From the NCBI GenBank assembly GCA_021732145.1, contig JAKFVN010000003.1:62001-126000 (forward strand): a stretch of DNA of 64,000 nt, written 5' to 3'. Each line of letters begins with the position of its first letter. Position 1 is the stretch's first letter. The notes beneath the pieces were generated by a model. The model worked only from the letters and a program-made list of their open reading frames with translations. It was not told where the DNA came from and made no database searches. A program made the translations under genes and the position numbers. This document shows, in pieces, positions 1 through 64,000 of the stretch. This DNA is from Alphaproteobacteria bacterium. Lineage in GTDB: Bacteria > Pseudomonadota > Alphaproteobacteria > UBA9219 > RGZA01.

Positions 1-488
1 GCCTTGCCCTTACCCAGATAATTATCAAATACCTTCACCCGCGTGGTTTCATAGGGTTCATCCACCAATGCGCATTCGGCATGCCACATGTCAAAGAGGA
101 ACGGCGCGCCGGATTTTAAACGCTTTGCGGTTTCTTTAAACAGATGCAGCATCGCAGTATGATCCGGCACGTAATTCAGCACATGGAAAAGTGCGGCCGC
201 GCCATCAAACCCATTGGCATCCAAACCGCTAATATCGCCTTCGAATAAAGTGATGGCATTATTGCCCGCGCATTTCTTGCGCATGGCATTTGCAAAATCC
301 TTATCCATTTCAACGGCGGCAATATTCGCCCATTCGGCAAGCAGCAGCGATTGATTACCCGTACCGCTGCCAATTTCCAAAATGGATGGACGCGCAGCTG
401 TTTTAACAAGGCTGCGCATAATATCGGCGTCCACCTTGTAATTCTTATCGCTGTATATGGCGTCGTAATACTCAACAAAAAGGCGCAT
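1..488 (-). CDS. Class I SAM-dependent methyltransferase (C-terminus beyond the window)
   Basis: The gene reads leftward from an ATG at 488 and runs off the window, so only about 162 residues are visible. The N-terminus (MRLFVEYYDAIYSDKNY) is followed by the SAM-binding motif I ILEIGSGTGNQS, then an acidic motif II (VEMDKDF) and a motif III-like GDISGLD. This order is typical of small Rossmann-fold methyltransferases of the Methyltransf_11/25 type. It starts 3 nt after the stop of the aminotransferase gene, so the two are probably one operon acting on a nucleotide-sugar or surface glycan. The substrate cannot be told from the sequence. Confidence 0.85.
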   Translation of the reverse strand, partial: MRLFVEYYDAIYSDKNYKVDADIMRSLVKTAARPSILEIGSGTGNQSLLLAEWANIAAVEMDKDFANAMRKKCAGNNAITLFEGDISGLDANGFDGAAALFHVLNYVPDHTAMLHLFKETAKRLKSGAPFLFDMWHAECALVDEPYETTRVKVFDNYLGKGK

Positions 489-491
489 GGC

Positions 492-1592
492 TTATCCCTT
501 TTTGAAGTAATCTTTGATGGTATCGCAGATGAATTGCAAATCGCTGTCTTGTAATTGGAAATGGATGGGAAGGCACTGCCCTTCGGCATAAAGCATCTCG
601 CAATTTTCCAGCGTTACCGCAGGTTCGCTGCGCAATTTGGGCTGCAAATGCATGGGGTAGAAAAAGCCGCGGGTTTGAATGCCCTGATCCGTCATCGCTT
701 TCATCAGCCCGTCGCGGTGCTTTGATAAAATCGGGAAACGGAATGCAATCAGATTGCTGTCCTTATTCACTTCCATAAAACGCAAATCACCAACGCCCTT
801 TAATGCCTTTTCATAAAAATTCCATTTATGAACCTTGGCGGCATAAATCGCATCAAACTTTTTCAGCTGTGCACGGCCAATCGCCGCTTGAATATCGGTA
901 ATACGGAAATTCATACCCAATGACGGGTGAATAAACGTACCTGCATTCGGGCGGCCCTGGTTGCGCAGCAGGCTGATTTTGGCGTGCATTTCTTCTGACT
1001 GCGTCATCAACATGCCGCCTTCGCCAGTTGTGATGGTTTTATCGGAATAGAATGATACAACGCCAATATCGCCGAATGTGCCGGCGTGCCTGCCCTTATG
1101 CTTTGCGCCCAATGCCTGTGCAGCATCCTCCAGCACCAGCAATTGATGTTCCTTGGCAAATGCCATCAGCGCGGTCATATCACAGCATTGGCCATAAATA
1201 TGTACCGGCATCATGATGCGCGCATTGGGGGTTAGCGCTGCCTTGAAATGCTCCACATCGCTGTTGAAGGTCTTTGGGTTGCAATCAACAAAAACAGGTT
1301 TTAATCCCGCAAACACGGCCGCCGTTGCCGAGCCATAAAACGTATAACTGGGAATTAAAACTTCGCTGCCCGGCGGAACATCAAGCGCAAGAAATGCAAG
1401 ATACAATCCCAGCGTTGCATTTGGCGCGAAGGACAAAAATTTGGAACCTGTAAAGGCCTGCAAGCTTTCGGCAAAGGCTTTGGTCTGCGGCCCTTCGGAA
1501 AGCCAGCGCGCATCAATGCATTGCTGCACCAATTCGGCTTCTTCTTTTCCAATACTTAAATCGACTTGGGAAATACTCACGGGAGGGCTCAC
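492..1592 (-). CDS. DegT/DnrJ/EryC1/StrS-family PLP-dependent sugar aminotransferase
   Basis: A 366-residue protein of the usual length for this family, which aminates keto groups of nucleotide-activated sugars for LPS, capsule or glycoprotein glycans. The PLP-binding lysine is visible as K185 in SDKTITTGEGG, and the aspartate that pairs with the cofactor ring nitrogen is D156 in LEDAAQA. The sequence GQCCDM precedes that strand. The neighbouring methyltransferase starts 3 nt downstream, which suggests a sugar-modification operon continuing to the left of the window. The exact sugar cannot be assigned. Family assignment is firm. Confidence 0.93.
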   Translation of the reverse strand: MSPPVSISQVDLSIGKEEAELVQQCIDARWLSEGPQTKAFAESLQAFTGSKFLSFAPNATLGLYLAFLALDVPPGSEVLIPSYTFYGSATAAVFAGLKPVFVDCNPKTFNSDVEHFKAALTPNARIMMPVHIYGQCCDMTALMAFAKEHQLLVLEDAAQALGAKHKGRHAGTFGDIGVVSFYSDKTITTGEGGMLMTQSEEMHAKISLLRNQGRPNAGTFIHPSLGMNFRITDIQAAIGRAQLKKFDAIYAAKVHKWNFYEKALKGVGDLRFMEVNKDSNLIAFRFPILSKHRDGLMKAMTDQGIQTRGFFYPMHLQPKLRSEPAVTLENCEMLYAEGQCLPIHFQLQDSDLQFICDTIKDYFKKG

Positions 1593-1668
1593 ACATATAT
1601 AGGTGTGTTTAGGGTGCAGCCTGACCCTTTAAAATTGAATTAACGCTTCATTTGCAGCGATAACACAG

Positions 1669-4600
1669 CTATTGACCATGACTGTCCATAACGGGTTGTT
1701 CTTGCTTGTCCTTGCGGCGGCCTTCCATCCACAAATACACAACCGGCGTGATGTAAAGGGTAAGCAGCTGCGATACCAACAACCCGCCCACAATCGCGAT
1801 ACCCAGTGGCTGGCGCAGTTCGGAGCCCGCGCCAATGCCCATTGCAATCGGCAAGGTGCCGAATAGCGCGGCAAAAGTCGTCATCATAATCGGACGGAAG
1901 CGCATCAGGCACGCATTGTAAATCGCATCATACGGGTTTTTGCCTGCATGGCGTTCCTGCATTGCAAAGTCAACCATCATAATCGCGTTCTTCTTTACAA
2001 TGCCGATGAGCAGCACAATGCCCACCAGCGACATCACGTTCAAATCCATCCCGAACAGCATCAGGAATAAAATCGCGCCAATCCCGGCAGACGGCAAGCC
2101 GGAAAGAATGGTAATGGGATGAATGAAACTTTCGTACAACATGCCCAGAATGATGTAGATAACGATGATGGCCAGCAGCAGCAATATCCCCTGGCCGGAC
2201 GATGAATCCGCAAAGGCCTGCGCCGTGCCGGCGGCGCTGCCCGTTATGTTTTCCGGCATGCCAAGCTTCTTTTTATATTCTTCAATCTTCTGCGTTGCTT
2301 CACCCAATGATTTTCCGGGCGCAAGATTATAGGAGATGGTTACGGAAGGAAGCTGTCCTTGGTGATTGATGGATAGAGCGCCAACGCCGCGGCGTACTGT
2401 TGCTATTTCCGATAGCGGCACATTGCCATTGGTACCGCGAATAAACAAATGCCCGATATTTTCCGGCGTTTGCTGGAATTTCTCATCGGTTTCCAAAATC
2501 ACCGCGTAATAGTTGCTGGGCGTGTAAATGGTCGCAACCTGTGCAGCGCCATAGGCGTTATATAAAGTATCGCGGATCATGTCATTGGTAATGCCATAGC
2601 TTGCGGCCTTGTCCGCTTGCACATCCAAGACCGCCTGCAACGATTTGAGCTGCAAATCAGTTGTCACATCCTGAAAAACCGGATCACCGTTCATGGCGTT
2701 CATGAATTTATCAGACCACAGATAAAGGCCTTCCAAATCGCTGCCCTGCAATGTGTATTGATAAAGGCTCTTCGCCAAGCGGCCGGAGATGGAGAAATTC
2801 TGCACGGGCTGCATGTAGGTTTTAAGGCCTTCAACCGCTGCGGTCGATTTACGCAGCTGCTGCATGATAACTGCTGCCGATGGGCGCTCGCTGCGTGGTT
2901 TTAAACCAAAGAACAAACGGCCCGTATTATACGCACCACGCCCGCCGCCCAGCGCAAAGAACACATCGGTGACGTAGGGATTCGCCTTCACAATCGCTGC
3001 AACGCGTTTCTGCTTATCCAGCATCTGGGCATAGGAAACATCCTGCGCGGCTTCGGTCTGTGCAAAGACGAAGCCTGTATCTTCCAGCGGGAAAAAGCCT
3101 TTTTGCACAGCCGTGAACAAATACACGCTGAAGCCAATGCTGGCGACCGTGAACAGCAGCATCATCTTTTGATGTTGCAGGACAAATTCCAGCGAGGAAC
3201 GATACGCGTTCTGAACTTTATCAAACGCATTATCAAGCCAGATTTCATATGGCTTCCGCTGCTGGTCATGCGGATTTTTCAAAAAGCGCGAGCACAGCAT
3301 TGGCGTGAGCGTAAGCGCAATAAAGCCAGAGATTAAAATCGCCATGCTGATGGTTACTGCGAATTCATGGAAAATACGTCCCACAATCCCGCCCATGAAT
3401 AATACAGGGATGAAGACGGCGACAAGCGAGAAGGTAATCGACATAATGGTAAAGCCGATTTCCTTGGAGCCTTTAATGGCGGCATCAAACGGTTTCATGC
3501 CTTCTTCAATATGGCGCACGATATTTTCCAGCATCACAATCGCATCATCCACCACAAAGCCCACGCACAGCGTAATCGCCAGCAGCGAAATGCTGTTAAT
3601 GCTGAAATCAAACAGCGCCATCACGCCGTAGGTCGCGATGATGGAAAGCGGCACTGCCAGCGCCGGAATCATCGTTGCACGCAGCGTCTTCAAAAACAGG
3701 AAGATAACCAGAACAACCAGGATAACGGTGATCAGCAGCGTGAACTGCACATCATTCACCGCTTCATGCACGGCAACCGAGCGGTCGAACAGCGGGGTCA
3801 ATTCAATGCTGGCAGGAATTTGCGCCTTAAACACGGGCAGCAGCGCGCGCACTTTTTTAACCACTTCAATGGTGTTGGAATCGGGCTGGCGCTGAATGGC
3901 GATGACCACTGCCTGTTTGGCATTCAAATAGCCAGCAACACGCGTGTCTTCCACGCCGTCCACGGCCGTTGCAATGTCCTTGACACGCAGCGGCTTACCG
4001 TCTTTCCACATGGCGATAACTTCGGCAAAATCCTTTGCCTGCTTGGGCTGGTTGGCAATATCAATGTTAAATAATTGCTTTACACCGCTGATGATGCCGA
4101 CCGGCGCGTTCGATGCAGCCGATGTCAACGCATTGCTTACCGTATCAATCGACAAGCCATTGGCCGCCAGTTTGCCGGGGTCAACCTGCACGCGCACCGC
4201 ATATTTTTGCGTGCCGTAAATAAGAACCTGCGCCACGCCTGTCAGGGTTGATAGGCGCTGCGCCATAATCGTATCGGCATATTCATTCACCTGCGATAAG
4301 GGCAGCGTGTCGGATGATACAGCAACGAACAATACCGGCTGGTCAGCAGGGTTTACTTTCTGAAAAGATGGCGGGGTTATCATTTCCTTGGGCAATTTGC
4401 GCAAGGTTGCCGAAATCGCTGTCTGCACGTCCAACGCCGCGCCGTCAATGTTCCTGTCCAGATCAAACTGCAATGTAATTTGTGTTGAGCCCAGAAAGCT
4501 GGTTGATGTCATGGCGCTAACGCCGGCGATGGTTGAAAACTGCCGCTCCAGCGGTGTTGCAACGGACGATGCCATAGTCTTGGGGCTTGCGCCGGGCAAA

Positions 4601-4749
4601 TTCGCCGTTACCTGAATGGTTGGAAAATCCACACGCGGCAATGCGCTGACCGCCAGCTGGCGGTAACCTGCGATACCGCCCACCAATAATGCAACCATCA
4701 GCAATACAGTGAAGACGGGACGGCGAATGCAAAATTCAGAAATGTTCAT
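1669..4749 (-). CDS. RND (HAE1-type) efflux transporter permease
   Basis: A 1026-residue inner-membrane proton-drug antiporter subunit of normal length. It starts with the family's N-terminal helix (FCIRRPVFTVLLM) and has the two-fold RND layout: a helix, a large periplasmic porter loop, a helix bundle, then a repeat of the same. The fourth-helix proton-relay motif is present as VVDDAIVMLENIVRHIEEG, and the second-half bundle has GIVKKNAIMMVDFAM. Similarity is to the MdtB/MdtC/MuxB-like branch, but there is only one permease here, so it probably works as a homotrimer. It lies 11 nt after the membrane-fusion gene. No outer-membrane channel gene is adjacent. Confidence 0.95.
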   Translation of the reverse strand: MNISEFCIRRPVFTVLLMVALLVGGIAGYRQLAVSALPRVDFPTIQVTANLPGASPKTMASSVATPLERQFSTIAGVSAMTSTSFLGSTQITLQFDLDRNIDGAALDVQTAISATLRKLPKEMITPPSFQKVNPADQPVLFVAVSSDTLPLSQVNEYADTIMAQRLSTLTGVAQVLIYGTQKYAVRVQVDPGKLAANGLSIDTVSNALTSAASNAPVGIISGVKQLFNIDIANQPKQAKDFAEVIAMWKDGKPLRVKDIATAVDGVEDTRVAGYLNAKQAVVIAIQRQPDSNTIEVVKKVRALLPVFKAQIPASIELTPLFDRSVAVHEAVNDVQFTLLITVILVVLVIFLFLKTLRATMIPALAVPLSIIATYGVMALFDFSINSISLLAITLCVGFVVDDAIVMLENIVRHIEEGMKPFDAAIKGSKEIGFTIMSITFSLVAVFIPVLFMGGIVGRIFHEFAVTISMAILISGFIALTLTPMLCSRFLKNPHDQQRKPYEIWLDNAFDKVQNAYRSSLEFVLQHQKMMLLFTVASIGFSVYLFTAVQKGFFPLEDTGFVFAQTEAAQDVSYAQMLDKQKRVAAIVKANPYVTDVFFALGGGRGAYNTGRLFFGLKPRSERPSAAVIMQQLRKSTAAVEGLKTYMQPVQNFSISGRLAKSLYQYTLQGSDLEGLYLWSDKFMNAMNGDPVFQDVTTDLQLKSLQAVLDVQADKAASYGITNDMIRDTLYNAYGAAQVATIYTPSNYYAVILETDEKFQQTPENIGHLFIRGTNGNVPLSEIATVRRGVGALSINHQGQLPSVTISYNLAPGKSLGEATQKIEEYKKKLGMPENITGSAAGTAQAFADSSSGQGILLLLAIIVIYIILGMLYESFIHPITILSGLPSAGIGAILFLMLFGMDLNVMSLVGIVLLIGIVKKNAIMMVDFAMQERHAGKNPYDAIYNACLMRFRPIMMTTFAALFGTLPIAMGIGAGSELRQPLGIAIVGGLLVSQLLTLYITPVVYLWMEGRRKDKQEQPVMDSHGQ

Positions 4750-4760
4750 TAGAAATCTTT

Positions 4761-6017
4761 TTAGTGTTGTGCTGGTACTGGCTTATCAGATGTTGGCCTA
4801 TCGGTTGTCGGTTGCTGCTCTGCCGGTGCTGGCGCTAATGGAATCAGTTCAGCCGGTTTTTCAGCGGGCTTGTCTTCGGCCTTTGGCGCTTCCTTTGGGG
4901 AATCGCCCTTTGGGGAGTCCGGGTAACGCACGGAAACGGCATCGCCGTCCTTTAATGTCAGCGCGCCATCCACCACCACCGCATCGCCCGCTTTCACATT
5001 GGCAGCAATCACCGCCATGCCTTCAAACACGCGTTGCACGGTTACGGGCTGTTTGGAAGCCTTGCCATTCGCAACCGCAAAAAAGTAATCGCCTGACTGC
5101 CCACGCTGAATGGCGGTTTCCGGCACAACCAGCACGCCATTCTCAACGCCAAGGCGCACAGTCAAATTCACGAACATGCCAGGCCACAGCCGTTCATCCA
5201 GATTTTCAAAGGTTGCTCGTGCAACAAAGGTGCCGCTGGCGGCATCTACCTGGTTATCGATGTAAGTGAGCTTGCCTTGCACAGGATTTTTATCATTATC
5301 AATCATCGCAACCACTTCAGGCATTTGCGTTGCCATTGATTTACGAAGCGCCGTTAAATAAATTTGCGGCACGGCCAGCTGCGCGCGCACGGGTTTTACC
5401 TCGTTAATCGTCACCAGCGCGGTCGTGTCATTGGCCTTCACGTTGTTGCCAAGCGTGAGGTTTATGGTTCCCGCCTTGCCCCCAATTGGTGCAGTGATAA
5501 CGGTATATCCCAATTGCACATTCGCGCTGTCAATGGCGGCCTGATCAACCGCAACGCTGGCCTGCTGGCCTTCGTAATTGGCCTTGGCCGTATCGTAATT
5601 GGCAACGGTTTCATAGCCTTTCTGTTTCAAATCCTTCGCGCGATTGTATTTCATGCGCGCATCTTCCAAAAGCGCACGGTCACGTGCAAGATTTGATTTC
5701 AATGATTGCAACTGGGCTTCCAGCGTGCGGCGATCCAGCACAAACAATACATCGCCTTTTTTCACTTCATTGCCGTCTTTAAAGCGCACCTCCATGATCG
5801 CGCTGTCGATGCGCGATTTAATGGCAACCGTCTGGTTTGCCACCACGTTGCCCACCACATTCAAATCCAGCGGCAAGTCTTTTTGCTCAACATTCGCGGT
5901 CACCACATTCACGGAAGCCGGGCCACTTTTGCCCTTATCCGCGCCGTGTCCTGCCATTAAAAGCCATCCGCCACCAAGGACGGCAAGAAGCGCGATTACA
6001 GCAACAGGTCTATTCAT
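4761..6017 (-). CDS. RND efflux periplasmic adaptor (HlyD/MdtA-like membrane fusion protein)
   Basis: 418 residues. It has an N-terminal membrane anchor (AVIALLAVLGGGWLLMAG), a split biotinyl-lipoyl domain (DLNVVGNVVANQTVAIKSR ... TVITAPIGGKAG), a coiled-coil hairpin between the lipoyl halves (about residues 100-170, rich in K, R, E, A), then beta-barrel and membrane-proximal domains (LWPGMFVNLTVRL). The C-terminal 45 residues are a low-complexity Pro/Ala/Lys/Asp tail, longer than usual. It bridges the permease to an outer-membrane channel. It lies between marR (19 nt upstream) and the permease gene (11 nt downstream). Confidence 0.94.
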   Translation of the reverse strand: MNRPVAVIALLAVLGGGWLLMAGHGADKGKSGPASVNVVTANVEQKDLPLDLNVVGNVVANQTVAIKSRIDSAIMEVRFKDGNEVKKGDVLFVLDRRTLEAQLQSLKSNLARDRALLEDARMKYNRAKDLKQKGYETVANYDTAKANYEGQQASVAVDQAAIDSANVQLGYTVITAPIGGKAGTINLTLGNNVKANDTTALVTINEVKPVRAQLAVPQIYLTALRKSMATQMPEVVAMIDNDKNPVQGKLTYIDNQVDAASGTFVARATFENLDERLWPGMFVNLTVRLGVENGVLVVPETAIQRGQSGDYFFAVANGKASKQPVTVQRVFEGMAVIAANVKAGDAVVVDGALTLKDGDAVSVRYPDSPKGDSPKEAPKAEDKPAEKPAELIPLAPAPAEQQPTTDRPTSDKPVPAQH

Positions 6018-6036
6018 AAGCTCGTCTTTCGGTTAC

Positions 6037-6534
6037 TCAGGGGCCAGTTTTAAGGGGGGTTTGAATGGAGTTTAAATTATCGCGCATGCGCTGCAGGAAA
6101 GCTAGCAGCAGCTTATGCTCTTTAACCGAAAAACCAAATAGCGCATTTGAACGTAAATCCAGCGCAAGACTGCGCATATGGCCAGTATAGGTTTCCACTT
6201 TTGTGTCCAGAAAGACACGTTTCACCCGCTTGTCCTTTTTATCGGTCACGCGGCGGCACCATTTCTTCCTCTCCATCCTGTCGAGAAGATGCACAAGGCT
6301 CATTGGAGCAATTTCAAGGCGCTCCGCCAAATCTGTCTGGCGGATGCCGGGGTTGCGGCGCAGCGTGCGCAGGCATTGCCACTGGGTTCGCGTTAAGCCC
6401 ATTTTGCGCGCCTGCTCGTCAAACTGTTTGATGTATTGCTTGGCCAAATCGTGAATCAGCAGCGCTTCATTGCCCTTGACCACATCATCAATCACAAGCT
6501 TTTTTGGAACTGGTTTTTTTAAGTGTCGTTTCAA
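6037..6534 (-). CDS. MarR-family transcriptional regulator
   Basis: 165 residues with a winged helix-turn-helix: helices around RTQWQCLRTLRRNPGIRQTD and the recognition region LAERLEIAPMSLVHLLDRM, then a basic wing (RRVTDKKDKRVKRVFLD). The N-terminus is lysine-rich. It is the first gene of the efflux operon, 19 nt before the adaptor gene. MarR proteins usually repress their own operon and lose DNA binding when they meet a drug-like ligand, so local autoregulation is the natural inference. No clear operator palindrome could be fixed in the upstream spacer. Confidence 0.92.
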   Translation of the reverse strand: MKRHLKKPVPKKLVIDDVVKGNEALLIHDLAKQYIKQFDEQARKMGLTRTQWQCLRTLRRNPGIRQTDLAERLEIAPMSLVHLLDRMERKKWCRRVTDKKDKRVKRVFLDTKVETYTGHMRSLALDLRSNALFGFSVKEHKLLLAFLQRMRDNLNSIQTPLKTGP

Positions 6535-6677
6535 GTCTGCACGCGGTTCGCCTAATTAGTAACGCAGGTTATAAATTAAGCCGTATAAATTTTCCATAAG
6601 GACTGGGATACAGCCGGGGGTAAAAAGCCACACCCTGTTGCAGGGAAACCAGCACTTTAGGGAAATAAGGCATAAAA

Positions 6678-6716
6678 AAACGGGGGCCCAAGTCATTTTA
6701 AGGGAGGCCCCCGTTT
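6678..6716 (-). terminator. Rho-independent terminator of the DUF1761-like gene
   Basis: A perfect 11-bp inverted repeat (AAACGGGGGCC at 6678-6688, GGCCCCCGTTT at 6706-6716) with a 17-nt loop. Read on the minus strand it is followed by a run of seven T, and it lies just past the stop codon at 6733. It also separates this gene from the marR promoter region. Confidence 0.85.
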
Positions 6717-6732
6717 AGTGTATTCCTGAGAA

Positions 6733-7137
6733 TTAATCCTTCTTGGTTTTAATGATAACCAAGGTGGTAAGAATGCTTACAAGCACCAAGTGCATGAAGA
6801 TTACAAGCATTGCAACTTTGGCAACACCCATAAGGTTCAATAACATCAAGAGTGGCAAGCCAAGACCAAAGATACCAAAGGTCAGGCCGGTTTTAATCCC
6901 GTCATTGATATCTTTCACGCCGTTGTGCTTCACCACACCGTCAAGGATATGGGTAAGACCAAAGCTGCTCAATACCAATAACAATAGGGATGTGACATCG
7001 GTTTGCAAGAAATCGATGGCATGTCCGCCGCCTGTTTTGATGATATCACCGAACAGATAAGAACCGTACCACAAGTAACCAATGATAAGCTGCACCACTA
7101 TAGTCATAAGCACCGTAAGACCATTGACCTTACTCAT
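6733..7137 (-). CDS. DUF1761-like small integral membrane protein
   Basis: 134 residues from the ATG at 7137, chosen because a strong ribosome-binding site (GGAGGAG) ends 5 nt before it; a longer frame adds 18 residues with no such site. Four hydrophobic helices are visible: VNGLTVLMTIVVQLIIGY, VTSLLLLVLSSFGLTHIL, GLTFGIFGLGLPLLMLLNL and VAMLVIFMHLVLVSILTTL. The sequence IIGYLWYGSYLFGD in the first helix matches the tryptophan-tyrosine-glycine signature of DUF1761 proteins. The function of that family is not known. It is monocistronic, with a strong terminator behind it. Confidence 0.72.
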   Translation of the reverse strand: MSKVNGLTVLMTIVVQLIIGYLWYGSYLFGDIIKTGGGHAIDFLQTDVTSLLLLVLSSFGLTHILDGVVKHNGVKDINDGIKTGLTFGIFGLGLPLLMLLNLMGVAKVAMLVIFMHLVLVSILTTLVIIKTKKD

Positions 7138-7267
7138 TTGTACTCCTCCATAAGAAACACAGCGCATTTGCTGCGAGTCAAATCGTAACAAAACATGATT
7201 AAATTCGGCTTAGGACTTGGCGGGAGAACCCTTTATTACGCTATATTTTACAGGGGTTATCTCGCAT

Positions 7268-7286
7268 CTGCGCTGAAGCAGCGCAG
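7268..7286. repeat. Small perfect hairpin in spacer
   Basis: CTGCGCTG and CAGCGCAG form an 8-bp perfect stem around an AAG loop, in the spacer between the divergent DUF1761-like and ydbH genes. There is no T-run, so it is not a standard terminator. The AAG loop resembles that of the small palindromes elsewhere in this window, but the flanks do not match. Apart from this hairpin, nothing is recognised in 7138-7388. Confidence 0.45.
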
Positions 7287-7388
7287 CATGAAATCGCCGT
7301 TATTGCAGTGCATGAAAACACGGATTAGACACAGTTACGATAACCCATTCATCCGTCATAACATTTTGCCTTTGGCCATTTTTCGCTT

Positions 7389-8816
7389 ATGCTGCATTAC
7401 AGCAAGAATTTCCAAAACACGCTCATGCCGATAAAACACATCAAACAACATCCGATGAAATTCACAACTGCTGCGCTTATCGTGCTGGTCACGGCGGTGG
7501 TACTTTTTGTGCCGTGGAAAATCATCGCACAGCAAAAGATTGTCGAGATGCTGGCGCAAAACGGTTTTGAAGGATCAACGCTGAACATCACCCATATTGG
7601 GTTAAACAGCGCGCAATTGGAAAACCTGCGTCTGTCCAAGGATTCATCACCGCTCTTTGACAAAATGACCATCAACTTCTCCCCGCGCGATTTATTGGCG
7701 GGCCGCGCCAGCCATCTGGCGTTTAGCGGGCTGAATGTGCAATTGCAGCAACACGCCGGTAACTGGCTGCTTAACGGCGCGGCGCTGCATGCCGTTAAGG
7801 CAACTGATAAGCCTGCTCCTGTCGTCATCCCGGTAACCAAGGATGACATTTATGCCTTCGGCCTTGACGCGGCGGAATTGCAAAACAGCACGGTGCGCAT
7901 AACCACCGATGCGTTCAATGCCGAAACACCGCTGGTCATCATGTTCCAGAAATTTCCGGAAACGACAATCAATGCCACATCCAGGAATGCGCAGCTCACG
8001 GCATCAGGCATAACAATCAATGCCGAGCAGATTCATATAAAGATGGCGCTGGATACATCCGGCAATAAATGGAACGGCACATGGCAAGCCGATAATATCC
8101 AGACGCGCGGGCAGGATGATCTTATCCCGACACTTCTTGGTTCAGGAAATATCGAGGCAAGCGCCAACACCATTACAATGAACGGACGGTTAGACAGCGC
8201 GAACAAAACCACGCACGCATCATTCCAGCTCACTTACCCGCTTGGCGCTCCGGAAAAGGCGCAATTCCACCTTATCTCTGCCGCGATGCCCTGGAATAAG
8301 GGCATGGTATCGGTCAATAATACGGTTATTCCATTCAGCGGCAAAGAGGACATCCACATGACGATTAATGTTGATCATGTCCCTGTCAATGCATTGATGA
8401 TGATGCTGACAGGCAAGGAAACCAGCGCAACCGGCGATGTATCAGGCAGCATTCCTGTGACCATCGCACCGGATGGCAAAATTTCAATTGGCCAAGGCAA
8501 GCTTGCCACCGAAAAACCCGGCATGATTTCCTTAAGCCCGGAAACCATCCCCGGCGATAACGAACAAATCACCTTTGTGCGCGAAGTAATGAAGAATTTG
8601 CAGTATCAGGTTCTGTCGGTCGGTATGGATAGCGATAAAGACCGAAAACTATCCGTGCTGCTGGCAGTTGAAGGAAGTAATCCCGATGTTGCCGAAGGCC
8701 GTCCGGTAAAATTGAACGTGCAATTAACGGGCGACCTGCTAAACTTCATCCAGCAAAGCATTCTGTCCGTCATCAATCCCCAGGCGTTCTTAAAGCAGGA
8801 ACCTCATGCACAATAA
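7389..8816 (+). CDS. ydbH: YdbH-like AsmA-clan intermembrane lipid transport protein
   Basis: 475 residues from the first ATG; an ATG at 7455 (MKFTTAALIVLVTAVVLFV) puts the membrane anchor at the N-terminus and may be the true start, as neither has a clear Shine-Dalgarno. A single N-terminal helix is followed by a long, mostly beta-strand periplasmic domain (repeated short amphipathic strands such as LTASGITINAEQIHIKMAL). In E. coli, YdbH is one of three AsmA-like proteins that redundantly carry phospholipid to the outer membrane. This copy is shorter than the E. coli protein. The call rests mainly on the next two genes, a YnbE-type lipoprotein and a YdbL-type protein, the conserved partners. 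Confidence 0.8.
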   Translation: MLHYSKNFQNTLMPIKHIKQHPMKFTTAALIVLVTAVVLFVPWKIIAQQKIVEMLAQNGFEGSTLNITHIGLNSAQLENLRLSKDSSPLFDKMTINFSPRDLLAGRASHLAFSGLNVQLQQHAGNWLLNGAALHAVKATDKPAPVVIPVTKDDIYAFGLDAAELQNSTVRITTDAFNAETPLVIMFQKFPETTINATSRNAQLTASGITINAEQIHIKMALDTSGNKWNGTWQADNIQTRGQDDLIPTLLGSGNIEASANTITMNGRLDSANKTTHASFQLTYPLGAPEKAQFHLISAAMPWNKGMVSVNNTVIPFSGKEDIHMTINVDHVPVNALMMMLTGKETSATGDVSGSIPVTIAPDGKISIGQGKLATEKPGMISLSPETIPGDNEQITFVREVMKNLQYQVLSVGMDSDKDRKLSVLLAVEGSNPDVAEGRPVKLNVQLTGDLLNFIQQSILSVINPQAFLKQEPHAQ

Positions 8817-9006
8817 ATCCATTTTCACTGCGCTTCCAGCAATCTTCTGTGTGCTCGGCATGGCCGCATGCACGCCAACCGTTGCCGTGCAAGCACCTGA
8901 CAAGCCGATTGAAATCAATTTGAACGTGAAGATTGAACAACGCGTGAAAGTTGAAATTCAACAAGATGCCCGCAAGGTTATCGCCAAGAACAAAGATATT
9001 TTCTAA
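8806..9006 (+). CDS. ynbE: YnbE-like outer-membrane lipoprotein
   Basis: 66 residues, overlapping the end of ydbH by 11 nt, with AGGAACC before the ATG. The signal sequence ends in a lipobox (LGMAACTP), so the mature protein would start at a lipidated cysteine. The rest matches the YnbE pattern: a proline-containing linker (VAVQAPDKPIEINLNVKI) and a short basic tail (EIQQDARKVIAKN). In E. coli YnbE is the outer-membrane partner that pairs with YdbH to form an intermembrane bridge. Confidence 0.88.
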   Translation: MHNKSIFTALPAIFCVLGMAACTPTVAVQAPDKPIEINLNVKIEQRVKVEIQQDARKVIAKNKDIF

Positions 9007-9034
9007 TCACTCATTCGCATAACGAGGAGCTAGC

Positions 9035-9352
9035 ATGAAAAACCGTTTACTGACTGCCGCCGCGCTTATCCTTTCCCTTGGTGCATTACCTGCCTTCGCG
9101 GATTTGCAGAGCGCGCGCGCCGCCGGCCAAATCGGCGAAAAGGCTGATGGCTATGTGACTGCGTTTGACCCATCCGTGCAAAGTCTCGTGGATGAGATAA
9201 ATGCAAAGCGTAAAGCGCAATACGCAGCCGTGGCCGCAGAAAAAGGTCAATCGGCCGCTACGGTTGGCGCTTTATACGCTGGCACCATCATTCCTACCTT
9301 GCAGAAAGGCGCGAAATATCAGGCTGCTGACGGCAGCTGGAAGACCAAGTAA
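9035..9352 (+). CDS. ydbL: YdbL-like (DUF1318) periplasmic protein
   Basis: 105 residues with a cleavable signal peptide (LLTAAALILSLGALPAFA) and a mature DUF1318 domain: LQSARAAGQIGEKADGYV at the start, VDEINAKRKAQYAAVAAEKG in the middle and AADGSWKTK at the end. The start has a good ribosome-binding site (CGAGGAG). It is the third gene of the ydbH-ynbE-ydbL set and is closed by a terminator. YdbL is thought to modulate the YdbH-YnbE interaction; that role is taken from E. coli and not shown here. Confidence 0.9.
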   Translation: MKNRLLTAAALILSLGALPAFADLQSARAAGQIGEKADGYVTAFDPSVQSLVDEINAKRKAQYAAVAAEKGQSAATVGALYAGTIIPTLQKGAKYQAADGSWKTK

Positions 9353-9378
9353 GTCAGGCCAATACTTTATAAAATATG

Positions 9379-9414
9379 AACGGCGGCACGGCGGATAGCT
9401 GTGCCGCCGTTTTT
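9379..9414 (+). terminator. Rho-independent terminator after ydbL
   Basis: AACGGCGGCAC (9379-9389) pairs with GTGCCGCCGTT (9401-9411) around an 11-nt loop and runs into five T. It closes the ydbHL operon. Confidence 0.88.
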
Positions 9415-9547
9415 CATGCCATGCAGGGAATCCGCAAGGCGCTTTAATACATTATCTTAATTGGGAAATATCGATGCCATTTTTTAGCCGCAGATATGCG
9501 GTCTACTGGCAGCATTCCTTATCAGAGGTCCTTTACGGAGGTCTTAA

Positions 9548-10045
9548 ATGCTAAAGAAGAAAATCCTTACGTTTGCTGCCGCTGCTGTACTCAGCTTAGG
9601 CGCGCTTCCTGCACTTGCTGACAGCGTGAACTTTGGTTTCAGTGTAGGTGGTCGTCATGGCGGCGGCGGTCATGGTGGTTACGGTGGTGGTTATAGCGCT
9701 GGTCACGGCGGCTACAGAGGCGGCCACGGTGGGTACAGCAGTGGATGGAACAATCACGGCTATTACCGCTCACACTATCGCCCGGCGTATTATGGCCCGC
9801 GCTTTTATCAACCCGCTTATTACCCCGCGCCTTACTACTCATCAACGCGCGTTGTGTATGTTGACCAACCCCCTGCCTACATCGAAGACGAGCCGATTGT
9901 AGCCAATAAGGGCCGCGTGGTTTCCACCAACCCTTATTGCCGTGAATACCAACGCACGGTGAATGTGGGCGGCCGCACCCAGCAAAGCTATGGCACGGCC
10001 TGCCGCCAGCCAGATGGCGCATGGAAAATCGTAAGCAGCGATTAA
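9548..10045 (+). CDS. Glycine-rich exported protein with surface-antigen-type C-terminal domain
   Basis: 165 residues, with the ribosome-binding site GGAGG upstream. A signal peptide (ILTFAAAAVLSLGALPALA) is followed by a glycine/histidine/tyrosine-rich stretch (GGGGHGGYGGGYSAG and similar, about residues 36-70), a Tyr/Pro-rich segment (about 75-110) and a compact C-terminal domain, YCREYQRTVNVGGRTQQSYG followed by TACRQPDGAWKIV. That last domain is common at the end of small alphaproteobacterial outer-membrane or 17-kDa-type surface antigens; its two cysteines could form a disulfide. It is monocistronic, with a terminator behind it. Its function is not known. Confidence 0.82.
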   Translation: MLKKKILTFAAAAVLSLGALPALADSVNFGFSVGGRHGGGGHGGYGGGYSAGHGGYRGGHGGYSSGWNNHGYYRSHYRPAYYGPRFYQPAYYPAPYYSSTRVVYVDQPPAYIEDEPIVANKGRVVSTNPYCREYQRTVNVGGRTQQSYGTACRQPDGAWKIVSSD

Positions 10046-10069
10046 TGCGCTGATACACTTACTACCCCG

Positions 10070-10097
10070 CGCCCCGGCCAAAACCGGGGCGTTTTTT
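10070..10097 (+). terminator. Rho-independent terminator
   Basis: CGCCCCGG (10070-10077) and CCGGGGCG (10084-10091) pair around a 6-nt loop and are followed by six T. It ends the glycine-rich protein gene. Confidence 0.9.
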
Positions 10098-10140
10098 ATG
10101 CGCATTAGCGTACATGTGTCCTATTTACATGCGCTATAAA

Positions 10141-10169
10141 GGGCGCAAAGCGCCCCGCGCCAGTAGCGC
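10141..10169. repeat. Palindromic element, family C copy 1
   Basis: Two adjacent hairpins: GGGCGC-AAA-GCGCCC, then GCGC-CAGTA-GCGC. The same two-hairpin plan, with CGCGCC joining the hairpins, recurs at 40731-40763 with different stem bases. It lies in the spacer before the TMTC-like gene. Confidence 0.55.
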
Positions 10170-10231
10170 AAAACCAACGGCACTTGAACGCAATAAATAT
10201 TTTTTAATGATTTGCGCCGCTAAGTGGGGCT

Positions 10232-11824
10232 ATGCAAAAGCCCCTCTCAGAGCCGCAGATATTCGCCATCAGCATAGGCGTGCTGCTGCTTTGCGTGACA
10301 GTTGCCTATAGCAACATCTTCCATAATGCGTTTCTGCTGGATGATGAATTCCTTATCCAGAAAAACCGTTACCTGAACGGCTTCCAGTTTCTGCCATTCA
10401 TCTTCACGTCATCATCCACTTCAGGCGCTGCGGGAATTGATTCATTCTACCGCCCGCTGCAAACGGTGATTTATCTGATTACCAATCAGCTGTCCGGATT
10501 ATCCACCGCCGCTTTTCATATTCCGAATTTAATCCTGCATATGCTGAACACCTGCTTGGTGGTCAGCCTTGGCTTGCGCCTTGGCATTGCGCGCGTGCCA
10601 GCGTTTGTCGCAGCGCTTCTATGGGCGCTGCACCCCATGCACACCGAAGCGGTGACATATATGAGCGCGACTGCCGATACGCTCTATGCCTTTTTCTGCC
10701 TGTGCGGGCTTGCGGTCTTCATCCAAGACAACACGCGTCGCACCATGCTGCTTGCCTGCGGGGCGTTTATTCTTGCACTGTTATCAAAGGAAACCGCGCT
10801 GGTATTTCCGTTGCTGGCCATAGCCTGCATTTACCGCATGGATGCCCAGCGCCACAGCATCAAGCCCTATTTGAAAACATGGCCGTTATGGGTGATTGCG
10901 CTTATCTACATTATCCTGCGCATGACCCTTTTGAAACTGAACGGGCTTGATTTTTACAAGGCGCAAAACATTTATACCGAGCATTTCGTTGTTCGCTTCT
11001 TCACCTTTGCAGCGACCCTGCCGGATTACCTTGCGCTGATGTTCTATCCCGCTGGCTTGCATTTCGACCGCGCCTTTCCGGTTTATGCAGATATGTCCGA
11101 TACCAAGGTTATCATTGGCATCGTCATCTTTACTGCATGTGTGGTTACGGTCCTTTATTCCTTCATCAATAGAAAATCCGATGCTGCATGGATTTGCATC
11201 ACATGGGGGCTGTTATGGTTCGGGTTCGCGCATGTGCTGCATACGGGGCTTTTATTGCCCGTGAATGCGTTTTTTCTGGAGCATTGGATGTATCTGCCCA
11301 GCATCGGCTTGTTTCTTGCGTTGTGTGAACATGGCGCGCATTCGATCAACCGGCTTAAATCAGACACCGTGCAGGCGCTTAGTGCATGTGCCGTCATCAT
11401 CGTGGCTGGCACGCTGGGCGTGCTTGCCTATCGCCAAAACGCGGTGTGGGCGACACCGCTTTCGTTTTATTCAAACATTCTGAAATATGGCGGGGAAAAA
11501 GCGCGCGTTCATAACAACATCGCTATGGCCTATGATGATGCGGGCGATAGCCAAGCTGCAATTAAGCATTACACGCGGGCGATTGAGATTGAAGATAACT
11601 ACGCGCAAACGCGCTATAACCTTGCGCTGCTCTTGATGAAAACATCACCCGGCAATGCATCACAAGCCATGAAGCATTTACAGCGCGCGGTTGAGATTAA
11701 TCCGGATTTTTTCCAGGCCTATAAGGTCATGGGCCAGATTTATGAAGCGCAAGGCGATAAAGCCAAGGCCAAGGAAAACCAGCTTAAGTTTCTGAATCTG
11801 ATGAAGACGTATTTGCAGTACTAG
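10232..11824 (+). CDS. TMTC-like polytopic membrane protein with C-terminal TPR repeats (putative GT-C glycosyltransferase)
   Basis: 530 residues. About ten hydrophobic helices fill residues 10-395, followed by three TPR units (about 415-525: RVHNNIAMAYDDAGDSQAAI, QTRYNLALLLMKTSPG, QAYKVMGQIYEAQGDKAKAK). The first periplasmic loop has an acidic pair after helix 1 (FLLDDEF), as in GT-C enzymes that use polyprenyl-phosphate sugars. SFYRPL, HPMHTEAV and EHWMYLPSIGL match the bacterial relatives of TMTC/O-mannosyltransferases. The donor and acceptor are unknown. The ATG at 10232 has no strong ribosome-binding site. Confidence 0.8.
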   Translation: MQKPLSEPQIFAISIGVLLLCVTVAYSNIFHNAFLLDDEFLIQKNRYLNGFQFLPFIFTSSSTSGAAGIDSFYRPLQTVIYLITNQLSGLSTAAFHIPNLILHMLNTCLVVSLGLRLGIARVPAFVAALLWALHPMHTEAVTYMSATADTLYAFFCLCGLAVFIQDNTRRTMLLACGAFILALLSKETALVFPLLAIACIYRMDAQRHSIKPYLKTWPLWVIALIYIILRMTLLKLNGLDFYKAQNIYTEHFVVRFFTFAATLPDYLALMFYPAGLHFDRAFPVYADMSDTKVIIGIVIFTACVVTVLYSFINRKSDAAWICITWGLLWFGFAHVLHTGLLLPVNAFFLEHWMYLPSIGLFLALCEHGAHSINRLKSDTVQALSACAVIIVAGTLGVLAYRQNAVWATPLSFYSNILKYGGEKARVHNNIAMAYDDAGDSQAAIKHYTRAIEIEDNYAQTRYNLALLLMKTSPGNASQAMKHLQRAVEINPDFFQAYKVMGQIYEAQGDKAKAKENQLKFLNLMKTYLQY

Positions 11825-11840
11825 CTATTTGCTGGCCAAC

Positions 11841-13646
11841 TTATTTACTAGCCGTGCGCACAATTTCATAGGACGGCCATTCGCCGCGGCTAAGCGACGC
11901 AATCGCGCCCAGCGGCTTTCCAAAACGCACGCGATAGGATGCATAGGTTGCCAATACCTTTTGCACGTAATCACGCGTCTCCTTTAATGGCATGCTTTCA
12001 ATGAACAGTAACGGGTCTTTGCCATGTCGCTCATCATTATACAATTGCTGCACCTTGCCCGGGCCGCAATTATAGCCCGCGATAATCAGCAGCAGGTTTC
12101 CATCAATACCGCTCATGCCGGATAGATGCTGGATGTAACGGTCACCCAGCGCAATGTTCGCGGTCGGGTTAAACAATGTGCCGCTGCTGCCCACGGTAAT
12201 ACGCTCGGCCGTGCCGGGCATTATCTGCATAATGCCGCGCGCACCGCTTGGGCTGCGTGCCGTTGGTTCAAAACGCGATTCGTTCCATGCAATCGCCATG
12301 ACCAAGGCGGGGTCGGATGTAAGACCGCCAGCGGGCTGCCAAGGCAGCGCAGGATATGAACCGCGCGCAAATTTGCGTGGACGCATGGAAAGATTTGGCA
12401 AGACCGCGGCCTGGCTTAATGCTTCCAGTGCATCCTGCAATTCGGGCTTATCGCCAAGGCTTTGCAGTTCGCGCAAGGCTAATTCCTTTTCGCCGATTTG
12501 CAATAATGCAAGGCCGCGTGCGCCGGCGCGCGTCTGGCTAAGCTTTACAACCTGCTGCTTGGTTAATGTTGGCTCCCGCCATACATCGAGCAGCGCCTTG
12601 TCATCGCTGGCCCTGCGCGCCAATGCCAGCATGCCGTAATAGCTGTGCGGGTCGGATGCGGCTTGTTCATAATAATACGCCGCCAAATCGGTTTGCAGGC
12701 TTTTCTCGAACGAACGCGCTGCCCAGAACGCAGCCGCATTTCGGTTCACATCAGGCACATTTTCTGCCTTCGCGATGCTTGCAAAATTACGGGATGCTTC
12801 TGCATAATCCTGCACGGCAAAAGCAGAGAGGCCTTTGACCCATGCCGGATAATAGGCCTCAAAGGGTTCATCGGTTCCAACATCAACATCGGTAAGTTTT
12901 TTCAAGACTTCTTCAAACCGACCTGTGCGCCATAAATTTTCGGCCGAAAATCCGCGCGGCTTTTTCCATTCCACGGTTTCGGCCATCATCGGCCTGCCCA
13001 TAGCGGGCGGGGTGATAATTTTGGCAACAGGTGGCTGGGTCAGCTTCACATCGCTGGTCACGCGCATGGAAAGCGCTTTCTTATAGATACCCTGTGCCTG
13101 CGGGTAATCGCTGTAACGGCGCAGCCATTCGGCCAATTCGCCATATTTCAAATTCGGGTTGCGCGGATGCAGCAAAAACAGGGACTGCGCAACACCAATC
13201 AACTCGCCATTTTTTATGTCGCGCGCAATAACTTCCGCATCATCAAGGCGGCCGTCTTTCAGCGCGGCAAACAATTTGCGGTAATTTTTTTCGTCCGATG
13301 CATTAAGCAGCTTGGCCATTTCCGGCACAGGCGCGGTGGCTTCAGCCTCCTCCTGCTGTTTCATGCCGCGTACCAGATTGCGCGTCTTGGCTGGCTTTCG
13401 GCTTGGCACGGTCACAACCGGCGCAACCACAGCGTTGGTGGCCACGACGGGTTCCGCTTTACGCGTCCATTTCTGGATGAGCGAGAGCGTTTCCTGGCCA
13501 AGCTTGCCAAGATTAAAATCTTGTAATGAGATTGTTGGTTCTGCGGCGATACCCAGGCTTAGCCATGCGCCAAGCATTATTGCGGGTACAAGACGCAGGA
13601 ATTTTCGTGTTTCCTGCACCTGCCGCTTCGTTTTATGAAGCACCAT
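11841..13646 (-). CDS. Soluble lytic murein transglycosylase (Slt70-like)
   Basis: 601 residues. A signal peptide or anchor (FLRLVPAIMLGAWLSLGIAAEP) is followed by a long alpha-helical superhelix (about 100-400, typical of the Slt ring) and a lysozyme-like SLT domain (about 435-575). The catalytic glutamate is E456 in AIAWNESRFEP, followed by SGARGIMQIMPGTA and the active-site strand IIAGYNCGPGKV. It cleaves the MurNAc-GlcNAc bond of peptidoglycan in the periplasm, giving 1,6-anhydro ends. Length and domain order are normal. It is monocistronic. Confidence 0.94.
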   Translation of the reverse strand: MVLHKTKRQVQETRKFLRLVPAIMLGAWLSLGIAAEPTISLQDFNLGKLGQETLSLIQKWTRKAEPVVATNAVVAPVVTVPSRKPAKTRNLVRGMKQQEEAEATAPVPEMAKLLNASDEKNYRKLFAALKDGRLDDAEVIARDIKNGELIGVAQSLFLLHPRNPNLKYGELAEWLRRYSDYPQAQGIYKKALSMRVTSDVKLTQPPVAKIITPPAMGRPMMAETVEWKKPRGFSAENLWRTGRFEEVLKKLTDVDVGTDEPFEAYYPAWVKGLSAFAVQDYAEASRNFASIAKAENVPDVNRNAAAFWAARSFEKSLQTDLAAYYYEQAASDPHSYYGMLALARRASDDKALLDVWREPTLTKQQVVKLSQTRAGARGLALLQIGEKELALRELQSLGDKPELQDALEALSQAAVLPNLSMRPRKFARGSYPALPWQPAGGLTSDPALVMAIAWNESRFEPTARSPSGARGIMQIMPGTAERITVGSSGTLFNPTANIALGDRYIQHLSGMSGIDGNLLLIIAGYNCGPGKVQQLYNDERHGKDPLLFIESMPLKETRDYVQKVLATYASYRVRFGKPLGAIASLSRGEWPSYEIVRTASK

Positions 13647-13786
13647 AATGGGTGCGTCTTAAACAACGGATTCATGCGAGGCAAGTAAAATCGCTATAAA
13701 AAACCCAATAAAAACGGTGCAAAAAAAGTGTAAAAATTCTACTTGTTTAAAATCAATATCTTATCTGCATTGTATCGGGAAAAAAG

Positions 13787-14644
13787 TTAATTTGTGCCCG
13801 ATTCAGTTGCCTTTTTAAATAGCAGCAAATCGTTCCAAGCAAGGCGTTTTTGTGACGCTTGGCGAAGCAGGTAAGCCGGATGAAACATCGGAAAACAGGG
13901 AATGGTGACGGCTTCATTCGTCACGACATCGGTATACGTATACGTAAATTGCTTGCCGCGCATTTTGGTAATGCCGTCGCGGCGATTCAAAAGGCTTTTC
14001 ACGGCAACTGCGCCCAGCAGAATTAGAAATTTTGGCTTCACGATTGCAATATGCTTTTCGGTAAATGGCAAGCATACCGCCACTTCGCTATCGGTCGGGT
14101 TACGGTTACCGGGCGGTCGCCACGGCACAATATTGCTGATATAGACATTGGTGCGGTCAAGCCCGATGCAGCCCATCATCTTATCCAGCAATTTTCCGGA
14201 TACGCCGACAAACGGCAATCCCTGCCTGTCTTCATCCTCACCGGGCGCTTCACCCACCATCATAATCGATGCCTGCGGATTGCCATCGGCGAATACCAAA
14301 TTCTTTGATGTCTTTTTCAGCGCACACCCTTCAAATGCCTGCATCTCCGCGCGCAATTCATCCGGCGTGGTGGCATGCACATGGCCTGGCACGAAACTGG
14401 GCACTAGCGATATGGGTTTTTGAACGGGTGCTTTATAGGAAGAAACGCGCTCTCCTTCGATATGCTGCGCTGCCAGATTTTCTGAAAACCCTTTCTCGGA
14501 AGATTGTGCAGGCATAACGGATAGCGCTGCAACGGGCAATGTCCGGTCTATGGGTTGTTCCGCTATCGCTTCATCCACGCCCATGGCCAATTGCCAGGAA
14601 AGCGCAGAATATGGGGTTAGTTCTGGGTTTAACGAATCTGTCAT
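13787..14644 (-). CDS. Uracil-DNA glycosylase, family 4 type
   Basis: 285 residues. The catalytic domain occupies about residues 95-280: the motif [18 protein letters not shown], then [14 protein letters not shown] and the late motif [10 protein letters not shown]. The cysteines FEGCAL and VAVCLPF are at places where family 4 enzymes hold a 4Fe-4S cluster. The first 90 residues are a variable, probably disordered extension as in other alphaproteobacteria. It removes uracil from DNA to start base-excision repair. It is divergent from the ETF-QO gene. Confidence 0.92.
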
Positions 14645-14741
14645 GGTTTTTAGTTTAAATTACCTGCCAGAAAAACAAACAAAAACCATATATAAAAAAC
14701 AGGCTATCCCCCATCTTTATTAATAATATTGGCAGGATGAT

Positions 14742-16394
14742 ATGACAGGCAATTGGCACCGCGATGACCGCGAGACTATGGAATATGATGTGTTAATTGT
14801 TGGCGCGGGCCCGGCAGGGCTTTCAGCTGCCATTCACCTGAAACAACTGGCCGCAAAAGAAAACAAGGAACTTTCCGTCTGCATCATCGAAAAGGGCGCG
14901 GAAGTTGGCACGCATTTATTATCGGGCGCGGTGCTGGAACCACGCGCGTTCGAAGAATTATTTCCAAACTGGGTTGAGATGGGCGCGCCGCTAATCACCA
15001 AGGCGCAAAAAGACAAGTTTCTGTTTTTAACAAACAGCATGGCTATTCCATTGCCTAACCCGCCCACCATGCACAATAAAGGTAACTACATCATAAGTCT
15101 GGGTGAGCTTGCGCGCTGGATGGCTGGCCAAGCCGAAAATCTTGGCGTTGAAATTTATCCAGGCTTTGCCGGCGCAGAATTGCTGATTGATGAAACGGGA
15201 TGCGTGCGCGGCGTTGCGACCGGCGATCAAGGCATTTCCAAAAAAGGCGAGCGCACGGATGCGTTCACGCAAGGCGTTGAACTGGTTGCCAGGCAAACCA
15301 TTTTTGCCGAAGGCTGCCGCGGCTCCCTTACCAAACAACTGTTTGAAAAATACAAATTGCGCGATGGCGTTGACCCGCAAACCTACGGCCTTGGCATCAA
15401 GGAAATATGGGAAATTGCGCCGGAAAACTTCGAATTGGGCAGCATTACCCATACGATTGGCTGGCCGATGGATACCATGACCTATGGCGGTTCATGGATG
15501 TATCATTACGGAAAAAATCTGGTTTCCATCGGATTTGTCGTGGGGCTTGATTATCAAAATCCGTATCTGTCACCTTACGAAGAATTCCAACGCTTCAAAC
15601 ATCACCCCGCCATTTCAAAAGTTTTAAAGGGCGGCAAACGCATTGCATACGGTGCCCGCGCGATTAACGAAGGCGGTTTTCAATCCATTCCCAAACTGAC
15701 CTTCCCCGGCGGAATGCTGATTGGCGATGCGGCTGGCTTTTTGAACGTTCCAAAAATTAAAGGCAATCACACCGCGATGAAATCCGGCATGGTTGCAGCG
15801 AAAGCCATCTTTGAGCATTTCAATAAAAGCTATGACAGCAATGAAGTGTCTGGCTACACCAGCATGATTAAACAAAGCTGGATATGGAAAGAACTGGAAT
15901 TGGTGCGCAACATTCGCCCGGCTTTCCATTTTGGGTTGTTCTTTGGCATGCTCTATGCCGCGTTTGATACCTTTATTATGAAGGGCAAAGCGCCGTGGAC
16001 ATTCCATAACCACGCCGACCATTCGAGCCTGAAAAAGGCAGATGAATGCAGCAAAATCAGCTATCCAAAACCGGATGGCGTGCTCAGTTTCGACCGCCTC
16101 ACCTCGGTTTCCTTAACCGGAACCAACCATGCCGAAGACCAACCATCGCATTTGCAACTTAAAAATCCTGCGCTCGCGATTGATGTGAATTATGCACTCT
16201 ATGCCAGCCCGGAAACACGTTATTGCCCGGCGGGCGTTTATGAAATCGTGAAAGATGCCAGCGATAAGCCAGCCTTGCAAATCAATGCGCAAAACTGCAT
16301 TCATTGCAAAACCTGCGACATCAAAGACCCAATGCAGAATATCAATTGGGTTACACCTGAAGGTGGCGGCGGCCCTAATTATGGGGCGATGTAG
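14742..16394 (+). CDS. Electron transfer flavoprotein:ubiquinone oxidoreductase (ETF-QO)
   Basis: 550 residues, full length. The FAD-binding dinucleotide fold is at the N-terminus (YDVLIVGAGPAGLSAAIHL). The central region has the membrane-associating ubiquinone-binding part, including LIGDAAGFLNVPKIKGNHTA. The C-terminus carries the 4Fe-4S ligands: CPAGVYEIV, then NCIHCKTCDIKDP and NWVTPEGGGGP. It moves electrons from ETF (fed by acyl-CoA and amino-acid dehydrogenases) into the quinone pool at the inner membrane. The start at 14742 has AGGAT close upstream; an ATG 12 codons in would also keep the FAD motif. Confidence 0.96.
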   Translation: MTGNWHRDDRETMEYDVLIVGAGPAGLSAAIHLKQLAAKENKELSVCIIEKGAEVGTHLLSGAVLEPRAFEELFPNWVEMGAPLITKAQKDKFLFLTNSMAIPLPNPPTMHNKGNYIISLGELARWMAGQAENLGVEIYPGFAGAELLIDETGCVRGVATGDQGISKKGERTDAFTQGVELVARQTIFAEGCRGSLTKQLFEKYKLRDGVDPQTYGLGIKEIWEIAPENFELGSITHTIGWPMDTMTYGGSWMYHYGKNLVSIGFVVGLDYQNPYLSPYEEFQRFKHHPAISKVLKGGKRIAYGARAINEGGFQSIPKLTFPGGMLIGDAAGFLNVPKIKGNHTAMKSGMVAAKAIFEHFNKSYDSNEVSGYTSMIKQSWIWKELELVRNIRPAFHFGLFFGMLYAAFDTFIMKGKAPWTFHNHADHSSLKKADECSKISYPKPDGVLSFDRLTSVSLTGTNHAEDQPSHLQLKNPALAIDVNYALYASPETRYCPAGVYEIVKDASDKPALQINAQNCIHCKTCDIKDPMQNINWVTPEGGGGPNYGAM

Positions 16395-16406
16395 TACGGG
16401 AATGGT

Positions 16407-17254
16407 TCAGTGACCGGAAATGGTTCCAAACACCACGCGTGCGATATTCTGAAAATCTTGGCGCATTCCAACACCACCAAATCCGTTTTGCTTTAAAATG
16501 TCCTGCACCGTGCCAGCCTGCGCATGACCCACTTCAAACGCCAATAAACCGCCGTTTTTCAGCAGGTTTTTGGCCATTGGCGTGATGATGCGGTATGGCT
16601 CTAAACCATCTTCGCCGCCATCCAATGCCAGCATCGGGTCATAATCGCGCACTTCGGGCTGTAAATCATTCAATTCAGATTTGGCGATATAGGGCGGGTT
16701 GCTGACCACCACATCAAACATGCCATTTACGTTTTCGCACCAATTCGTTTCCAGAAAACTTGCACGCGTTTTCAAGCCCAACTGCACCGCGTTTTGCTGC
16801 GCGGCTTGTAATGCGCGGGATGACTTATCCGTCCCCATGCCTTGCGCATATTGGTATTCATGCAACAGCGACAATAAAACGCAGCCCGTGCCCGTGCCGA
16901 TATCGAGAATTTTCAGCGGTGTAGCTTTATCCGGCAGTTTTTTTAAAACGCATTCCACTAATGTTTCCGTGTCGGGGCGTGGTTCCAGCGTTGCTTCATT
17001 CAGGCCAAAAGGCAGGCCCCAAAACTCGCGAATACCATGAATGCGCGCCAACGGTTCGCGTTTTTCGCGCCTGGCCAGCCAGCCTTGGAATATGGTTTCT
17101 TCATCAATATCCAATTCAACGCGCGGGCGGATAATCAATTCCAGCGCTTCGCATTGCAGCGCATAACTCAATAGCAACCGTGCTTCACGCTCGGGGTCTT
17201 CAATGCCTGCTTCTTTAAGGCGCTGCGAAGCATATATTAACGCTTCGCCCCTTC

Positions 17255-17258
<4 letters not shown>
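16407..17258 (-). CDS. prmC: Peptide chain release factor N5-glutamine methyltransferase
   Basis: 283 residues. An N-terminal helical recognition domain (about 1-85) precedes the SAM domain, with [15 protein letters not shown] (motif I) and the catalytic NPPY motif in [13 protein letters not shown]. PrmC methylates the glutamine of the GGQ loop of release factors. Its start overlaps the end of prfA by 4 nt (17255-17258), so it is translationally coupled to its substrate's gene. It converges on the ETF-QO gene with only 12 nt between. Confidence 0.95.
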
Positions 17259-18325
<1,067 letters not shown>

Positions 18326-18334
18326 GGGTGGTGT

Positions 18335-19504
18335 CTACTCTGCGGCTGCTTGTTGCAGTTCGCTTTGCGCCGCAGCTTTTTTGGCATCAATGCCAGCTTG
18401 AATTTCAGCAGCTTTCTTTTCAACCAGACCAACCAAGTGATCAACGATGTCTTCGTCTTTCAAACGGTGTGCGGGCTGGCCAGCAATGTAAACTTGGTGA
18501 GTATTCTTACCGCCGCCTGTGAAACCAATATCGGTATAGGTTGCTTCGCCGGGGCCGTTTACCACGCAGCCAATCACCGACACGCTCATTGGCGTGGTGA
18601 TGTGCGATAGGCGTTGTTCCAGAACTTCCACGGTTTTAATCACGTTGAAGTTTTGGCGCGCGCAAGATGGGCATGAAATGAGCGTCACGCCGCGGCAGCG
18701 CAAATTCATGCTTTTCAGCATGTCAAAGCCGACTTTTACTTCTTCTTCAGGCTCAGCTGACAATGAAACGCGGATGGTATCGCCGATGCCCGACCATAGC
18801 AGCATGCCAAGACCGATGGATGATTTCACGGTGCCGATGCGCGTGCCGCCTGCTTCGGTAATGCCAATATGCATCGGATAATCGCATGCATCAGCCAATG
18901 CTTGATACGATGCAACGCCCAAGAACACGTCGGATGCTTTCACGGAAATATTGGTGTTGAAGAAATCATTGTCTTCAAGAATTTTAATGTGGTCGAGCGC
19001 GCTTTCCACCATCGCATCGGGGCAAGGCTCGCCGTATTTTTCCAGCAAATCACTTTCGAGCGAACCTGCGTTCACGCCAATGCGGATTGCGCAGCCATGA
19101 TCTTTCGCGGCTTTTACAACTTCCTTCACGCGGTCGGCAGAACCGATGTTACCGGGGTTGATGCGCAGTTCCGCTGCGCCCGCTTCGGCAGCTTCCAATG
19201 CGCGCTTGTAATGGAAATGGATATCCGCCGAAATCGGGCAGCGGGATTGCTTTACAACTTCCTTGAGCGCTGCCGTTGATTCTTCATCAGGGCAGGACAC
19301 GCGCACCATATCGGCGCCTACATCCACGCAGCGGTTAATCTGCGCAACGGTCGCTTCCACATCTTTGGTAAGCGTGTTGGTCATGGTCTGAACCGAGATT
19401 GGCGCATCACCGCCCATTTCCAACGGGCCAACGTTAATCTTGCGGCATGCCCGGCGCTGAATCTGGCGCCAAGGGCGAATACTATTAATATCGTCGTGTA
19501 ACAT
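18335..19504 (-). CDS. ispG: 4-hydroxy-3-methylbut-2-enyl diphosphate synthase (flavodoxin/ferredoxin)
   Basis: 389 residues from the ATG at 19504, chosen because AGGAAAAG lies just upstream; a longer frame to 19552 has no such site. The TIM barrel ([12 protein letters not shown] ... ISADIHFHY) is followed by the 4Fe-4S domain with cysteines in [12 protein letters not shown] and [12 protein letters not shown], and the catalytic-side motif DIGFTGGG. It catalyses the penultimate step of the MEP isoprenoid pathway. The C-terminal alanine-rich tail ([13 protein letters not shown]) is variable in the family. It lies between rodZ and prfA on the same strand. Confidence 0.96.
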
Positions 19505-19587
19505 TTCTTTTCCTGTTTTCCCACCAGCTTTATGCGCGATGATATAGCCCAAAAAAGGGGCAAAAGCTAGCTTTTAAGGCGGCTTAT

Positions 19588-20904
19588 TTATTGCAGGTAT
19601 TTCAATAAACTATCGGGGTTTAAAGGAATGTTATGCATCGCTTCATCGGGGTCGCCCAGCGGTTGCATTTCACGCCCGTCAATCTGCATATGCAGTGCGC
19701 CCGCATTGGTGGTGGCTAATGTTAAGCCTGCTTTATCGGGCACATAGAATGCTTCGCCCTTGTTAATCACGCGTTCGGCAACCATACGGCCAGTTGAATC
19801 AAAAATTTGCACGGTTGTTTCTTCAACTGCTTTTAATTTGATGCGTGATGGCGGCGCGGCTTTTCCGGGCGCGGCCGGCGTGGCTGGCGCAACCAGCCCT
19901 TTTTGCAGGAAGCCGGAGCTTACATGGGTTGTATCAACGTCAGCCGTATCAACGGCGGCGGGTTCTTCATGCGGCACGGCTTGCACAACGGGTTGGGGAA
20001 GGGCAATGGCAGGCTGCTGAACCTGTGGTTGAACGGGCTGCTGAACAGCTTGCTGTTGCGCTTGCTGCTGAACAGGTGGCGGCACTACTGCTGCGGGTTT
20101 GGTGACAACAGATGCTGCGGGTGTATGTTTGGCGGAAATGGATGGCGGCTGGGTTGGCGTGGTCACGGCCGTATCACGCGTGAAAACATAACCCGCTGCG
20201 GATAATAAAAAGGCGAGCGCGGCGGTAATCACCACCAGCGAAGATGATGGCAATGGCTGTTCTGAAACCACTTCCGGCATCATCATTTGCGGCTGTTTAT
20301 GCGGCATATAATGCGCAACTTCGCGGCGTGTATCGGCCACCAACGCATCCACATCCAAGCCCAATGTGCTGGCATAAGCGCGCACAAAACCTACCGCGTA
20401 AGTACGCGATGGCAAATCGTTGAAACGGCTTTCCTCAATCGCGAGAAGATGTTGCGGTTTGATTTTTACTTCAGCGGCGATGTCTTCAATCGCATAACCT
20501 TCCGCTTCGCGCGCGGCACGCAGCGTTTCGCCAACTTTTTGTTTCGTGTTCGCAGCTTTTTTTATTTCTTCGGTTTTGGTTTGCAAAATTTCGGAGAGTA
20601 CTTCTTGCGGCTGCGTTTCCTGAACAGGCGCAGATTCCATCACGGGCTCTTCAACTGCTTTTTGTTCACCCTGTTTTTGAACCTGGGTGGCATCCACCAG
20701 CAATCCATCCACTTCCACTTTTGCGGCAAGCCCGCGCAAATCATCCAAGGCTTCGCTGGCTTTTGCCAAGGCTTCACTTGCAGCCGATACGTCAGCATAG
20801 GTTTCTGCTGGCGCTTCATCGTTCTGGTGGCTGGGTGAATTTGTGCTGGATGTCATATCAAACGATAACTGCCTTACCGAAACCTGATTACTGGAACGCG
20901 TCAT
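19588..20904 (-). CDS. rodZ: RodZ-like cytoskeletal membrane protein with HTH and DUF4115 domain
   Basis: 438 residues. An acidic N-terminal tail is followed by a Cro-type HTH_25 domain (about 120-190: VGETLRAAREAEGYAIEDI and AVGFVRAYASTLGLD). Then come a basic patch, one transmembrane helix (SLVVITAALAFLLSAAGYVF, about 225-245), a Gln/Pro/Val-rich periplasmic linker and a C-terminal beta domain of the DUF4115 type (RIKLKAVEETTVQIFDSTG). RodZ links MreB filaments to the cell-wall elongation machinery. Gene order rodZ-ispG is a common proteobacterial neighbourhood. The N-terminal tail is unusually long, so a start further in is possible. Confidence 0.88.
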   Translation of the reverse strand: MTRSSNQVSVRQLSFDMTSSTNSPSHQNDEAPAETYADVSAASEALAKASEALDDLRGLAAKVEVDGLLVDATQVQKQGEQKAVEEPVMESAPVQETQPQEVLSEILQTKTEEIKKAANTKQKVGETLRAAREAEGYAIEDIAAEVKIKPQHLLAIEESRFNDLPSRTYAVGFVRAYASTLGLDVDALVADTRREVAHYMPHKQPQMMMPEVVSEQPLPSSSLVVITAALAFLLSAAGYVFTRDTAVTTPTQPPSISAKHTPAASVVTKPAAVVPPPVQQQAQQQAVQQPVQPQVQQPAIALPQPVVQAVPHEEPAAVDTADVDTTHVSSGFLQKGLVAPATPAAPGKAAPPSRIKLKAVEETTVQIFDSTGRMVAERVINKGEAFYVPDKAGLTLATTNAGALHMQIDGREMQPLGDPDEAMHNIPLNPDSLLKYLQ

Positions 20905-21065
20905 GGTGCTTTAAGATGCCTTGAATCAACGAAGCCTGCCTAAATTATCACCACATCTCTTTGTTTTAGCAAAGGAAAAGGGCGCAGTCCATCATTTCGC
21001 CAGCATAATTTTTCTAAGTGGGTTATTTTCACAAGGTGATGATTTCGTGCAAAGGTCTTAATTAA

Positions 21066-21118
21066 GGCGGCAAGGCTGCCCACGAGCTTATGCGAGCGAA
21101 GCCATGTGGCGTTTGAGC
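21066..21118. repeat. Palindromic element, family A copy 1 (at the 3' end of the nitronate monooxygenase gene)
   Basis: Hairpin GGCGGC-AAG-GCTGCC, then the conserved core GAGCTTATGCGAGCGAAGC, then a weak second hairpin around GGC (CATGT/GTTTG). The same plan occurs in ubiG (23665) and before rpmI (57581). It ends 2 nt from the stop codon of the minus-strand gene at 21121. The rest of spacer 20905-21120 shows nothing recognisable. Confidence 0.7.
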
Positions 21119-21120
21119 TA

Positions 21121-22128
21121 TTAAGCCCTGCGGGCCAAGGCTGCTTCAGCCTCACCCATCAACTCTGCCAAAATCTCTGCGGCGCTTTGTTCTTTATCAA
21201 CCATACCAACGCTTTGTCCCGCCATAACGGAGCCTGTATCAACATCACCATCCACCACTGCGCGGCGCAAAGCGCCCGCCCAGAAATGTTCGATTTCCAG
21301 CTGGGCTGCCTTTTGGTCCAGATCGCCCTTGTCAAACTTGGCAATCACTTCGCGTTGTTTTTCCATAAAGGCACGGGTGCCATCATTCGCGAGCGCCCGA
21401 ACAGGGATAACCGGGAACCTTGCATCCAGCGCCATACTGGGCTGTGCATCACGCGCGGCACCGCGCATAAATGCTTTTTTGAAATTCGCATGCGCAATGC
21501 ATTCGCTCGCGCAAACAAAGCGCGTGCCCAATTGAACACCCGCCGCGCCCATTTCCAAAAAGGCCAGCATGCCTTCGCCGCGGCCAATACCGCCTGCAAC
21601 AAACACGGGTACTTCGGTAATATTCGGCAGAATTTCTTGCGCTAAAACAAAAGTGCTAACGGGGCCAATATGACCGCCCGCTTCCATGCCTTCAATCACG
21701 ATGGCATCCGCGCCCGAACGAATAAGTTTTTTAGCGATGACGAGTGCGGGGGCGAATGCCAACACTTTCGCGGCGCCATTTTTAATGCGGGTGATAGCCG
21801 TTGCGGGTGGCAAGCCGCCCGCCAGAACAACATGCGAAACTTTTTCTTCCACACATACATCAATCAGCGCTTCCAGTTGCGGATGCATGGTGATGAGGTT
21901 GACGCCAAATGGTTTGTTAGTGAGCGCGCGTGTCGCTTTAATTTCCGCACGCAGCAAATCGGTGTTCATCGAACCACAGGCAATCACGCCGAATGCGCCC
22001 GCATTGGAAAGCGCGGAAACAAGTTTGCGCTCGGAAACCCAGGTCATCGCGCCGCCCATCACGGCAAGCTCGCAGCCCAGGAAATCACGGCCACGCTTGG
22101 TTATTTTGGAGAGATAGGGCGAAGCCAT
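21121..22128 (-). CDS. Nitronate monooxygenase / 2-nitropropane dioxygenase family protein
   Basis: 335 residues, an FMN-dependent TIM barrel. Visible are the N-terminal GGAMTWVSERKLVSALSNAG, the central GMEAGGHIG phosphate-binding loop and PVFVAGGIGRGEGMLAFLEM for the FMN phosphate site. It could act on nitronates or be a FabK-like enoyl-ACP reductase; the sequence does not separate the two. It starts 6 nt after lysC, so it is probably cotranscribed with it. A palindromic repeat abuts its stop codon. Confidence 0.87.
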   Translation of the reverse strand: MASPYLSKITKRGRDFLGCELAVMGGAMTWVSERKLVSALSNAGAFGVIACGSMNTDLLRAEIKATRALTNKPFGVNLITMHPQLEALIDVCVEEKVSHVVLAGGLPPATAITRIKNGAAKVLAFAPALVIAKKLIRSGADAIVIEGMEAGGHIGPVSTFVLAQEILPNITEVPVFVAGGIGRGEGMLAFLEMGAAGVQLGTRFVCASECIAHANFKKAFMRGAARDAQPSMALDARFPVIPVRALANDGTRAFMEKQREVIAKFDKGDLDQKAAQLEIEHFWAGALRRAVVDGDVDTGSVMAGQSVGMVDKEQSAAEILAELMGEAEAALARRA

Positions 22129-22134
22129 ATCTGC

Positions 22135-23385
22135 TTACGCCGCATCAAGCTGGTAGGTTGTGTGCAGCGTGCGCAGCGCCAATTCGGTGTATGCTTCTTC
22201 AATCAACACCGAAATTTTAATTTCGGATGTTGAAACCACCTGAATGTTGATGCCCTTATCGGCCAATGCCTTGAACATCATTTGGCCTACACCGGCATAG
22301 GAACGCATGCCAACGCCAACCACGGAAATTTTCACAACGTCCTTGTTGGTTTGCAGTTCCTTATACGCAATCGTCTGCTTGTTGTTGGTCAGCGCTTCGG
22401 TTGCGCGAACAATATCAGCGCGCGGAACGGTGAAGGTCACGTCAACGGTTTTGCCGTCATCCGATGCGGCTTGCACAATCATATCGACGTTGATGTTGGC
22501 TTCGGCCAATGGCCCAAAGATGCGCGCCAGCATGCCGGGCTTGTCTTCCACATTGGTCAGGGTGATGCGTGCTTCGTCACGGCTATGTGCCAAACCGGTG
22601 ACCATTTGTTTTTCCATCATGGCGTCCTCATCAATTAAAAATGTTCCGGGTAAATCGCTACCCACTGTTGTTTCAAAGGTTGAAAGCACCTGCACAGGTA
22701 CTTTGTAATTCATCGCAAGTTCAACGGAGCGCGTTTGCAGAACTTTGGAGCCCAATGACGCAAGCTCCAGCATTTCTTCATACGCAATGCGGTTGATCTT
22801 TTTGGCCTTTTGCACAAGGCGCGGATCGCTGGTGTAAATGCCATTCACGTCCGTATAAATATCGCAGCGATCTGCTTTCAGTGCCGCCGCCAATGCTACC
22901 GCCGACGTATCCGAACCACCGCGGCCAAGTGTGGTGATGCGGTTGCCCCCATCTTTTGAAGGACGTGTCACGCCTTGGAAGCCCGGAATAACCGGTGTGA
23001 TGTTTTGCTTGAAGCAATCCTTCATCAAATCGGTGCCGATTTCATCGATGCGCGCTTTTTCATGCTTGTCGCTGGAATAGAATGGCAATTGCCATCCTTG
23101 GTAGGAACGCGCCTTTACGTCCAGTTGCTGAAGCGCAAGCGCCATCAGCCCGCTGGTCACCTGTTCACCCGATGCAACCACCACGTCATATTCCGATGGG
23201 TCGTAGGAAGGGGTAATGGTGCGCACATATTCAACCAATTGGTTGGTCACGCCCGACATCGCGGAAACCACCACGACAATCTTATGACCCAGATCAAGCT
23301 CCGCCTTTACCTTTTTTGCGGCATTTTGAATGCGCTCAGGATTTGCAACGGAAGTACCACCAAATTTTAAAACAAGCGTAGCCAT
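22135..23385 (-). CDS. lysC: Aspartate kinase
   Basis: 416 residues. The N-terminal kinase motif KFGGTSVANPERI starts at residue 7. The catalytic region includes TTLGRGGSDTSAVALAAAL, and two C-terminal ACT domains (about 265-416) start with ITLTNVEDKPGMLARIFGPL and ISVVGVGMRSYAGVGQMMF. It phosphorylates aspartate for lysine, threonine and methionine synthesis. The ACT domains imply end-product feedback control. It is divergent from ubiG, a frequent alphaproteobacterial arrangement. No lysine riboswitch fits in the short upstream gap. Confidence 0.96.
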   Translation of the reverse strand: MATLVLKFGGTSVANPERIQNAAKKVKAELDLGHKIVVVVSAMSGVTNQLVEYVRTITPSYDPSEYDVVVASGEQVTSGLMALALQQLDVKARSYQGWQLPFYSSDKHEKARIDEIGTDLMKDCFKQNITPVIPGFQGVTRPSKDGGNRITTLGRGGSDTSAVALAAALKADRCDIYTDVNGIYTSDPRLVQKAKKINRIAYEEMLELASLGSKVLQTRSVELAMNYKVPVQVLSTFETTVGSDLPGTFLIDEDAMMEKQMVTGLAHSRDEARITLTNVEDKPGMLARIFGPLAEANINVDMIVQAASDDGKTVDVTFTVPRADIVRATEALTNNKQTIAYKELQTNKDVVKISVVGVGMRSYAGVGQMMFKALADKGINIQVVSTSEIKISVLIEEAYTELALRTLHTTYQLDAA

Positions 23386-23478
23386 GAAAGTGAACCAGAT
23401 TGATTATTATATGGATTGTTTTTAAGAAGCGCAGAACCTATCTTTGAAGAGCAAAATACGCAAGAGGGTTTTGGCCCA

Positions 23479-24273
23479 ATGGTACAAAGAGTGCAGAAGA
23501 GAAAAACAGTTAATGCTGAAGAAATCAGCCGTTTTTCGGCATTGGCGGGGCAATGGTGGAACCCGTCAGGCCCAATGGCGCCATTGCATAAACTGAACCC
23601 CGTGCGTCTTGATTATATTAAAACCAAAATCTCCGCGCACTTCAAAGACCATAAAAAACCCAAGAGTGACGACCGTCACTCCGCGAGCTTACGCGAGCGA
23701 AGCCCTGCGGCGTCTGAGCATATAAGTATTTTGGATATTGGATGTGCCGCAGGCTTGGTCAGCGAAAATTTGGCGGTGTGGGGCGCGCAAGTAACTGGCA
23801 TTGACGCAAGTGAAGAATTGATTGCCGCTGCGCAGCATCATGCAAAAGAAAATAAAGTTTCTGTCACCTACCGCGCATCGGATGTTGATGCGCTGGTTGC
23901 CGCGAAAGAAACCTATGATGTCGTACTGGCCTTGGAAATTATCGAACATGTGGATGAACAGGCACACTTCGTCAAACAGGCCGCAAAGCTTTTGAAGAAA
24001 AACGGCCTGATGATTTTTTCAACGCTTAACCGCAGCCCAAAGGGGTTTCTGTTGGGTATCGTTGCCAGCGAATATATTCTTCGCTGGCTGCCGCGCGGCA
24101 CGCATGATTGGCGGCAATTCGTCAAACCATCGGAACTCTCCGGCTGGTTATCTGTTGCCGGTATGAACACGGATGATATTGTGGGTTTGTGTTACAACCC
24201 GCTCTCCGGTACCTTCTCCATCAACGCATCCGATGTTGATGTGAATTACATCATCACCTCAACACGTTCATAA
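23479..24273 (+). CDS. ubiG: Ubiquinone biosynthesis O-methyltransferase, carrying an in-frame palindromic element
   Basis: 264 residues from the ATG at 23479; a TTG-started frame from 23416 adds 21 residues not needed by the family. The UbiG start (RFSALAGQWWNPSGPMAPLH, then LNPVRLDYI) is followed by the SAM motif ILDIGCAAGLVSENL, then VVLALEIIEHV and STLNRSPKGFLLGIVASEY. It makes both O-methylations of ubiquinone. Between the N-terminal helix and the SAM motif there are about 22 extra residues (KSDDRHSASLRERSPAASEH), encoded exactly by a family A palindromic repeat at 23665-23719. The terminator at 24288 follows. Confidence 0.94.
   Translation: MVQRVQKRKTVNAEEISRFSALAGQWWNPSGPMAPLHKLNPVRLDYIKTKISAHFKDHKKPKSDDRHSASLRERSPAASEHISILDIGCAAGLVSENLAVWGAQVTGIDASEELIAAAQHHAKENKVSVTYRASDVDALVAAKETYDVVLALEIIEHVDEQAHFVKQAAKLLKKNGLMIFSTLNRSPKGFLLGIVASEYILRWLPRGTHDWRQFVKPSELSGWLSVAGMNTDDIVGLCYNPLSGTFSINASDVDVNYIITSTRS
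23665..23719. repeat. Palindromic element, family A copy 2 (inside ubiG)
   Basis: Hairpin AGTGAC-GACC-GTCACT, then the core GAGCTTACGCGAGCGAAGC and a degenerate second hairpin near CTGCGGCGTCTGAG. It lies in frame within ubiG and encodes the extra residues before the SAM motif. Its first stem differs from the copy before rpmI at compensating positions, while the GACC loop is the same. Confidence 0.82.
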
Positions 24274-24287
24274 AACGGGCGCATAAA

Positions 24288-24317
24288 AAAAAGAGGCCCG
24301 GTTAGGAGCCTCTTTTT
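24288..24317. terminator. Bidirectional rho-independent terminator
   Basis: AAAAAGAGGC (24288-24297) pairs perfectly with GCCTCTTTTT (24308-24317) around a 10-nt loop. The flanking A and T runs let it serve ubiG on the plus strand and the converging small gene pair on the minus strand. Confidence 0.9.
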
Positions 24318-24336
24318 ACATAACTTTCTGGAAACA

Positions 24337-24678
24337 TTACACCGTGCGGGTTGGCGCGATGATTCTTCCTCTTGGCGTGCTTTCTGGACGTACGCTGGTT
24401 GCATCCGCAACAACAGCAAGCGTTGTATCTGCCAGTGGTTTTTTGTTCTGTACAGCCACCGTTGCGGTACGATCAAGAACAGCACCTGATAAACCACCCA
24501 AGATATTCAAGCCTTGCTGCATCAAGTTTTTTGCAGCAGCCGGAGCATCTTTCAATTGCTGCGCCATGCGACGCAGATGTTCAAAATTTTCCTGAGCGGA
24601 AAGAGCAGCCAAGCGCGCTGTGAGTTCAGTGGTCACTGAACGGTTATCTGCTCTACCTGTCCATGTAGCACTACTCAT
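24337..24678 (-). CDS. Unknown 113-residue protein
   Basis: I do not recognise the family. The N-terminal half is charged and helical (TELTARLAALSAQENFEHLR, RRMAQQLKDAPAAAK), the middle is a weakly hydrophobic glycine-rich segment (GLNILGGLSGAVLD), and the tail is short and basic (TPRGRIIAPTRTV). No signal peptide or cysteine is seen. The start codon overlaps the stop of the upstream gene by 4 nt, so the two are a coupled pair. It ends at a strong terminator. Confidence 0.7.
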   Translation of the reverse strand: MSSATWTGRADNRSVTTELTARLAALSAQENFEHLRRMAQQLKDAPAAAKNLMQQGLNILGGLSGAVLDRTATVAVQNKKPLADTTLAVVADATSVRPESTPRGRIIAPTRTV

Positions 24679-25082
24679 ATCGTCACTCCCATATCTTTCA
24701 TAATTTTAGCAGCGGCCTTGATATAGCGCTTTCTGTCGCTTCCTTCTGGGAGCAAATCATCAGCATCAGGCTGGAATTTTGAATCAAGGGGTTCGAAGAT
24801 GGCGTAATAATTGTCCCACATGGTTTTCATGGTCGCCATGATTTCTTTCTTTTCTTCTGGGCCACAATGTTCTGCTGCTTCTTCAAACAAGCGGAATGCG
24901 GAAGCCATATGAAATTCCAGCTCGCCAATTACCGCTTCGTTGCGCTTCATTGTTTCGAATTCTGTATCGAGCCCTTTCGTAATGGCATGAATGGCTGGCC
25001 AGTGGTCACCCACAGGGCCCATTTCGTGCCCGGCGATCATCACGCCATTCTTGAGGGTCTTTAATAGTGTCTCGTCGTCCAT
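24675..25082 (-). CDS. Unknown acidic helical 135-residue protein
   Basis: Start taken at the ATG at 25082, which has GGGGAGA upstream; the longer frame begins with TTG. The protein is acidic and appears all-helical, with histidines and acidic residues at intervals (AGHEMGPVGDHWPAIH, GELEFHMASAFRLFEEAAEH). That could suit a metal-binding bundle, but this is only a guess. A C-terminal helix (RKRYIKAAAKIMKDMG) is basic. I find no known family. It is the first gene of a two-gene operon with the 113-residue protein. Confidence 0.7.
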   Translation of the reverse strand: MDDETLLKTLKNGVMIAGHEMGPVGDHWPAIHAITKGLDTEFETMKRNEAVIGELEFHMASAFRLFEEAAEHCGPEEKKEIMATMKTMWDNYYAIFEPLDSKFQPDADDLLPEGSDRKRYIKAAAKIMKDMGVTI

Positions 25083-25408
25083 AGTACTTTCTCTCCCCGT
25101 CTCACTTTTAGTCTCAGCAGGGTTTGGTTTTTCCAATTTCGAGTTGTTCCCGATATCCCCTGATAAGAACTCACCATAACACGGTTTATTTGAAAGTATT
25201 AGATGATTGTATTTTGAAAACAGAGAAAAATGCAGTTTTTACAGTAATAAACTAGTAATCTTTAAGTCTAAAACATGGTTAAAAGGTTATTAATACTAGT
25301 AATAATAAAATCTATACTTGAAAAGAAAAGTCTTTATTTATAAAAATTGGTAAATACCCAAGTAATAACATTAGACGTTAATGTCACTACTTGAGTAAAA
25401 ACCGGAAT
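25083..25408. other. AT-rich intergenic region
   Basis: A 326-nt stretch without a convincing gene, between the start of the 135-residue gene and the end of the pirin gene. It is very AT-rich, with many TATAAT-like words, so the promoter of the downstream minus-strand pair probably lies here, but I cannot fix a single -35/-10 pair. It contains the nested inverted repeat at 25359-25393. Confidence 0.6.
25359..25393. repeat. Nested inverted repeat downstream of the pirin gene
   Basis: Outer arms CAAGTA/TACTTG and inner arms ACATTA/TAATGT are separated by symmetrical 3-nt internal loops (ATA, CAC) around GACGT. It lies 15 nt past the pirin stop. Without a T-run it is not a classical terminator; it may be a 3' stabilising structure or a protein site. 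Confidence 0.5.
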
Positions 25409-26197
25409 CTATACTGGCTGGTCGAAAATTAATACGTCAGAAGCCGACTTCGCCTGTAGATTTATTGCCACAGAACCAAAATCTTCCTGACCCCCCGAAA
25501 CAGGCTGTGAAGTCACTGCCAAGGCATCGCCTTCCTGTACTTCATGGCCATCGATGGTGAGATTACCGCTGGCTACTTGAATCCACACTTTGCGTCCCTG
25601 TTTTACATCAAAACGCACGGTTTTATTGGCATCAATCTGCGTTCTGTATAAATCGAGATTTTGGTGAATCGTAATGGCCCCGCCTTCGCGTGCCGCGATT
25701 AAACACAGCTTATTCTGCATATCGGCCGCTTCAATCTTCTTTTGTTCATACGATGGTTTGAGGCCGCGCTTTTCCGGAAAAATCCAGATTTGCAACAGGC
25801 GCGTGTTTTCAACATCCGATGCATTAAACTCGCTATGTTCAATGCCGGTTCCTGCGCTCATGCGCTGCACATCATATGGCAAAATGCTGGTGCCATTGCC
25901 GATATTGTCTTTATGCGCAAGCGCGCCGGTTAGCACGATGGTGACAATTTCCATATCGCGGTGACCATGCATGCCAAAGCCTTGCGACGGCGCAATCACA
26001 TCATCATTAATGACGCGCAAATTGCCAAAGCCCATATGGTTGATATCGTGATATTCGCCGAATGAAAAACTGTGATAGCTTTGAAGCCAACCCATGTTGA
26101 CATAACCGCGCTCGGTGGATGCGCGCTTGGTGATGATTAGATTCTTTTGCAGATTCTGGGGTTCGTTTTTAGGCGCTTTATTGGTCAAGCTAGTCAT
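25409..26197 (-). CDS. Pirin-family bicupin protein
   Basis: 262 residues. The first cupin keeps the pirin metal ligands: HGHRDMEIVT holds two histidines, and MSAGTGIEHSEFN holds a further histidine and the glutamate. The opening GWLQSYHSFSFGEYHD is characteristic of the YhhW-type pirins. Bacterial relatives include quercetin 2,3-dioxygenases, but most are uncharacterised, so no substrate is assigned. It is a single gene, divergent from the hybrid kinase. Confidence 0.92.
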   Translation of the reverse strand: MTSLTNKAPKNEPQNLQKNLIITKRASTERGYVNMGWLQSYHSFSFGEYHDINHMGFGNLRVINDDVIAPSQGFGMHGHRDMEIVTIVLTGALAHKDNIGNGTSILPYDVQRMSAGTGIEHSEFNASDVENTRLLQIWIFPEKRGLKPSYEQKKIEAADMQNKLCLIAAREGGAITIHQNLDLYRTQIDANKTVRFDVKQGRKVWIQVASGNLTIDGHEVQEGDALAVTSQPVSGGQEDFGSVAINLQAKSASDVLIFDQPV

Positions 26198-26265
26198 TCT
26201 TTTTCTCCGTGTTTTTCTCCGTTTGTTGCCTTTCTCTCTTCTTTTAGTGAAATAGTTTTTCTTAA

Positions 26266-26293
26266 CAGTTTATCAAGCATCGTTGACAAACTG
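26266..26293. promoter_or_regulatory. Operator-like inverted repeat between the pirin and sensor-kinase genes
   Basis: CAGTTTATCAA (26266-26276) and TTGACAAACTG (26283-26293) are inverted 11-mers with one mismatch, 6 nt apart, in the 253-nt divergent spacer. Such a spaced dyad could be a dimeric regulator's site. No regulator is known; the assignment rests on symmetry and position only. Confidence 0.35.
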
Positions 26294-26450
26294 CTGACAA
26301 AACTCACCGCAAAAGACACATGTGGTAAACGCAGTTGCATCGTTCCTCATGTATAACGGCTTTTTGCCATATTTCCTTGCATTTAAGTAAAGGGTTTTTA
26401 GGTTTTTGCAGCGATAAATAGGGGGTTATTCAACATTCCTTCGTGTTCCA

Positions 26451-29234
26451 GTGTCCTATTCAGAATTGCAAAAAACACCGCTATTTGCCCGCGCGCTTTT
26501 CAGTGCAGCGCTCGCGCTATGTCTCATCATCGTATGTTTTGCAACACCGGCTTTTGCGCAAACCGCTGTGTCGTCACGCCTATCGCTTGCGACCTTGCTC
26601 GGTGTTGAACCATCGCTGACCGCTGGCACATTCCTTGGCGTGATTACCGCGTCCTTCATTTACCTCTTTTCCACATGGCTTGCCATTCGCGACCGAAGCC
26701 AGATTTATCTTATGTTGATGGTGCTTTGCCTCATGCTGCACATGGCAGCCGCCAGCGGTTACATGGATCGCATCAGCAAGGATGAGCTTGCGGTTATCTT
26801 CATCAAGCAAACCACGTTGATTTTATTTTATGTGTTTAGTGCTCTGTTCACGATTGTTTATCTTGAACTCGACGAGATGCAATCCCCTATCCGCTATCTA
26901 TTGTATGTGGGTATTGCGGTGCTGGTGGGCATGTTCGCGCTTGCCGTGATTGACCTTAACTTCGTTACCCAGTGGCTGCCCTTTATCGGCGTTGGGCTTA
27001 TTTTTATTTATTTGCTGGCTGGGTTTTTTGCTTACCTGCTGCGCATCAGCGGCAGCTTGGCGCACGTGATGGCCTTTGCGGTTGTGTGCGTTGGCACGCT
27101 TAGCACGCTGCCGATTGAATGGTCGGCGTTTGGCCTGTCGCGCATTGCGAGCGATCTTAACGCATTATCCTATGCCCTATGCTCCATGCTGTTCGCGGTG
27201 GTGATTGCAAGCCAATTCGCCAAACGCCAGGAATTAAAGGAACGCGAGCTTGCAACCAGTAACGAACGCTTTCGCATGGCGGCGCTGGGTTCAAACGAAG
27301 GCTTGTACGACTGGGACTTGACAACCAGGCAAGCTTACTTTTCCGACCGCTTGCGCCGCATTTTTGGCGCGGCGCTGACCAACCAGAAGCAAATCCTCAA
27401 ATTATGGTTCCGCATCATCTATCCGGAAGACCGCAAGATGGTGCGCGAGAAGTTCTTTGCCTTCATGCATTCAAAAAAAGAAACCTCTTTCACGCTGGAT
27501 TACCGCATCACGCGCAAGGATCGTAATAACGTCAAGCAGGTTGTCTGGGTTTCAACCACGGGCGTTGCCGTGCGCTCCAGCGCGGGCAAGGTGTTGCGCC
27601 TTGTGGGTTCGGTTGGCGATATCACTGAAAAGAAGCGCGCGGAATCTCGGCTTAAGGCCAGTGAAATCCGCTTCCGCAGCATTGCTGAAGCGCATCCGGT
27701 TCCTGTGCTTATCGCCACACTCAATGAAGGCGAGATTGTGTATGCAAGCCAAGGCACGGTAACTGCGCTGGGCATGAGCATGGAAAACCTGATTGGCAGC
27801 TCGCTCGACAGCTTCTTTACGGATATCCAAGCGCGCCGCGAAATGATGCTGGATGTGCAAAAAACCGGCGGCGTTGATTTACGCGAATTTTTGCTGCAAC
27901 GCTCCGACCATTCCACATTCTATGCCGCGGTTTCTGCACGTGCTATCCACTATGAACGCCGCCCCTGCGCCGTGATTGGCATTAACGACATCACCGAGCG
28001 CAAATTGGCTGAAGTCAAAATTAAAGACCAGGAATCCGCGCTGCAACAATCCGAAAAGCTGGCGGCGCTTGGCGGCTTGCTGGCAGGCGTAGCGCATGAA
28101 TTGAATAACCCGTTATCGGTGATTGTCGGTCAAGCCGTGCTGCTGAGCGAAAGCGCAAAGGATGAAAAAACCATTGGCCGCGCCGATAAAATTCACAAGG
28201 CCGGCGAACGCTGCGCGCGCATCATTAAAAGCTTCCTTGCGCTTGCCCGCCGCAAGCCCCCTGAACGCAAGGCGGTTTCGATTAATGAAGTCATTGAAAG
28301 CGCGATTGAACTGCTGGCCTTCCAGTTGCGCACCGACAACATTGAACTTATCCGCCATCTGGATGCCCATTTGCCAAAAGCGTTGGCTGACGGCGATCAA
28401 ATGACGCAAGTGATTACCAATTTGGTGATGAACGCCAAGCAGGTGCTGCAAGAAAAAGACGGCAAGCGCAGCATCACCATTGATAGCTGGACAGGCGAAG
28501 GCGAGCATAATGACGGCATGATCTATGTCGCGGTCACTGATAACGGCACAGGCATTCCAGGCGATATCATCCACCGCATTTTCGAGCCGTTCTTTACAAC
28601 GAAGCCTGCGGGCTCAGGCACGGGCGTTGGTCTTTCACTCTGCCATAACATTGTTGAAAGTCACGGCGGCCGCATCTGGGTTGAAAACGTTCAAGACACG
28701 CCGCAGGAAGGCGAATTCCAGACCGGCGCGCGCTTCATCTTCTCGCTGCCTATCAGCAAGGATGCAGAACTTATTGAAGAAGACCCGCAAGCCAAAGCGC
28801 ATAACTACAAAGTGCCAAAACAAAAAATCCTGATTGTGGATGACGAAGTGGAATTGGGCCAGACCTTGGCAGATATTCTCCAGGAAAATGGCCATGAGCT
28901 TATTCTGGTTGATAACGGCCAGAAGGCGCTCGATGTGCTTGATAAGGAAGATGTCGATTTAATCATCAGCGATTTGCGCATGCCGGTGCTGGATGGCCCC
29001 GGCCTTTACCGCGCCTTGGAAGCGAATAAATCCAGATATCTCTCGCGCATCATGTTTGTAACGGGCGATACGCTCAGCATTCCCGTGCGGGATTTCTTGA
29101 ACCATTACGCCCTTGAAGTAATCGAGAAGCCATATTCGGCGCAAGATGTGCGCAAAGGCATTCATCATCTCGTTTCATTATTGAAAAAAAAACCTAACGC
29201 TTCTCACGCAGGTGAGGATAAGCTTCACCCATGA
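26451..29234 (+). CDS. Membrane-bound PAS hybrid histidine kinase with C-terminal receiver
   Basis: 927 residues from a GTG. The N-terminal hydrophobic helix ends in a possible signal-peptidase site (ATPAFAQT), followed by seven or so membrane helices to about residue 265 (7TM sensor layout). Then come two PAS domains (about 275-395 and 400-520), HisKA with phospho-acceptor H549 in [11 protein letters not shown], an HATPase domain with N box and G boxes ([21 protein letters not shown]), and a receiver with D841 in [12 protein letters not shown]. It overlaps the next gene by 4 nt, so signal passes to the receiver-EAL protein or through its own receiver. Confidence 0.93.
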
Positions 29235-30394
29235 CACAGCGCCTGCTCATAGTTGATGACGAGGTTGATATTTGCGAACTGATTGCAGATGTTGCTGATG
29301 GTCGCGGCTTTGAAGCCAAAACCATCAGCGATCCCGCCAAGGTTGAAGAAGCCCTGGTGGAATTCAAGCCCAACTGCATCATGCTTGATTTGATGATGCC
29401 GGGAACCGACGGCGTTGAATTACTGCGTAACCTTGGCGACCATATTAAAGGTTGCGCGATTGTATTAATGAGCGGCCATGATGTGCGCGTTCTGAATTCC
29501 GCAAAGCGCCTTGGCGCGGCGCATGGCATTAATGTGATTGGCGTTCTTGAAAAACCCATTGAAATCCCAACGCTGCGCGACACGCTTGATTTGCTGGCAA
29601 AAGCCGAGACCAAGACCACCGCCAAAACCGCCGATGTATCCGACAGCAAGATGAAGGATGAAGAAGTTGCGGTATTCTACCAACCCATCGTTGATATCAT
29701 CACGGGCCGCGTGCGCGGCATGGAAGCATTGGTGCGCTGGAACCACCCGCAGCACGGCATTTTATCGCCTGACCATTTTCTGGATAAGATGGATACCGCC
29801 GAAATGCAGGCAATGACCAACCAGGTCATGAAAATCGCCGTTGATAATCTCGTGGAGTTTCATGCCAAGGGCTTTCCGGTTGCCATCTCCATCAACATGA
29901 CCGCCAGCAATCTGATTGATCTGGGCGTGCCCGACCGCCTTGATGAATTATGCAAGGCAAAGAATATCCCGCCCGAAAAACTCACCATCGAAGTGACCGA
30001 AGGCGAAGCGATGCGCGATGTGCGCAAGATTATGGATGTGCTGACCCGCCTGCGCCTGCGCGGCTTTGGCGTGGCAATTGACGATTTCGGAACCGGCTAT
30101 TCATCCTTGCGCGAATTGCAACGCATGCCGTTCAGCTCGATGAAGATGGATAAATCCTTCGTGATGGATATGGCCGAAAACCGCGACAGCCAGATGATTG
30201 CCAACACCATTATCGACCTTGGCCATAATTTGAATCTGAAAGTCGTGGCGGAAGGCATCGAAACCGCAGCGGTGTGGAACATGCTCAAAGACCGCGGCTG
30301 CGATTTGGCGCAGGGTTATCTCATCGCCAAACCCATGTCATTCGACAATTTCCTGAAATGGATTACCGAAAACGGCGGCGTTTTTAAAATATAA
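29231..30394 (+). CDS. Response regulator with EAL (cyclic-di-GMP phosphodiesterase) output domain
   Basis: 387 residues. Receiver domain at 1-125 with phospho-acceptor D53 (IMLDLMMPGTDG). EAL domain at about 145-385 with the signature EALVRW and the usual metal and catalytic motifs: SINMTASN, TIEVTEGEAM, IDDFGTGYSSL, VVAEGIET and AQGYLIAKPM. All expected catalytic residues appear present, so it probably hydrolyses c-di-GMP. Its start overlaps the hybrid kinase stop (ATGA), indicating a cognate two-component pair that controls c-di-GMP levels. Confidence 0.94.
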   Translation: MTQRLLIVDDEVDICELIADVADGRGFEAKTISDPAKVEEALVEFKPNCIMLDLMMPGTDGVELLRNLGDHIKGCAIVLMSGHDVRVLNSAKRLGAAHGINVIGVLEKPIEIPTLRDTLDLLAKAETKTTAKTADVSDSKMKDEEVAVFYQPIVDIITGRVRGMEALVRWNHPQHGILSPDHFLDKMDTAEMQAMTNQVMKIAVDNLVEFHAKGFPVAISINMTASNLIDLGVPDRLDELCKAKNIPPEKLTIEVTEGEAMRDVRKIMDVLTRLRLRGFGVAIDDFGTGYSSLRELQRMPFSSMKMDKSFVMDMAENRDSQMIANTIIDLGHNLNLKVVAEGIETAAVWNMLKDRGCDLAQGYLIAKPMSFDNFLKWITENGGVFKI

Positions 30395-30457
30395 GTAGCG
30401 TTTTTAAGGTTTAAGGGGTAATTGCTAAAGACCATCTTTTTTTATCGGTCTTATCGC

Positions 30458-31822
30458 ATGTCATCATCCGCCCATTCTTCCAAAGTTCCTTCGCATCTTT
30501 TCGAACATCTCGAAACGCTGATTAAGAAAGCCAAGAGCGTTGGCGCGGATGCAGCGGACGGCGTCTATGTCGAAAGCATGGGTGTATCGGCCGCCATTCG
30601 CAATGGGGAGCTTTCAACGCTGGAGCGCAGCGAAAGCGCATCCTTGGGTCTTCGCGTACTCATCGGCAAAAAGCAAGCCTGCGTTGCAACGCATGACATC
30701 CACAAGGAACGCCTGAACGAAATGGTGGAACGCGCGGTCAGTATGGCAAAGCTTGCGCCCGAAGATCCTTATGCTGGCCTCGCTGCGCAAGATCAGCTTG
30801 CCAAGCAAATTCCTGATTTGGATTTATTTGATGGCGTTGAAGTTGATGCCGATACCTTGATTGCATCCGCCAAAACAATGGAAGAGGTGGTGCGTGCTGT
30901 TCCCAAGGTTACCAATGTCGAAGAAAGCAATGCCAGCTGGGGGTTGTCAGGCTTTGCATTCGTCACCAGCCACGGTTTTTCCAGCGGATATCGCGGCACA
31001 TCGCATGGGCTTTCCATCGAAGTAGTCGCTGGCACAGACACCCACATGGTGCGCGATTATGATTATTCCAGCGCGCTGCACGCCAGCGATATGCGCACAC
31101 CGCAAGATGTCGCATTGGCAGCAGCCGCGCGCACCGTAAGCCGCCTTGATGCGCGCAAAATGCCTACCAAAAAAATTCCCGTGGTATTTGCGCCGCGCGT
31201 GGCATCTTCCCTTCTGCGAAATCTTTTAAGCGCCATGAACGGCGCTGCGATTGCGCGCAAGGCATCCTTCCTGATTGATGACATGGGTAAATCCATTTTC
31301 CCTGCCAATATCCATTTGATTGATGACCCGTTGATGAAGCGCGGTTTACGTTCCCGTCCCTTTGATGGTGAAGGCTTACCAACGCAGCGCATGGCCTTTG
31401 TTGAAAACGGCGTTTTAAAATCATGGATGATGAATTGCAGCGCGGCGCGCCAATTAAATCTGAAAAGCACTGGCCATGGCAGCCGCGGCGTTGGCGGCGT
31501 TCCCGGCATCAGCGCCAGCAATTTCTATATGGATGCTGGCGCGGTCACAGCCGAAGCGCTCATCGCTGATATTAAAGAAGGATTTTATGTCACCGAAACT
31601 ATGGGGCATGGCGGCGACACGCTGACGGGCGATTACAGCCAGGGCGCGGCAGGGTTCTGGATTGAAAATGGAACGCTTTCTTTCCCCGTGCATGAAATGA
31701 CGATTGCCGGAAATTTAAAGCCAATGTTCCAGAATTTAACCGCCGCGAATGATTTAACCCATCGCTACGGCGTTGATGCGCCCACCTTGCGCATCGAAGG
31801 CATGACGGTTGCCGGGGAATAA
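30458..31822 (+). CDS. pmbA: TldE/PmbA metalloprotease-family protein
   Basis: 454 residues from the ATG at 30458; a TTG-started frame adds 12 unlikely residues. The family pattern is present: LRVLIGKKQACVATHD near the N-terminus, KIPVVFAPRVASSLLRNLLS in the centre and TLTGDYSQGAAGFWIENG near the end. TldE pairs with TldD, which carries the zinc site, and TldE itself lacks the HExxxH motif; none is seen here. tldD is not in the window. Confidence 0.93.
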   Translation: MSSSAHSSKVPSHLFEHLETLIKKAKSVGADAADGVYVESMGVSAAIRNGELSTLERSESASLGLRVLIGKKQACVATHDIHKERLNEMVERAVSMAKLAPEDPYAGLAAQDQLAKQIPDLDLFDGVEVDADTLIASAKTMEEVVRAVPKVTNVEESNASWGLSGFAFVTSHGFSSGYRGTSHGLSIEVVAGTDTHMVRDYDYSSALHASDMRTPQDVALAAAARTVSRLDARKMPTKKIPVVFAPRVASSLLRNLLSAMNGAAIARKASFLIDDMGKSIFPANIHLIDDPLMKRGLRSRPFDGEGLPTQRMAFVENGVLKSWMMNCSAARQLNLKSTGHGSRGVGGVPGISASNFYMDAGAVTAEALIADIKEGFYVTETMGHGGDTLTGDYSQGAAGFWIENGTLSFPVHEMTIAGNLKPMFQNLTAANDLTHRYGVDAPTLRIEGMTVAGE

Positions 31823-31907
31823 ATCCTCGAATAATCATTAAATAACAAGGCAATAAGCCCTGCCACAAAGGTTGCAGCATAGACTTTGCCACACTAAACT
31901 GGCCACT

Positions 31908-32666
31908 ATGCTGTCTTACCGCACCATCTGGCTATCCGATATTCATCTTGGCACCCGTGGCTGCCAGGCCGATTTGCTGCTCGATTTCCTTGCCCATACC
32001 ACCAGCAAAACGCTGTATTTAGTGGGCGATATTGTCGATGGCTGGGAACTCAAAAAAAAATGGTTCTGGCCCGCATCACATAATTCTGTCCTGCATCACT
32101 TCCTGAAATTGTCGCGTGAAGGCACTAACGTTACCTACATCCCCGGCAATCATGATGAAATGTCGCGCGATTATCTGGGAAAAAGTTTTGGCGGCATCAC
32201 GGTCGTCAACCAGCTGGTTCATGAAACCGCCGATGGCAAGCGCATGCTGGTGATGCATGGCGACCAGTTTGATGCGGTGATGAGCTGCGCCAAATGGCTC
32301 GCCAAACTCGGCAGCGTGGCCTATGGCATCGCGATTGCCATGAACTGGATATTCAATACGGTACGAAGGGCGCTGGGCCTTACCTATTGGTCGCTTTCCG
32401 CTTACCTGAAACAAAAGGTGAAGGGCGCTGTCAAAGACATCAATGATTACGAGCATTTTCTGGCCGAAGAAGCGCGCCAGAATAAATGCGCAGGCATCAT
32501 TTGTGGGCATATTCACCGGGCGGAAATCCGCACTGTTGAAGACGTGCTGTACTGCAATGATGGCGATTGGGTGGAATCCTGCACCGCATTGGTCGAACAC
32601 CATGACGGCCGCCTTGAAATTATTCACTGGCCCACGCAGCGCTCACAACTTTTGGCGGCTGCATGA
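31908..32666 (+). CDS. LpxH-like UDP-2,3-diacylglucosamine diphosphatase (calcineurin-type phosphoesterase)
   Basis: 252 residues from the ATG at 31908 (MLSYRTIWLSDIHLGTRG). Metallophosphoesterase motifs are intact: SDIHLG, VGDIVDGWE, IPGNHDE, VMHGDQFD and CGHIHRAEIR. The length and the GNHD plus DGDWVESC pattern fit the LpxH-related group found next to glycosyltransferases in many alphaproteobacteria. The role in lipid A is likely from the operon (followed by a Kdo transferase and lpxK) but is not proved, as alphaproteobacteria often use LpxI. The next gene overlaps by 4 nt. Confidence 0.85.
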   Translation: MLSYRTIWLSDIHLGTRGCQADLLLDFLAHTTSKTLYLVGDIVDGWELKKKWFWPASHNSVLHHFLKLSREGTNVTYIPGNHDEMSRDYLGKSFGGITVVNQLVHETADGKRMLVMHGDQFDAVMSCAKWLAKLGSVAYGIAIAMNWIFNTVRRALGLTYWSLSAYLKQKVKGAVKDINDYEHFLAEEARQNKCAGIICGHIHRAEIRTVEDVLYCNDGDWVESCTALVEHHDGRLEIIHWPTQRSQLLAAA

Positions 32667-35074
32667 AACTCCTCATCGTTTCTGATGCTTGGCATCCGCA
32701 GGTCAATGGTGTTGTGCGCACGCTGGAAGAAACCATGCGCCAGCTTGAAAAAATGGGCCACACGGTAAAGGTCATCGGGCCGGAACCCGGCCTGCTCACC
32801 TTCCCCGCGCCCAGCTATCCGGAAATCAAACTGGAATTTTTTGCGGATAACCGCCTGCGCAAGGCGATTGACCAATTCCAGCCCGACTACATTCATATCT
32901 CTACCGAAGGCCCGCTGGGCATGGCCATGCGCCATATCTGCATCCAGCAAAAACGCCCTTATTCCACGGCGTATCACACCTGTTTTCCGGAATATCTGGA
33001 AAAGCGCGTACCGGGCATTTTCAAGAAAGCCGTGAAGCTGATTACCTATCAATTCATCAAGCGCGTGCATGTGCCATCCTGCGCGGTGATGGTGTCAACG
33101 CCATCCATCGAAAACACGCTGCGCCAGCACCGCATCAGCAATATCCACCGCTGGTCACGCGGGGTGGATACCAACATCTTCAAGCCTTACGGAAAAGATT
33201 TCGCGCCGTTCAAGGATTTGCCGCGACCGATTTATATTTACGTTGGCCGCGTGGCGGTTGAAAAAAACCTTGATGCGTTCCTATCGCTCGATTTGCCCGG
33301 CAGCAAAGTGGTGATTGGCGATGGCCCCGGCGAAGCGGATTTCAGGCACCGTTACCCGAACGTGCATTTCCTGGGTAAACGGAGCGGTGAAGATTTGGCG
33401 CGGCATTATGCGGGCGCGGATGTATTCGTCTTCCCATCCAAAACGGATACTTTTGGCTTGGTGCTGCTGGAAGCCGCTGCATGCGGCTTGGCCATTGCGG
33501 CCTACCCTGTCCAAGGGCCGGTTGATGTCTTTGCCGACAGTACAAAAACCGCTGGGTTTGTTGTGTTGCATGATGATTTGCGTGAAGCGGCATTAAAGGC
33601 AGCGGTACTGAAACCAGCGCCGGAACTCTGCCATTCCTTTGTCGCCGAAAACTATTCATGGGCAAGCTGCACCAAGCAATTCCTCGATAATCTGCAAGCC
33701 CCCACGCAATACACGCTGCGCCGCATCCGCCGCTTTGAGCGCGCGATGGATTTCTTGCATGCCATGCATATCCGCATCAAGACACTGCCAAAGTTTTATC
33801 CAACCATTTACCGCGCGCTCACGTTCTTAATTGCGCCGCTACTTCCCATCTATCTTCACATCCGCGCAGCAAAGGGTAAGGAAGAACCCAGCCGTTTGCA
33901 TGAACGCTTTGGTTATCCATCGGGCGTGCGCCCTGCGGGTAAGCTCATCTGGTGTCATGGTGCCAGCGTGGGTGAAGCCTTGTCACTCCTGCCGCTTTTA
34001 AGCCGTTTGAATGCATTGCCGCAAAAGCCACACTTGCTGCTGACCACTGGCACAAAAAGCTCGGCGGAATTGCTGGCAACGCGCCTGCCGCCCAATGTCA
34101 TTCATCAATACATCCCCGTCGATACGATGGAGGCGATGCGCCGCTTTGTGCGCCATTGGCAGCCAAATCTCGCACTTTTGGTGGAATCGGAGCTTTGGCC
34201 AAACATGATTGGCACGCTGCGCGGCAAGAAAATTCCGGCCGCGCTTTTAAATGCGCGCATCAGCGAAAAATCCGCGCGCAACTGGGGCAGCTATGCCGAA
34301 CTTTGGATAAAAGCATTATTGCGCGTCTTTGCGGTTGTGCTGGCACAAAGCGAGAATGATGCCGTTCGTTTCCGCGAACTTGGCGCAACATCCGCACGCA
34401 GTGTTGGGAATTTAAAGGGTGCGGCGCAGCCATTGCCGGTCAATGAAACGGACTTTACTGCGCTAAAAAAAGTGATTGGCAACCGCCCGCTCTGGGTCAT
34501 GGCATCCACGCATGAGGGCGAAGAAGAAATCGCCTGCCGCGTTCACCAGAAACTGGCTGAACAATTTCCTGACTTGCTTACCATCATTGTGCCGCGCCAC
34601 CCGGCCCGCGCGGATGTGATTATGGAACGTGTGATAAAACCGCTTAAACTAAACGGGTTGCGCCGTTCCACCCATCAATTACCACTGGCGGATACGGGTA
34701 TTTATATCGCCGACAGCTTTGGTGAATTAGGCCTGTTTTACAAGGCTTCCCCGCATATCTGCATTGGCGGCACCTTTGGCAAAACGGGCGGACATAACCC
34801 CTTGGAAGCCGCGCATTTTGGCTGCGCGATTGTGTTTGGGCCCGATATGCGCAACTTTGCTGAAATGGCGAGCACCATTCTGGCATCTGGTGCAGCGCGT
34901 CAGGTGCAAAGCGAACAGGAATTGATTAATACGCTTACCTTCCTTTTACAAAACCCGTCCGAGCAAATGCAGCTTAGCATCAAAGCCAAAGCCTATGCCG
35001 ATAACGAGCAACATGTGCTTGACCGCGTGATGATGGAATTGCAACCTTTATTAAGCACAACTCTGAGCAGCTAA
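32663..35074 (+). CDS. waaA: Fusion: GT4 glycosyltransferase + 3-deoxy-D-manno-octulosonic acid (Kdo) transferase
   Basis: 803 residues in one unbroken frame. Residues 1 to about 370 are a GT4 enzyme (SDAWHPQVNGVVRTLEETMR; IYVGRVAVEKNLDAFL; acceptor-side FPSKTDTFGLVLLEAAACG). From about residue 378 a complete KdtA begins with its membrane anchor (FYPTIYRALTFLIAPLLPIY), then LHERFG, WCHGASVGEALSLLPLL, VESELWPNMI and GTFGKTGGHNPLEAAHFGC. KdtA adds Kdo to lipid IVA. Each half has the length of a free-standing enzyme. It overlaps the LpxH-like gene by 4 nt and precedes lpxK by 2 nt. Confidence 0.9.
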   Translation: MKLLIVSDAWHPQVNGVVRTLEETMRQLEKMGHTVKVIGPEPGLLTFPAPSYPEIKLEFFADNRLRKAIDQFQPDYIHISTEGPLGMAMRHICIQQKRPYSTAYHTCFPEYLEKRVPGIFKKAVKLITYQFIKRVHVPSCAVMVSTPSIENTLRQHRISNIHRWSRGVDTNIFKPYGKDFAPFKDLPRPIYIYVGRVAVEKNLDAFLSLDLPGSKVVIGDGPGEADFRHRYPNVHFLGKRSGEDLARHYAGADVFVFPSKTDTFGLVLLEAAACGLAIAAYPVQGPVDVFADSTKTAGFVVLHDDLREAALKAAVLKPAPELCHSFVAENYSWASCTKQFLDNLQAPTQYTLRRIRRFERAMDFLHAMHIRIKTLPKFYPTIYRALTFLIAPLLPIYLHIRAAKGKEEPSRLHERFGYPSGVRPAGKLIWCHGASVGEALSLLPLLSRLNALPQKPHLLLTTGTKSSAELLATRLPPNVIHQYIPVDTMEAMRRFVRHWQPNLALLVESELWPNMIGTLRGKKIPAALLNARISEKSARNWGSYAELWIKALLRVFAVVLAQSENDAVRFRELGATSARSVGNLKGAAQPLPVNETDFTALKKVIGNRPLWVMASTHEGEEEIACRVHQKLAEQFPDLLTIIVPRHPARADVIMERVIKPLKLNGLRRSTHQLPLADTGIYIADSFGELGLFYKASPHICIGGTFGKTGGHNPLEAAHFGCAIVFGPDMRNFAEMASTILASGAARQVQSEQELINTLTFLLQNPSEQMQLSIKAKAYADNEQHVLDRVMMELQPLLSTTLSS

Positions 35075-35076
35075 AC

Positions 35077-36051
35077 ATGAAACTGACCGCGCCGCGTTTC
35101 TGGTTTGAAAAAAAAGGAATGATCGCAACGCTGCTGCATCCCTTTGCAGTGCTCTATGCCGCATTCGGCAATTATCTTCGCAGCCGCATTGTGCCGCAAA
35201 AAATGTCCGTGCCTGTCATTTGCGTTGGCAATGTGGTGCTGGGCGGTTCGGGTAAAACGCCCATCGTGCAAATGCTGGTAAAACACCTCAAAAACCGCGG
35301 GTTTTCGCCGCATATCATCAGCCGCGGCTATGGCGGTTATTTAAAAGGCCCCGTGCGCGTTGACACAAGCATCCACACCATTGGTGAAACAGGCGATGAA
35401 CCCTTGATGCTGTCAGCCATTGCGTCCGTCTGGGTTTCCAAGAATAAGGTCGCTGGCGCCAAGGCCGCGATTGCTGCTGGTGCAACCGTGTTGTTGCTGG
35501 ATGATGGCTTGCAAAACCCGACTCTCTATAAGGATGTTTCATTCCTGGTGATTGATGCCGCGCGCGCGCTGGGTAATGGCTGCGTTATTCCGGCGGGGCC
35601 GTTGCGCGAAACACTTCCGGAATCCCTTGCCAAGACCAATGCGGTGATTTGGGTTGGAAACGGACATGATGAAACGCTTAAAACGATTACCGCGCAAAAA
35701 CCGGTGATTAAGGCACATGCCGCAACCGTGTGCGATATTGATTTAACGGGCAAAAAAGTATTTGCGTTTTGCGGCATCGGCAATGCGCAGAAATTTCATG
35801 ACGGCGTAAGGGCGCTGGGTGCCAATATCATCAAAACCGCTGATTTTCCTGACCATTATGTATGGAGCACCTATGAAATCCGCAAGCTGCTGGATGAAGC
35901 CAAAACGCTGAATGCGCTGGCCGTCACCACCGCCAAGGATGCGGTGCGCATTCCGCAAAGCCTTCGCGAAGCCATCACCATTTGCGATGTCGAGATGTCA
36001 TTGCATGACGACATGCTGCTTGACAAGCAGCTTATCAAGCTTAAGCTCTGA
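35077..36051 (+). CDS. lpxK: Tetraacyldisaccharide 4'-kinase
   Basis: 324 residues. The P-loop VGNVVLGGSGKTPIVQML and the following ISRGYGGYLKGPV are the LpxK signature; DDGLQNPTLYKDVSFLVID and VIPAGPLRE follow in the usual order. It phosphorylates the 4' position of the lipid A disaccharide at the inner membrane. It is 2 nt after the Kdo transferase fusion, giving an lpxH-like / waaA / lpxK operon. Its stop is directly next to the xseA stop on the other strand. Confidence 0.95.
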   Translation: MKLTAPRFWFEKKGMIATLLHPFAVLYAAFGNYLRSRIVPQKMSVPVICVGNVVLGGSGKTPIVQMLVKHLKNRGFSPHIISRGYGGYLKGPVRVDTSIHTIGETGDEPLMLSAIASVWVSKNKVAGAKAAIAAGATVLLLDDGLQNPTLYKDVSFLVIDAARALGNGCVIPAGPLRETLPESLAKTNAVIWVGNGHDETLKTITAQKPVIKAHAATVCDIDLTGKKVFAFCGIGNAQKFHDGVRALGANIIKTADFPDHYVWSTYEIRKLLDEAKTLNALAVTTAKDAVRIPQSLREAITICDVEMSLHDDMLLDKQLIKLKL

Positions 36052-37446
36052 TTATTTTGACGAAACCTTCTTATCGCCATCGGCGAAGGTCAGCGTTAAA
36101 TCGCTTCCCGCCTTCACATCCGCGGCGCGCATAATCGTTGTGCCGTCCGTACCGCGCACCAAGGCAAAGCCGCGCTTTAAAACGGAATGATATGAAAAGC
36201 TTTCCAGCAATTGGCCAAGCGCACGCAAGCCTTCCGATTTTCTATCCATGCGCTGGCGCTGCGCGGTTTGCAAACGGCTAAGCAAGCTTTCCAAACGCTG
36301 CTTGCCATGCTGCACATTTTGCTTTAAGGGCAGAATATTGAGGCCCGCCGCCAAACGCTGCAAGCGTTGTTGCTGGCGGCTTAAGGTGTTATTTACCGCG
36401 GTAAATAAACGCTCCGCCCTGTCATCCAGACGCTGCGCCAATGTTTCCATGAGCACGCGCGGATGAGTCAGCTTGCCAGCAAAGCGTTCCAGATGCAGTT
36501 TTTGCTTCTCAACGAACCTTCGCGCCGCGCCATCCAATCGTGCACCTGTTTCACGCATAGCCGCCAATAAATCCAGCCGCACGGGCACGGCCATTTCGGC
36601 CGCTGCCGTTGGTGTTGGTGCACGGCGGTCGGATGCAAAATCAATCATCGTCGTGTCGGTTTCATGCCCCACCGCGGAGATTAAGGGAATGCGGCTATTG
36701 GCAGCGGCACGCACCACAATTTCTTCATAGAATGGTAGCATGTCTTCCAATGAACCGCCGCCACGCGCCACAATGAGCACATCAGGAACGGGTATGTTTT
36801 CCGCCCGAGCGGTTGCGCCACTTGGCGCAGAGCGACTGGTGTCTAAAAGTGAATTAAACCCGGCAATCGCATTGGCAATCTGCGTTGCTGCGCCATCGCC
36901 CTGCACGTTGACGGGCCACACCAATACATGCACCGGAAAGCGTTCAGCCAAACGGTGCAGAATATCCTTAATCACTGCACCTGTGGGCGATGTAATCACG
37001 CCAATCACCTTCGGCATTCTGGGCAATGGTTTTTTGCGTGCCTCGTCAAACAGGCCTTCGGCCGCCAGTTTCTTTTTGCGGTCTTCCAGCATTTTCATCA
37101 GCGCGCCAACGCCCGCCAATGCCATTTGCTCCGCAACAATCTGGTATTTCGACTGGCCGGGATAGGTGGTAAGGCGGCCTTCGACGACGACTTCCATGCC
37201 CTCCACAGGTTTGACCTTCAACCGCCCCACCTGTCCCTTCCAGCACACGCCGGCAAGGTTTGCGTTTTCATCTTTGAGCGTGAAATACAAATGGCCGGAG
37301 GTGTGCAGCTTTGGCTGCGAAATTTCGCCACGCACGCGCACATGGCCGAATTCCTCCTCTACGCTGCGCTTTAGCTGCGCAGAGAGTTCCGCAACGGTGT
37401 ATTCTGGCAAATTGCTTCCGGCGATGGGTTGGTCGAGCAATGACAT
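36052..37446 (-). CDS. xseA: Exodeoxyribonuclease VII large subunit, carrying an in-frame palindromic element
   Basis: 464 residues. The N-terminal OB fold (HVRVRGEISQPKLHTSGHLY, then FTLKD) leads to the catalytic core with GVITSPTGAVIKDILHRL, VLIVARGGGSLEDMLPFYEE, ISAVGHETDTTMIDFASDRR and APTPTAAAEMAVP, then a long coiled-coil C-terminus. It degrades single-stranded DNA with XseB, whose gene is not here. Between IAGFNSL and PVPDVLIV there are about 11 extra residues (SRSAPSGATARAE and neighbours), encoded by a palindromic repeat at 36804-36836 lying in reverse orientation to the copies in purD and pheT. Confidence 0.95.
   Translation of the reverse strand: MSLLDQPIAGSNLPEYTVAELSAQLKRSVEEEFGHVRVRGEISQPKLHTSGHLYFTLKDENANLAGVCWKGQVGRLKVKPVEGMEVVVEGRLTTYPGQSKYQIVAEQMALAGVGALMKMLEDRKKKLAAEGLFDEARKKPLPRMPKVIGVITSPTGAVIKDILHRLAERFPVHVLVWPVNVQGDGAATQIANAIAGFNSLLDTSRSAPSGATARAENIPVPDVLIVARGGGSLEDMLPFYEEIVVRAAANSRIPLISAVGHETDTTMIDFASDRRAPTPTAAAEMAVPVRLDLLAAMRETGARLDGAARRFVEKQKLHLERFAGKLTHPRVLMETLAQRLDDRAERLFTAVNNTLSRQQQRLQRLAAGLNILPLKQNVQHGKQRLESLLSRLQTAQRQRMDRKSEGLRALGQLLESFSYHSVLKRGFALVRGTDGTTIMRAADVKAGSDLTLTFADGDKKVSSK
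36804..36836. repeat. Palindromic element, family B copy 1 (inside xseA)
   Basis: GAGCGGT leads into TGCGCC-ACTT-GGCGCA, followed by AGAGCGAC. Flanks and stem layout match the copies in pheS, pheT and purD, but relative to its host gene this copy is inverted. Confidence 0.75.
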
Positions 37447-37534
37447 GAACTGCGATGATGGTATTGAGTAATCCTATATATATAGCTAAAAGAAGTGAAC
37501 GATTTTTACCAGCCCAACCTTTCAGGCACTTCTT

Positions 37535-38863
37535 ATGAACGTACTTATTATCGGCTCTGGCGGGCGTGAACATGCCATTGCCTGGACAATTAGCAATTCG
37601 CCCAACCTGACCAAGCTGTATGCCGCGCCCGGCAACGCAGGCATTGCGGAGCTGGCCATTTGCCTGCCCATCAGCGTGGAGGATAATGCCGCAATTGTGC
37701 GTGCGGTGCATGAGCATTCCATCGACTTTGTGATTGTCGGGCCCGAAGTTCCATTGGTGAACGGTCTGGTCGATGAACTTGGAAAAACCGGCATCCCCGC
37801 CTTTGGCCCCACTGCGAAGGCTGCGCAGCTTGAGGGTTCGAAAGGCTTCATGAAAGATTTGTGCGCCCGCGCAAACATTCCAACCGCCCGCTATGCGCGT
37901 TTCACCGATATTGCGAAAGCCAAAGCTTATGTTGAAGAACATGATAAAAATTCTGGGGGCGCACCGATTGTGATTAAAGCGGATGGCCTCGCAGCAGGTA
38001 AAGGCGTAACCGTTGCCATGACCAAAACCGAGGCCTTGCAGGCGGTTGATGATGCAATGCTGCACAGCGCCTTTGGCAAAGCGGGTACGGAACTGGTCAT
38101 TGAAGAATTCATGGAAGGCGAAGAAGCAAGTTTCTTCGCCCTGGCAGATGGTGAAACCGCCATTATGTTCGCCCATGCGCAAGACCATAAGCGCGCCTTT
38201 GATAATGATGAAGGCCCCAATACCGGCGGCATGGGCGCGTATTCGCCTGCGCCCATTGTCACACCTGCCTTGCAAGAAGAAATCATGCAGAACATTATTC
38301 TGCCAACCGTCAAGCAAATGGCAAAAGACGGTACGCCGTTCCGCGGCGTGTTGTTTGCGGGGCTGATGATTACCAAGGAAGCAGAGCCGATTGCGGAAAC
38401 CGCAGAGGCGTCGCGTTATAAAATTGTCCCAAAGCTGATTGAATATAATGCGCGCTTTGGTGACCCGGAAACGCAAGCGATGCTGCCACGCCTCAAATCC
38501 GATTTCCTGGATGTGCTCTATAAAACTGCGACGGGTAAATTAAAGGACGTGAAGCTGGATTGGCATGACAGCGCCGCGCTTTGTGTTGTGATGGCGGCAA
38601 AGGGTTACCCCGGCAATTACAAGAAGAATACGGTGATTAAAGGGCTGGATAAAGCCGCTGATTTACCGAACGTCGTTGTGTTCCATGCAGGTACGCTCAA
38701 TAACAACGGCGTGGTCGTTGCCAATGGCGGACGCGTATTAGGCGTGACAGGCTTCAGCCAGAATTTGAAACAGGCGCAGCACTATGCCTATCTGGCGGTT
38801 GATAACATTGACTGGGATGAAGGCTTTTGCCGCCGCGATATTGGCTGGCGCGCCCTTAAATAA
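37535..38863 (+). CDS. purD: Phosphoribosylamine-glycine ligase, carrying an in-frame palindromic element
   Basis: 442 residues. The start MNVLIIGSGGREHAIAW is diagnostic. ATP-grasp motifs follow: IVIKADGLAAGKGVTVAM, EEFMEGEEASFFAL and DHKRAFDNDEGPNTGGMGAY. The catalytic EYNARFGDPETQ is preceded by about 14 extra residues (AEPIAETAEASRYK) between GLMITKE and VPKLIEYN, a place where other PurD proteins have only a short turn. They coincide with a palindromic repeat at 38381-38414. It converges on the next gene with a 2-nt gap. Confidence 0.96.
   Translation: MNVLIIGSGGREHAIAWTISNSPNLTKLYAAPGNAGIAELAICLPISVEDNAAIVRAVHEHSIDFVIVGPEVPLVNGLVDELGKTGIPAFGPTAKAAQLEGSKGFMKDLCARANIPTARYARFTDIAKAKAYVEEHDKNSGGAPIVIKADGLAAGKGVTVAMTKTEALQAVDDAMLHSAFGKAGTELVIEEFMEGEEASFFALADGETAIMFAHAQDHKRAFDNDEGPNTGGMGAYSPAPIVTPALQEEIMQNIILPTVKQMAKDGTPFRGVLFAGLMITKEAEPIAETAEASRYKIVPKLIEYNARFGDPETQAMLPRLKSDFLDVLYKTATGKLKDVKLDWHDSAALCVVMAAKGYPGNYKKNTVIKGLDKAADLPNVVVFHAGTLNNNGVVVANGGRVLGVTGFSQNLKQAQHYAYLAVDNIDWDEGFCRRDIGWRALK
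38381..38414. repeat. Palindromic element, family B copy 2 (inside purD)
   Basis: TGCGG-AAA-CCGCA flanked by GCAGAGCCGAT and GAGGCGTCGC. It is in frame and adds the purD-specific insert that reads AEPIAETAEASR. Confidence 0.78.
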
Positions 38864-38865
38864 GC

Positions 38866-40590
38866 TTACTTTATATTGCGGTGAATCTGTGCCTTGTCTT
38901 TCCATTGTTGGGACAGCGCGCGTCTATCTGCCTGCACGCGCAAAATGCTGTCCAGCGTTTCTTCGGCAAAGCTGCCGCGCAACACCACAATCTGATTGCG
39001 CAACGTTGCAATAAACGGCGCGGTAATATGCTTATCCCAGCCGGTATTATTGGCGGTCGATACCAGTTTGACAAGCTGGTAGGATTTTGCGCTATCGGTT
39101 TTTGCTGCTTTCACCAGATGCATTATCGCACCCTGGAATGCCGCACTTGTCACGCGCTGCGCTGGCGGCAGCGTTGCATCAAGGCGCATCAGATGCATCA
39201 TGGTCAGATTGCTGTCGATGGTGGAGCCTGCATTGGCATCAACCATATAAATATTGGCTAAATGCGCGAAATGCGCGATCAGGTTCTTGGCCTGCAGCCC
39301 TTCGCCCGCCTGTGCATAGGCCTTTTTAAACTCGTCGTCATATGAAAAATCTTTTATAACAGCATAAAAACCTGCCGGATTTTTTGCAGTTGCAATCAGC
39401 AAATCAGTATAAACCTTTTCCATGCCTGGAATACTGCGTTCGGCATATTGCTTTTGGCGCGCAATATAAAAAACTTGCGTGGAAGGCAATGCAAGGTTCG
39501 TATAGCGCTGTATAAAAATATTTTTGATGATATCGGCTGTCATCAGATTGCCGACCGCTTTTTCCCATACGGGGGAGCGCATTTGCTGCGCCATCGTGTC
39601 TTCCATGCCTGCGCGGCTTTGTTCACTTGCCAGCGCATAAACGCGGTTGATGGCCGCAAATGTATTGTCGACCGTGTTAAATTTAATGGTATCTATGAAC
39701 ATGGTGCGCAAACTTATGCCCGCATCTTGATCCACGCGCAGGCCAAGCTGGAATAAATGCCAAAGCGGTGATTTGCCATTGGGTGTGTTGGGCATGAACC
39801 CGCCCGCCACATGCCCTAGCGAGGCAGCGCCTTCCAGCGTGAATAACCCTTGCAAATCTTCGGGCTGAAATGTGCCTTTCTTTAATTCATCATCAAGCGC
39901 TTTCAATGCATTCGCATCATAGGCATATTGCGTGAGCAATTCGTACCCCAGCACGGCGGTGATAAACTGGTTATTGGGTTCAGTTGTAATAAAACCATTT
40001 TCATTCGGCTTGGTGGTCACCAATGCCGATGCAACTGCAATGCCCAAATCCTTGCGGAACAATTCCGCATCGGCTTTGGAAAGCTTAGCGATACTGCGCT
40101 GCATCAGCCCGCCAAGGCGCGGCAGATCAAGACCAAAGCTGTTGCGGTTGGCAGAAAACGGGCTGTAAAAACCGGTATAACCATATTTCACATAATGTGC
40201 GGCCAGCAGCAAAAACATTTCCGCATCACCGCGCTGCACCAGTTCATTGGCCAGTGTTTCAACCCATTGGATGGTGAGTTGTTTTTCCTTGCGCGTTTTC
40301 AGTTTTTCATAATGGGCGAATAACCTGCCCAGATATTGCGGGCGCGGCTCGCTATCGCCCCATCCGGTGAATGCCGTTTGCCATTCCTGCGCTAAAATGG
40401 ATTTGGGGGTTTTCTTACGTTTAGTGTCCAGTTCTTCAAGGCGATGAAAAACTTCTTCTTCCCCCACATCGGTTGTATGTTCTTGCGCGGTTGGTGCTTT
40501 GGTTGCTTGGGGTTGCGCAGGGCGCGTGCTGAGCGTCAGTGCCGCAGCTGTAATTGCCGCCAAGAGAGCGAGGTTGGTAATCCGTGCCAT
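38866..40590 (-). CDS. Unknown exported 574-residue protein
   Basis: I do not recognise a family. A signal peptide (ITNLALLAAITAAALTLS) is followed by a Pro/Ala/Thr-rich linker and a long, apparently all-helical body rich in Lys, Asp, Gln and Ala without obvious repeats or cysteines. Distinct segments include HYVKYGYTGFYSPFSANR and LGHVAGGFMPNTPNGKSPLW. It may be a periplasmic helical scaffold, but no enzyme motif supports a role. It stands alone between purD (converging) and hslU. Confidence 0.8.
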   Translation of the reverse strand: MARITNLALLAAITAAALTLSTRPAQPQATKAPTAQEHTTDVGEEEVFHRLEELDTKRKKTPKSILAQEWQTAFTGWGDSEPRPQYLGRLFAHYEKLKTRKEKQLTIQWVETLANELVQRGDAEMFLLLAAHYVKYGYTGFYSPFSANRNSFGLDLPRLGGLMQRSIAKLSKADAELFRKDLGIAVASALVTTKPNENGFITTEPNNQFITAVLGYELLTQYAYDANALKALDDELKKGTFQPEDLQGLFTLEGAASLGHVAGGFMPNTPNGKSPLWHLFQLGLRVDQDAGISLRTMFIDTIKFNTVDNTFAAINRVYALASEQSRAGMEDTMAQQMRSPVWEKAVGNLMTADIIKNIFIQRYTNLALPSTQVFYIARQKQYAERSIPGMEKVYTDLLIATAKNPAGFYAVIKDFSYDDEFKKAYAQAGEGLQAKNLIAHFAHLANIYMVDANAGSTIDSNLTMMHLMRLDATLPPAQRVTSAAFQGAIMHLVKAAKTDSAKSYQLVKLVSTANNTGWDKHITAPFIATLRNQIVVLRGSFAEETLDSILRVQADRRALSQQWKDKAQIHRNIK

Positions 40591-40698
40591 TTCAATTCCT
40601 TAAACTATGCCCTTAGAATATATGGGGAATGTAATGGCTGGGGGCATGGGCAGGCAAAGCCATTAATGCTTTCGTGGCAACCCTAAGCGTTAATTTTA

Positions 40699-40728
40699 AA
40701 AAACGCACATGATTTAACGTGCGTTTTT
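40699..40728 (-). terminator. Rho-independent terminator after hslU
   Basis: AAAAACGCAC (40699-40708) pairs with GTGCGTTTTT (40719-40728) around a 10-nt loop, flanked by A and T runs. It lies about 45 nt past the hslU stop and also precedes the promoter region of the exported 574-residue protein. Confidence 0.8.
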
Positions 40729-40730
40729 AA

Positions 40731-40763
40731 GGGTCGCAAGGCGACCCCGCGCCGGATGGCGCG
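40731..40763. repeat. Palindromic element, family C copy 2
   Basis: GGGTCGC-AAG-GCGACCC followed at once by CGCGCC-GGAT-GGCGCG. The layout and joining sequence match 10141-10169, with changed but still paired stem bases. It lies between the hslU stop and its terminator hairpin. Confidence 0.6.
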
Positions 40764-40772
40764 TACCTAACA

Positions 40773-42089
40773 TTAGAGAATAAACTTCGATAAATCGGCG
40801 TTTTTGGCCAATGTACCAACCTTTTCCTGCACGGTCTTGGCATCAATCGTCACGGTTTCGCCCTTGCGTTCCGATGCATCAAAGCTGATATCTTCCAGCA
40901 AGCGTTCCAACACCGTGTGAAGTCTGCGCGCGCCGATATTTTCAACCGTTGCGTTTATCTCCGCTGCCAATTTGGCCAGCGCGTCCACTGCATCTGCCGT
41001 AATCGTCAACGTCAAGCCTTCGGTTTCCATCAGCGCCTTGTATTGGCGAACAAGATTAGCCTGTGTATCGGTCAAAATTTGGCGCAAATCATTTTGCGTA
41101 AGCGCAGAAAGTTCAACGCGGATTGGCAAACGGCCTTGAAGTTCAGGCAATAAATCAGATGGCTTGGCGATATGGAATGCGCCAGAGCAAATAAACAGCA
41201 CATGGTCGGTTTTGACCTGACCATATTTGGTTGAAACGGTTGTGCCTTCGATTAAAGGCAATAAATCGCGCTGCACGCCTTCACGTGATACATCGCCGCC
41301 GCCGCGAAACTCGCTGCGCGCTGCAATCTTGTCGATTTCATCAATGAATACGATGCCGCGTTGTTCCACGGCTTCCACCGCGCTGGCAACCATTTTGTCT
41401 TGGTCTAATAGCTTATCCGCTTCTTCCTGTATCAATGTTTCACGCGCATCCTTCACATGCATGCGCTTCGTCTTGGTGCGGCCGCCGCCAAATTGCTTGC
41501 CGAACATATCGCCTAAATTCAGCATACCCATTTGCGCGCCGGGCATGCCAGGCACATCCACCGTCGGCATGGAAAGCGGGCTGTCATCATTCACTTCAAT
41601 TTCAACGTCGCGCTCTTCCAATTCACCGTTCTTGAGCATGGCACGGAATTTCTGCTTGGTTTCGGCACTGGCGCTTTCACCCACCAATGCGGTAATCAGG
41701 CGTTCTTCCGCCAGTTTTTCGGCCTTCGCTTTTACGTCCTTTCGCGATTTCACTTTTGAATTCGCAACCGCGCTTTCCATCAAATCACGGATGATTTGCT
41801 CAACATCGCGGCCTACATAGCCAACTTCCGTATACTTGGTCGCTTCCACCTTGATGAATGGCGCATCGGCCAATTTGGCAAGGCGGCGCGCAATTTCGGT
41901 TTTGCCAACACCGGTTGGCCCGATAATCAGGATGTTTTTAGGCAAGACTTCGTCGCGCAGGTCATCAGGCAATTGCTGGCGACGCCAACGGTTACGCAAC
42001 GCAACCGATACAGCGCGTTTGGCATCAGCCTGCCCGATAATATGCTTATCGAGCTCGGCGACGATTTCTTTGGGGGTTAATTCGGTCAT
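40773..42089 (-). CDS. hslU: ATP-dependent protease ATPase subunit HslU
   Basis: 438 residues. Walker A is [20 protein letters not shown] and Walker B is [13 protein letters not shown]. The pore motif region [20 protein letters not shown] is intact. The inserted I domain (about 110-240) includes a methionine/glycine-rich loop. The C-terminus ends LSKFIL, close to the family ending that docks into HslV. HslU unfolds proteins for the HslV peptidase. The usual partner hslV is not next to it; instead asd lies 14 nt upstream. Confidence 0.96.
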
Positions 42090-42103
42090 ACCCTTTAAAT
42101 AGG

Positions 42104-43126
42104 TCAGAGATAATTCTTGGCAAGCTCTTCCGCGATTTGAACCGCATTAAGCGCTGCGCCCTTGCGCAAATTATCCGACACAATCCACATCGAAAGGCCA
42201 TGCTCCACCGTAATATCCTCGCGGATACGGGAAACATAGGTGCCATCTTCACCAGCCACTTCCGCTGGTGTCACATAGCCATCGGCCGACAAATGGTCAA
42301 TCACGATAACGCCCGGGGCTTTTTTCAAAATCGCCTTGGCTTCAGCCGCGGAAATCGGGTTTTCGAATTCCACGTTTACCGCTTCGCTATGCGAAATAAA
42401 TACCGGCACGCGCACGCAGGTTGCCGTTACCTTGATTTTGGGGTCAAGAATCTTCTTGGTTTCAACCATCATCTTCCATTCTTCCTTGGTGTATCCGTCT
42501 TCCATGAACACATCAATTTGCGGAATGACGTTAAACGCGATTTGCTTCGGGAATACTTCCTTCTTCAGGGCATCGTTCACGAATACCGCGCGGGTCTGCT
42601 GGAACAATTCATCCATTGCTTCCTTGCCGCCGCCCGAGGTGGATTGGTAAGTTGCAACCACAATGCGCTTGATTTTCGCTGCATCATGCAATGGCTTTAA
42701 CGCCACCAGCATCTGAATGGTCGAGCAATTGGGGTTCGCGATAATGTTGCGCTTGGTGTAACCGGCAATCGCGTTTGAATTCACTTCGGGCACAATCAAC
42801 GGCACATCGGGGTCCATGCGGAAATGCGATGTGTTATCAATCACAACGCAACCAGCCTGGCCCGCACGCGGCGCGAAATCCGCTGAAATTTTTGCGCCAG
42901 CGGATGAAAGGCAGATATCGGTGCCCTTGAAATCATAAGTTGAAAGATCTTGAACGGTCAGCACCTTGTCTTCACCGAACGATACTTCGTTGCCCGCTGA
43001 ATTTTTCGAGGCAAGCGCAATCACTTCGCTAACAGGGAACTGGCGATCTGCGACGATGGAGAGCATTTCCTTGCCCACTGCACCGGTCGCACCCACAACG
43101 GCCACTTTATATGCTTTTTTACCCAT
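42104..43126 (-). CDS. asd: Aspartate-semialdehyde dehydrogenase
   Basis: 340 residues. NADP-binding [15 protein letters not shown] at the N-terminus, the catalytic cysteine in [14 protein letters not shown] and the substrate-binding [15 protein letters not shown] are present. It reduces aspartyl phosphate made by LysC, so it serves lysine, threonine, methionine and diaminopimelate synthesis. It lies 14 nt upstream of hslU and is probably cotranscribed with it. Confidence 0.96.
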
Positions 43127-43172
43127 GACTTTATCCTGTGTCTTTACTTCCTAATAATTATGTAAGAACGCT

Positions 43173-43208
43173 AAAAAACCATGAAACCCCCTGCAATGCA
43201 AGGGTTTC
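43173..43208 (-). terminator. Rho-independent terminator after the 219-residue unknown gene
   Basis: GAAACCC (43183-43189) and GGGTTTC (43202-43208), with an inner TGC/GCA pair around AAT, form an interrupted hairpin. On the minus strand it is followed by six T (43173-43178 on the plus strand as A). It separates the 219-residue gene from asd. Confidence 0.75.
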
Positions 43209-43254
43209 CATGATAAGATAGGTCGAAAAGTTGCGGAATGATAGTGGGTTAACG

Positions 43255-43914
43255 CTAAACCACGGGCGCGGGTGCGGTTGCAGCCAAACCACTTTTGCGA
43301 ATATGGCCGCGCACCGCGCACCATTTGCCCGCTTCCATAATAATACCATCTACCTGCTGCTCCAGGCTTAGCGGAGCAACTTCCGCTGCAGCTGCAACGG
43401 GTTTGGGTTCAAGCCTGACAGGTTTCAAACCAATGCTTGGCGCAACGCTGTTATACAATCGCTTCATGGCCAGCGTGGCCGCGCTTGGCTTTGGTGGTTC
43501 AACTGGTTTCTTTACTGTTTCTTCGCGCGGGTTTTGCTGGCCGCGACCCAGCGCAATGTTTTGTTTTTCGCGCACGGTAAAGGCAAAAATATCATGCTGC
43601 GGCAATTGAACTTCACGAATATCCGCGCCAAGCGTATGCAGGCGCAACTGCACATAAGTATCAAAGCCAGCATGCGGCGCTTTTACATGAATAACCGTTG
43701 CTTCCATGCGGCCTTCGGCAGCTTCCAGCAGCATTTTCACGGCTGTGACCAAGCGCGCGGCTTCCTGGAACTCGTATTGTTTCAGCCTGGTCTCGAGTTC
43801 AATCAGGGTATTGGTATTCGCGGCTTCAATCATCGTGGCACGAAGGTCAAGGCCTGATTGAACGCCCGTTGATACTAATCGGGAAACATCGGCGCGCGGT
43901 GGTGCTGCTGGCAT
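43255..43914 (-). CDS. Unknown 219-residue cytoplasmic protein
   Basis: No known family recognised. Residues about 25-115 look like a folded helical and beta domain (ELETRLKQYEFQEAARLVTA ... FDTYVQLRLHTLGADIREVQ). A Pro/Lys/Glu-rich linker (about 125-145) leads to a Lys/Val/Ala-rich C-terminal part with a single tryptophan-cysteine segment (EAGKWCAVRGHIRKSG). No signal peptide or membrane helix is seen. It is a single gene with a terminator behind it, between asd and the Rsh gene on the same strand. Confidence 0.72.
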   Translation of the reverse strand: MPAAPPRADVSRLVSTGVQSGLDLRATMIEAANTNTLIELETRLKQYEFQEAARLVTAVKMLLEAAEGRMEATVIHVKAPHAGFDTYVQLRLHTLGADIREVQLPQHDIFAFTVREKQNIALGRGQQNPREETVKKPVEPPKPSAATLAMKRLYNSVAPSIGLKPVRLEPKPVAAAAEVAPLSLEQQVDGIIMEAGKWCAVRGHIRKSGLAATAPAPVV

Positions 43915-44003
43915 GAATGGCTTCCTTAAAAAAATTCATAAAATGTGCAATGACACTAAAACGCGGGAATGCGTTTGCCAACTGATAATGATATTAAGAA
44001 TGC

Positions 44004-46247
44004 TTAACGGTTTTTGGCGCGTTCAACACTAATCATCAGCGGCGTGGAGCGGATGCCCGCCATGATGGTGGTCAGATGCTGCACGTTGGAAACTTCCACA
44101 TCCACAAACACATCGAAGAAATCAACGCTACGGTTGGTGATTTTCAAATTGGTGATATTGCCATTCGCCTTGCTGATCGCGCCGGTTAGGTTTGCTAGCG
44201 CCGATGGCAGATTTGCAATCACTACATTCAAACGGCCAATCACGCTGCCTGCATGGAATGCGCTGTCATCCCATGCCACGTCAATCCAGCGTTCGGGCTG
44301 GCTTGCAAAGCTTTCCAGCGTATCGCAATCGGTTGTGTGAATGGTTACGCCCTTACCTGTCACCACGATGCCAACAATCCGGTCTCCTGGCAGCGGATGG
44401 CAGCAGCGCGCATAATGCACGGCCATGCCGGGGATAAGACCGCGCAGCGTAAGCGGTTTGGTTTTTTTATCTTTTTCTTTTTCAGCCTTGGGGTCGCTTT
44501 TCTTGGCGGGTTTTTCAGGCTGTTTGGGCTGGTGCTGCGGATAAAGCGCGCGCAATACATCGCGCGCGGAATGCAGCGATGCGCCAATATTGGCATATAA
44601 ATCATCCAAATCTTCGGCCTGGAATTTGCCAACCACCGCTTCCAATTCTTTTTCATGGAATGTCAGGCCTTCTTCAGCAAACAATTTCTGCAACATGGGT
44701 TTGCCCAATGCCACATATTCGCCGCGCTGCTGCTGGCGCACAAAGCGGCGGATGTGTGAACGTGCTTTTGCCGAAACCACAAAGCGTTCCCATGCGGGTG
44801 ACGGCGCACCGGTTTTTGATGTGATGATTTCAACTTGGTCACCGTTGCGAAGTGATGTGCGCAATGGAACCATTCTTCCATTCACCTTCGCGCCAACGCA
44901 TTTATCGCCAACTTTACTATGCACGGCATAGGCAAAATCCACCGGCGTTGAACCGCGCGGCAAGGCGATTAAATCGCCCTTGGGCGAGAAGCAGAACACC
45001 TGGTCCTGGAATAGTTCAAGACGCGTGTAATCAAGGAATTCTTCAGGGCGCTGCGCGCTTTCCACAATATCCAGCAATTCGCGCAGCCAGCGATATTGGC
45101 GGCCATCGGTCTTTTCATCATCCTGCTTATAGGCCCAGTGCGCGGCCACGCCGAGTTCCGCCACCTCATCCATGTGCTTGGTGCGGATTTGAATTTCAAC
45201 GCGCTGCTTTAATGGGCCGATAACGCCGGTGTGCAAGCTTTGATAGCCGTTGGGCTTTGGCGTGGAAATAAAATCCTTGAAACGGCCCGGCACCACTGAA
45301 TACTGGCTATGGATGATACCAAGTGCATGATAGCAATCGGCATTGCTGTCCACGATGATGCGGAAGGCGATGATGTCCGATAATTGCTCGAACACGATAT
45401 TCTTGCGCTGCATCTTTTTCCAGATGGAATACGGCGTTTTTTCGCGGCCAATAACCTTGGCCTTTAATCCCGCCTTATCCATCACGCCTTGCAAATCGGT
45501 AATAATGGTATTGACGACATCGCTGCCTTCACTGCGCAGGAAGTTCAACCGCGCCAAAATACTATCGCGTGCTTCCGCATGCAGCACGGAAAACGCCAGA
45601 TCTTCCAGCTCTTCCTGCATTTGCTTAATACCCATGCGCTGCGCCAGCGGCGCATAGATTTCCAATGTTTCCATCGCCTTCATGCGGCGCTTTTCCGGCT
45701 TCTTCACATGGTGAATGGTGCGCATGTTATGCAAGCGGTCGGCAAGTTTCACCAAAAGCACGCGGATATCTTCCGCCATCGCTACCACAAGCTTGCGGAA
45801 ATTTTCCGCCTGTTGCGCTTTCTCGCTTTGGAATTCAAGGCGCGACAGCTTGGTTACGCCTTCCACCATGTGTGCAACTTCAGAACCGAACATATCGGTC
45901 AGCTGTTCCTTGGTGGCACCGGTATCTTCAATCGTATCATGCAGCAGCGCCGTGGCAATCGACGCGCTATCCAGCTTCATCTCGGTCAAAATGCTGGCAA
46001 CTTCCAGAGGGTGCGAGAAATACGGGTCGCCGCTGTGACGCATTTGCGTGCCATGCGCCTTCATCGAAAACACATAGGCCTTGTTCAATAATTCTTCATC
46101 GACTTTGGAATCATACGCGCGAACGCGGTCAACCAATTCATATTGGCGGATCAGCGGTTTTTTCGGGCGTGCCATCACAGCGGCGGCTGCAGGTTCAGCG
46201 CCGGCGGTTTCTTGCTGTGGTTTGGTATCGTCCGGTGTCATATGCAT
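44004..46247 (-). CDS. spoT: Bifunctional (p)ppGpp synthetase/hydrolase (Rsh, SpoT/Rel)
   Basis: 747 residues with the full long-Rsh order. The HD hydrolase is at about 45-200 (H79 in YFSHPLEVA; H103-D104 in LLHDTIEDTG). The synthetase is at about 240-360 (GREKTPYSIWKKM, TPKPNGYQSLH, EIQIRTKHM). A TGS domain (CFSPKGDLIALPRGSTPVDF) and a C-terminal ACT domain (LPSALANLTGAISKANGNIT) follow. Both catalytic sites look intact, so it should make and degrade (p)ppGpp. It is separated by a MIT-like palindrome from marC upstream. Confidence 0.96.
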   Translation of the reverse strand: MHMTPDDTKPQQETAGAEPAAAAVMARPKKPLIRQYELVDRVRAYDSKVDEELLNKAYVFSMKAHGTQMRHSGDPYFSHPLEVASILTEMKLDSASIATALLHDTIEDTGATKEQLTDMFGSEVAHMVEGVTKLSRLEFQSEKAQQAENFRKLVVAMAEDIRVLLVKLADRLHNMRTIHHVKKPEKRRMKAMETLEIYAPLAQRMGIKQMQEELEDLAFSVLHAEARDSILARLNFLRSEGSDVVNTIITDLQGVMDKAGLKAKVIGREKTPYSIWKKMQRKNIVFEQLSDIIAFRIIVDSNADCYHALGIIHSQYSVVPGRFKDFISTPKPNGYQSLHTGVIGPLKQRVEIQIRTKHMDEVAELGVAAHWAYKQDDEKTDGRQYRWLRELLDIVESAQRPEEFLDYTRLELFQDQVFCFSPKGDLIALPRGSTPVDFAYAVHSKVGDKCVGAKVNGRMVPLRTSLRNGDQVEIITSKTGAPSPAWERFVVSAKARSHIRRFVRQQQRGEYVALGKPMLQKLFAEEGLTFHEKELEAVVGKFQAEDLDDLYANIGASLHSARDVLRALYPQHQPKQPEKPAKKSDPKAEKEKDKKTKPLTLRGLIPGMAVHYARCCHPLPGDRIVGIVVTGKGVTIHTTDCDTLESFASQPERWIDVAWDDSAFHAGSVIGRLNVVIANLPSALANLTGAISKANGNITNLKITNRSVDFFDVFVDVEVSNVQHLTTIMAGIRSTPLMISVERAKNR

Positions 46248-46330
46248 TAAAATAGCGGGGTTGGCCCATAAAACTAGCTATAGCATATTAACATATCATT
46301 GATAAATTTTAGAGCCATTTCAGAATCTCG

Positions 46331-46473
46331 CTGTGGCTAAGGATTTTCGCTGATTTCGAGAACCGGAGCACAGCGTACATTTAAGTACGCGAGCACCGCG
46401 CCCCGCTTTGCGGGTTATTAATATGTCCTGCGAAGCAGGACAGGGAGAAATCGGTGAAAAGCCAACGCCGCAG
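46331..46473. repeat. MITE-like compound palindrome (element E)
   Basis: The outer arms are long and imperfectly inverted: CTGTGGC plus GGATTTTCGCTGATTTC (46341-46357) on the left, GAAATCGGTGAAAAGCC (46447-46463) plus CGCCGCAG on the right. Inside lie three hairpins: GCGTAC-ATTTAA-GTACGC (46373-46390), CCCGC-TTT-GCGGG (46402-46414) and GTCCTGC-GAA-GCAGGAC (46425-46441). It contains no ORF and fills most of the gap between the marC and spoT genes. Confidence 0.75.
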
Positions 46474-46489
46474 TAGAGAATGCATGCTT

Positions 46490-47110
46490 CTAATGCATCG
46501 CTTGAATCAGGCCTTTTGCCCCATCAGCGATGAATTGAATGGCCATTGCTGCTAATAAGATACCCATCAGCCGCGCCATGATCTGAATGCCGCCACTGCC
46601 CAGCACGGTTTTTAACCGCTGAACGGCCTTCATGCACGCATAGGATGCAACCACCGCCAGCGCCATCGCCGCATAGACTTGCAACTGGTCAAACCATGCG
46701 TGCGATTTATTGGTAAGCAGGATAATCGCGGTGATGCAACCGGGGCCAGAGAGCAATGGAATGGCAAGCGGGAACACGGCGATGTCGCCGCGGTCGGAAT
46801 AAACCGAGCCATCCTTTTGAATGTTCTGCTGGTCATGGTCACCCATCAGCATGCGGAAGGCGGTCACGAACAATAACAAACCGCCCGCGATGCGGAATGC
46901 ATCGAGCGTGATGCCGAGCATCGACAGAACAACCGAACCCATCAAGCCGAAAAACAGCAATACGCCCGCGCCAACGATGCAGGATTTTTTGGCAATCGCT
47001 TCGCTTTCCGTATGGGCAAGGCCAGCCGTCAGCGCGCCATAAACCGCCGCTGTTCCAAGCGGATCGATGATGACGGTCAGTGTTACCAGCGCGGAGAGGA
47101 AGGTTTCCAT
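46490..47110 (-). CDS. MarC-family integral membrane protein
   Basis: 206 residues with six predicted helices, starting FLSALVTLTVIIDPLGTAAV and including GVLLFFGLMGSVVLSMLGIT and PLAIPLLSGPGCITAIILLT. The conserved proline and glycine patterns (IDPLG, PLLSGPG) match MarC/UPF0056. The function of MarC is unsettled; despite the name it does not account for multiple antibiotic resistance. It is 15 nt downstream of the second Rsh gene and probably in its operon. Confidence 0.92.
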   Translation of the reverse strand: METFLSALVTLTVIIDPLGTAAVYGALTAGLAHTESEAIAKKSCIVGAGVLLFFGLMGSVVLSMLGITLDAFRIAGGLLLFVTAFRMLMGDHDQQNIQKDGSVYSDRGDIAVFPLAIPLLSGPGCITAIILLTNKSHAWFDQLQVYAAMALAVVASYACMKAVQRLKTVLGSGGIQIMARLMGILLAAMAIQFIADGAKGLIQAMH

Positions 47111-47125
47111 GAAGGGATGATAAAT

Positions 47126-49114
47126 TTAGGCGAGGTCTGAACTGGTGGTGGGTGATTTGCGATTTCTAAAATAGCGGCTCAGTTCACGATATGCATCAGG
47201 ATTCGTCAATGCGTCCAGAATAACTGATTGGCGGTGTGAATTACGACCTCTTTCTTTTGCCAGAATGGCGGGGTCAAGTTTGATTTCCACCCGATCACCG
47301 TTATGCAGGCGGATGCGCATGTGTTCAATATCCGGCTTTTCGGGATCAAGAATGATCTCCGATTTCAAATCAAGCCCATGAAAGAAATTCGGGCGTTCAA
47401 TATGCGTAACACCCACCGCATGCGCAACAATGCGCAGGCGCGCCGCCAAATCCGCCACGGTCGCGCCCGCTGGCAGATAAATGATGTCATTATTCGATGC
47501 ATAGACAGCGATCAATTCCTTAACGGCTTCGGTTGTCTGGCCGCCCTTGGCATTGCGGACAATTTGTTGTTTGCCTGCAAATTCAAACGGCAGCAGTTTT
47601 TGGCATGCTTCGCGCATCACCAGCAGCCATGTCAGTTTCAGTTTGGCGGCTTTGCGCACCACCTTGGGTTTTGCTGCATCGGCCTTATACGCCACATGCG
47701 CCGCAGGCCCATATTCATTCACATGCAGCATGCGTTCACTAAGCGCCTGCAGCTCGATTTCCTTGGGCTTGCGCTGATGCTTGTTCTTGCGCGGCTGCTT
47801 GCCTTGCGGCGTTATGCTTACATTTTCGGTAATGGCATAGGTGCCATGCACCGCGCTATAGCCGTTTTCCTTCGGCGTGGTTGCATAATCCTTGTCGCGC
47901 TTGGTGTCGGGAACAAAATTGGCAATCGCGTCGATGCGGGTATTGCGCATCAGCATATGAATGTGCAGCGATTCTTCTTTTTCAACTTCGGCAATCGTCT
48001 TGCCGGTCTCTTCCGCGCGGCGCGCAATATGGGTATCCGATAGAATAACGCGCGTGCCGATAAAATCATGGATGAGATTATCATCCTCTAGAATCTTTTT
48101 AATCTCGGCATGCCATTTTGATTTGGGGACTTGGCGTTCCTCCATCTTGGAGGCAACTTTATTGTAAATCGATTCAATCGATTTAAGACGCACTTCCACC
48201 CTGATATCGCCCTTGTTATAACGGTCGTCCGTGTCATCGCCTTCCACGCGCAGCAGCGCGTCTTCAATTTGCGCCTTGATGTTTTCCAGAACCGCGCGCT
48301 GGCTGCGGTCATTGTGGCGGAAGGAAAAGCGTTTGGTATAGCGTTCGCGGAACGCTTTTATTTCGCGGAACACGCTGGGGTTTTCAATGCGCAGCACCGT
48401 ATTCGCCATGGCGTTGCGCAGCAGCCAGAAACCCGCCATCGATGCCAATGGCACATAAATATCTTTCACATGCTGGATTAAATTAAGCCGTTCCTGCAGC
48501 GATTGCACGCGGTAGGAATTCATCACCTTCACATGCATTTCAGTCAGGCGGATAAGCGATGCGCGCGGTTCCGATGCGGATTCAAACAGCACCATCATCA
48601 AATAACGCTCGCGGCGCTCTTCTTCGCTTTGCGTTGGCACTTGGCGTTCCGGCGAGCTGCCCAGCGATGGCTTTAAATTCAAATTACGGTGAATAATGGT
48701 GCTGCGAACAATGTTCGTCACTTCTTCACCAAATCTTTCCTGAAGGATGGCAAGGTAGTCCGGATTATCTCTGGTGTATGGCGGTGGCTTCATCAACTGC
48801 GCATAGGGCGGATAAAGCAATGCCGCAAGCAACGTCGCGCGGTCGGCCTTGGCATGACGCGCCAGCGCTTCAACCACCGCGATACGGTCTTGCAGAATAT
48901 CATCCTGCGGTTCCAGCTTATGCTCGGCAATTAAATGCCTTGCCCACGCATTGGCTTCCATCGCCAATTGGAAATCATTGGCCATATCAAAATCAGGAAG
49001 ATACGCACCAACCTTATTCAGCACAGCTTCAATGCGAATGGCATCGGTGTTGACTTCGCGTCGTAATAAACGTCGTCCCCGAATTGCAGCTTTATAGGTA
49101 GGTCGCTTGGCCAT
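47126..49114 (-). CDS. Second, divergent Rsh-like protein (degenerate hydrolase, putative synthetase and TGS)
   Basis: 662 residues; only the first is a full Rsh. The part matching the HD hydrolase (about 50-230) has lost its histidine-aspartate pair (LLAALLYPPY at 96-104 where an Rsh has LLHDTIED). The synthetase part (about 300-480) keeps R309 and K311 (VRLKSIESIY), D350 (LIHDFIGTRVIL), Y419 and H423 (TPKENGYSAVH) and E454-x-Q456 (EIELQAL), though the conserved arginine after that is absent. A TGS-like domain is at about 540-615 (IIYLPAGATVADLAARL). No ACT domain is seen. It follows rpoZ and precedes marC and spoT. Confidence 0.78.
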   Translation of the reverse strand: MAKRPTYKAAIRGRRLLRREVNTDAIRIEAVLNKVGAYLPDFDMANDFQLAMEANAWARHLIAEHKLEPQDDILQDRIAVVEALARHAKADRATLLAALLYPPYAQLMKPPPYTRDNPDYLAILQERFGEEVTNIVRSTIIHRNLNLKPSLGSSPERQVPTQSEEERRERYLMMVLFESASEPRASLIRLTEMHVKVMNSYRVQSLQERLNLIQHVKDIYVPLASMAGFWLLRNAMANTVLRIENPSVFREIKAFRERYTKRFSFRHNDRSQRAVLENIKAQIEDALLRVEGDDTDDRYNKGDIRVEVRLKSIESIYNKVASKMEERQVPKSKWHAEIKKILEDDNLIHDFIGTRVILSDTHIARRAEETGKTIAEVEKEESLHIHMLMRNTRIDAIANFVPDTKRDKDYATTPKENGYSAVHGTYAITENVSITPQGKQPRKNKHQRKPKEIELQALSERMLHVNEYGPAAHVAYKADAAKPKVVRKAAKLKLTWLLVMREACQKLLPFEFAGKQQIVRNAKGGQTTEAVKELIAVYASNNDIIYLPAGATVADLAARLRIVAHAVGVTHIERPNFFHGLDLKSEIILDPEKPDIEHMRIRLHNGDRVEIKLDPAILAKERGRNSHRQSVILDALTNPDAYRELSRYFRNRKSPTTSSDLA

Positions 49115-49145
49115 GCATCAAGCTTACACACAAAACACCGCAAAT

Positions 49146-49171
49146 AAAAAAACCCCGCATTTCTGCGGGGT
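49146..49171 (-). terminator. Rho-independent terminator after rpoZ
   Basis: ACCCCGC (49152-49158) pairs with GCGGGGT (49165-49171) around ATTTCT, with a run of seven T on the minus strand. It lies between the rpoZ stop and the second Rsh gene, so transcription of the latter depends on read-through or a further promoter. Confidence 0.88.
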
Positions 49172-49208
49172 CTAGGACATGGTTAAAACGAATAAGCTGA
49201 CGTTTTGC

Positions 49209-49628
49209 TTATTCCTTAAGATCGTCGGGCGATGCGTCTTCGAATTGCATTTCGTTCAATTCTTCATCGGCTGCGCCTTCGTCTTCATCTTCTTCGTCTT
49301 CATCAGCGCCAGCCATGCCTTCGGCCATTGCCGCGGCGGCGGTCGCCCATTTTTGCTCTTCGGCCATCAATTCTTTTAATTCTTCTTCGCTGCTGTCGCT
49401 ATCCACGCGGCGCTGGTAACCCTTCACCAGATTTTCCTTCATGCCATCGAGGCTGAGTTTTTCTTCCGCGATTTCGCGAAGCGCAACCACCGGATTTTTA
49501 TCGCGGTCGCGATCAACTTGCAGGGCTGCGCCCGATGCAATTTCGCGTGCGCGCTGGCCAGCCATCATCACTAATTCAAAACGATTGGGAACAAGTAAAA
49601 TGCAATCTTCAACAGTAACGCGTGCCAT
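49209..49628 (-). CDS. rpoZ: DNA-directed RNA polymerase omega subunit
   Basis: 139 residues. The N-terminal [25 protein letters not shown] and [14 protein letters not shown] match omega. The C-terminal third is a highly acidic, variable tail ([18 protein letters not shown]). In E. coli omega forms part of a ppGpp-binding site on RNA polymerase, which makes its place beside two Rsh genes meaningful. It is closed by a terminator but heads the set of minus-strand genes down to spoT. Confidence 0.95.
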
Positions 49629-49835
49629 AGAGCAACATCCTATTATATGGAGTGATTATTAAGGGTTTTGATAATGACCAGAATGGTTTTTGTAAACAAC
49701 TAATTGAATAAGGCGGCTTTACGGCAGCTTGCGCTCACTTAAAAAACAGGGTAATGCTATGAACAGATTAGCTTTTCGGGAATAAATCAAAAAAAGTAAA
49801 TAACCAAAAATGTGGGATTTTTAGGAGATACTGCC

Positions 49836-50510
49836 ATGCTGTTTTATAAAGAAGAGCGCTGCGCGCTGTTTATTGATGGCGCAAATTTATACGCCGCCGC
49901 CCGCGGCCTTGGCTTTGATATCGACTACCGCCGCCTTTTGGAAGTATTCGCACAGCGCGGCCGCCTTATTCGCGCTTTCTATTACACCGCTTTGGTAGAA
50001 GACCAGGAATACTCCCCTATCCGCCCGCTGGTGGATTGGCTGGATTACAATGGTTACTCGATGGTGACCAAGCCAACCAAGGAATACACCGATGCATTTG
50101 GTCGCCGCAAAATCAAAGGCAATATGGATATTGAATTGGCCATCGACGTGCTCGAAATGGCTGAAAAAGTTGACCACATCATCATCTTCTCCGGCGATGG
50201 CGATTTCCGCCGCCTGGTGGAGGCCTGCCAGCGCAAGGGCGTGCGCGTCAGCGTTGTATCCACCATGCGTTCATCCCCGCCAATGGTAGCCGATGAATTG
50301 CGCCGCGCCGCTGATAACTTCATTGAACTTGCCGAGCTTGCAAATTTAATCGCACGTGCTGGCGGTCAAAACGCAGCCGCTGGCCCACAGCCGCATGGTC
50401 AATCCATGAACAGCCGCAACGACCAGCCATCACGTGAACCATCGCCCATCCTTGATGACATGGATGAAGATGGTGATGAAGCAGCCGATAGCAATTCACA
50501 GGTTGCGTAA
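49836..50510 (+). CDS. NYN-domain (LabA/PIN-like) putative RNase
   Basis: 224 residues from the ATG at 49836, chosen because AGGAGA lies 9 nt upstream. The NYN core (about 1-160) has the acidic residues expected for a PIN-like metal site: LFIDGANLY, NMDIELAIDVLEMAEKVDH and FSGDGDFRRLVEACQ. The C-terminal 60 residues are polar and acidic, probably disordered (ILDDMDEDGDEA). LabA-type proteins are thought to be ribonucleases, but their targets are mostly unknown. It is divergent from rpoZ, with a 207-nt spacer. Confidence 0.9.
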   Translation: MLFYKEERCALFIDGANLYAAARGLGFDIDYRRLLEVFAQRGRLIRAFYYTALVEDQEYSPIRPLVDWLDYNGYSMVTKPTKEYTDAFGRRKIKGNMDIELAIDVLEMAEKVDHIIIFSGDGDFRRLVEACQRKGVRVSVVSTMRSSPPMVADELRRAADNFIELAELANLIARAGGQNAAAGPQPHGQSMNSRNDQPSREPSPILDDMDEDGDEAADSNSQVA

Positions 50511-50527
50511 AACTGCTATCCCATTTT

Positions 50528-50623
50528 GTCATTGCGAAGGGGCTTTACGCCCCTGAAGCAATCCATTTTACTTATCATACTATTTCTGGATTGCTTCGTC
50601 GCCTAAAGGCTCCTCGCAATGAC
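50528..50623. repeat. MITE-like inverted repeat (element D) that overlaps a start codon
   Basis: The terminal 10-mers GTCATTGCGA (50528-50537) and TCGCAATGAC (50614-50623) are perfect inverted repeats. The arms continue imperfectly inward to CAATCCA (50559-50565) and TGGATTG (50587-50593). Each arm has its own small hairpin (GGGGC-TTTAC-GCCCC in the left one). The sequence type, with CGCAATGAC ends and GAAGCAATCCA inside, is a repeat known from many bacterial genomes. Confidence 0.82.
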
Positions 50624-51578
50624 GTTTAATCTTCTTTTTGTCGTTCATCGTTATCCGCCATTCCCCGGCGGGTCTGAATACTATGTGCGCGATATGGCGG
50701 AAGCTGCGGTTGCCGCAGGTCATGCCGCATCCGTTTTATGCGGCCAACATGAAGGCGACCGTAACGGTGTTCACGTCACCAGCGATGGCAGCATTCTTTC
50801 CAAAAAATTTGATTTGATTATCGTGCATGGCGCGGATGTTGCTATTCAGGATTTTGTGCTGAAAAACGCCGCGAAAATTCCATCGCCCATTCTTTATATG
50901 CTTATCCTGCCATCGCAAACGCCGGTGGCGCTGGAAGCATTGCAAAACGCGCGCTGGCTGGGCTGCTCCACACCGGCGGATTGGGCGCATGCTGAAAAGC
51001 ACAATGTCGCGCATAAGGCCGTTGAAGTACGCCACGGCATTTGCCGCGACTTAACAACAGGCCGCGAAGGGTTTCGCGCCGCATACACCATCACCACGCC
51101 AAAGATGTTTTTATCCTGCGGCGGGTATTGGCCGCACAAAAGAATGCGTGAGCTGGTGGATGTGTTCAACCAAACTGGTTTGACAGATACCACGCTGGTA
51201 CTCACGGGTTACGATAACCGCGCGAATGCGATGCCTGCTGCATCCCAATTCGTAAAACCATTATTGTTCGATGATAAGCAAATCGTGATGGATGCGATGC
51301 GTGAAGCCGACCTCCTCATCCTCCATTCGGAAAAGGAAGGGTTCGGCCTTGTGCTTTTGGAAGCCATGCTGAACGAAACCCCGTGGGCGGCGCGGCGCAT
51401 TGCGGGCGCGGAGCTGATGCAACAAGTCGGCTTTACTTACTCTAACGACGCGGAATTGCTGCATTTTATGCGCGACTTCAAACGGAATCCGGTTCAGATT
51501 AAAAAGGCATATGATTACGTCACATCCAATCATCTTATCGAACACACGCTTTCCGACATCCTCAAAGTCCTTGCATGA
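50619..51578 (+). CDS. GT4-like glycosyltransferase
   Basis: 319 residues. The N-terminal VVHRYPPFPGGSEYYVRDMA is typical of GT4/GT1-fold enzymes; the C-terminal donor-site motif EKEGFGLVLLEAM has the E-x7-E pattern. The ATG at 50619 is contributed by the right end of the palindromic element D (GCAATGAC). It is the first of four tightly packed genes and overlaps the next by 4 nt. Sugar and acceptor are not known. Confidence 0.86.
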   Translation: MTFNLLFVVHRYPPFPGGSEYYVRDMAEAAVAAGHAASVLCGQHEGDRNGVHVTSDGSILSKKFDLIIVHGADVAIQDFVLKNAAKIPSPILYMLILPSQTPVALEALQNARWLGCSTPADWAHAEKHNVAHKAVEVRHGICRDLTTGREGFRAAYTITTPKMFLSCGGYWPHKRMRELVDVFNQTGLTDTTLVLTGYDNRANAMPAASQFVKPLLFDDKQIVMDAMREADLLILHSEKEGFGLVLLEAMLNETPWAARRIAGAELMQQVGFTYSNDAELLHFMRDFKRNPVQIKKAYDYVTSNHLIEHTLSDILKVLA

Positions 51579-52123
51579 TTATTGATCTTGGCTCCGGCCC
51601 ACATCCCAAACCCGATGCAAATATCTGCGTCGATTTTCACCCGTGGCCGCGCGTTAATGTGCAGCATGATTTGCGCAAGCTTCCCTACCCCTTTGCAGAT
51701 GACATGGCAGATAAAATTTATTTTGGCGATGTAATTGAACATCTGGATAAATTCATTGCGCCATCGGTACTCAAGGATATTCTACGCATTTTAAAACCCG
51801 GCGGCGTTCTTGATATAACCTGCCCTGATGCGCGCTGGGTGGCTGAACGCATTGCCAAAAATGACTGGGCAGAACAGGCCAATGTGCCGTGGCTGAACCC
51901 CACCGGCGATGCGTTTGAAGACGCGATGTCGTATTTATTCGGTGGCTGGATGACCGAAAGCGAATACAAAATTCCCGGCATGGGCCATATCAACGGCTTT
52001 GATGAAACCAAGCTGAAACGCATGCTATTGGAAGCAGGCTTTAAAACCGCGCAGCGCGTGGATGATACGCGAAACCCCGTGCCAGCACGCAATTCCATCC
52101 TTCGCATGGTGGCAACCAAATGA
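51575..52123 (+). CDS. Class I SAM-dependent methyltransferase
   Basis: 182 residues. SAM motif I is at the very N-terminus (MIIDLGSGPHPK), followed by ICVDFHPWPRVNVQHDLRKL, DVIEHLDKF and ILKPGGVLDITCPD. This small form occurs in glycan clusters as a sugar methylase. It overlaps both neighbours by 4 nt (ATGA junctions), so it is translationally coupled to two glycosyltransferase genes, which suggests a sugar O-methylation. Confidence 0.85.
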   Translation: MIIDLGSGPHPKPDANICVDFHPWPRVNVQHDLRKLPYPFADDMADKIYFGDVIEHLDKFIAPSVLKDILRILKPGGVLDITCPDARWVAERIAKNDWAEQANVPWLNPTGDAFEDAMSYLFGGWMTESEYKIPGMGHINGFDETKLKRMLLEAGFKTAQRVDDTRNPVPARNSILRMVATK

Positions 52124-52968
52124 CGCAAGATTTAGTTATCGGCTCCATCACCGGATATGATTTTGAGGCAATAAGACCGTGGGTTGTGTCGCTGGAACGC
52201 TCCGGCTTTTCCGGCATGAAGGCGATGCTGTGCTATAACATCAAGCAACCCGTTATCAACGAACTGGCATCGCGCGGCTTCACTATTTTTGCCTTTGAGC
52301 AAAACAACGAAGGCGTTGTGTATACCAAACCCTTCAACATCGTGGTTGAACGTTTCCTGCATATGTGGCTGTTCCTGCAAGGCGCACGTGAAAAATATAA
52401 TCTGCGTTATCTCATTGCGCCCGATGTGCGCGATGTGTTGTTTCAATCCAACCCCAGCACTTGGATTGAACAGAATATCGGCAATAAAAAAATCATCGCG
52501 CCGCAAGAATCGATTGCGTATGAACACGAAAACTGGGGCAAACAAAACCTGCTGCAAAGCTATGGCGGCGATATTTATTCTGCCTTTGGCAAAAACACCA
52601 TCATCAATGCAGGAACCATTGCTGGCGAAATTGATACGATGGTTGATTTGTTCCTGACGGTCTATTTGGCATCAAAAGCCGGCCAATCGATTAATCCCGA
52701 TCAGGCCGCGCTTAACATCATCCTTAATACCAAGGTCTACCGCGATATCACCTATTTCGCGCCAGCCAATGCGGGCTGGGCATGCCAATTGGGCGTCACG
52801 GCAGACCCTGTTAAAATTTCTGGCTACCGCCCGCATCTAACCGAAGCCGAACCCCGATTTGACGGCAATACGGTGCGCACGCAATCCGGCGCGGCGTTCA
52901 CGCTGGTGCATCAATATGACCGCGTGCCCACATGGCGCGATGCGCTTTTGAAAAAATATGGAGCATAA
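52120..52968 (+). CDS. Putative glycosyltransferase-like protein of unknown family
   Basis: 282 residues. I recognise no firm family, but IAPDVRDVLFQSNPSTWIEQ resembles the acidic DxxD-type nucleotide-sugar and metal site of GT-A enzymes, and the start LVIGSITGYDFEAIRPWVVS resembles their first beta-alpha unit. A late ALNIILNTKVYRDITYFAP resembles the acceptor-side region. It overlaps the methyltransferase by 4 nt and precedes the GT2 gene. Glycan synthesis is the likely setting; the specific activity is inferred from context. Confidence 0.68.
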   Translation: MTQDLVIGSITGYDFEAIRPWVVSLERSGFSGMKAMLCYNIKQPVINELASRGFTIFAFEQNNEGVVYTKPFNIVVERFLHMWLFLQGAREKYNLRYLIAPDVRDVLFQSNPSTWIEQNIGNKKIIAPQESIAYEHENWGKQNLLQSYGGDIYSAFGKNTIINAGTIAGEIDTMVDLFLTVYLASKAGQSINPDQAALNIILNTKVYRDITYFAPANAGWACQLGVTADPVKISGYRPHLTEAEPRFDGNTVRTQSGAAFTLVHQYDRVPTWRDALLKKYGA

Positions 52969-52969
52969 T

Positions 52970-53905
52970 ATGCCGATTTTCTCCGCCGTCATCTGCACCT
53001 ATAACCGCTACGATGTGTTGCCGCGCGCGATTGAAAGTTTGCAAAAACAAACACTTCCTGCATCTGAATTCGATATTTGGGTGATTGATAATTCGCCTGC
53101 TGGCGCGGAACGCCAGGCATCATCCGACCGCTGGGGAAAAACACCCGGTTTAACCTATGCCACTGTTGACCGCGCAGGTTTATCCAATGCGCGCAATCTT
53201 GCCGCGCAACATGCACAAGGCGAATTTATTGTGTATTTGGATGATGATGCAGTGGCCGCGCCCACACTCCTCACCGAATATAAAAAGGCGTTTGAACAAT
53301 TGGGTTCTAGCTGCGCCGTGATTGGCGGTAAAGTTATTCCTGATTACGCGATTGCACGCCCCGCATGGCTTGATAACCGCCTCCTCACCTTTCTTTCGTT
53401 GTGTGATTTCGGCGATGCGACCAAGCTGCTGACGGGCAGCGATGAACCCGTTGGCGCAAATATCGCATTCCGTAAATCGGCATTAGTACAAAGCGGCGGG
53501 TTTAATCCTGCCCTTGGCCGCAACGGTTTGGAAATTCACAGCCTGTTATCCGGCGAGGAATCCGATTGTCTGCGCCGCATTAAATCCCTTGGTCATAGCA
53601 TTGGTTATGCACCATTGGCGCTTGCTACCCATTCCATTCCGGCTTCTCGCTTAACGCATGCATGGTTTCGCAAGCGCAGCGCATGGCAAGCTACATCCGA
53701 CCAGATGCTGTATACGCTGAATGATAATGCAGTGGCGGTTTTTAAAAATGCGATTGAGCATTACATTGCCCAAGTACCGGCAGAGCATAAGAACACCATG
53801 GGCTTTAACTGGGATACGCAGGATCCTGAATTATTCTTCCGCCAGATAAATGCGATTGGGATGTTTACGCGCCTGATGCTCGCCAACGGCAAGATGTCAG
53901 ATTAA
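52970..53905 (+). CDS. Glycosyltransferase family 2
   Basis: 311 residues from the ATG at 52970, which has GGAG at a good distance; an ATG 12 nt earlier is less likely. The GT-A motifs are clear: FSAVICTYNRYDVLPRAIES, the metal-binding VYLDDDAVAAPTLLTE and IAFRKSALVQSGGFNP in the acceptor half. It is the last of the four-gene operon. Its stop overlaps the converging unknown gene. Confidence 0.9.
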   Translation: MPIFSAVICTYNRYDVLPRAIESLQKQTLPASEFDIWVIDNSPAGAERQASSDRWGKTPGLTYATVDRAGLSNARNLAAQHAQGEFIVYLDDDAVAAPTLLTEYKKAFEQLGSSCAVIGGKVIPDYAIARPAWLDNRLLTFLSLCDFGDATKLLTGSDEPVGANIAFRKSALVQSGGFNPALGRNGLEIHSLLSGEESDCLRRIKSLGHSIGYAPLALATHSIPASRLTHAWFRKRSAWQATSDQMLYTLNDNAVAVFKNAIEHYIAQVPAEHKNTMGFNWDTQDPELFFRQINAIGMFTRLMLANGKMSD

Positions 53906-54429
53906 CGGGTAAGGGAAACAGGCATCGCATTGGTTTGCAATCCTGTTGCGACATTTGATTGAAGCGGGCCCGTTACGCCAATGCGCGGCCCCTGACGCAA
54001 ATCTTCTCCAACAACCGTTGGCATGGCCACAGGGTTGCCCAAGGGAACAACACCCACTTCGTTTTGGCGGTCATTCGTATAATAGCGCCTATAGAAATCA
54101 CCGCTAATCGTGGAGCCTTTGTCCTTGTCGGGCTTCTGATCGGGAGCAGCCACAGATGTATCCAAACCGGTTCCGGTTAGCTTTCTGAAAATGGATCCGG
54201 CCCTATCGGCAATTGATGTCAGCGTTTTATCCGACATGGTGGCAGAACTTATAATCCCCGTTGCCGCCGCAAGACCTGCAACACCCGCCACCGCAGCAAT
54301 CACCGGCGCTGCAGCCACAATAAGCGGCGCAGTAGCAACCATGGCTGTAATACCTGCTGCACCCGCAACGATGCCGAGGCCTACAGACCCGCCAAATAGT
54401 CTTGCTCTGAGTGTATTTGCATCAGCCAT
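53902..54429 (-). CDS. Unknown 175-residue protein with a long hydrophobic Ala/Val/Gly segment
   Basis: No known family. Residues about 12-60 are a continuous hydrophobic region (GGSVGLGIVAGAAGITAMVA and LIVAAAPVIAAVAGVAGLAA), most like a helical hairpin of two membrane segments with small residues. The C-terminal 110 residues are polar, rich in Pro, Gly and Asn, and may lie outside the membrane. There is no clear signal-peptide cleavage site. It is divergent from the 262-residue unknown gene. A pore or holin-like role is only a speculation from composition. Confidence 0.7.
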   Translation of the reverse strand: MADANTLRARLFGGSVGLGIVAGAAGITAMVATAPLIVAAAPVIAAVAGVAGLAAATGIISSATMSDKTLTSIADRAGSIFRKLTGTGLDTSVAAPDQKPDKDKGSTISGDFYRRYYTNDRQNEVGVVPLGNPVAMPTVVGEDLRQGPRIGVTGPLQSNVATGLQTNAMPVSLTR

Positions 54430-54652
54430 AATTGCTGCTCATCATAATGAATGATCTAAATATATCTTCTCATCCTAGTAGGTTTTTCTTAACGCCTTAT
54501 AAAAAGCCCAAAAATTCTGCATTTCTTTTACCAATGGTTAACCACGTTTTTTATGCTTGGATTAACAGGTGCCGATTATACTGAATGCTTACTAACCAAT
54601 TTTTTGATCACCTAAATTTTTAAAAAGCCACTTTTTTTATAAAGATTGCATT

Positions 54653-55441
54653 ATGGGTTCTGGCATTACTGGTTCATATGAAACTGTAGGTACCGTACAG
54701 GTTTCAAAGATCGATAACACACCCAACAGTGTGGTAAAGCCGAATGTGCGCTTTGACATTATGCAAGGCCATTTGCATGGCGTTGCCGAAGACAAGGTTG
54801 GCCAAAGTTTAGAAAACAAGATTTTCAAAGACCGTTGCCCGCTCAACGGCGTCGAGCTCACCCAAATCGGTCAGGAATTCGGCATCAACTTTGCCGTGAA
54901 CGCCAATCCGCGTGAAGGGTTCCGTCTGCGCATTTGCGATGGCAAGGAAGCCGCGGATGAACTGACCCAATACCAGATTATGAAGGGCGGTTATGATGGC
55001 CGCAAAAAAGTGCTGACCGAAATTCAACGTGACCACATTCCTGAGCTTGATAACCCGTTTATCAGCATGGATATGTATATGCGTGAAGAATCGGTTGAGC
55101 GCCTCCTTGGCCCACTTCCCAACAATTTACGTGAAGGTACCCTTGATAAATGGCGTGAAATGGGCTGGCGCAGTGAAGCCCAGCGCATCATCAAAAACAT
55201 CAATGGCTATAACCCTATTCACAATGAAATTTGCCGTATTACCAAGAAATACGTGGCACGCGAGCTGACCGAAGAAGAAGCGCAATGGCATCCAAAAGAC
55301 CCGGATCAGCATCTGTTCCATGAAGACGAGATTTATGAAGTGCACGTGACCAAAGTTGCGATGCTGCCAAAGATCCGCTACTTGGGTGGCCTTCTTTCCA
55401 CGCTGGCGCAAATCCGCACCGCACTTGATATTAAAAACTAA
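54653..55441 (+). CDS. Unknown 262-residue cytoplasmic protein
   Basis: No known family. It is soluble, mixed alpha/beta and rather charged, without signal peptide or membrane segments. Visible segments are VRFDIMQGHLHGVAEDKVGQ near the start, MYMREESVERLLGPLPNNLR in the centre and a charged DPDQHLFHEDEIYEVHVTKV before the end. The ATG at 54653 follows an AT-rich leader with weak ribosome-binding signals. A terminator follows. It shares the 223-nt divergent spacer with the 175-residue gene. Confidence 0.72.
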   Translation: MGSGITGSYETVGTVQVSKIDNTPNSVVKPNVRFDIMQGHLHGVAEDKVGQSLENKIFKDRCPLNGVELTQIGQEFGINFAVNANPREGFRLRICDGKEAADELTQYQIMKGGYDGRKKVLTEIQRDHIPELDNPFISMDMYMREESVERLLGPLPNNLREGTLDKWREMGWRSEAQRIIKNINGYNPIHNEICRITKKYVARELTEEEAQWHPKDPDQHLFHEDEIYEVHVTKVAMLPKIRYLGGLLSTLAQIRTALDIKN

Positions 55442-55464
55442 GTTTAGTTCTTGATACAAAAATC

Positions 55465-55490
55465 AAACGCGCCTTACGGCGCGTTTTTTT
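55465..55490. terminator. Rho-independent terminator
   Basis: AAACGCGCC (55465-55473) pairs with GGCGCGTTT (55478-55486) around TTAC, followed by T up to 55490. It ends the 262-residue gene and may also slow transcription leaving recN from the opposite strand. Confidence 0.88.
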
Positions 55491-55511
55491 ATCCCTAAAT
55501 TTTCGAGTAAA

Positions 55512-57302
55512 TTAGTGTGCTACCTGATCGCCAGCACCCGCGCCTGTTGCTGCATTACGCGCGGCTGCTTCAGCCAGCAATTCGGCTTCAATATCACGCT
55601 CGGGGTGCAGTTCCTTGCGGCGGATAACCGCTGCACGCGCTGCTTCGCGCATAAGGCTTTGCGCAGCTGCTTTTGCTTCCGGCGTAATTTCTTCACCTGC
55701 CAACATACGGGCAATTTCATCAAAGCGTTCATCTTCAGTGAGCATAAGCACGTTCGATGTGGTCGTCTTGTTATCGGCGGTTTTTTCAACCTTCATATGT
55801 TGTTCGCCGCGCGCAGCAACCTGCGGGCTGTGGGTAATAACAAACACTTGGGTTTGGTCGGAAAGACGCGCCAAGCGTTCGCCCACGGCAGACGCGGTGG
55901 GGCCGCCAAGACCCGTATCGATTTCGTCGAAGATAAGCGTTTCGGTTGACTGCACACGCTGAACAATAACTTTGAGCGCTAAAATCATACGCGCCAACTC
56001 ACCGCCTGATGCTGTTTTGGCGATGGTGGTAAAGGGCATACCCGGATTGATGCGCGCAGTGAACAATACTTCGTTCATACCCAAGTGCGACCAACGGTTG
56101 CTTGGCAACTCGCTTACCTCCACGATGAATTGCGCGCGGTTCAGCTTTAATGGCGGCATTTCAGCCGTAATCTGTTCGCTAAGGTCTTTGGCGGAATGCT
56201 TACGTGCTTCGGATAGGGCTTGCGCTTTACGTGCATATTCACCCTTGGCGACCATCACCTTGTCTTCCAGTTCCTTGATAAATTCGGGCGCTTTCAAAAT
56301 GCGCTGCAATTTGGCATCGAGACGAACGAGCAAATCGGGCAATTCATTGCCGGCGACCTCATGCTTTTCGGCAATCGCGTCGAACTTGTTCAAACGGTCT
56401 TCAACCTTGTGCATGTATTCGGCATCGAATTCAAACTTCGGCATCACAACCAGCAATTCATCCGACGCTGCATGGCAGGAAGCCAAGCAAGCCGCCATGT
56501 GCTTGACCAAATTTTCCAAAACTTCCGGGTCTAAATTCTTTTGCTTTTCCAACACGCGGTTTGCGGAAACCAGCAGGCGCTGCGCGCCGGTACCCGCCAC
56601 CAATTGCGATTGAATGGATTGCAGCATTTCATTGATGGTGCGGATACGCACCAATTCATTATATTCCGCGTCCATCTTTTCAAATTCGCCTGGCTGTGTG
56701 CGAAGCGCTTTCAACTCAGCAACGGCCTTGCTTAGGAATTCGCGTTCCGCCGCTGAATTCGCCATGAATTTGCGTTCATCATCCAGGGCTTTTTCAAAGC
56801 CCTTTAAATCCCACCATGCCTTGGCGGTTTGCTCCAGCAGCACGCGGTAACCACCCACAAGGTCAAGCAGTTCAAGCTGCTTATTGGGATCAAGGATGGA
56901 TTGGTTGGCAAACTGGCCGTGGATTTCGCACAGCTGGTACCCGACATCCTTCATGATTTCGATTGGAACTGGCTTGCCATTGACCAGTGTCTCGTTGCGT
57001 CCTTCGCGGTCGAGTATACGCTCGATTAAAATGTCGGATTTAATCTCGATGTCATAAGGCGTGAGCGATTTCCAAACCGGATGCTTGGTGCTCGCTTCAA
57101 ATTGCGCGCGCACAAAACTGTCTTTGGAACCAGCTCTGATTAAATCGGCTTCACCCACATCCCCCAGAATGAGGCCAAGCGCGTCCAGCAAAATAGATTT
57201 ACCGGCACCGGTTTCACCGGTCAGCACCGTAATCCCCGGCTTAAACGTAAGCGACAGGTCTTCGATGATGATGAACTCATGGATGTTGAGGGACTTCAAC
57301 AT
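55512..57302 (-). CDS. recN: DNA repair protein RecN
   Basis: 596 residues, SMC-like. The N-terminal Walker A is ITVLTGETGAGKSILLDALG. Two long coiled-coil helices (about 160-340) follow, with the hinge region between, then the ABC signature ASGGELARMILALK and Walker B ETLIFDEIDTGLGGPTASAV. It acts in double-strand-break repair with RecA. The C-terminal 60 residues are an alanine/glutamate-rich variable tail (AAAQSLMREAARAAVIRRKE). Confidence 0.96.
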   Translation of the reverse strand: MLKSLNIHEFIIIEDLSLTFKPGITVLTGETGAGKSILLDALGLILGDVGEADLIRAGSKDSFVRAQFEASTKHPVWKSLTPYDIEIKSDILIERILDREGRNETLVNGKPVPIEIMKDVGYQLCEIHGQFANQSILDPNKQLELLDLVGGYRVLLEQTAKAWWDLKGFEKALDDERKFMANSAAEREFLSKAVAELKALRTQPGEFEKMDAEYNELVRIRTINEMLQSIQSQLVAGTGAQRLLVSANRVLEKQKNLDPEVLENLVKHMAACLASCHAASDELLVVMPKFEFDAEYMHKVEDRLNKFDAIAEKHEVAGNELPDLLVRLDAKLQRILKAPEFIKELEDKVMVAKGEYARKAQALSEARKHSAKDLSEQITAEMPPLKLNRAQFIVEVSELPSNRWSHLGMNEVLFTARINPGMPFTTIAKTASGGELARMILALKVIVQRVQSTETLIFDEIDTGLGGPTASAVGERLARLSDQTQVFVITHSPQVAARGEQHMKVEKTADNKTTTSNVLMLTEDERFDEIARMLAGEEITPEAKAAAQSLMREAARAAVIRRKELHPERDIEAELLAEAAARNAATGAGAGDQVAH

Positions 57303-57655
57303 GGCTTATGGAACGCTCAAAACAGTGCGGTTTAAGGAACGGGTTTTCTAACCCTCATATCCTCTAAGATATTGATTAAAAATGGAATAATGGCTTCTTA
57401 TGGCCATATTCCGTAACCTCTTGTTTATGAATAACTATGGATTTCCGCGCTTCGTTTTGAAACCATAACAACAAATGAGCTGTTGCGTTCGGGGCCGCCC
57501 CTTTGCTAGAAACACGCCTCCAGCATAACTCCTAGGCCAGAGAACCAAGGGCTGCCTAATGTTTGTTGGCACATACGAAGGATGGCGACCGCCATCCCGC
57601 GAGCTTATGCGAGCGAAGCCATACGGCGTATGAGTAACTTTATAAGGAGATGAAA
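57303..57655. other. Leader and divergent promoter region between recN and rpmI
   Basis: A 353-nt stretch without a gene. It holds GGGTT-TTCT-AACCC (57341-57354), a bulged 10-bp hairpin GGAAT.ATGGC/GCCAT.ATTCC (57384-57412), GGGG-CCG-CCCC (57491-57501) and the palindromic family A element at 57581-57634. infC, the usual upstream gene of rpmI, is absent. The leader may carry translational control of the ribosomal operon, but no known leader type is recognised. Confidence 0.6.
57581..57634. repeat. Palindromic element, family A copy 3 (before rpmI)
   Basis: Hairpin GATGGC-GACC-GCCATC, then the core GAGCTTATGCGAGCGAAGC, then a perfect second hairpin CATAC-GGC-GTATG. It ends 9 nt before the AGGAG ribosome-binding site of rpmI. 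Confidence 0.82.
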
Positions 57656-57856
57656 ATGCCCAAGATTAAAACCCATTCGGGTGCCAAAAAGCGTTTCAAA
57701 GTAACCGCTTCCGGCAAAGTAAAATCCGGCTACGCTGGCAAACGCCATGGTTTGCGTAAACGCACCCAAAAAATGAAACGTAATGCGCGCGGCATGAAGG
57801 TGCTGTTCAAGACAGATGGTGACAACATCATCAAGCATTACCTGCGCAACGCTTAA
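57656..57856 (+). CDS. rpmI: 50S ribosomal protein L35 (bL35)
   Basis: 66 residues from the ATG at 57656 ([20 protein letters not shown]), which has AAGGAG 6 nt upstream; the ATG two codons earlier is part of that spacer. The very basic protein, with [15 protein letters not shown], has the usual bL35 length and ending (IIKHYLRNA). The palindromic family A repeat lies immediately upstream. It is cotranscribed with rplT. Confidence 0.97.
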
Positions 57857-57873
57857 TTTTCAGAAAATCACAG

Positions 57874-57909
57874 GGCAGGGCCGGTTGCGGGAACCGCAGA
57901 GGCTTCGCC
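57874..57909. repeat. Palindromic element, family B copy 3 (between rpmI and rplT)
   Basis: TGCGG-GAA-CCGCA with flanks GCAGGGCCGGT and GAGGCTTCGCC. It is a non-coding copy in the 74-nt spacer and matches the copies inside purD and pheT. Confidence 0.78.
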
Positions 57910-57930
57910 CAAAAAACATAGGAGTTTATC

Positions 57931-58329
57931 ATGGCAAGAGTTAAACGCGGGGTCACAACCCACGCACGTCACAAAAAAATTATCGATATGGCAAAGGGCT
58001 ACCGTGGCCGCGCCTCAACCTGCTTTCGCGTAGCGATTGAAAAGGTTGAAAAGGCGTTGCGCTATGCGTACCGCGATCGCCGTACCAACAAGCGCAACTT
58101 CCGCAAATTGTGGATTGTGCGTATCAATGCTGGCGCACGCGCAAACGGCACCACCTATGGCCGCCTGATTAATGGTCTCAACCTTGCTGGCATCAAGCTG
58201 AACCGCAAGATGCTTGCCGAATTGGCAGCCAAGGAACCAGCGAACTTTACGGCCGTATGCGAACAGGCAAAGGCCGCGCTTGCTAACAAGCCAGCGCCAA
58301 AAGCCGCTGCTAAAAAGAAAGCCGCTTAA
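57931..58329 (+). CDS. rplT: 50S ribosomal protein L20 (bL20)
   Basis: 132 residues. [40 protein letters not shown] and [20 protein letters not shown] are typical bL20, an early 50S assembly protein. There is an alanine/lysine-rich C-terminal tail ([13 protein letters not shown]). A good ribosome-binding site (AGGAG) precedes it. A strong terminator follows, so the pheS gene is separated from the ribosomal operon. Confidence 0.97.
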
Positions 58330-58350
58330 GGTTTAACTAATCTAAGCATT

Positions 58351-58390
58351 AAGGGGCAAAAGGGTTCACCTTTTTGCCCCTTATTTTTTT
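58351..58390 (+). terminator. Rho-independent terminator between rplT and pheS
   Basis: AAGGGGCAAAAGG and CCTTTTTGCCCCTT (58351-58363 and 58369-58382) pair with one bulge around GTTCA and lead into TTATTTTTTT. It ends the rpmI-rplT transcript or acts as an attenuator ahead of pheS. Confidence 0.85.
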
Positions 58391-58415
58391 GCCCAAAGTC
58401 TTTCATATTATATCC

Positions 58416-59507
58416 ATGACAAACCTTGCCGCCCTTAAACAAGAATGCACCGCAGCCGTTGAAGCTGCGAATGATGTCTCAGCCCTTGAAGAAGTGCGCG
58501 TAAGCACGTTAGGGAAAAAAGGCCGCCTCACCGAAGTTTTAAAAACCCTTGGCACATTGCCCGCTGACCAGCGCAAAGAATTTGGCGCGCAGGTGAATGT
58601 GATTAAGGAAGAGATTACGGCATTACTGGAAGCACGCCGCGCGGTTTTAAATTCCGCTGCGCTTGATGCAAAACTGGCGAAGGAAAAAGTGGATATTACC
58701 TTGCCAGCCCGCGCGGAAAGCAAAGGCGCCATTCACCCCATCAGCCAGACGATTGAAGAAATTTCCACCATCTTTGCCGATATGGGTTTCACCATCGCCG
58801 AAGGCCCCGATGTTGAAAGCGATTTTTATAACTTCACCGCGCTTAACATGCCGCCATCGCACCCTGCCCGCCAAATGCAGGATAGTTTTTATTTAGCGAG
58901 TGAGCCTGCGGTTGCAGGAACCGCAGAGCAAGGCGAACCACTTGTATTGCGCACGCAAACATCACCTGTGCAAGTGCGCACCATGCTGTCTACGAAGCCG
59001 CCTATTCGCATTATCGCGCCGGGCCGCACCTTCCGCTGCGACTATGATCAAACCCACGCGCCCATGTTCCATCAGGTTGAAGGGCTGCTGATTGACGAGT
59101 CAACCCATATGGGTCATTTGAAAGGCGCACTCATGGATTTCCTGCGCACCTTCTTCCGTGCGCCAAATTTAAACGTGCGCTTCCGCCCATCGTACTTCCC
59201 GTTTACGGAGCCATCCGCCGAAGTTGATATTGGCTGCTCCCGCAAAAATGGCGAGCTGAAAATCGGTGAAGGCAGCGATTGGCTGGAAGTATTGGGTTGC
59301 GGCATGGTGCATCCGAAGGTTCTGGAAAACTGCAAGATCGACAGCACCCAATACCAGGGTTTTGCATTCGGCATGGGCGTTGAACGCCTTGCGATGCTGA
59401 AATACGGCATTCCCGATTTGCGCACTTTCTTTGAATCCGATTTGCGCTGGCTGCGCCATTACGGCTTTGCCTCGCTCGATATTCCTAATTTGGCACGTGG
59501 CGGCTAA
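58416..59507 (+). CDS. pheS: Phenylalanine-tRNA ligase alpha subunit, carrying an in-frame palindromic element
   Basis: 363 residues from the ATG at 58416. The N-terminal coiled coil (about 1-85) is followed by the class II motifs: [54 protein letters not shown] and [17 protein letters not shown]. Between FYL and the LRTQTSPVQ strand there are about 14 extra residues ([14 protein letters not shown]), coinciding with a palindromic repeat at 58894-58940. It charges tRNA-Phe with PheT, which is here two genes away. No strong ribosome-binding site is seen. Confidence 0.96.
58894..58940. repeat. Palindromic element, family B copy 4 (inside pheS)
   Basis: Stem CTGCGGTT (58906-58913) and its complement (58919-58926) around GCAGG, preceded by TAGCGAGTGAGC. 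It shares the flanks AGAGC and GCGAG with the first pheT copy. It is in frame and specific to this pheS. Confidence 0.75.
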
Positions 59508-59510
59508 CAC

Positions 59511-60815
59511 ATGACTGGCATCAACCCCATTTTATTGATGCAGGGCATGTCGGCTGCGGCCATCGAAGCGGTCAGCCCGCAAAACACCATCCCCAAAGCG
59601 CTTGCCACACTGGAACGCACAAGCGGGCGCACGCTTGTCATGTGCATTGGCAAGGCTGCCGCGCAAATGGCGCAAATTGCCGAGGGCATTTTGCTGGATA
59701 CGATTGGCGCAGATAATTTCTCCGGCTATGTCGTTACCAAACACGGCAATGAAGCGCCGCTGAAGCGTTTAAAAACCATCACCGCCGGTCACCCGCGCGC
59801 GGATTTGGATAGCGCGGCGGCAGCAGAATTGTTGCTGAAAGAAGCTGGAACACTTGGCCCTAATGACCGCTTGCTGGTCTTGATGTCAGGCGGCGCATCA
59901 GCGCTCACCCTGTTGCCAGCAGATGGTTTGACGTTCGATGATGTCACGGTTGTGAATGATGAATTGCTGCGCGGTGGCGTGCCAATTGATGGCATGAACA
60001 CGCTGCGCCGCCACGTATCGCGCTTTAACGGTGGCCGTTTGGCCCGTGCCGCAAACGGCGCTGACATCATCACCTTTGCCGTATCGGATGTGCCGGGTGA
60101 CCGCCCTGAAATTATCGGCAGCGGCCCAACCGCGCCCGATGCGACAACATTCGCCGATGCCAAGAAGGTTGTAAACGATTATGGGCTTAGCATGCCACAA
60201 AATGTCACCGATCATTTGGCAGTTGCCAGCGATGAAAGCGTAAAACCGAATGATGCATTATGGCGCAGCAAATACCGTTTTGAAGTGATTGCCAGCAACC
60301 GCCATGCATTAAATGCCGCAGCCGAATATGCGCGCCAGCAAGGCGTGACGCCAATTATCATGGATGAAGTGATTGCGGGTGATGCGGCAGCCGAAGCACA
60401 GCAATTTGCAAATATTGCGCGCACCAGAACCTATAAGGGTCAAATTATTCAAGGCCCTGCCGTTTTACTGCGCGGCGGTGAAGCGGTTGTGAAACTGCCA
60501 AAAGATTTTTCAGGCCCAAATTCAAATCAGCGTGGCGGACGTATTGGCCATGCCGCGCTCAGCTACCTTATTCACGATCCCGATGCATTCGCTGGGTTTG
60601 TTGCAACCGATGGCAGCGATGGCACCAGCGGCCATTCCGCTATTTTTCTAGCGCCCAATACGATGCAGGAAGCGGTTAAGCAAGGCCTCGACCCGCTTGC
60701 ATCCCTAACCCAGTTCAACTCCGCCGCGTTTTTTGATGCGGTTGCGGCATCCGTTCCTGAACGCCCGACAGGAACCAATGTCAATGAAATCTATATCAGC
60801 TATATTCCAGTTTAG
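59511..60815 (+). CDS. Glycerate kinase / MOFRL-family protein (GckA/TtuD-like)
   Basis: 434 residues of the DUF4147-MOFRL type. The N-terminal part has VMCIGKAAAQMAQIAEGIL, VTKHGNEAPLKRLKTITAGH and a phosphate-loop-like VLMSGGASALTLLPA; the C-terminal MOFRL region has FVATDGSDGTSGHSA. Proteins of this family phosphorylate glycerate at C2 and are often mislabelled hydroxypyruvate reductase; they join the serine or glycolate routes to glycolysis. It lies 3 nt after pheS and before pheT, an unusual position. Confidence 0.9.
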   Translation: MTGINPILLMQGMSAAAIEAVSPQNTIPKALATLERTSGRTLVMCIGKAAAQMAQIAEGILLDTIGADNFSGYVVTKHGNEAPLKRLKTITAGHPRADLDSAAAAELLLKEAGTLGPNDRLLVLMSGGASALTLLPADGLTFDDVTVVNDELLRGGVPIDGMNTLRRHVSRFNGGRLARAANGADIITFAVSDVPGDRPEIIGSGPTAPDATTFADAKKVVNDYGLSMPQNVTDHLAVASDESVKPNDALWRSKYRFEVIASNRHALNAAAEYARQQGVTPIIMDEVIAGDAAAEAQQFANIARTRTYKGQIIQGPAVLLRGGEAVVKLPKDFSGPNSNQRGGRIGHAALSYLIHDPDAFAGFVATDGSDGTSGHSAIFLAPNTMQEAVKQGLDPLASLTQFNSAAFFDAVAASVPERPTGTNVNEIYISYIPV

Positions 60816-61231
60816 CCTAATTGGGTTCTAACCTGCGGGAATATGCTGCGGATAATCTCATCCGTGCGCACAGCATGTTTATGCGATGCCCAATTGCTTT
60901 CCTTTAGCGGCATCCATTCACGCGCTATCAATCCTTCTTCAAAGCTATCCGCATGCGCCCAAATGGTTTCGCCAGCCTTTACGCGCACGATAATCGGGTC
61001 ATCCATATGCGGGCTAATCCATGCAACAACCGATTTTACATTCTCGCCCATCATCTGCACAACAGTGCCGCCGCCGCCCAATGGGCCAGTGGTACGCGCA
61101 TAGGCTTCAATTTGTTCCATCGCTTTTATTTCTTCAGCGCTGTCATGGCCCGGGTCTGTAATACGGCCGGTAAATGCGCTGACGGCGGCGCGCAGCATAA
61201 GAAATGTACTGCTATTAACAACTTGGCCCAT
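60812..61231 (-). CDS. Unknown 139-residue protein encoded against the phe genes
   Basis: Start taken at the ATG at 61231, which has GGAGAAACC upstream; the longer frame has no such site. No family recognised. The sequence is compact and soluble, with alternating hydrophobic strands (ENVKSVVAWISPHMDDPIIV) and a charged helix (EEIKAMEQIEAYART). Its stop overlaps the converging glycerate-kinase gene by 4 nt. It is divergent from pheT, with a 147-nt spacer. Confidence 0.7.
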   Translation of the reverse strand: MGQVVNSSTFLMLRAAVSAFTGRITDPGHDSAEEIKAMEQIEAYARTTGPLGGGGTVVQMMGENVKSVVAWISPHMDDPIIVRVKAGETIWAHADSFEEGLIAREWMPLKESNWASHKHAVRTDEIIRSIFPQVRTQLG

Positions 61232-61378
61232 CGGTTTCTCCAAAAAATAAATAATCAAAAATACGTTCTAAATACCACCATCCCGCAGCACGCTTGTAAA
61301 GCTGCAAAATGAAGAAAACTATTGTTGAAAGCGTATAAGTTGAATAAAAAGAATGCCTGTTAAGAAAGAGATTAAAAT

Positions 61379-63841
61379 ATGAAATTCACCCTCTCCTGGC
61401 TTAAAACCCATCTTGATACATCAGCAGATGTGGCTGCGCTTGATGCCAAGCTGACCGATATCGGTCTGGAAGTGGAAGGCGTGCATAATCCCGGTGAAGC
61501 ACTGGCGCCATTTGTGATTGCACAAATCGTTACCGCCGAACAACACCCCAATGCCGACCGCTTGCGTGTATGCCAGGTAAATATCGGCAAAGAAACGGTT
61601 CAGGTGGTTTGCGGTGCGCCCAATGCGCGCGCTGGTTTGAAAACTGTCTTTGGCGCGCCCGGTACCTTTGTTCCCGGCGCAAATATCACGCTCAAAATTT
61701 CCAAAATCCGTGATGTGGAATCACGCGGCATGTTGTGTTCTGCCGAAGAACTGATGCTAGCGAGTGAGCGGTTGGGCGGAGCCCAGAGCGAGCCGCAACA
61801 AAAGGGCATTATGGAATTGCCGGATAATGCACCAGTGGGCGGTTCATTTGTTGAATATGCTGGTCTTAATGACCCGCAATTTGAAATTAAGCTGACGCCT
61901 AACCGCGCCGATTGCAACGGTGTACGCGGCATTGCGCGCGATGCAGCAGCCGCAGGCCTTGGCACGCTTAAGCCACTTGCTATCAAGCAACAAAAACCAA
62001 CCTTCAAAAGCACTATCGGCGTTAGCTTGAGCTTCGCAGAAAAAGATAAAGCAGCTTGCCCACTCTTCATCGGTCGTTTGATTAAGGGCGTGAAGAACGG
62101 CCCATCACCCAAATGGCTGCAAGACCGTTTAACGTCCATCGGTTTAAAACCCATTTCCGCTTTGGTTGATATCACCAATTTCATGGCGTTTGATCATGCG
62201 CGTCCATTGCACGTGTTTGACGCAAGCAAACTCAAAGGCAATATTCAGGTGCGCGTGGCGAAGTCTGGTGAAAAACTGATTGCCCTGAATGAAAAAGAAT
62301 ATGCACTGGATGAAACCATCACCGTGATTGCGGATGATGAAAAGGCATTGGCCATCGCCGGTATCATGGGCGGTCTGGAAAGCGGCTGTAGTGACGCCAC
62401 CACCGATGTATTTTTGGAATGCGCGTATTTTGACCCTGCGCGCACCACCTTGGCAGGCCGCAAACTGAACATCATCTCCGATGCGCGTTACCGCTTCGAA
62501 CGCGGCGTGGATATTGGCTTTATGCGCGATGCCACGGAACTGGCGACCCAGCTGATTATTGAATGCTGCGGCGGTACCGTTAGCGAATTGGTGATTGCAG
62601 GCAATGAAACCGCGCCAAAACGCTCCACCACCTTGCGTCATGACCGCTGCAAGACGTTGGGCGGGCTGGATGTAACAGGCGCTGAGCAAAAAAATATTCT
62701 TTTGGCGCTCGGCTGTAATGTCAGCGGTGTGTCGGGTGTGTTTGATGTCACCTTCCCCACATGGCGTCCTGATATGAGCATGGAAGCCGATTGCGTTGAA
62801 GAAATTCTGCGCATCAAAGGCTATTCACAAATTCCGGCAACTTCGCTCATTAAAAATTCTGCTGTAACTGTTTCAGCATTTTCGCCTCCGCAGAAAAAAG
62901 CAGCGATGATGCGCCGCGCACTCGCATCGCGCGGATTATTGGAAACCGTTACATGGTCATTCATGCCAAGCGCATGGGGCAAACGTTTTGGAAATCTGCA
63001 CCCATCATCTTACATTCAAAATCCCATCAGCGCGGATTTGGATGTGCTTCGCCCAACCATTCTCCCAAACCTGCTCATGGCTGCAAAACGCAATGCTGAC
63101 CGTGGTTTTAACGATGTTGGCCTTTATGAAATCGGGCCCATTTATAAATCCGCGAAGGCTGAAGACCAATCCTTAAGCGCAGCAGCCTTGCGCATGGGCA
63201 ACCAGCCACGCAGCTGGAATGTAAAAGAACGCGCGGTTGATGTGTTTGATGCGAAGGCTGATGCGCTTGCCGCACTGGAAAGCGTGAAAGTGCCTATGGG
63301 TAATTTACAAGTGGAAGCGCTTAACGCAGGGCCGGTTGCGCCGCACGGCGCAGAGGCATCGCGCCTACAATACTTCCATCCTGGCCGTTCCGGCGTGCTT
63401 CGTCTAGGCCCAAGCGTGCTGGCGCATTTTGGTGAAATTCATCCCGCGATTTTATCAGCTGCGGATATCGACCATGCCGTGATTGGCGTTGAAGTATTCC
63501 TTGATGCACTCCCAGCGATTAAGGATGTAGGCCCTGCCAAACCACTTGCCGACTTGCCAGATTTACAAGCCGTGCAACGTGACTACGCGTTCATTCTGGC
63601 GCGTGATGTGGCTGCGGATAAGCTGATGAAGGCCATCCGCGCAGCCGATAAAGACCTGATTAGCAACGTTGAACTGTTCGACGTATATGAAGGGAAAGGC
63701 GTGCAAGAAGGCCATAAATCATTGGCGGTTTCAGTAACACTGCAGCCGCGCGGCAAAACACTGACCGATGCGGATTTGGATGCGTTCAGCGCCAAAGTCA
63801 TCGCCGCGGCGCAAAAGACCGGCGCAACGCTTCGCAGCTAA
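61379..63841 (+). CDS. pheT: Phenylalanine-tRNA ligase beta subunit, carrying two in-frame palindromic elements
   Basis: 820 residues. Domains in order: a tRNA-binding OB fold ([13 protein letters not shown] and [16 protein letters not shown]), the B3/B4 editing domain, B5 ([18 protein letters not shown]), the B6-B7 core and a C-terminal anticodon-binding domain ([18 protein letters not shown]). Two inserts not needed by the family are seen: [13 protein letters not shown] after [11 protein letters not shown], and [13 protein letters not shown] before [12 protein letters not shown]. Each coincides with a palindromic repeat. Its stop overlaps smpB by 4 nt. The gene is separated from pheS by two others. 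Confidence 0.97.
61758..61799. repeat. Palindromic element, family B copy 5 (first in pheT)
   Basis: TGGGC-GGA-GCCCA with TAGCGAGTGAGCGGT before and AGAGCGAGCC after. It shares the TAGCGAGTGAGC lead with the pheS copy but is read in another frame relative to AGAGC. Confidence 0.75.
63325..63363. repeat. Palindromic element, family B copy 6 (second in pheT)
   Basis: TGCGCC-GCAC-GGCGCA with flanks GCAGGGCCGGT and GAGGCATCGC, nearly identical to those of the rpmI-rplT spacer copy and similar to those of the purD copy. Confidence 0.78.
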
Positions 63842-64000
63842 TCGCGGCCCTTATTTTTCAACGCCCGCGCGGCTTCGCGTTTTCCGTCACGTTCTTTAAT
63901 CGCGGCGCGCTTGTCTTCTTTCTTGCGGCCTTTGGCAACGCCGAGTTCCAGCTTTGCTTTACCTTTGGCATTAAAATAAATGCTAAGCGGAACCAGCGAA
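63838..64000 (-). CDS. smpB: SsrA-binding protein SmpB (C-terminal part, cut by the window edge)
   Basis: About 53 residues, read from the right edge to the stop at 63838. The segment [20 protein letters not shown], then [20 protein letters not shown], is the typical end of SmpB, whose basic C-terminal tail enters the ribosome with tmRNA during trans-translation. Its stop codon overlaps the pheT stop by 4 nt on opposite strands. Confidence 0.94.

Follow-up and report, generated by a model that had tools for sequence, protein, structure and literature searches.

A rapidly diverging second long RSH with a lost hydrolase site and conserved synthetase residues beside rpoZ in one alphaproteobacterial order

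The window (the whole 64,000-nucleotide stretch analysed here, from an alphaproteobacterial contig) encodes a second long RSH, which we call R2, near a canonical bifunctional Rsh (Rsh1). R2 consists of a pseudo-HD domain, a synthetase domain and a TGS-like region; its hydrolase residues are lost and its synthetase residues kept, it changes far faster than Rsh1, and its site beside rpoZ varies in content between related genomes. Judging from these sequences and the analyses below, R2 is rather probably a working synthetase-only long RSH, RelA-like in its logic, that forms a separate lineage with a hypervariable input side.

The R2 gene and its locus

R2 is read from an ATG start at the coordinates that the sequence-only reading had given, on the minus strand. 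The features of the locus are:

49209..49628, minus strand: rpoZ (RNA polymerase omega; Pfam RNA_pol_Rpb6), left border of the variable site
49150..49173, minus strand: terminator-like hairpin after rpoZ, conserved in the congener G002
47126..49114, minus strand: R2, a 662-codon ORF (662 aa) for a long RSH with pseudo-hydrolase, intact synthetase motifs and TGS-like region (domain, residue and profile evidence)
48425..48955, minus strand: R2 pseudo-HD domain, residues 54-230 (Pfam HD_4, 41.3 bits; catalytic residues lost)
48809..48814, minus strand: R2 Y101-P102, replacing the His-Asp pair (alignment with canonical Rsh)
47678..48190, minus strand: R2 synthetase domain, residues 309-479, with R309, K311, D350, Y419, H423, E454, Q456 and H473 (Pfam RelA_SpoT, 44.9 bits, and residue invariance)
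47270..47524, minus strand: R2 degenerate TGS-like region, about residues 531-615 (profile-profile alignment)
46490..47110, minus strand: marC family gene (Pfam MarC), right border of the variable site in the window's genus
44004..46247, minus strand: Rsh1, canonical bifunctional Rsh with HD, synthetase, TGS, RIS and ACT domains (domain and residue checks)

The minus-strand order is thus rpoZ, R2, marC, Rsh1; rpoZ and R2 are 94 bp apart, R2 and marC 15 bp. Because the hairpin between rpoZ and R2 is strong and is kept in the congener, R2 probably has its own transcription start or relies on read-through; sigma-70-like matches between the two genes did not rise above chance. Next to R2, whose neighbours are rpoZ and marC, there is no gene for an antitoxin-like partner, a mobile element or defence. 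Rsh1, the bifunctional enzyme that had been proposed to accompany R2, keeps every hydrolase and synthetase residue checked, and was intact in all R2 genomes where its sequence was complete.

R2 is a true RelA/SpoT homologue. Both Pfam matches exceed their curated cut-offs (27 for RelA_SpoT; 27.2 for HD_4, which lies upstream of the synthetase domain), and chance is excluded by a score of 150 bits against a profile of the other nine full-length R2s found in the order, the best of 200 shuffles reaching 5.4. Identity between R2 and Rsh1 is 21-28%, and with the NCBIfam model TIGR00691 it scores 67.3 bits, below the curated cut-off of 499, where Rsh1 scores 726. Only four of the ten R2s reach HD_4 at E 0.1, and only one reaches Pfam TGS, for which the window R2 has no match. 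Its TGS-like stretch, ending in LHNGDRVEI, was seen by profile-profile alignment (one row was common to both profiles, which inflates the score and leaves the alignment usable). The C-terminus lies about 47 residues further on, with no helical, zinc-finger or ACT domain; Pfam searches of the window R2 and the other R2s gave no AH/RIS or ACT match, bearing out the earlier statement that ACT is missing, and the alignment likewise contains insertions relative to Rsh1, as had been described.

Hydrolase and synthetase residues

In an alignment with canonical Rsh proteins the HD pair of R2 is indeed Y101-P102, and all eight hydrolase residues checked are lost. The positions R44, H53, E81, D82, D144 and N148 (Rel_Seq numbering, placed by the alignment) read L, D, A, Q, E and K, and the metal site of bifunctional enzymes (H53, H77, D78 and D144) reads D, Y, P and E and is thus not preserved. 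Across the ten R2s the eight hydrolase residues are kept in a mean of 1.4 members, with H77 and E81 in none and D78, H53 and D144 each in one or two.

The synthetase residues behave otherwise. The six named from the sequence alone (R309, K311, D350, Y419, H423 and E454) match active-site columns of 30 canonical Rsh proteins, and the same six are invariant or nearly so in an alignment of the ten R2s made without any canonical Rsh. The mutual identity of these ten is 15-39%, and their sole invariant columns (R309, K311, D350, Y419, G469, H473 and K477) are synthetase residues plus two positions nearby; E454, Q456, H423 and K319 stand at 90%. In Rel_Seq numbering, the equivalents of R241, K243, D264, Y308 and H344 are kept in 10/10 R2s and those of K251, H312, E323 and Q325 in 9/10; single-site departures are E323 to D in G003 and H312 to K in G013, and four members have T, R, V or S at the K297 position. 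In a retention test limited to columns invariant in 26 Rsh1 proteins, 11 catalytic or substrate-binding synthetase residues were kept in a mean of 9.0 of the ten R2s, versus 3.3 for other synthetase columns, a contrast reached in 0 of 20,000 permutations. Two essential carboxylates of Rel_Seq, where D264G and E323Q abolish synthesis (PMC13299517), correspond to D350 and E454 in the window R2. At the RXKD/EXDD motif, which separates Rel/SpoT from RelA (PMC3153485), R2 reads RDKD (residues 406-409), that is, the RXKD type.

A dead hydrolase next to an apparently complete synthetase thus seems well supported by residue loss and retention across ten R2s. Such a pattern is difficult to account for without selection on the synthetase reaction, or at the least on binding of its transition state, although retention of the key residues might serve only to bind substrate.

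An AlphaFold2 model of R2 built with 30 canonical Rsh rows (mean pLDDT 64.6, pTM 0.64) supports a Rel-like overall fold and predicts the pocket at low confidence: the HD part and the core strands of the synthetase are mostly at pLDDT 75-92, G-loop residues 393-441 mostly at 35-60, and everything past residue 469 is low. The best 25 Foldseek matches of the model were all Rel, RelA or SpoT, and against the catalytic domains of 7oiw its TM score, on the target, was 0.71.

Distribution of R2

A profile of the ten R2 proteins detected R2 in 11 of the 33 genomes of the window's alphaproteobacterial order. Ten of these are full-length, with intact frames of 476-730 aa, and the eleventh (G023) is a fragment; the carrier genomes measure 1.1-3.1 Mb and keep a full Rsh1. 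R2 lies directly after rpoZ in eight genomes of three families (G000, G002, G003, G006, G010, G012, G014 and G024) and just upstream of Rsh1 in most carriers. Three carriers, of genus g5, have it off-locus, near dnaK and a holA-like gene:

L102:7485-9296, L104:3248-5200 and L103:3829-4467: off-locus R2 copies of this one genus

These copies and the R2 of G003 are the closest relatives of the window's R2. The longest frame, in G012 (L084:4250-6442, 730 aa), has a longer C-terminal part with an apparent second TGS-like stretch, and the 476-aa R2 of G010 stops soon past the synthetase domain.

In 18 other genomes of the order rpoZ and Rsh1 are directly adjacent with no R2 between them. In the congener G001 marC directly follows rpoZ; its Rsh1 contig ends at the Rsh1 start, and the gap upstream could hide an R2. 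At named alphaproteobacterial loci outside the order with both genes visible, Rsh1 and rpoZ were always neighbours without R2. Our class sample held 241 genomes, 238 of them outside the order, and in those 238 we found no second long hydrolase-dead RSH; the second synthetase-domain matches in 11 of them were ten proteins without an HD domain and one second canonical Rsh copy. Within this sample R2 is restricted to the order. The earlier remark that few bacteria carry such a protein agrees with this for the R2 class, but a second or hydrolase-deficient long RSH is not unprecedented, given rickRel[hS] and RshB, RshC and RshD (PMC3153485). Relatives of R2 were not found in phage, plasmid or viral-contig records, and a PHROGs search returned nothing significant. 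In two other alphaproteobacteria we noted proteins of about 1000 aa (L220 and L221) in which an N-terminal alarmone-synthetase domain is followed by a long uncharacterised stretch.

Rate and phylogeny

Branch lengths on the same trees put the rate of R2 at 8-14 times that of Rsh1, a steady ratio across five genome pairs (G000-G003, G010-G012, G006-G012, G006-G010 and G014-G024). For the one close pair, G013/G023, 151 codons gave dN 0.42 versus dS 2.3, the latter saturated. Branches of the R2 tree are very long, and R2 monophyly was neither supported nor rejected. In the synthetase-domain tree E. coli RelA grouped only with the R2s of family f3, at UFBoot 60 and on long branches, and the tree of HD plus synthetase domains gave no support for grouping R2 with E. 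coli RelA. GC3 of R2 was below that of Rsh1 in all eight on-locus carriers checked, in the window only slightly (0.56 versus 0.60); this was not taken as a sign of foreign base composition, since relaxed codon optimisation would have the same effect. Taken as a whole, the sequence-only reading of R2 stood in part. It missed the chief feature, namely that R2 diverges so quickly and that a single site holds non-orthologous alleles, as described below.

Different alleles between rpoZ and marC

The congeners G000 and G002 have R2s that are only 16% identical in a joint alignment and that BLAST does not match at E 0.01, whereas the rpoZ and marC genes on either side are about 96-97% identical. DNA identity of about 87% continues as far as the first bases of R2 and picks up again at the start of marC. 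Collinearity between the window and G002 extends beyond 55 kb; most gene pairs there are 78-98% identical, R2 being without a usable match. Synonymous divergence of the neighbours between the window and G002 is only about 0.5-0.9, so neutral drift since the split is unlikely to have erased R2 similarity; dS is 0.48 for rpoZ and 0.67 for marC versus about 0.9 for most other window genes, a dip that recent recombination in the flanks could produce, but short genes elsewhere are equally low.

A clade of this family's three R2s was rejected by AU tests (p 0.007 and 0.013), while the bare sister pair G000+G002 was rejected on the synthetase set (p 0.035) and not on HD plus synthetase (p 0.11). Together with the retained similarity of the flanks, the AU rejection indicates that the R2s of G000 and G002 are probably not simple orthologues. 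Extreme drift of a single orthologue is unlikely in view of the rejected three-R2 clade; it would also imply an R2/Rsh1 distance ratio of hundreds-fold (from a saturated R2 distance of >7 against an Rsh1 distance of 0.01-0.02, hence an unreliable figure) versus 8-14 in the five other pairs. Either one R2 replaced the other through the conserved flanks, or ancestral tandem copies were lost differently; under either history the slot holds interchangeable, very different R2 alleles.

Function and alternative explanations

As a working synthetase-only long RSH, R2 would move pyrophosphate from ATP to a guanine nucleotide, yielding (p)ppGpp, or possibly to a related acceptor. It would be unable to hydrolyse the product, whose removal would fall to the bifunctional Rsh1 encoded two genes downstream, just as RelA depends on SpoT for product removal (PMC9974481). 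The pseudo-HD domain may serve as a regulatory arm, by analogy with RelA. On the ribosome, Rel and RelA work through their helical, zinc-finger and ACT/RRM domains; the C-terminal parts that make these contacts are absent from R2, and a different trigger is therefore probable, R2 presumably answering some input other than that of ribosome-bound Rel/RelA. Fast change would then fall on the input side and not on the chemistry, with the gene being lost, relocated and replaced within the order. The architecture, the loss and retention of residues, the restriction to the order within the sample, the rate and the variability of the site are shown by the data above; that R2 is active, what it makes, that its pseudo-HD domain exerts control and that Rsh1 clears the product are what we infer.

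The rate and replacement of R2 would also be explained by a role in conflict, R2 then being an alarmone synthetase of the toxin or abortive-infection type, with a sensing part that is diversified against phages or competitors and alternative alleles swapped at one chromosomal site like those of restriction-modification systems. The 16% identity of the G000 and G002 R2s between flanks about 96% identical fits such a role, as do the end of DNA homology at the ends of R2, the adjacency of rpoZ and marC in G001 and the patchy distribution, and its synthetase relatives toxSAS and CapRel are known effectors (PMC11782079, PMC9712102). We nevertheless found no direct sign of it. A PADLOC match of R2 to PDC-S33 was discarded as an indication of phage defence, being unspecific (Rsh1 and E. 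coli RelA and SpoT all score better); the surroundings of R2 and the searches for phage, plasmid and viral relatives, described above, offered nothing of the kind; and R2 keeps the HD-synthetase layout of long RSHs, unlike toxSAS. We consider this role unlikely. As a related and doubtful speculation, R2 may be a site-specific hypervariable alarmone synthetase, with species of one genus carrying alleles that look non-homologous, or none, at the rpoZ-marC/rsh slot and diversity kept by conflict with phages, between predator and prey or among kin; if so, part of the stringent-response machinery would have been drafted into an arms race.

R2 might instead make no product and, as a regulatory pseudoenzyme, bind nucleotides and tune Rsh1 by heterodimerisation. 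In favour of this, the R2 gene lies near that of Rsh1, the RSH fold is retained, and the pseudo-domains of RelA and of Moraxellaceae SpoT are regulatory (PMC9974481). Pure binding, however, needs neither the Mg-binding nor the proton-accepting carboxylate (D264 and E323 of Rel_Seq), which are kept with one E to D change in ten; Rsh1 changes slowly and R2 departs from it quickly; and the copies of genus g5 lie elsewhere, near dnaK and holA. Because the residues are conserved across ten very divergent R2s, an active synthetase is favoured over a pseudoenzyme, which we regard as improbable. Still more improbable is a decaying rsh duplicate heading for loss. R2 does change fast and is missing from many relatives, entirely so at the locus in at least 18 genomes of the order; against decay, ten genomes hold intact frames, selective retention of the synthetase residues is strong, and the G013/G023 comparison gave a dN well below dS, within the limits of 151 codons and a saturated dS.

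Comparison with known systems

Among the closest known systems, the RelA of beta- and gammaproteobacteria likewise combines a dead HD domain with an intact synthetase in a long RSH, and is accompanied by a hydrolase-competent RSH in the same genome. R2 differs in having RDKD instead of EXDD, in lacking the helical, zinc-finger and ACT domains, in sitting after rpoZ, as SpoT does and RelA does not, and in being patchy, allele-variable and about 11 times as fast as its partner. It has a RelA-like residue pattern, yet is no RelA by motif, domains or location. rickRel[hS] is also an alphaproteobacterial synthetase with a very divergent HD domain (PMC3153485), but was described in Rickettsiales, whereas R2 occurs in other genomes that keep a full Rsh1; we set the two apart by description. 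RshB, RshC and RshD are divergent second long RSHs beside Rel, some RshC without ACT, but are written [HS], both domains being taken as competent, in contrast to the dead hydrolase of R2 (PMC3153485); R2 appears more divergent than these and is again set apart by description. toxSAS and CapRel share with R2 a synthetase-only, patchy character within the RSH superfamily, but have no HD domain and are neutralised by a separate or fused antitoxin; R2 carries both a pseudo-HD domain and a TGS-like region, and we saw no antitoxin for it. Alphaproteobacterial Rsh1 has the same HD-synthetase-TGS order as R2 and, unlike it, keeps both active sites and the full C-terminal domains.

The superfamily is a known one, and the new part is a synthetase-only long RSH that is confined to one order and occupies a variable slot beside rpoZ. 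Long RSHs are described as little prone to horizontal transfer, owing to the many interactions in which they are embedded (PMC3153485); R2 runs opposite, being fast, coming and going, and replaced between sister species, with its catalytic residues fixed. If R2 is active, the RelA-like division of labour would have arisen once more, outside beta- and gammaproteobacteria, and the ten R2 sequences would form a natural set that strips the synthetase to its essential residues. This raises the testable question of what input could drive an alarmone synthetase to the kind of diversity seen in immune genes.

Other variable genes in the window

Other places in the window also differ from G002. Between asd and Rsh1, 43255-43914 (minus strand) encodes a 219-aa protein without a Pfam family, opposite which G002 has other ORFs (L074 10303-11328, plus strand, and 11345-12013, minus strand). 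The gene at 38866-40590 (minus strand), for a 574-aa protein without a Pfam family, is another fast-changing gene, with 47% identity to its collinear G002 counterpart where adjacent genes have 90-97%. At 59511-60815 (plus strand) a glycerate-kinase-like protein (DUF4147/MOFRL) shares only 37% identity with the protein at the collinear place in G002, which suggests gene replacement.
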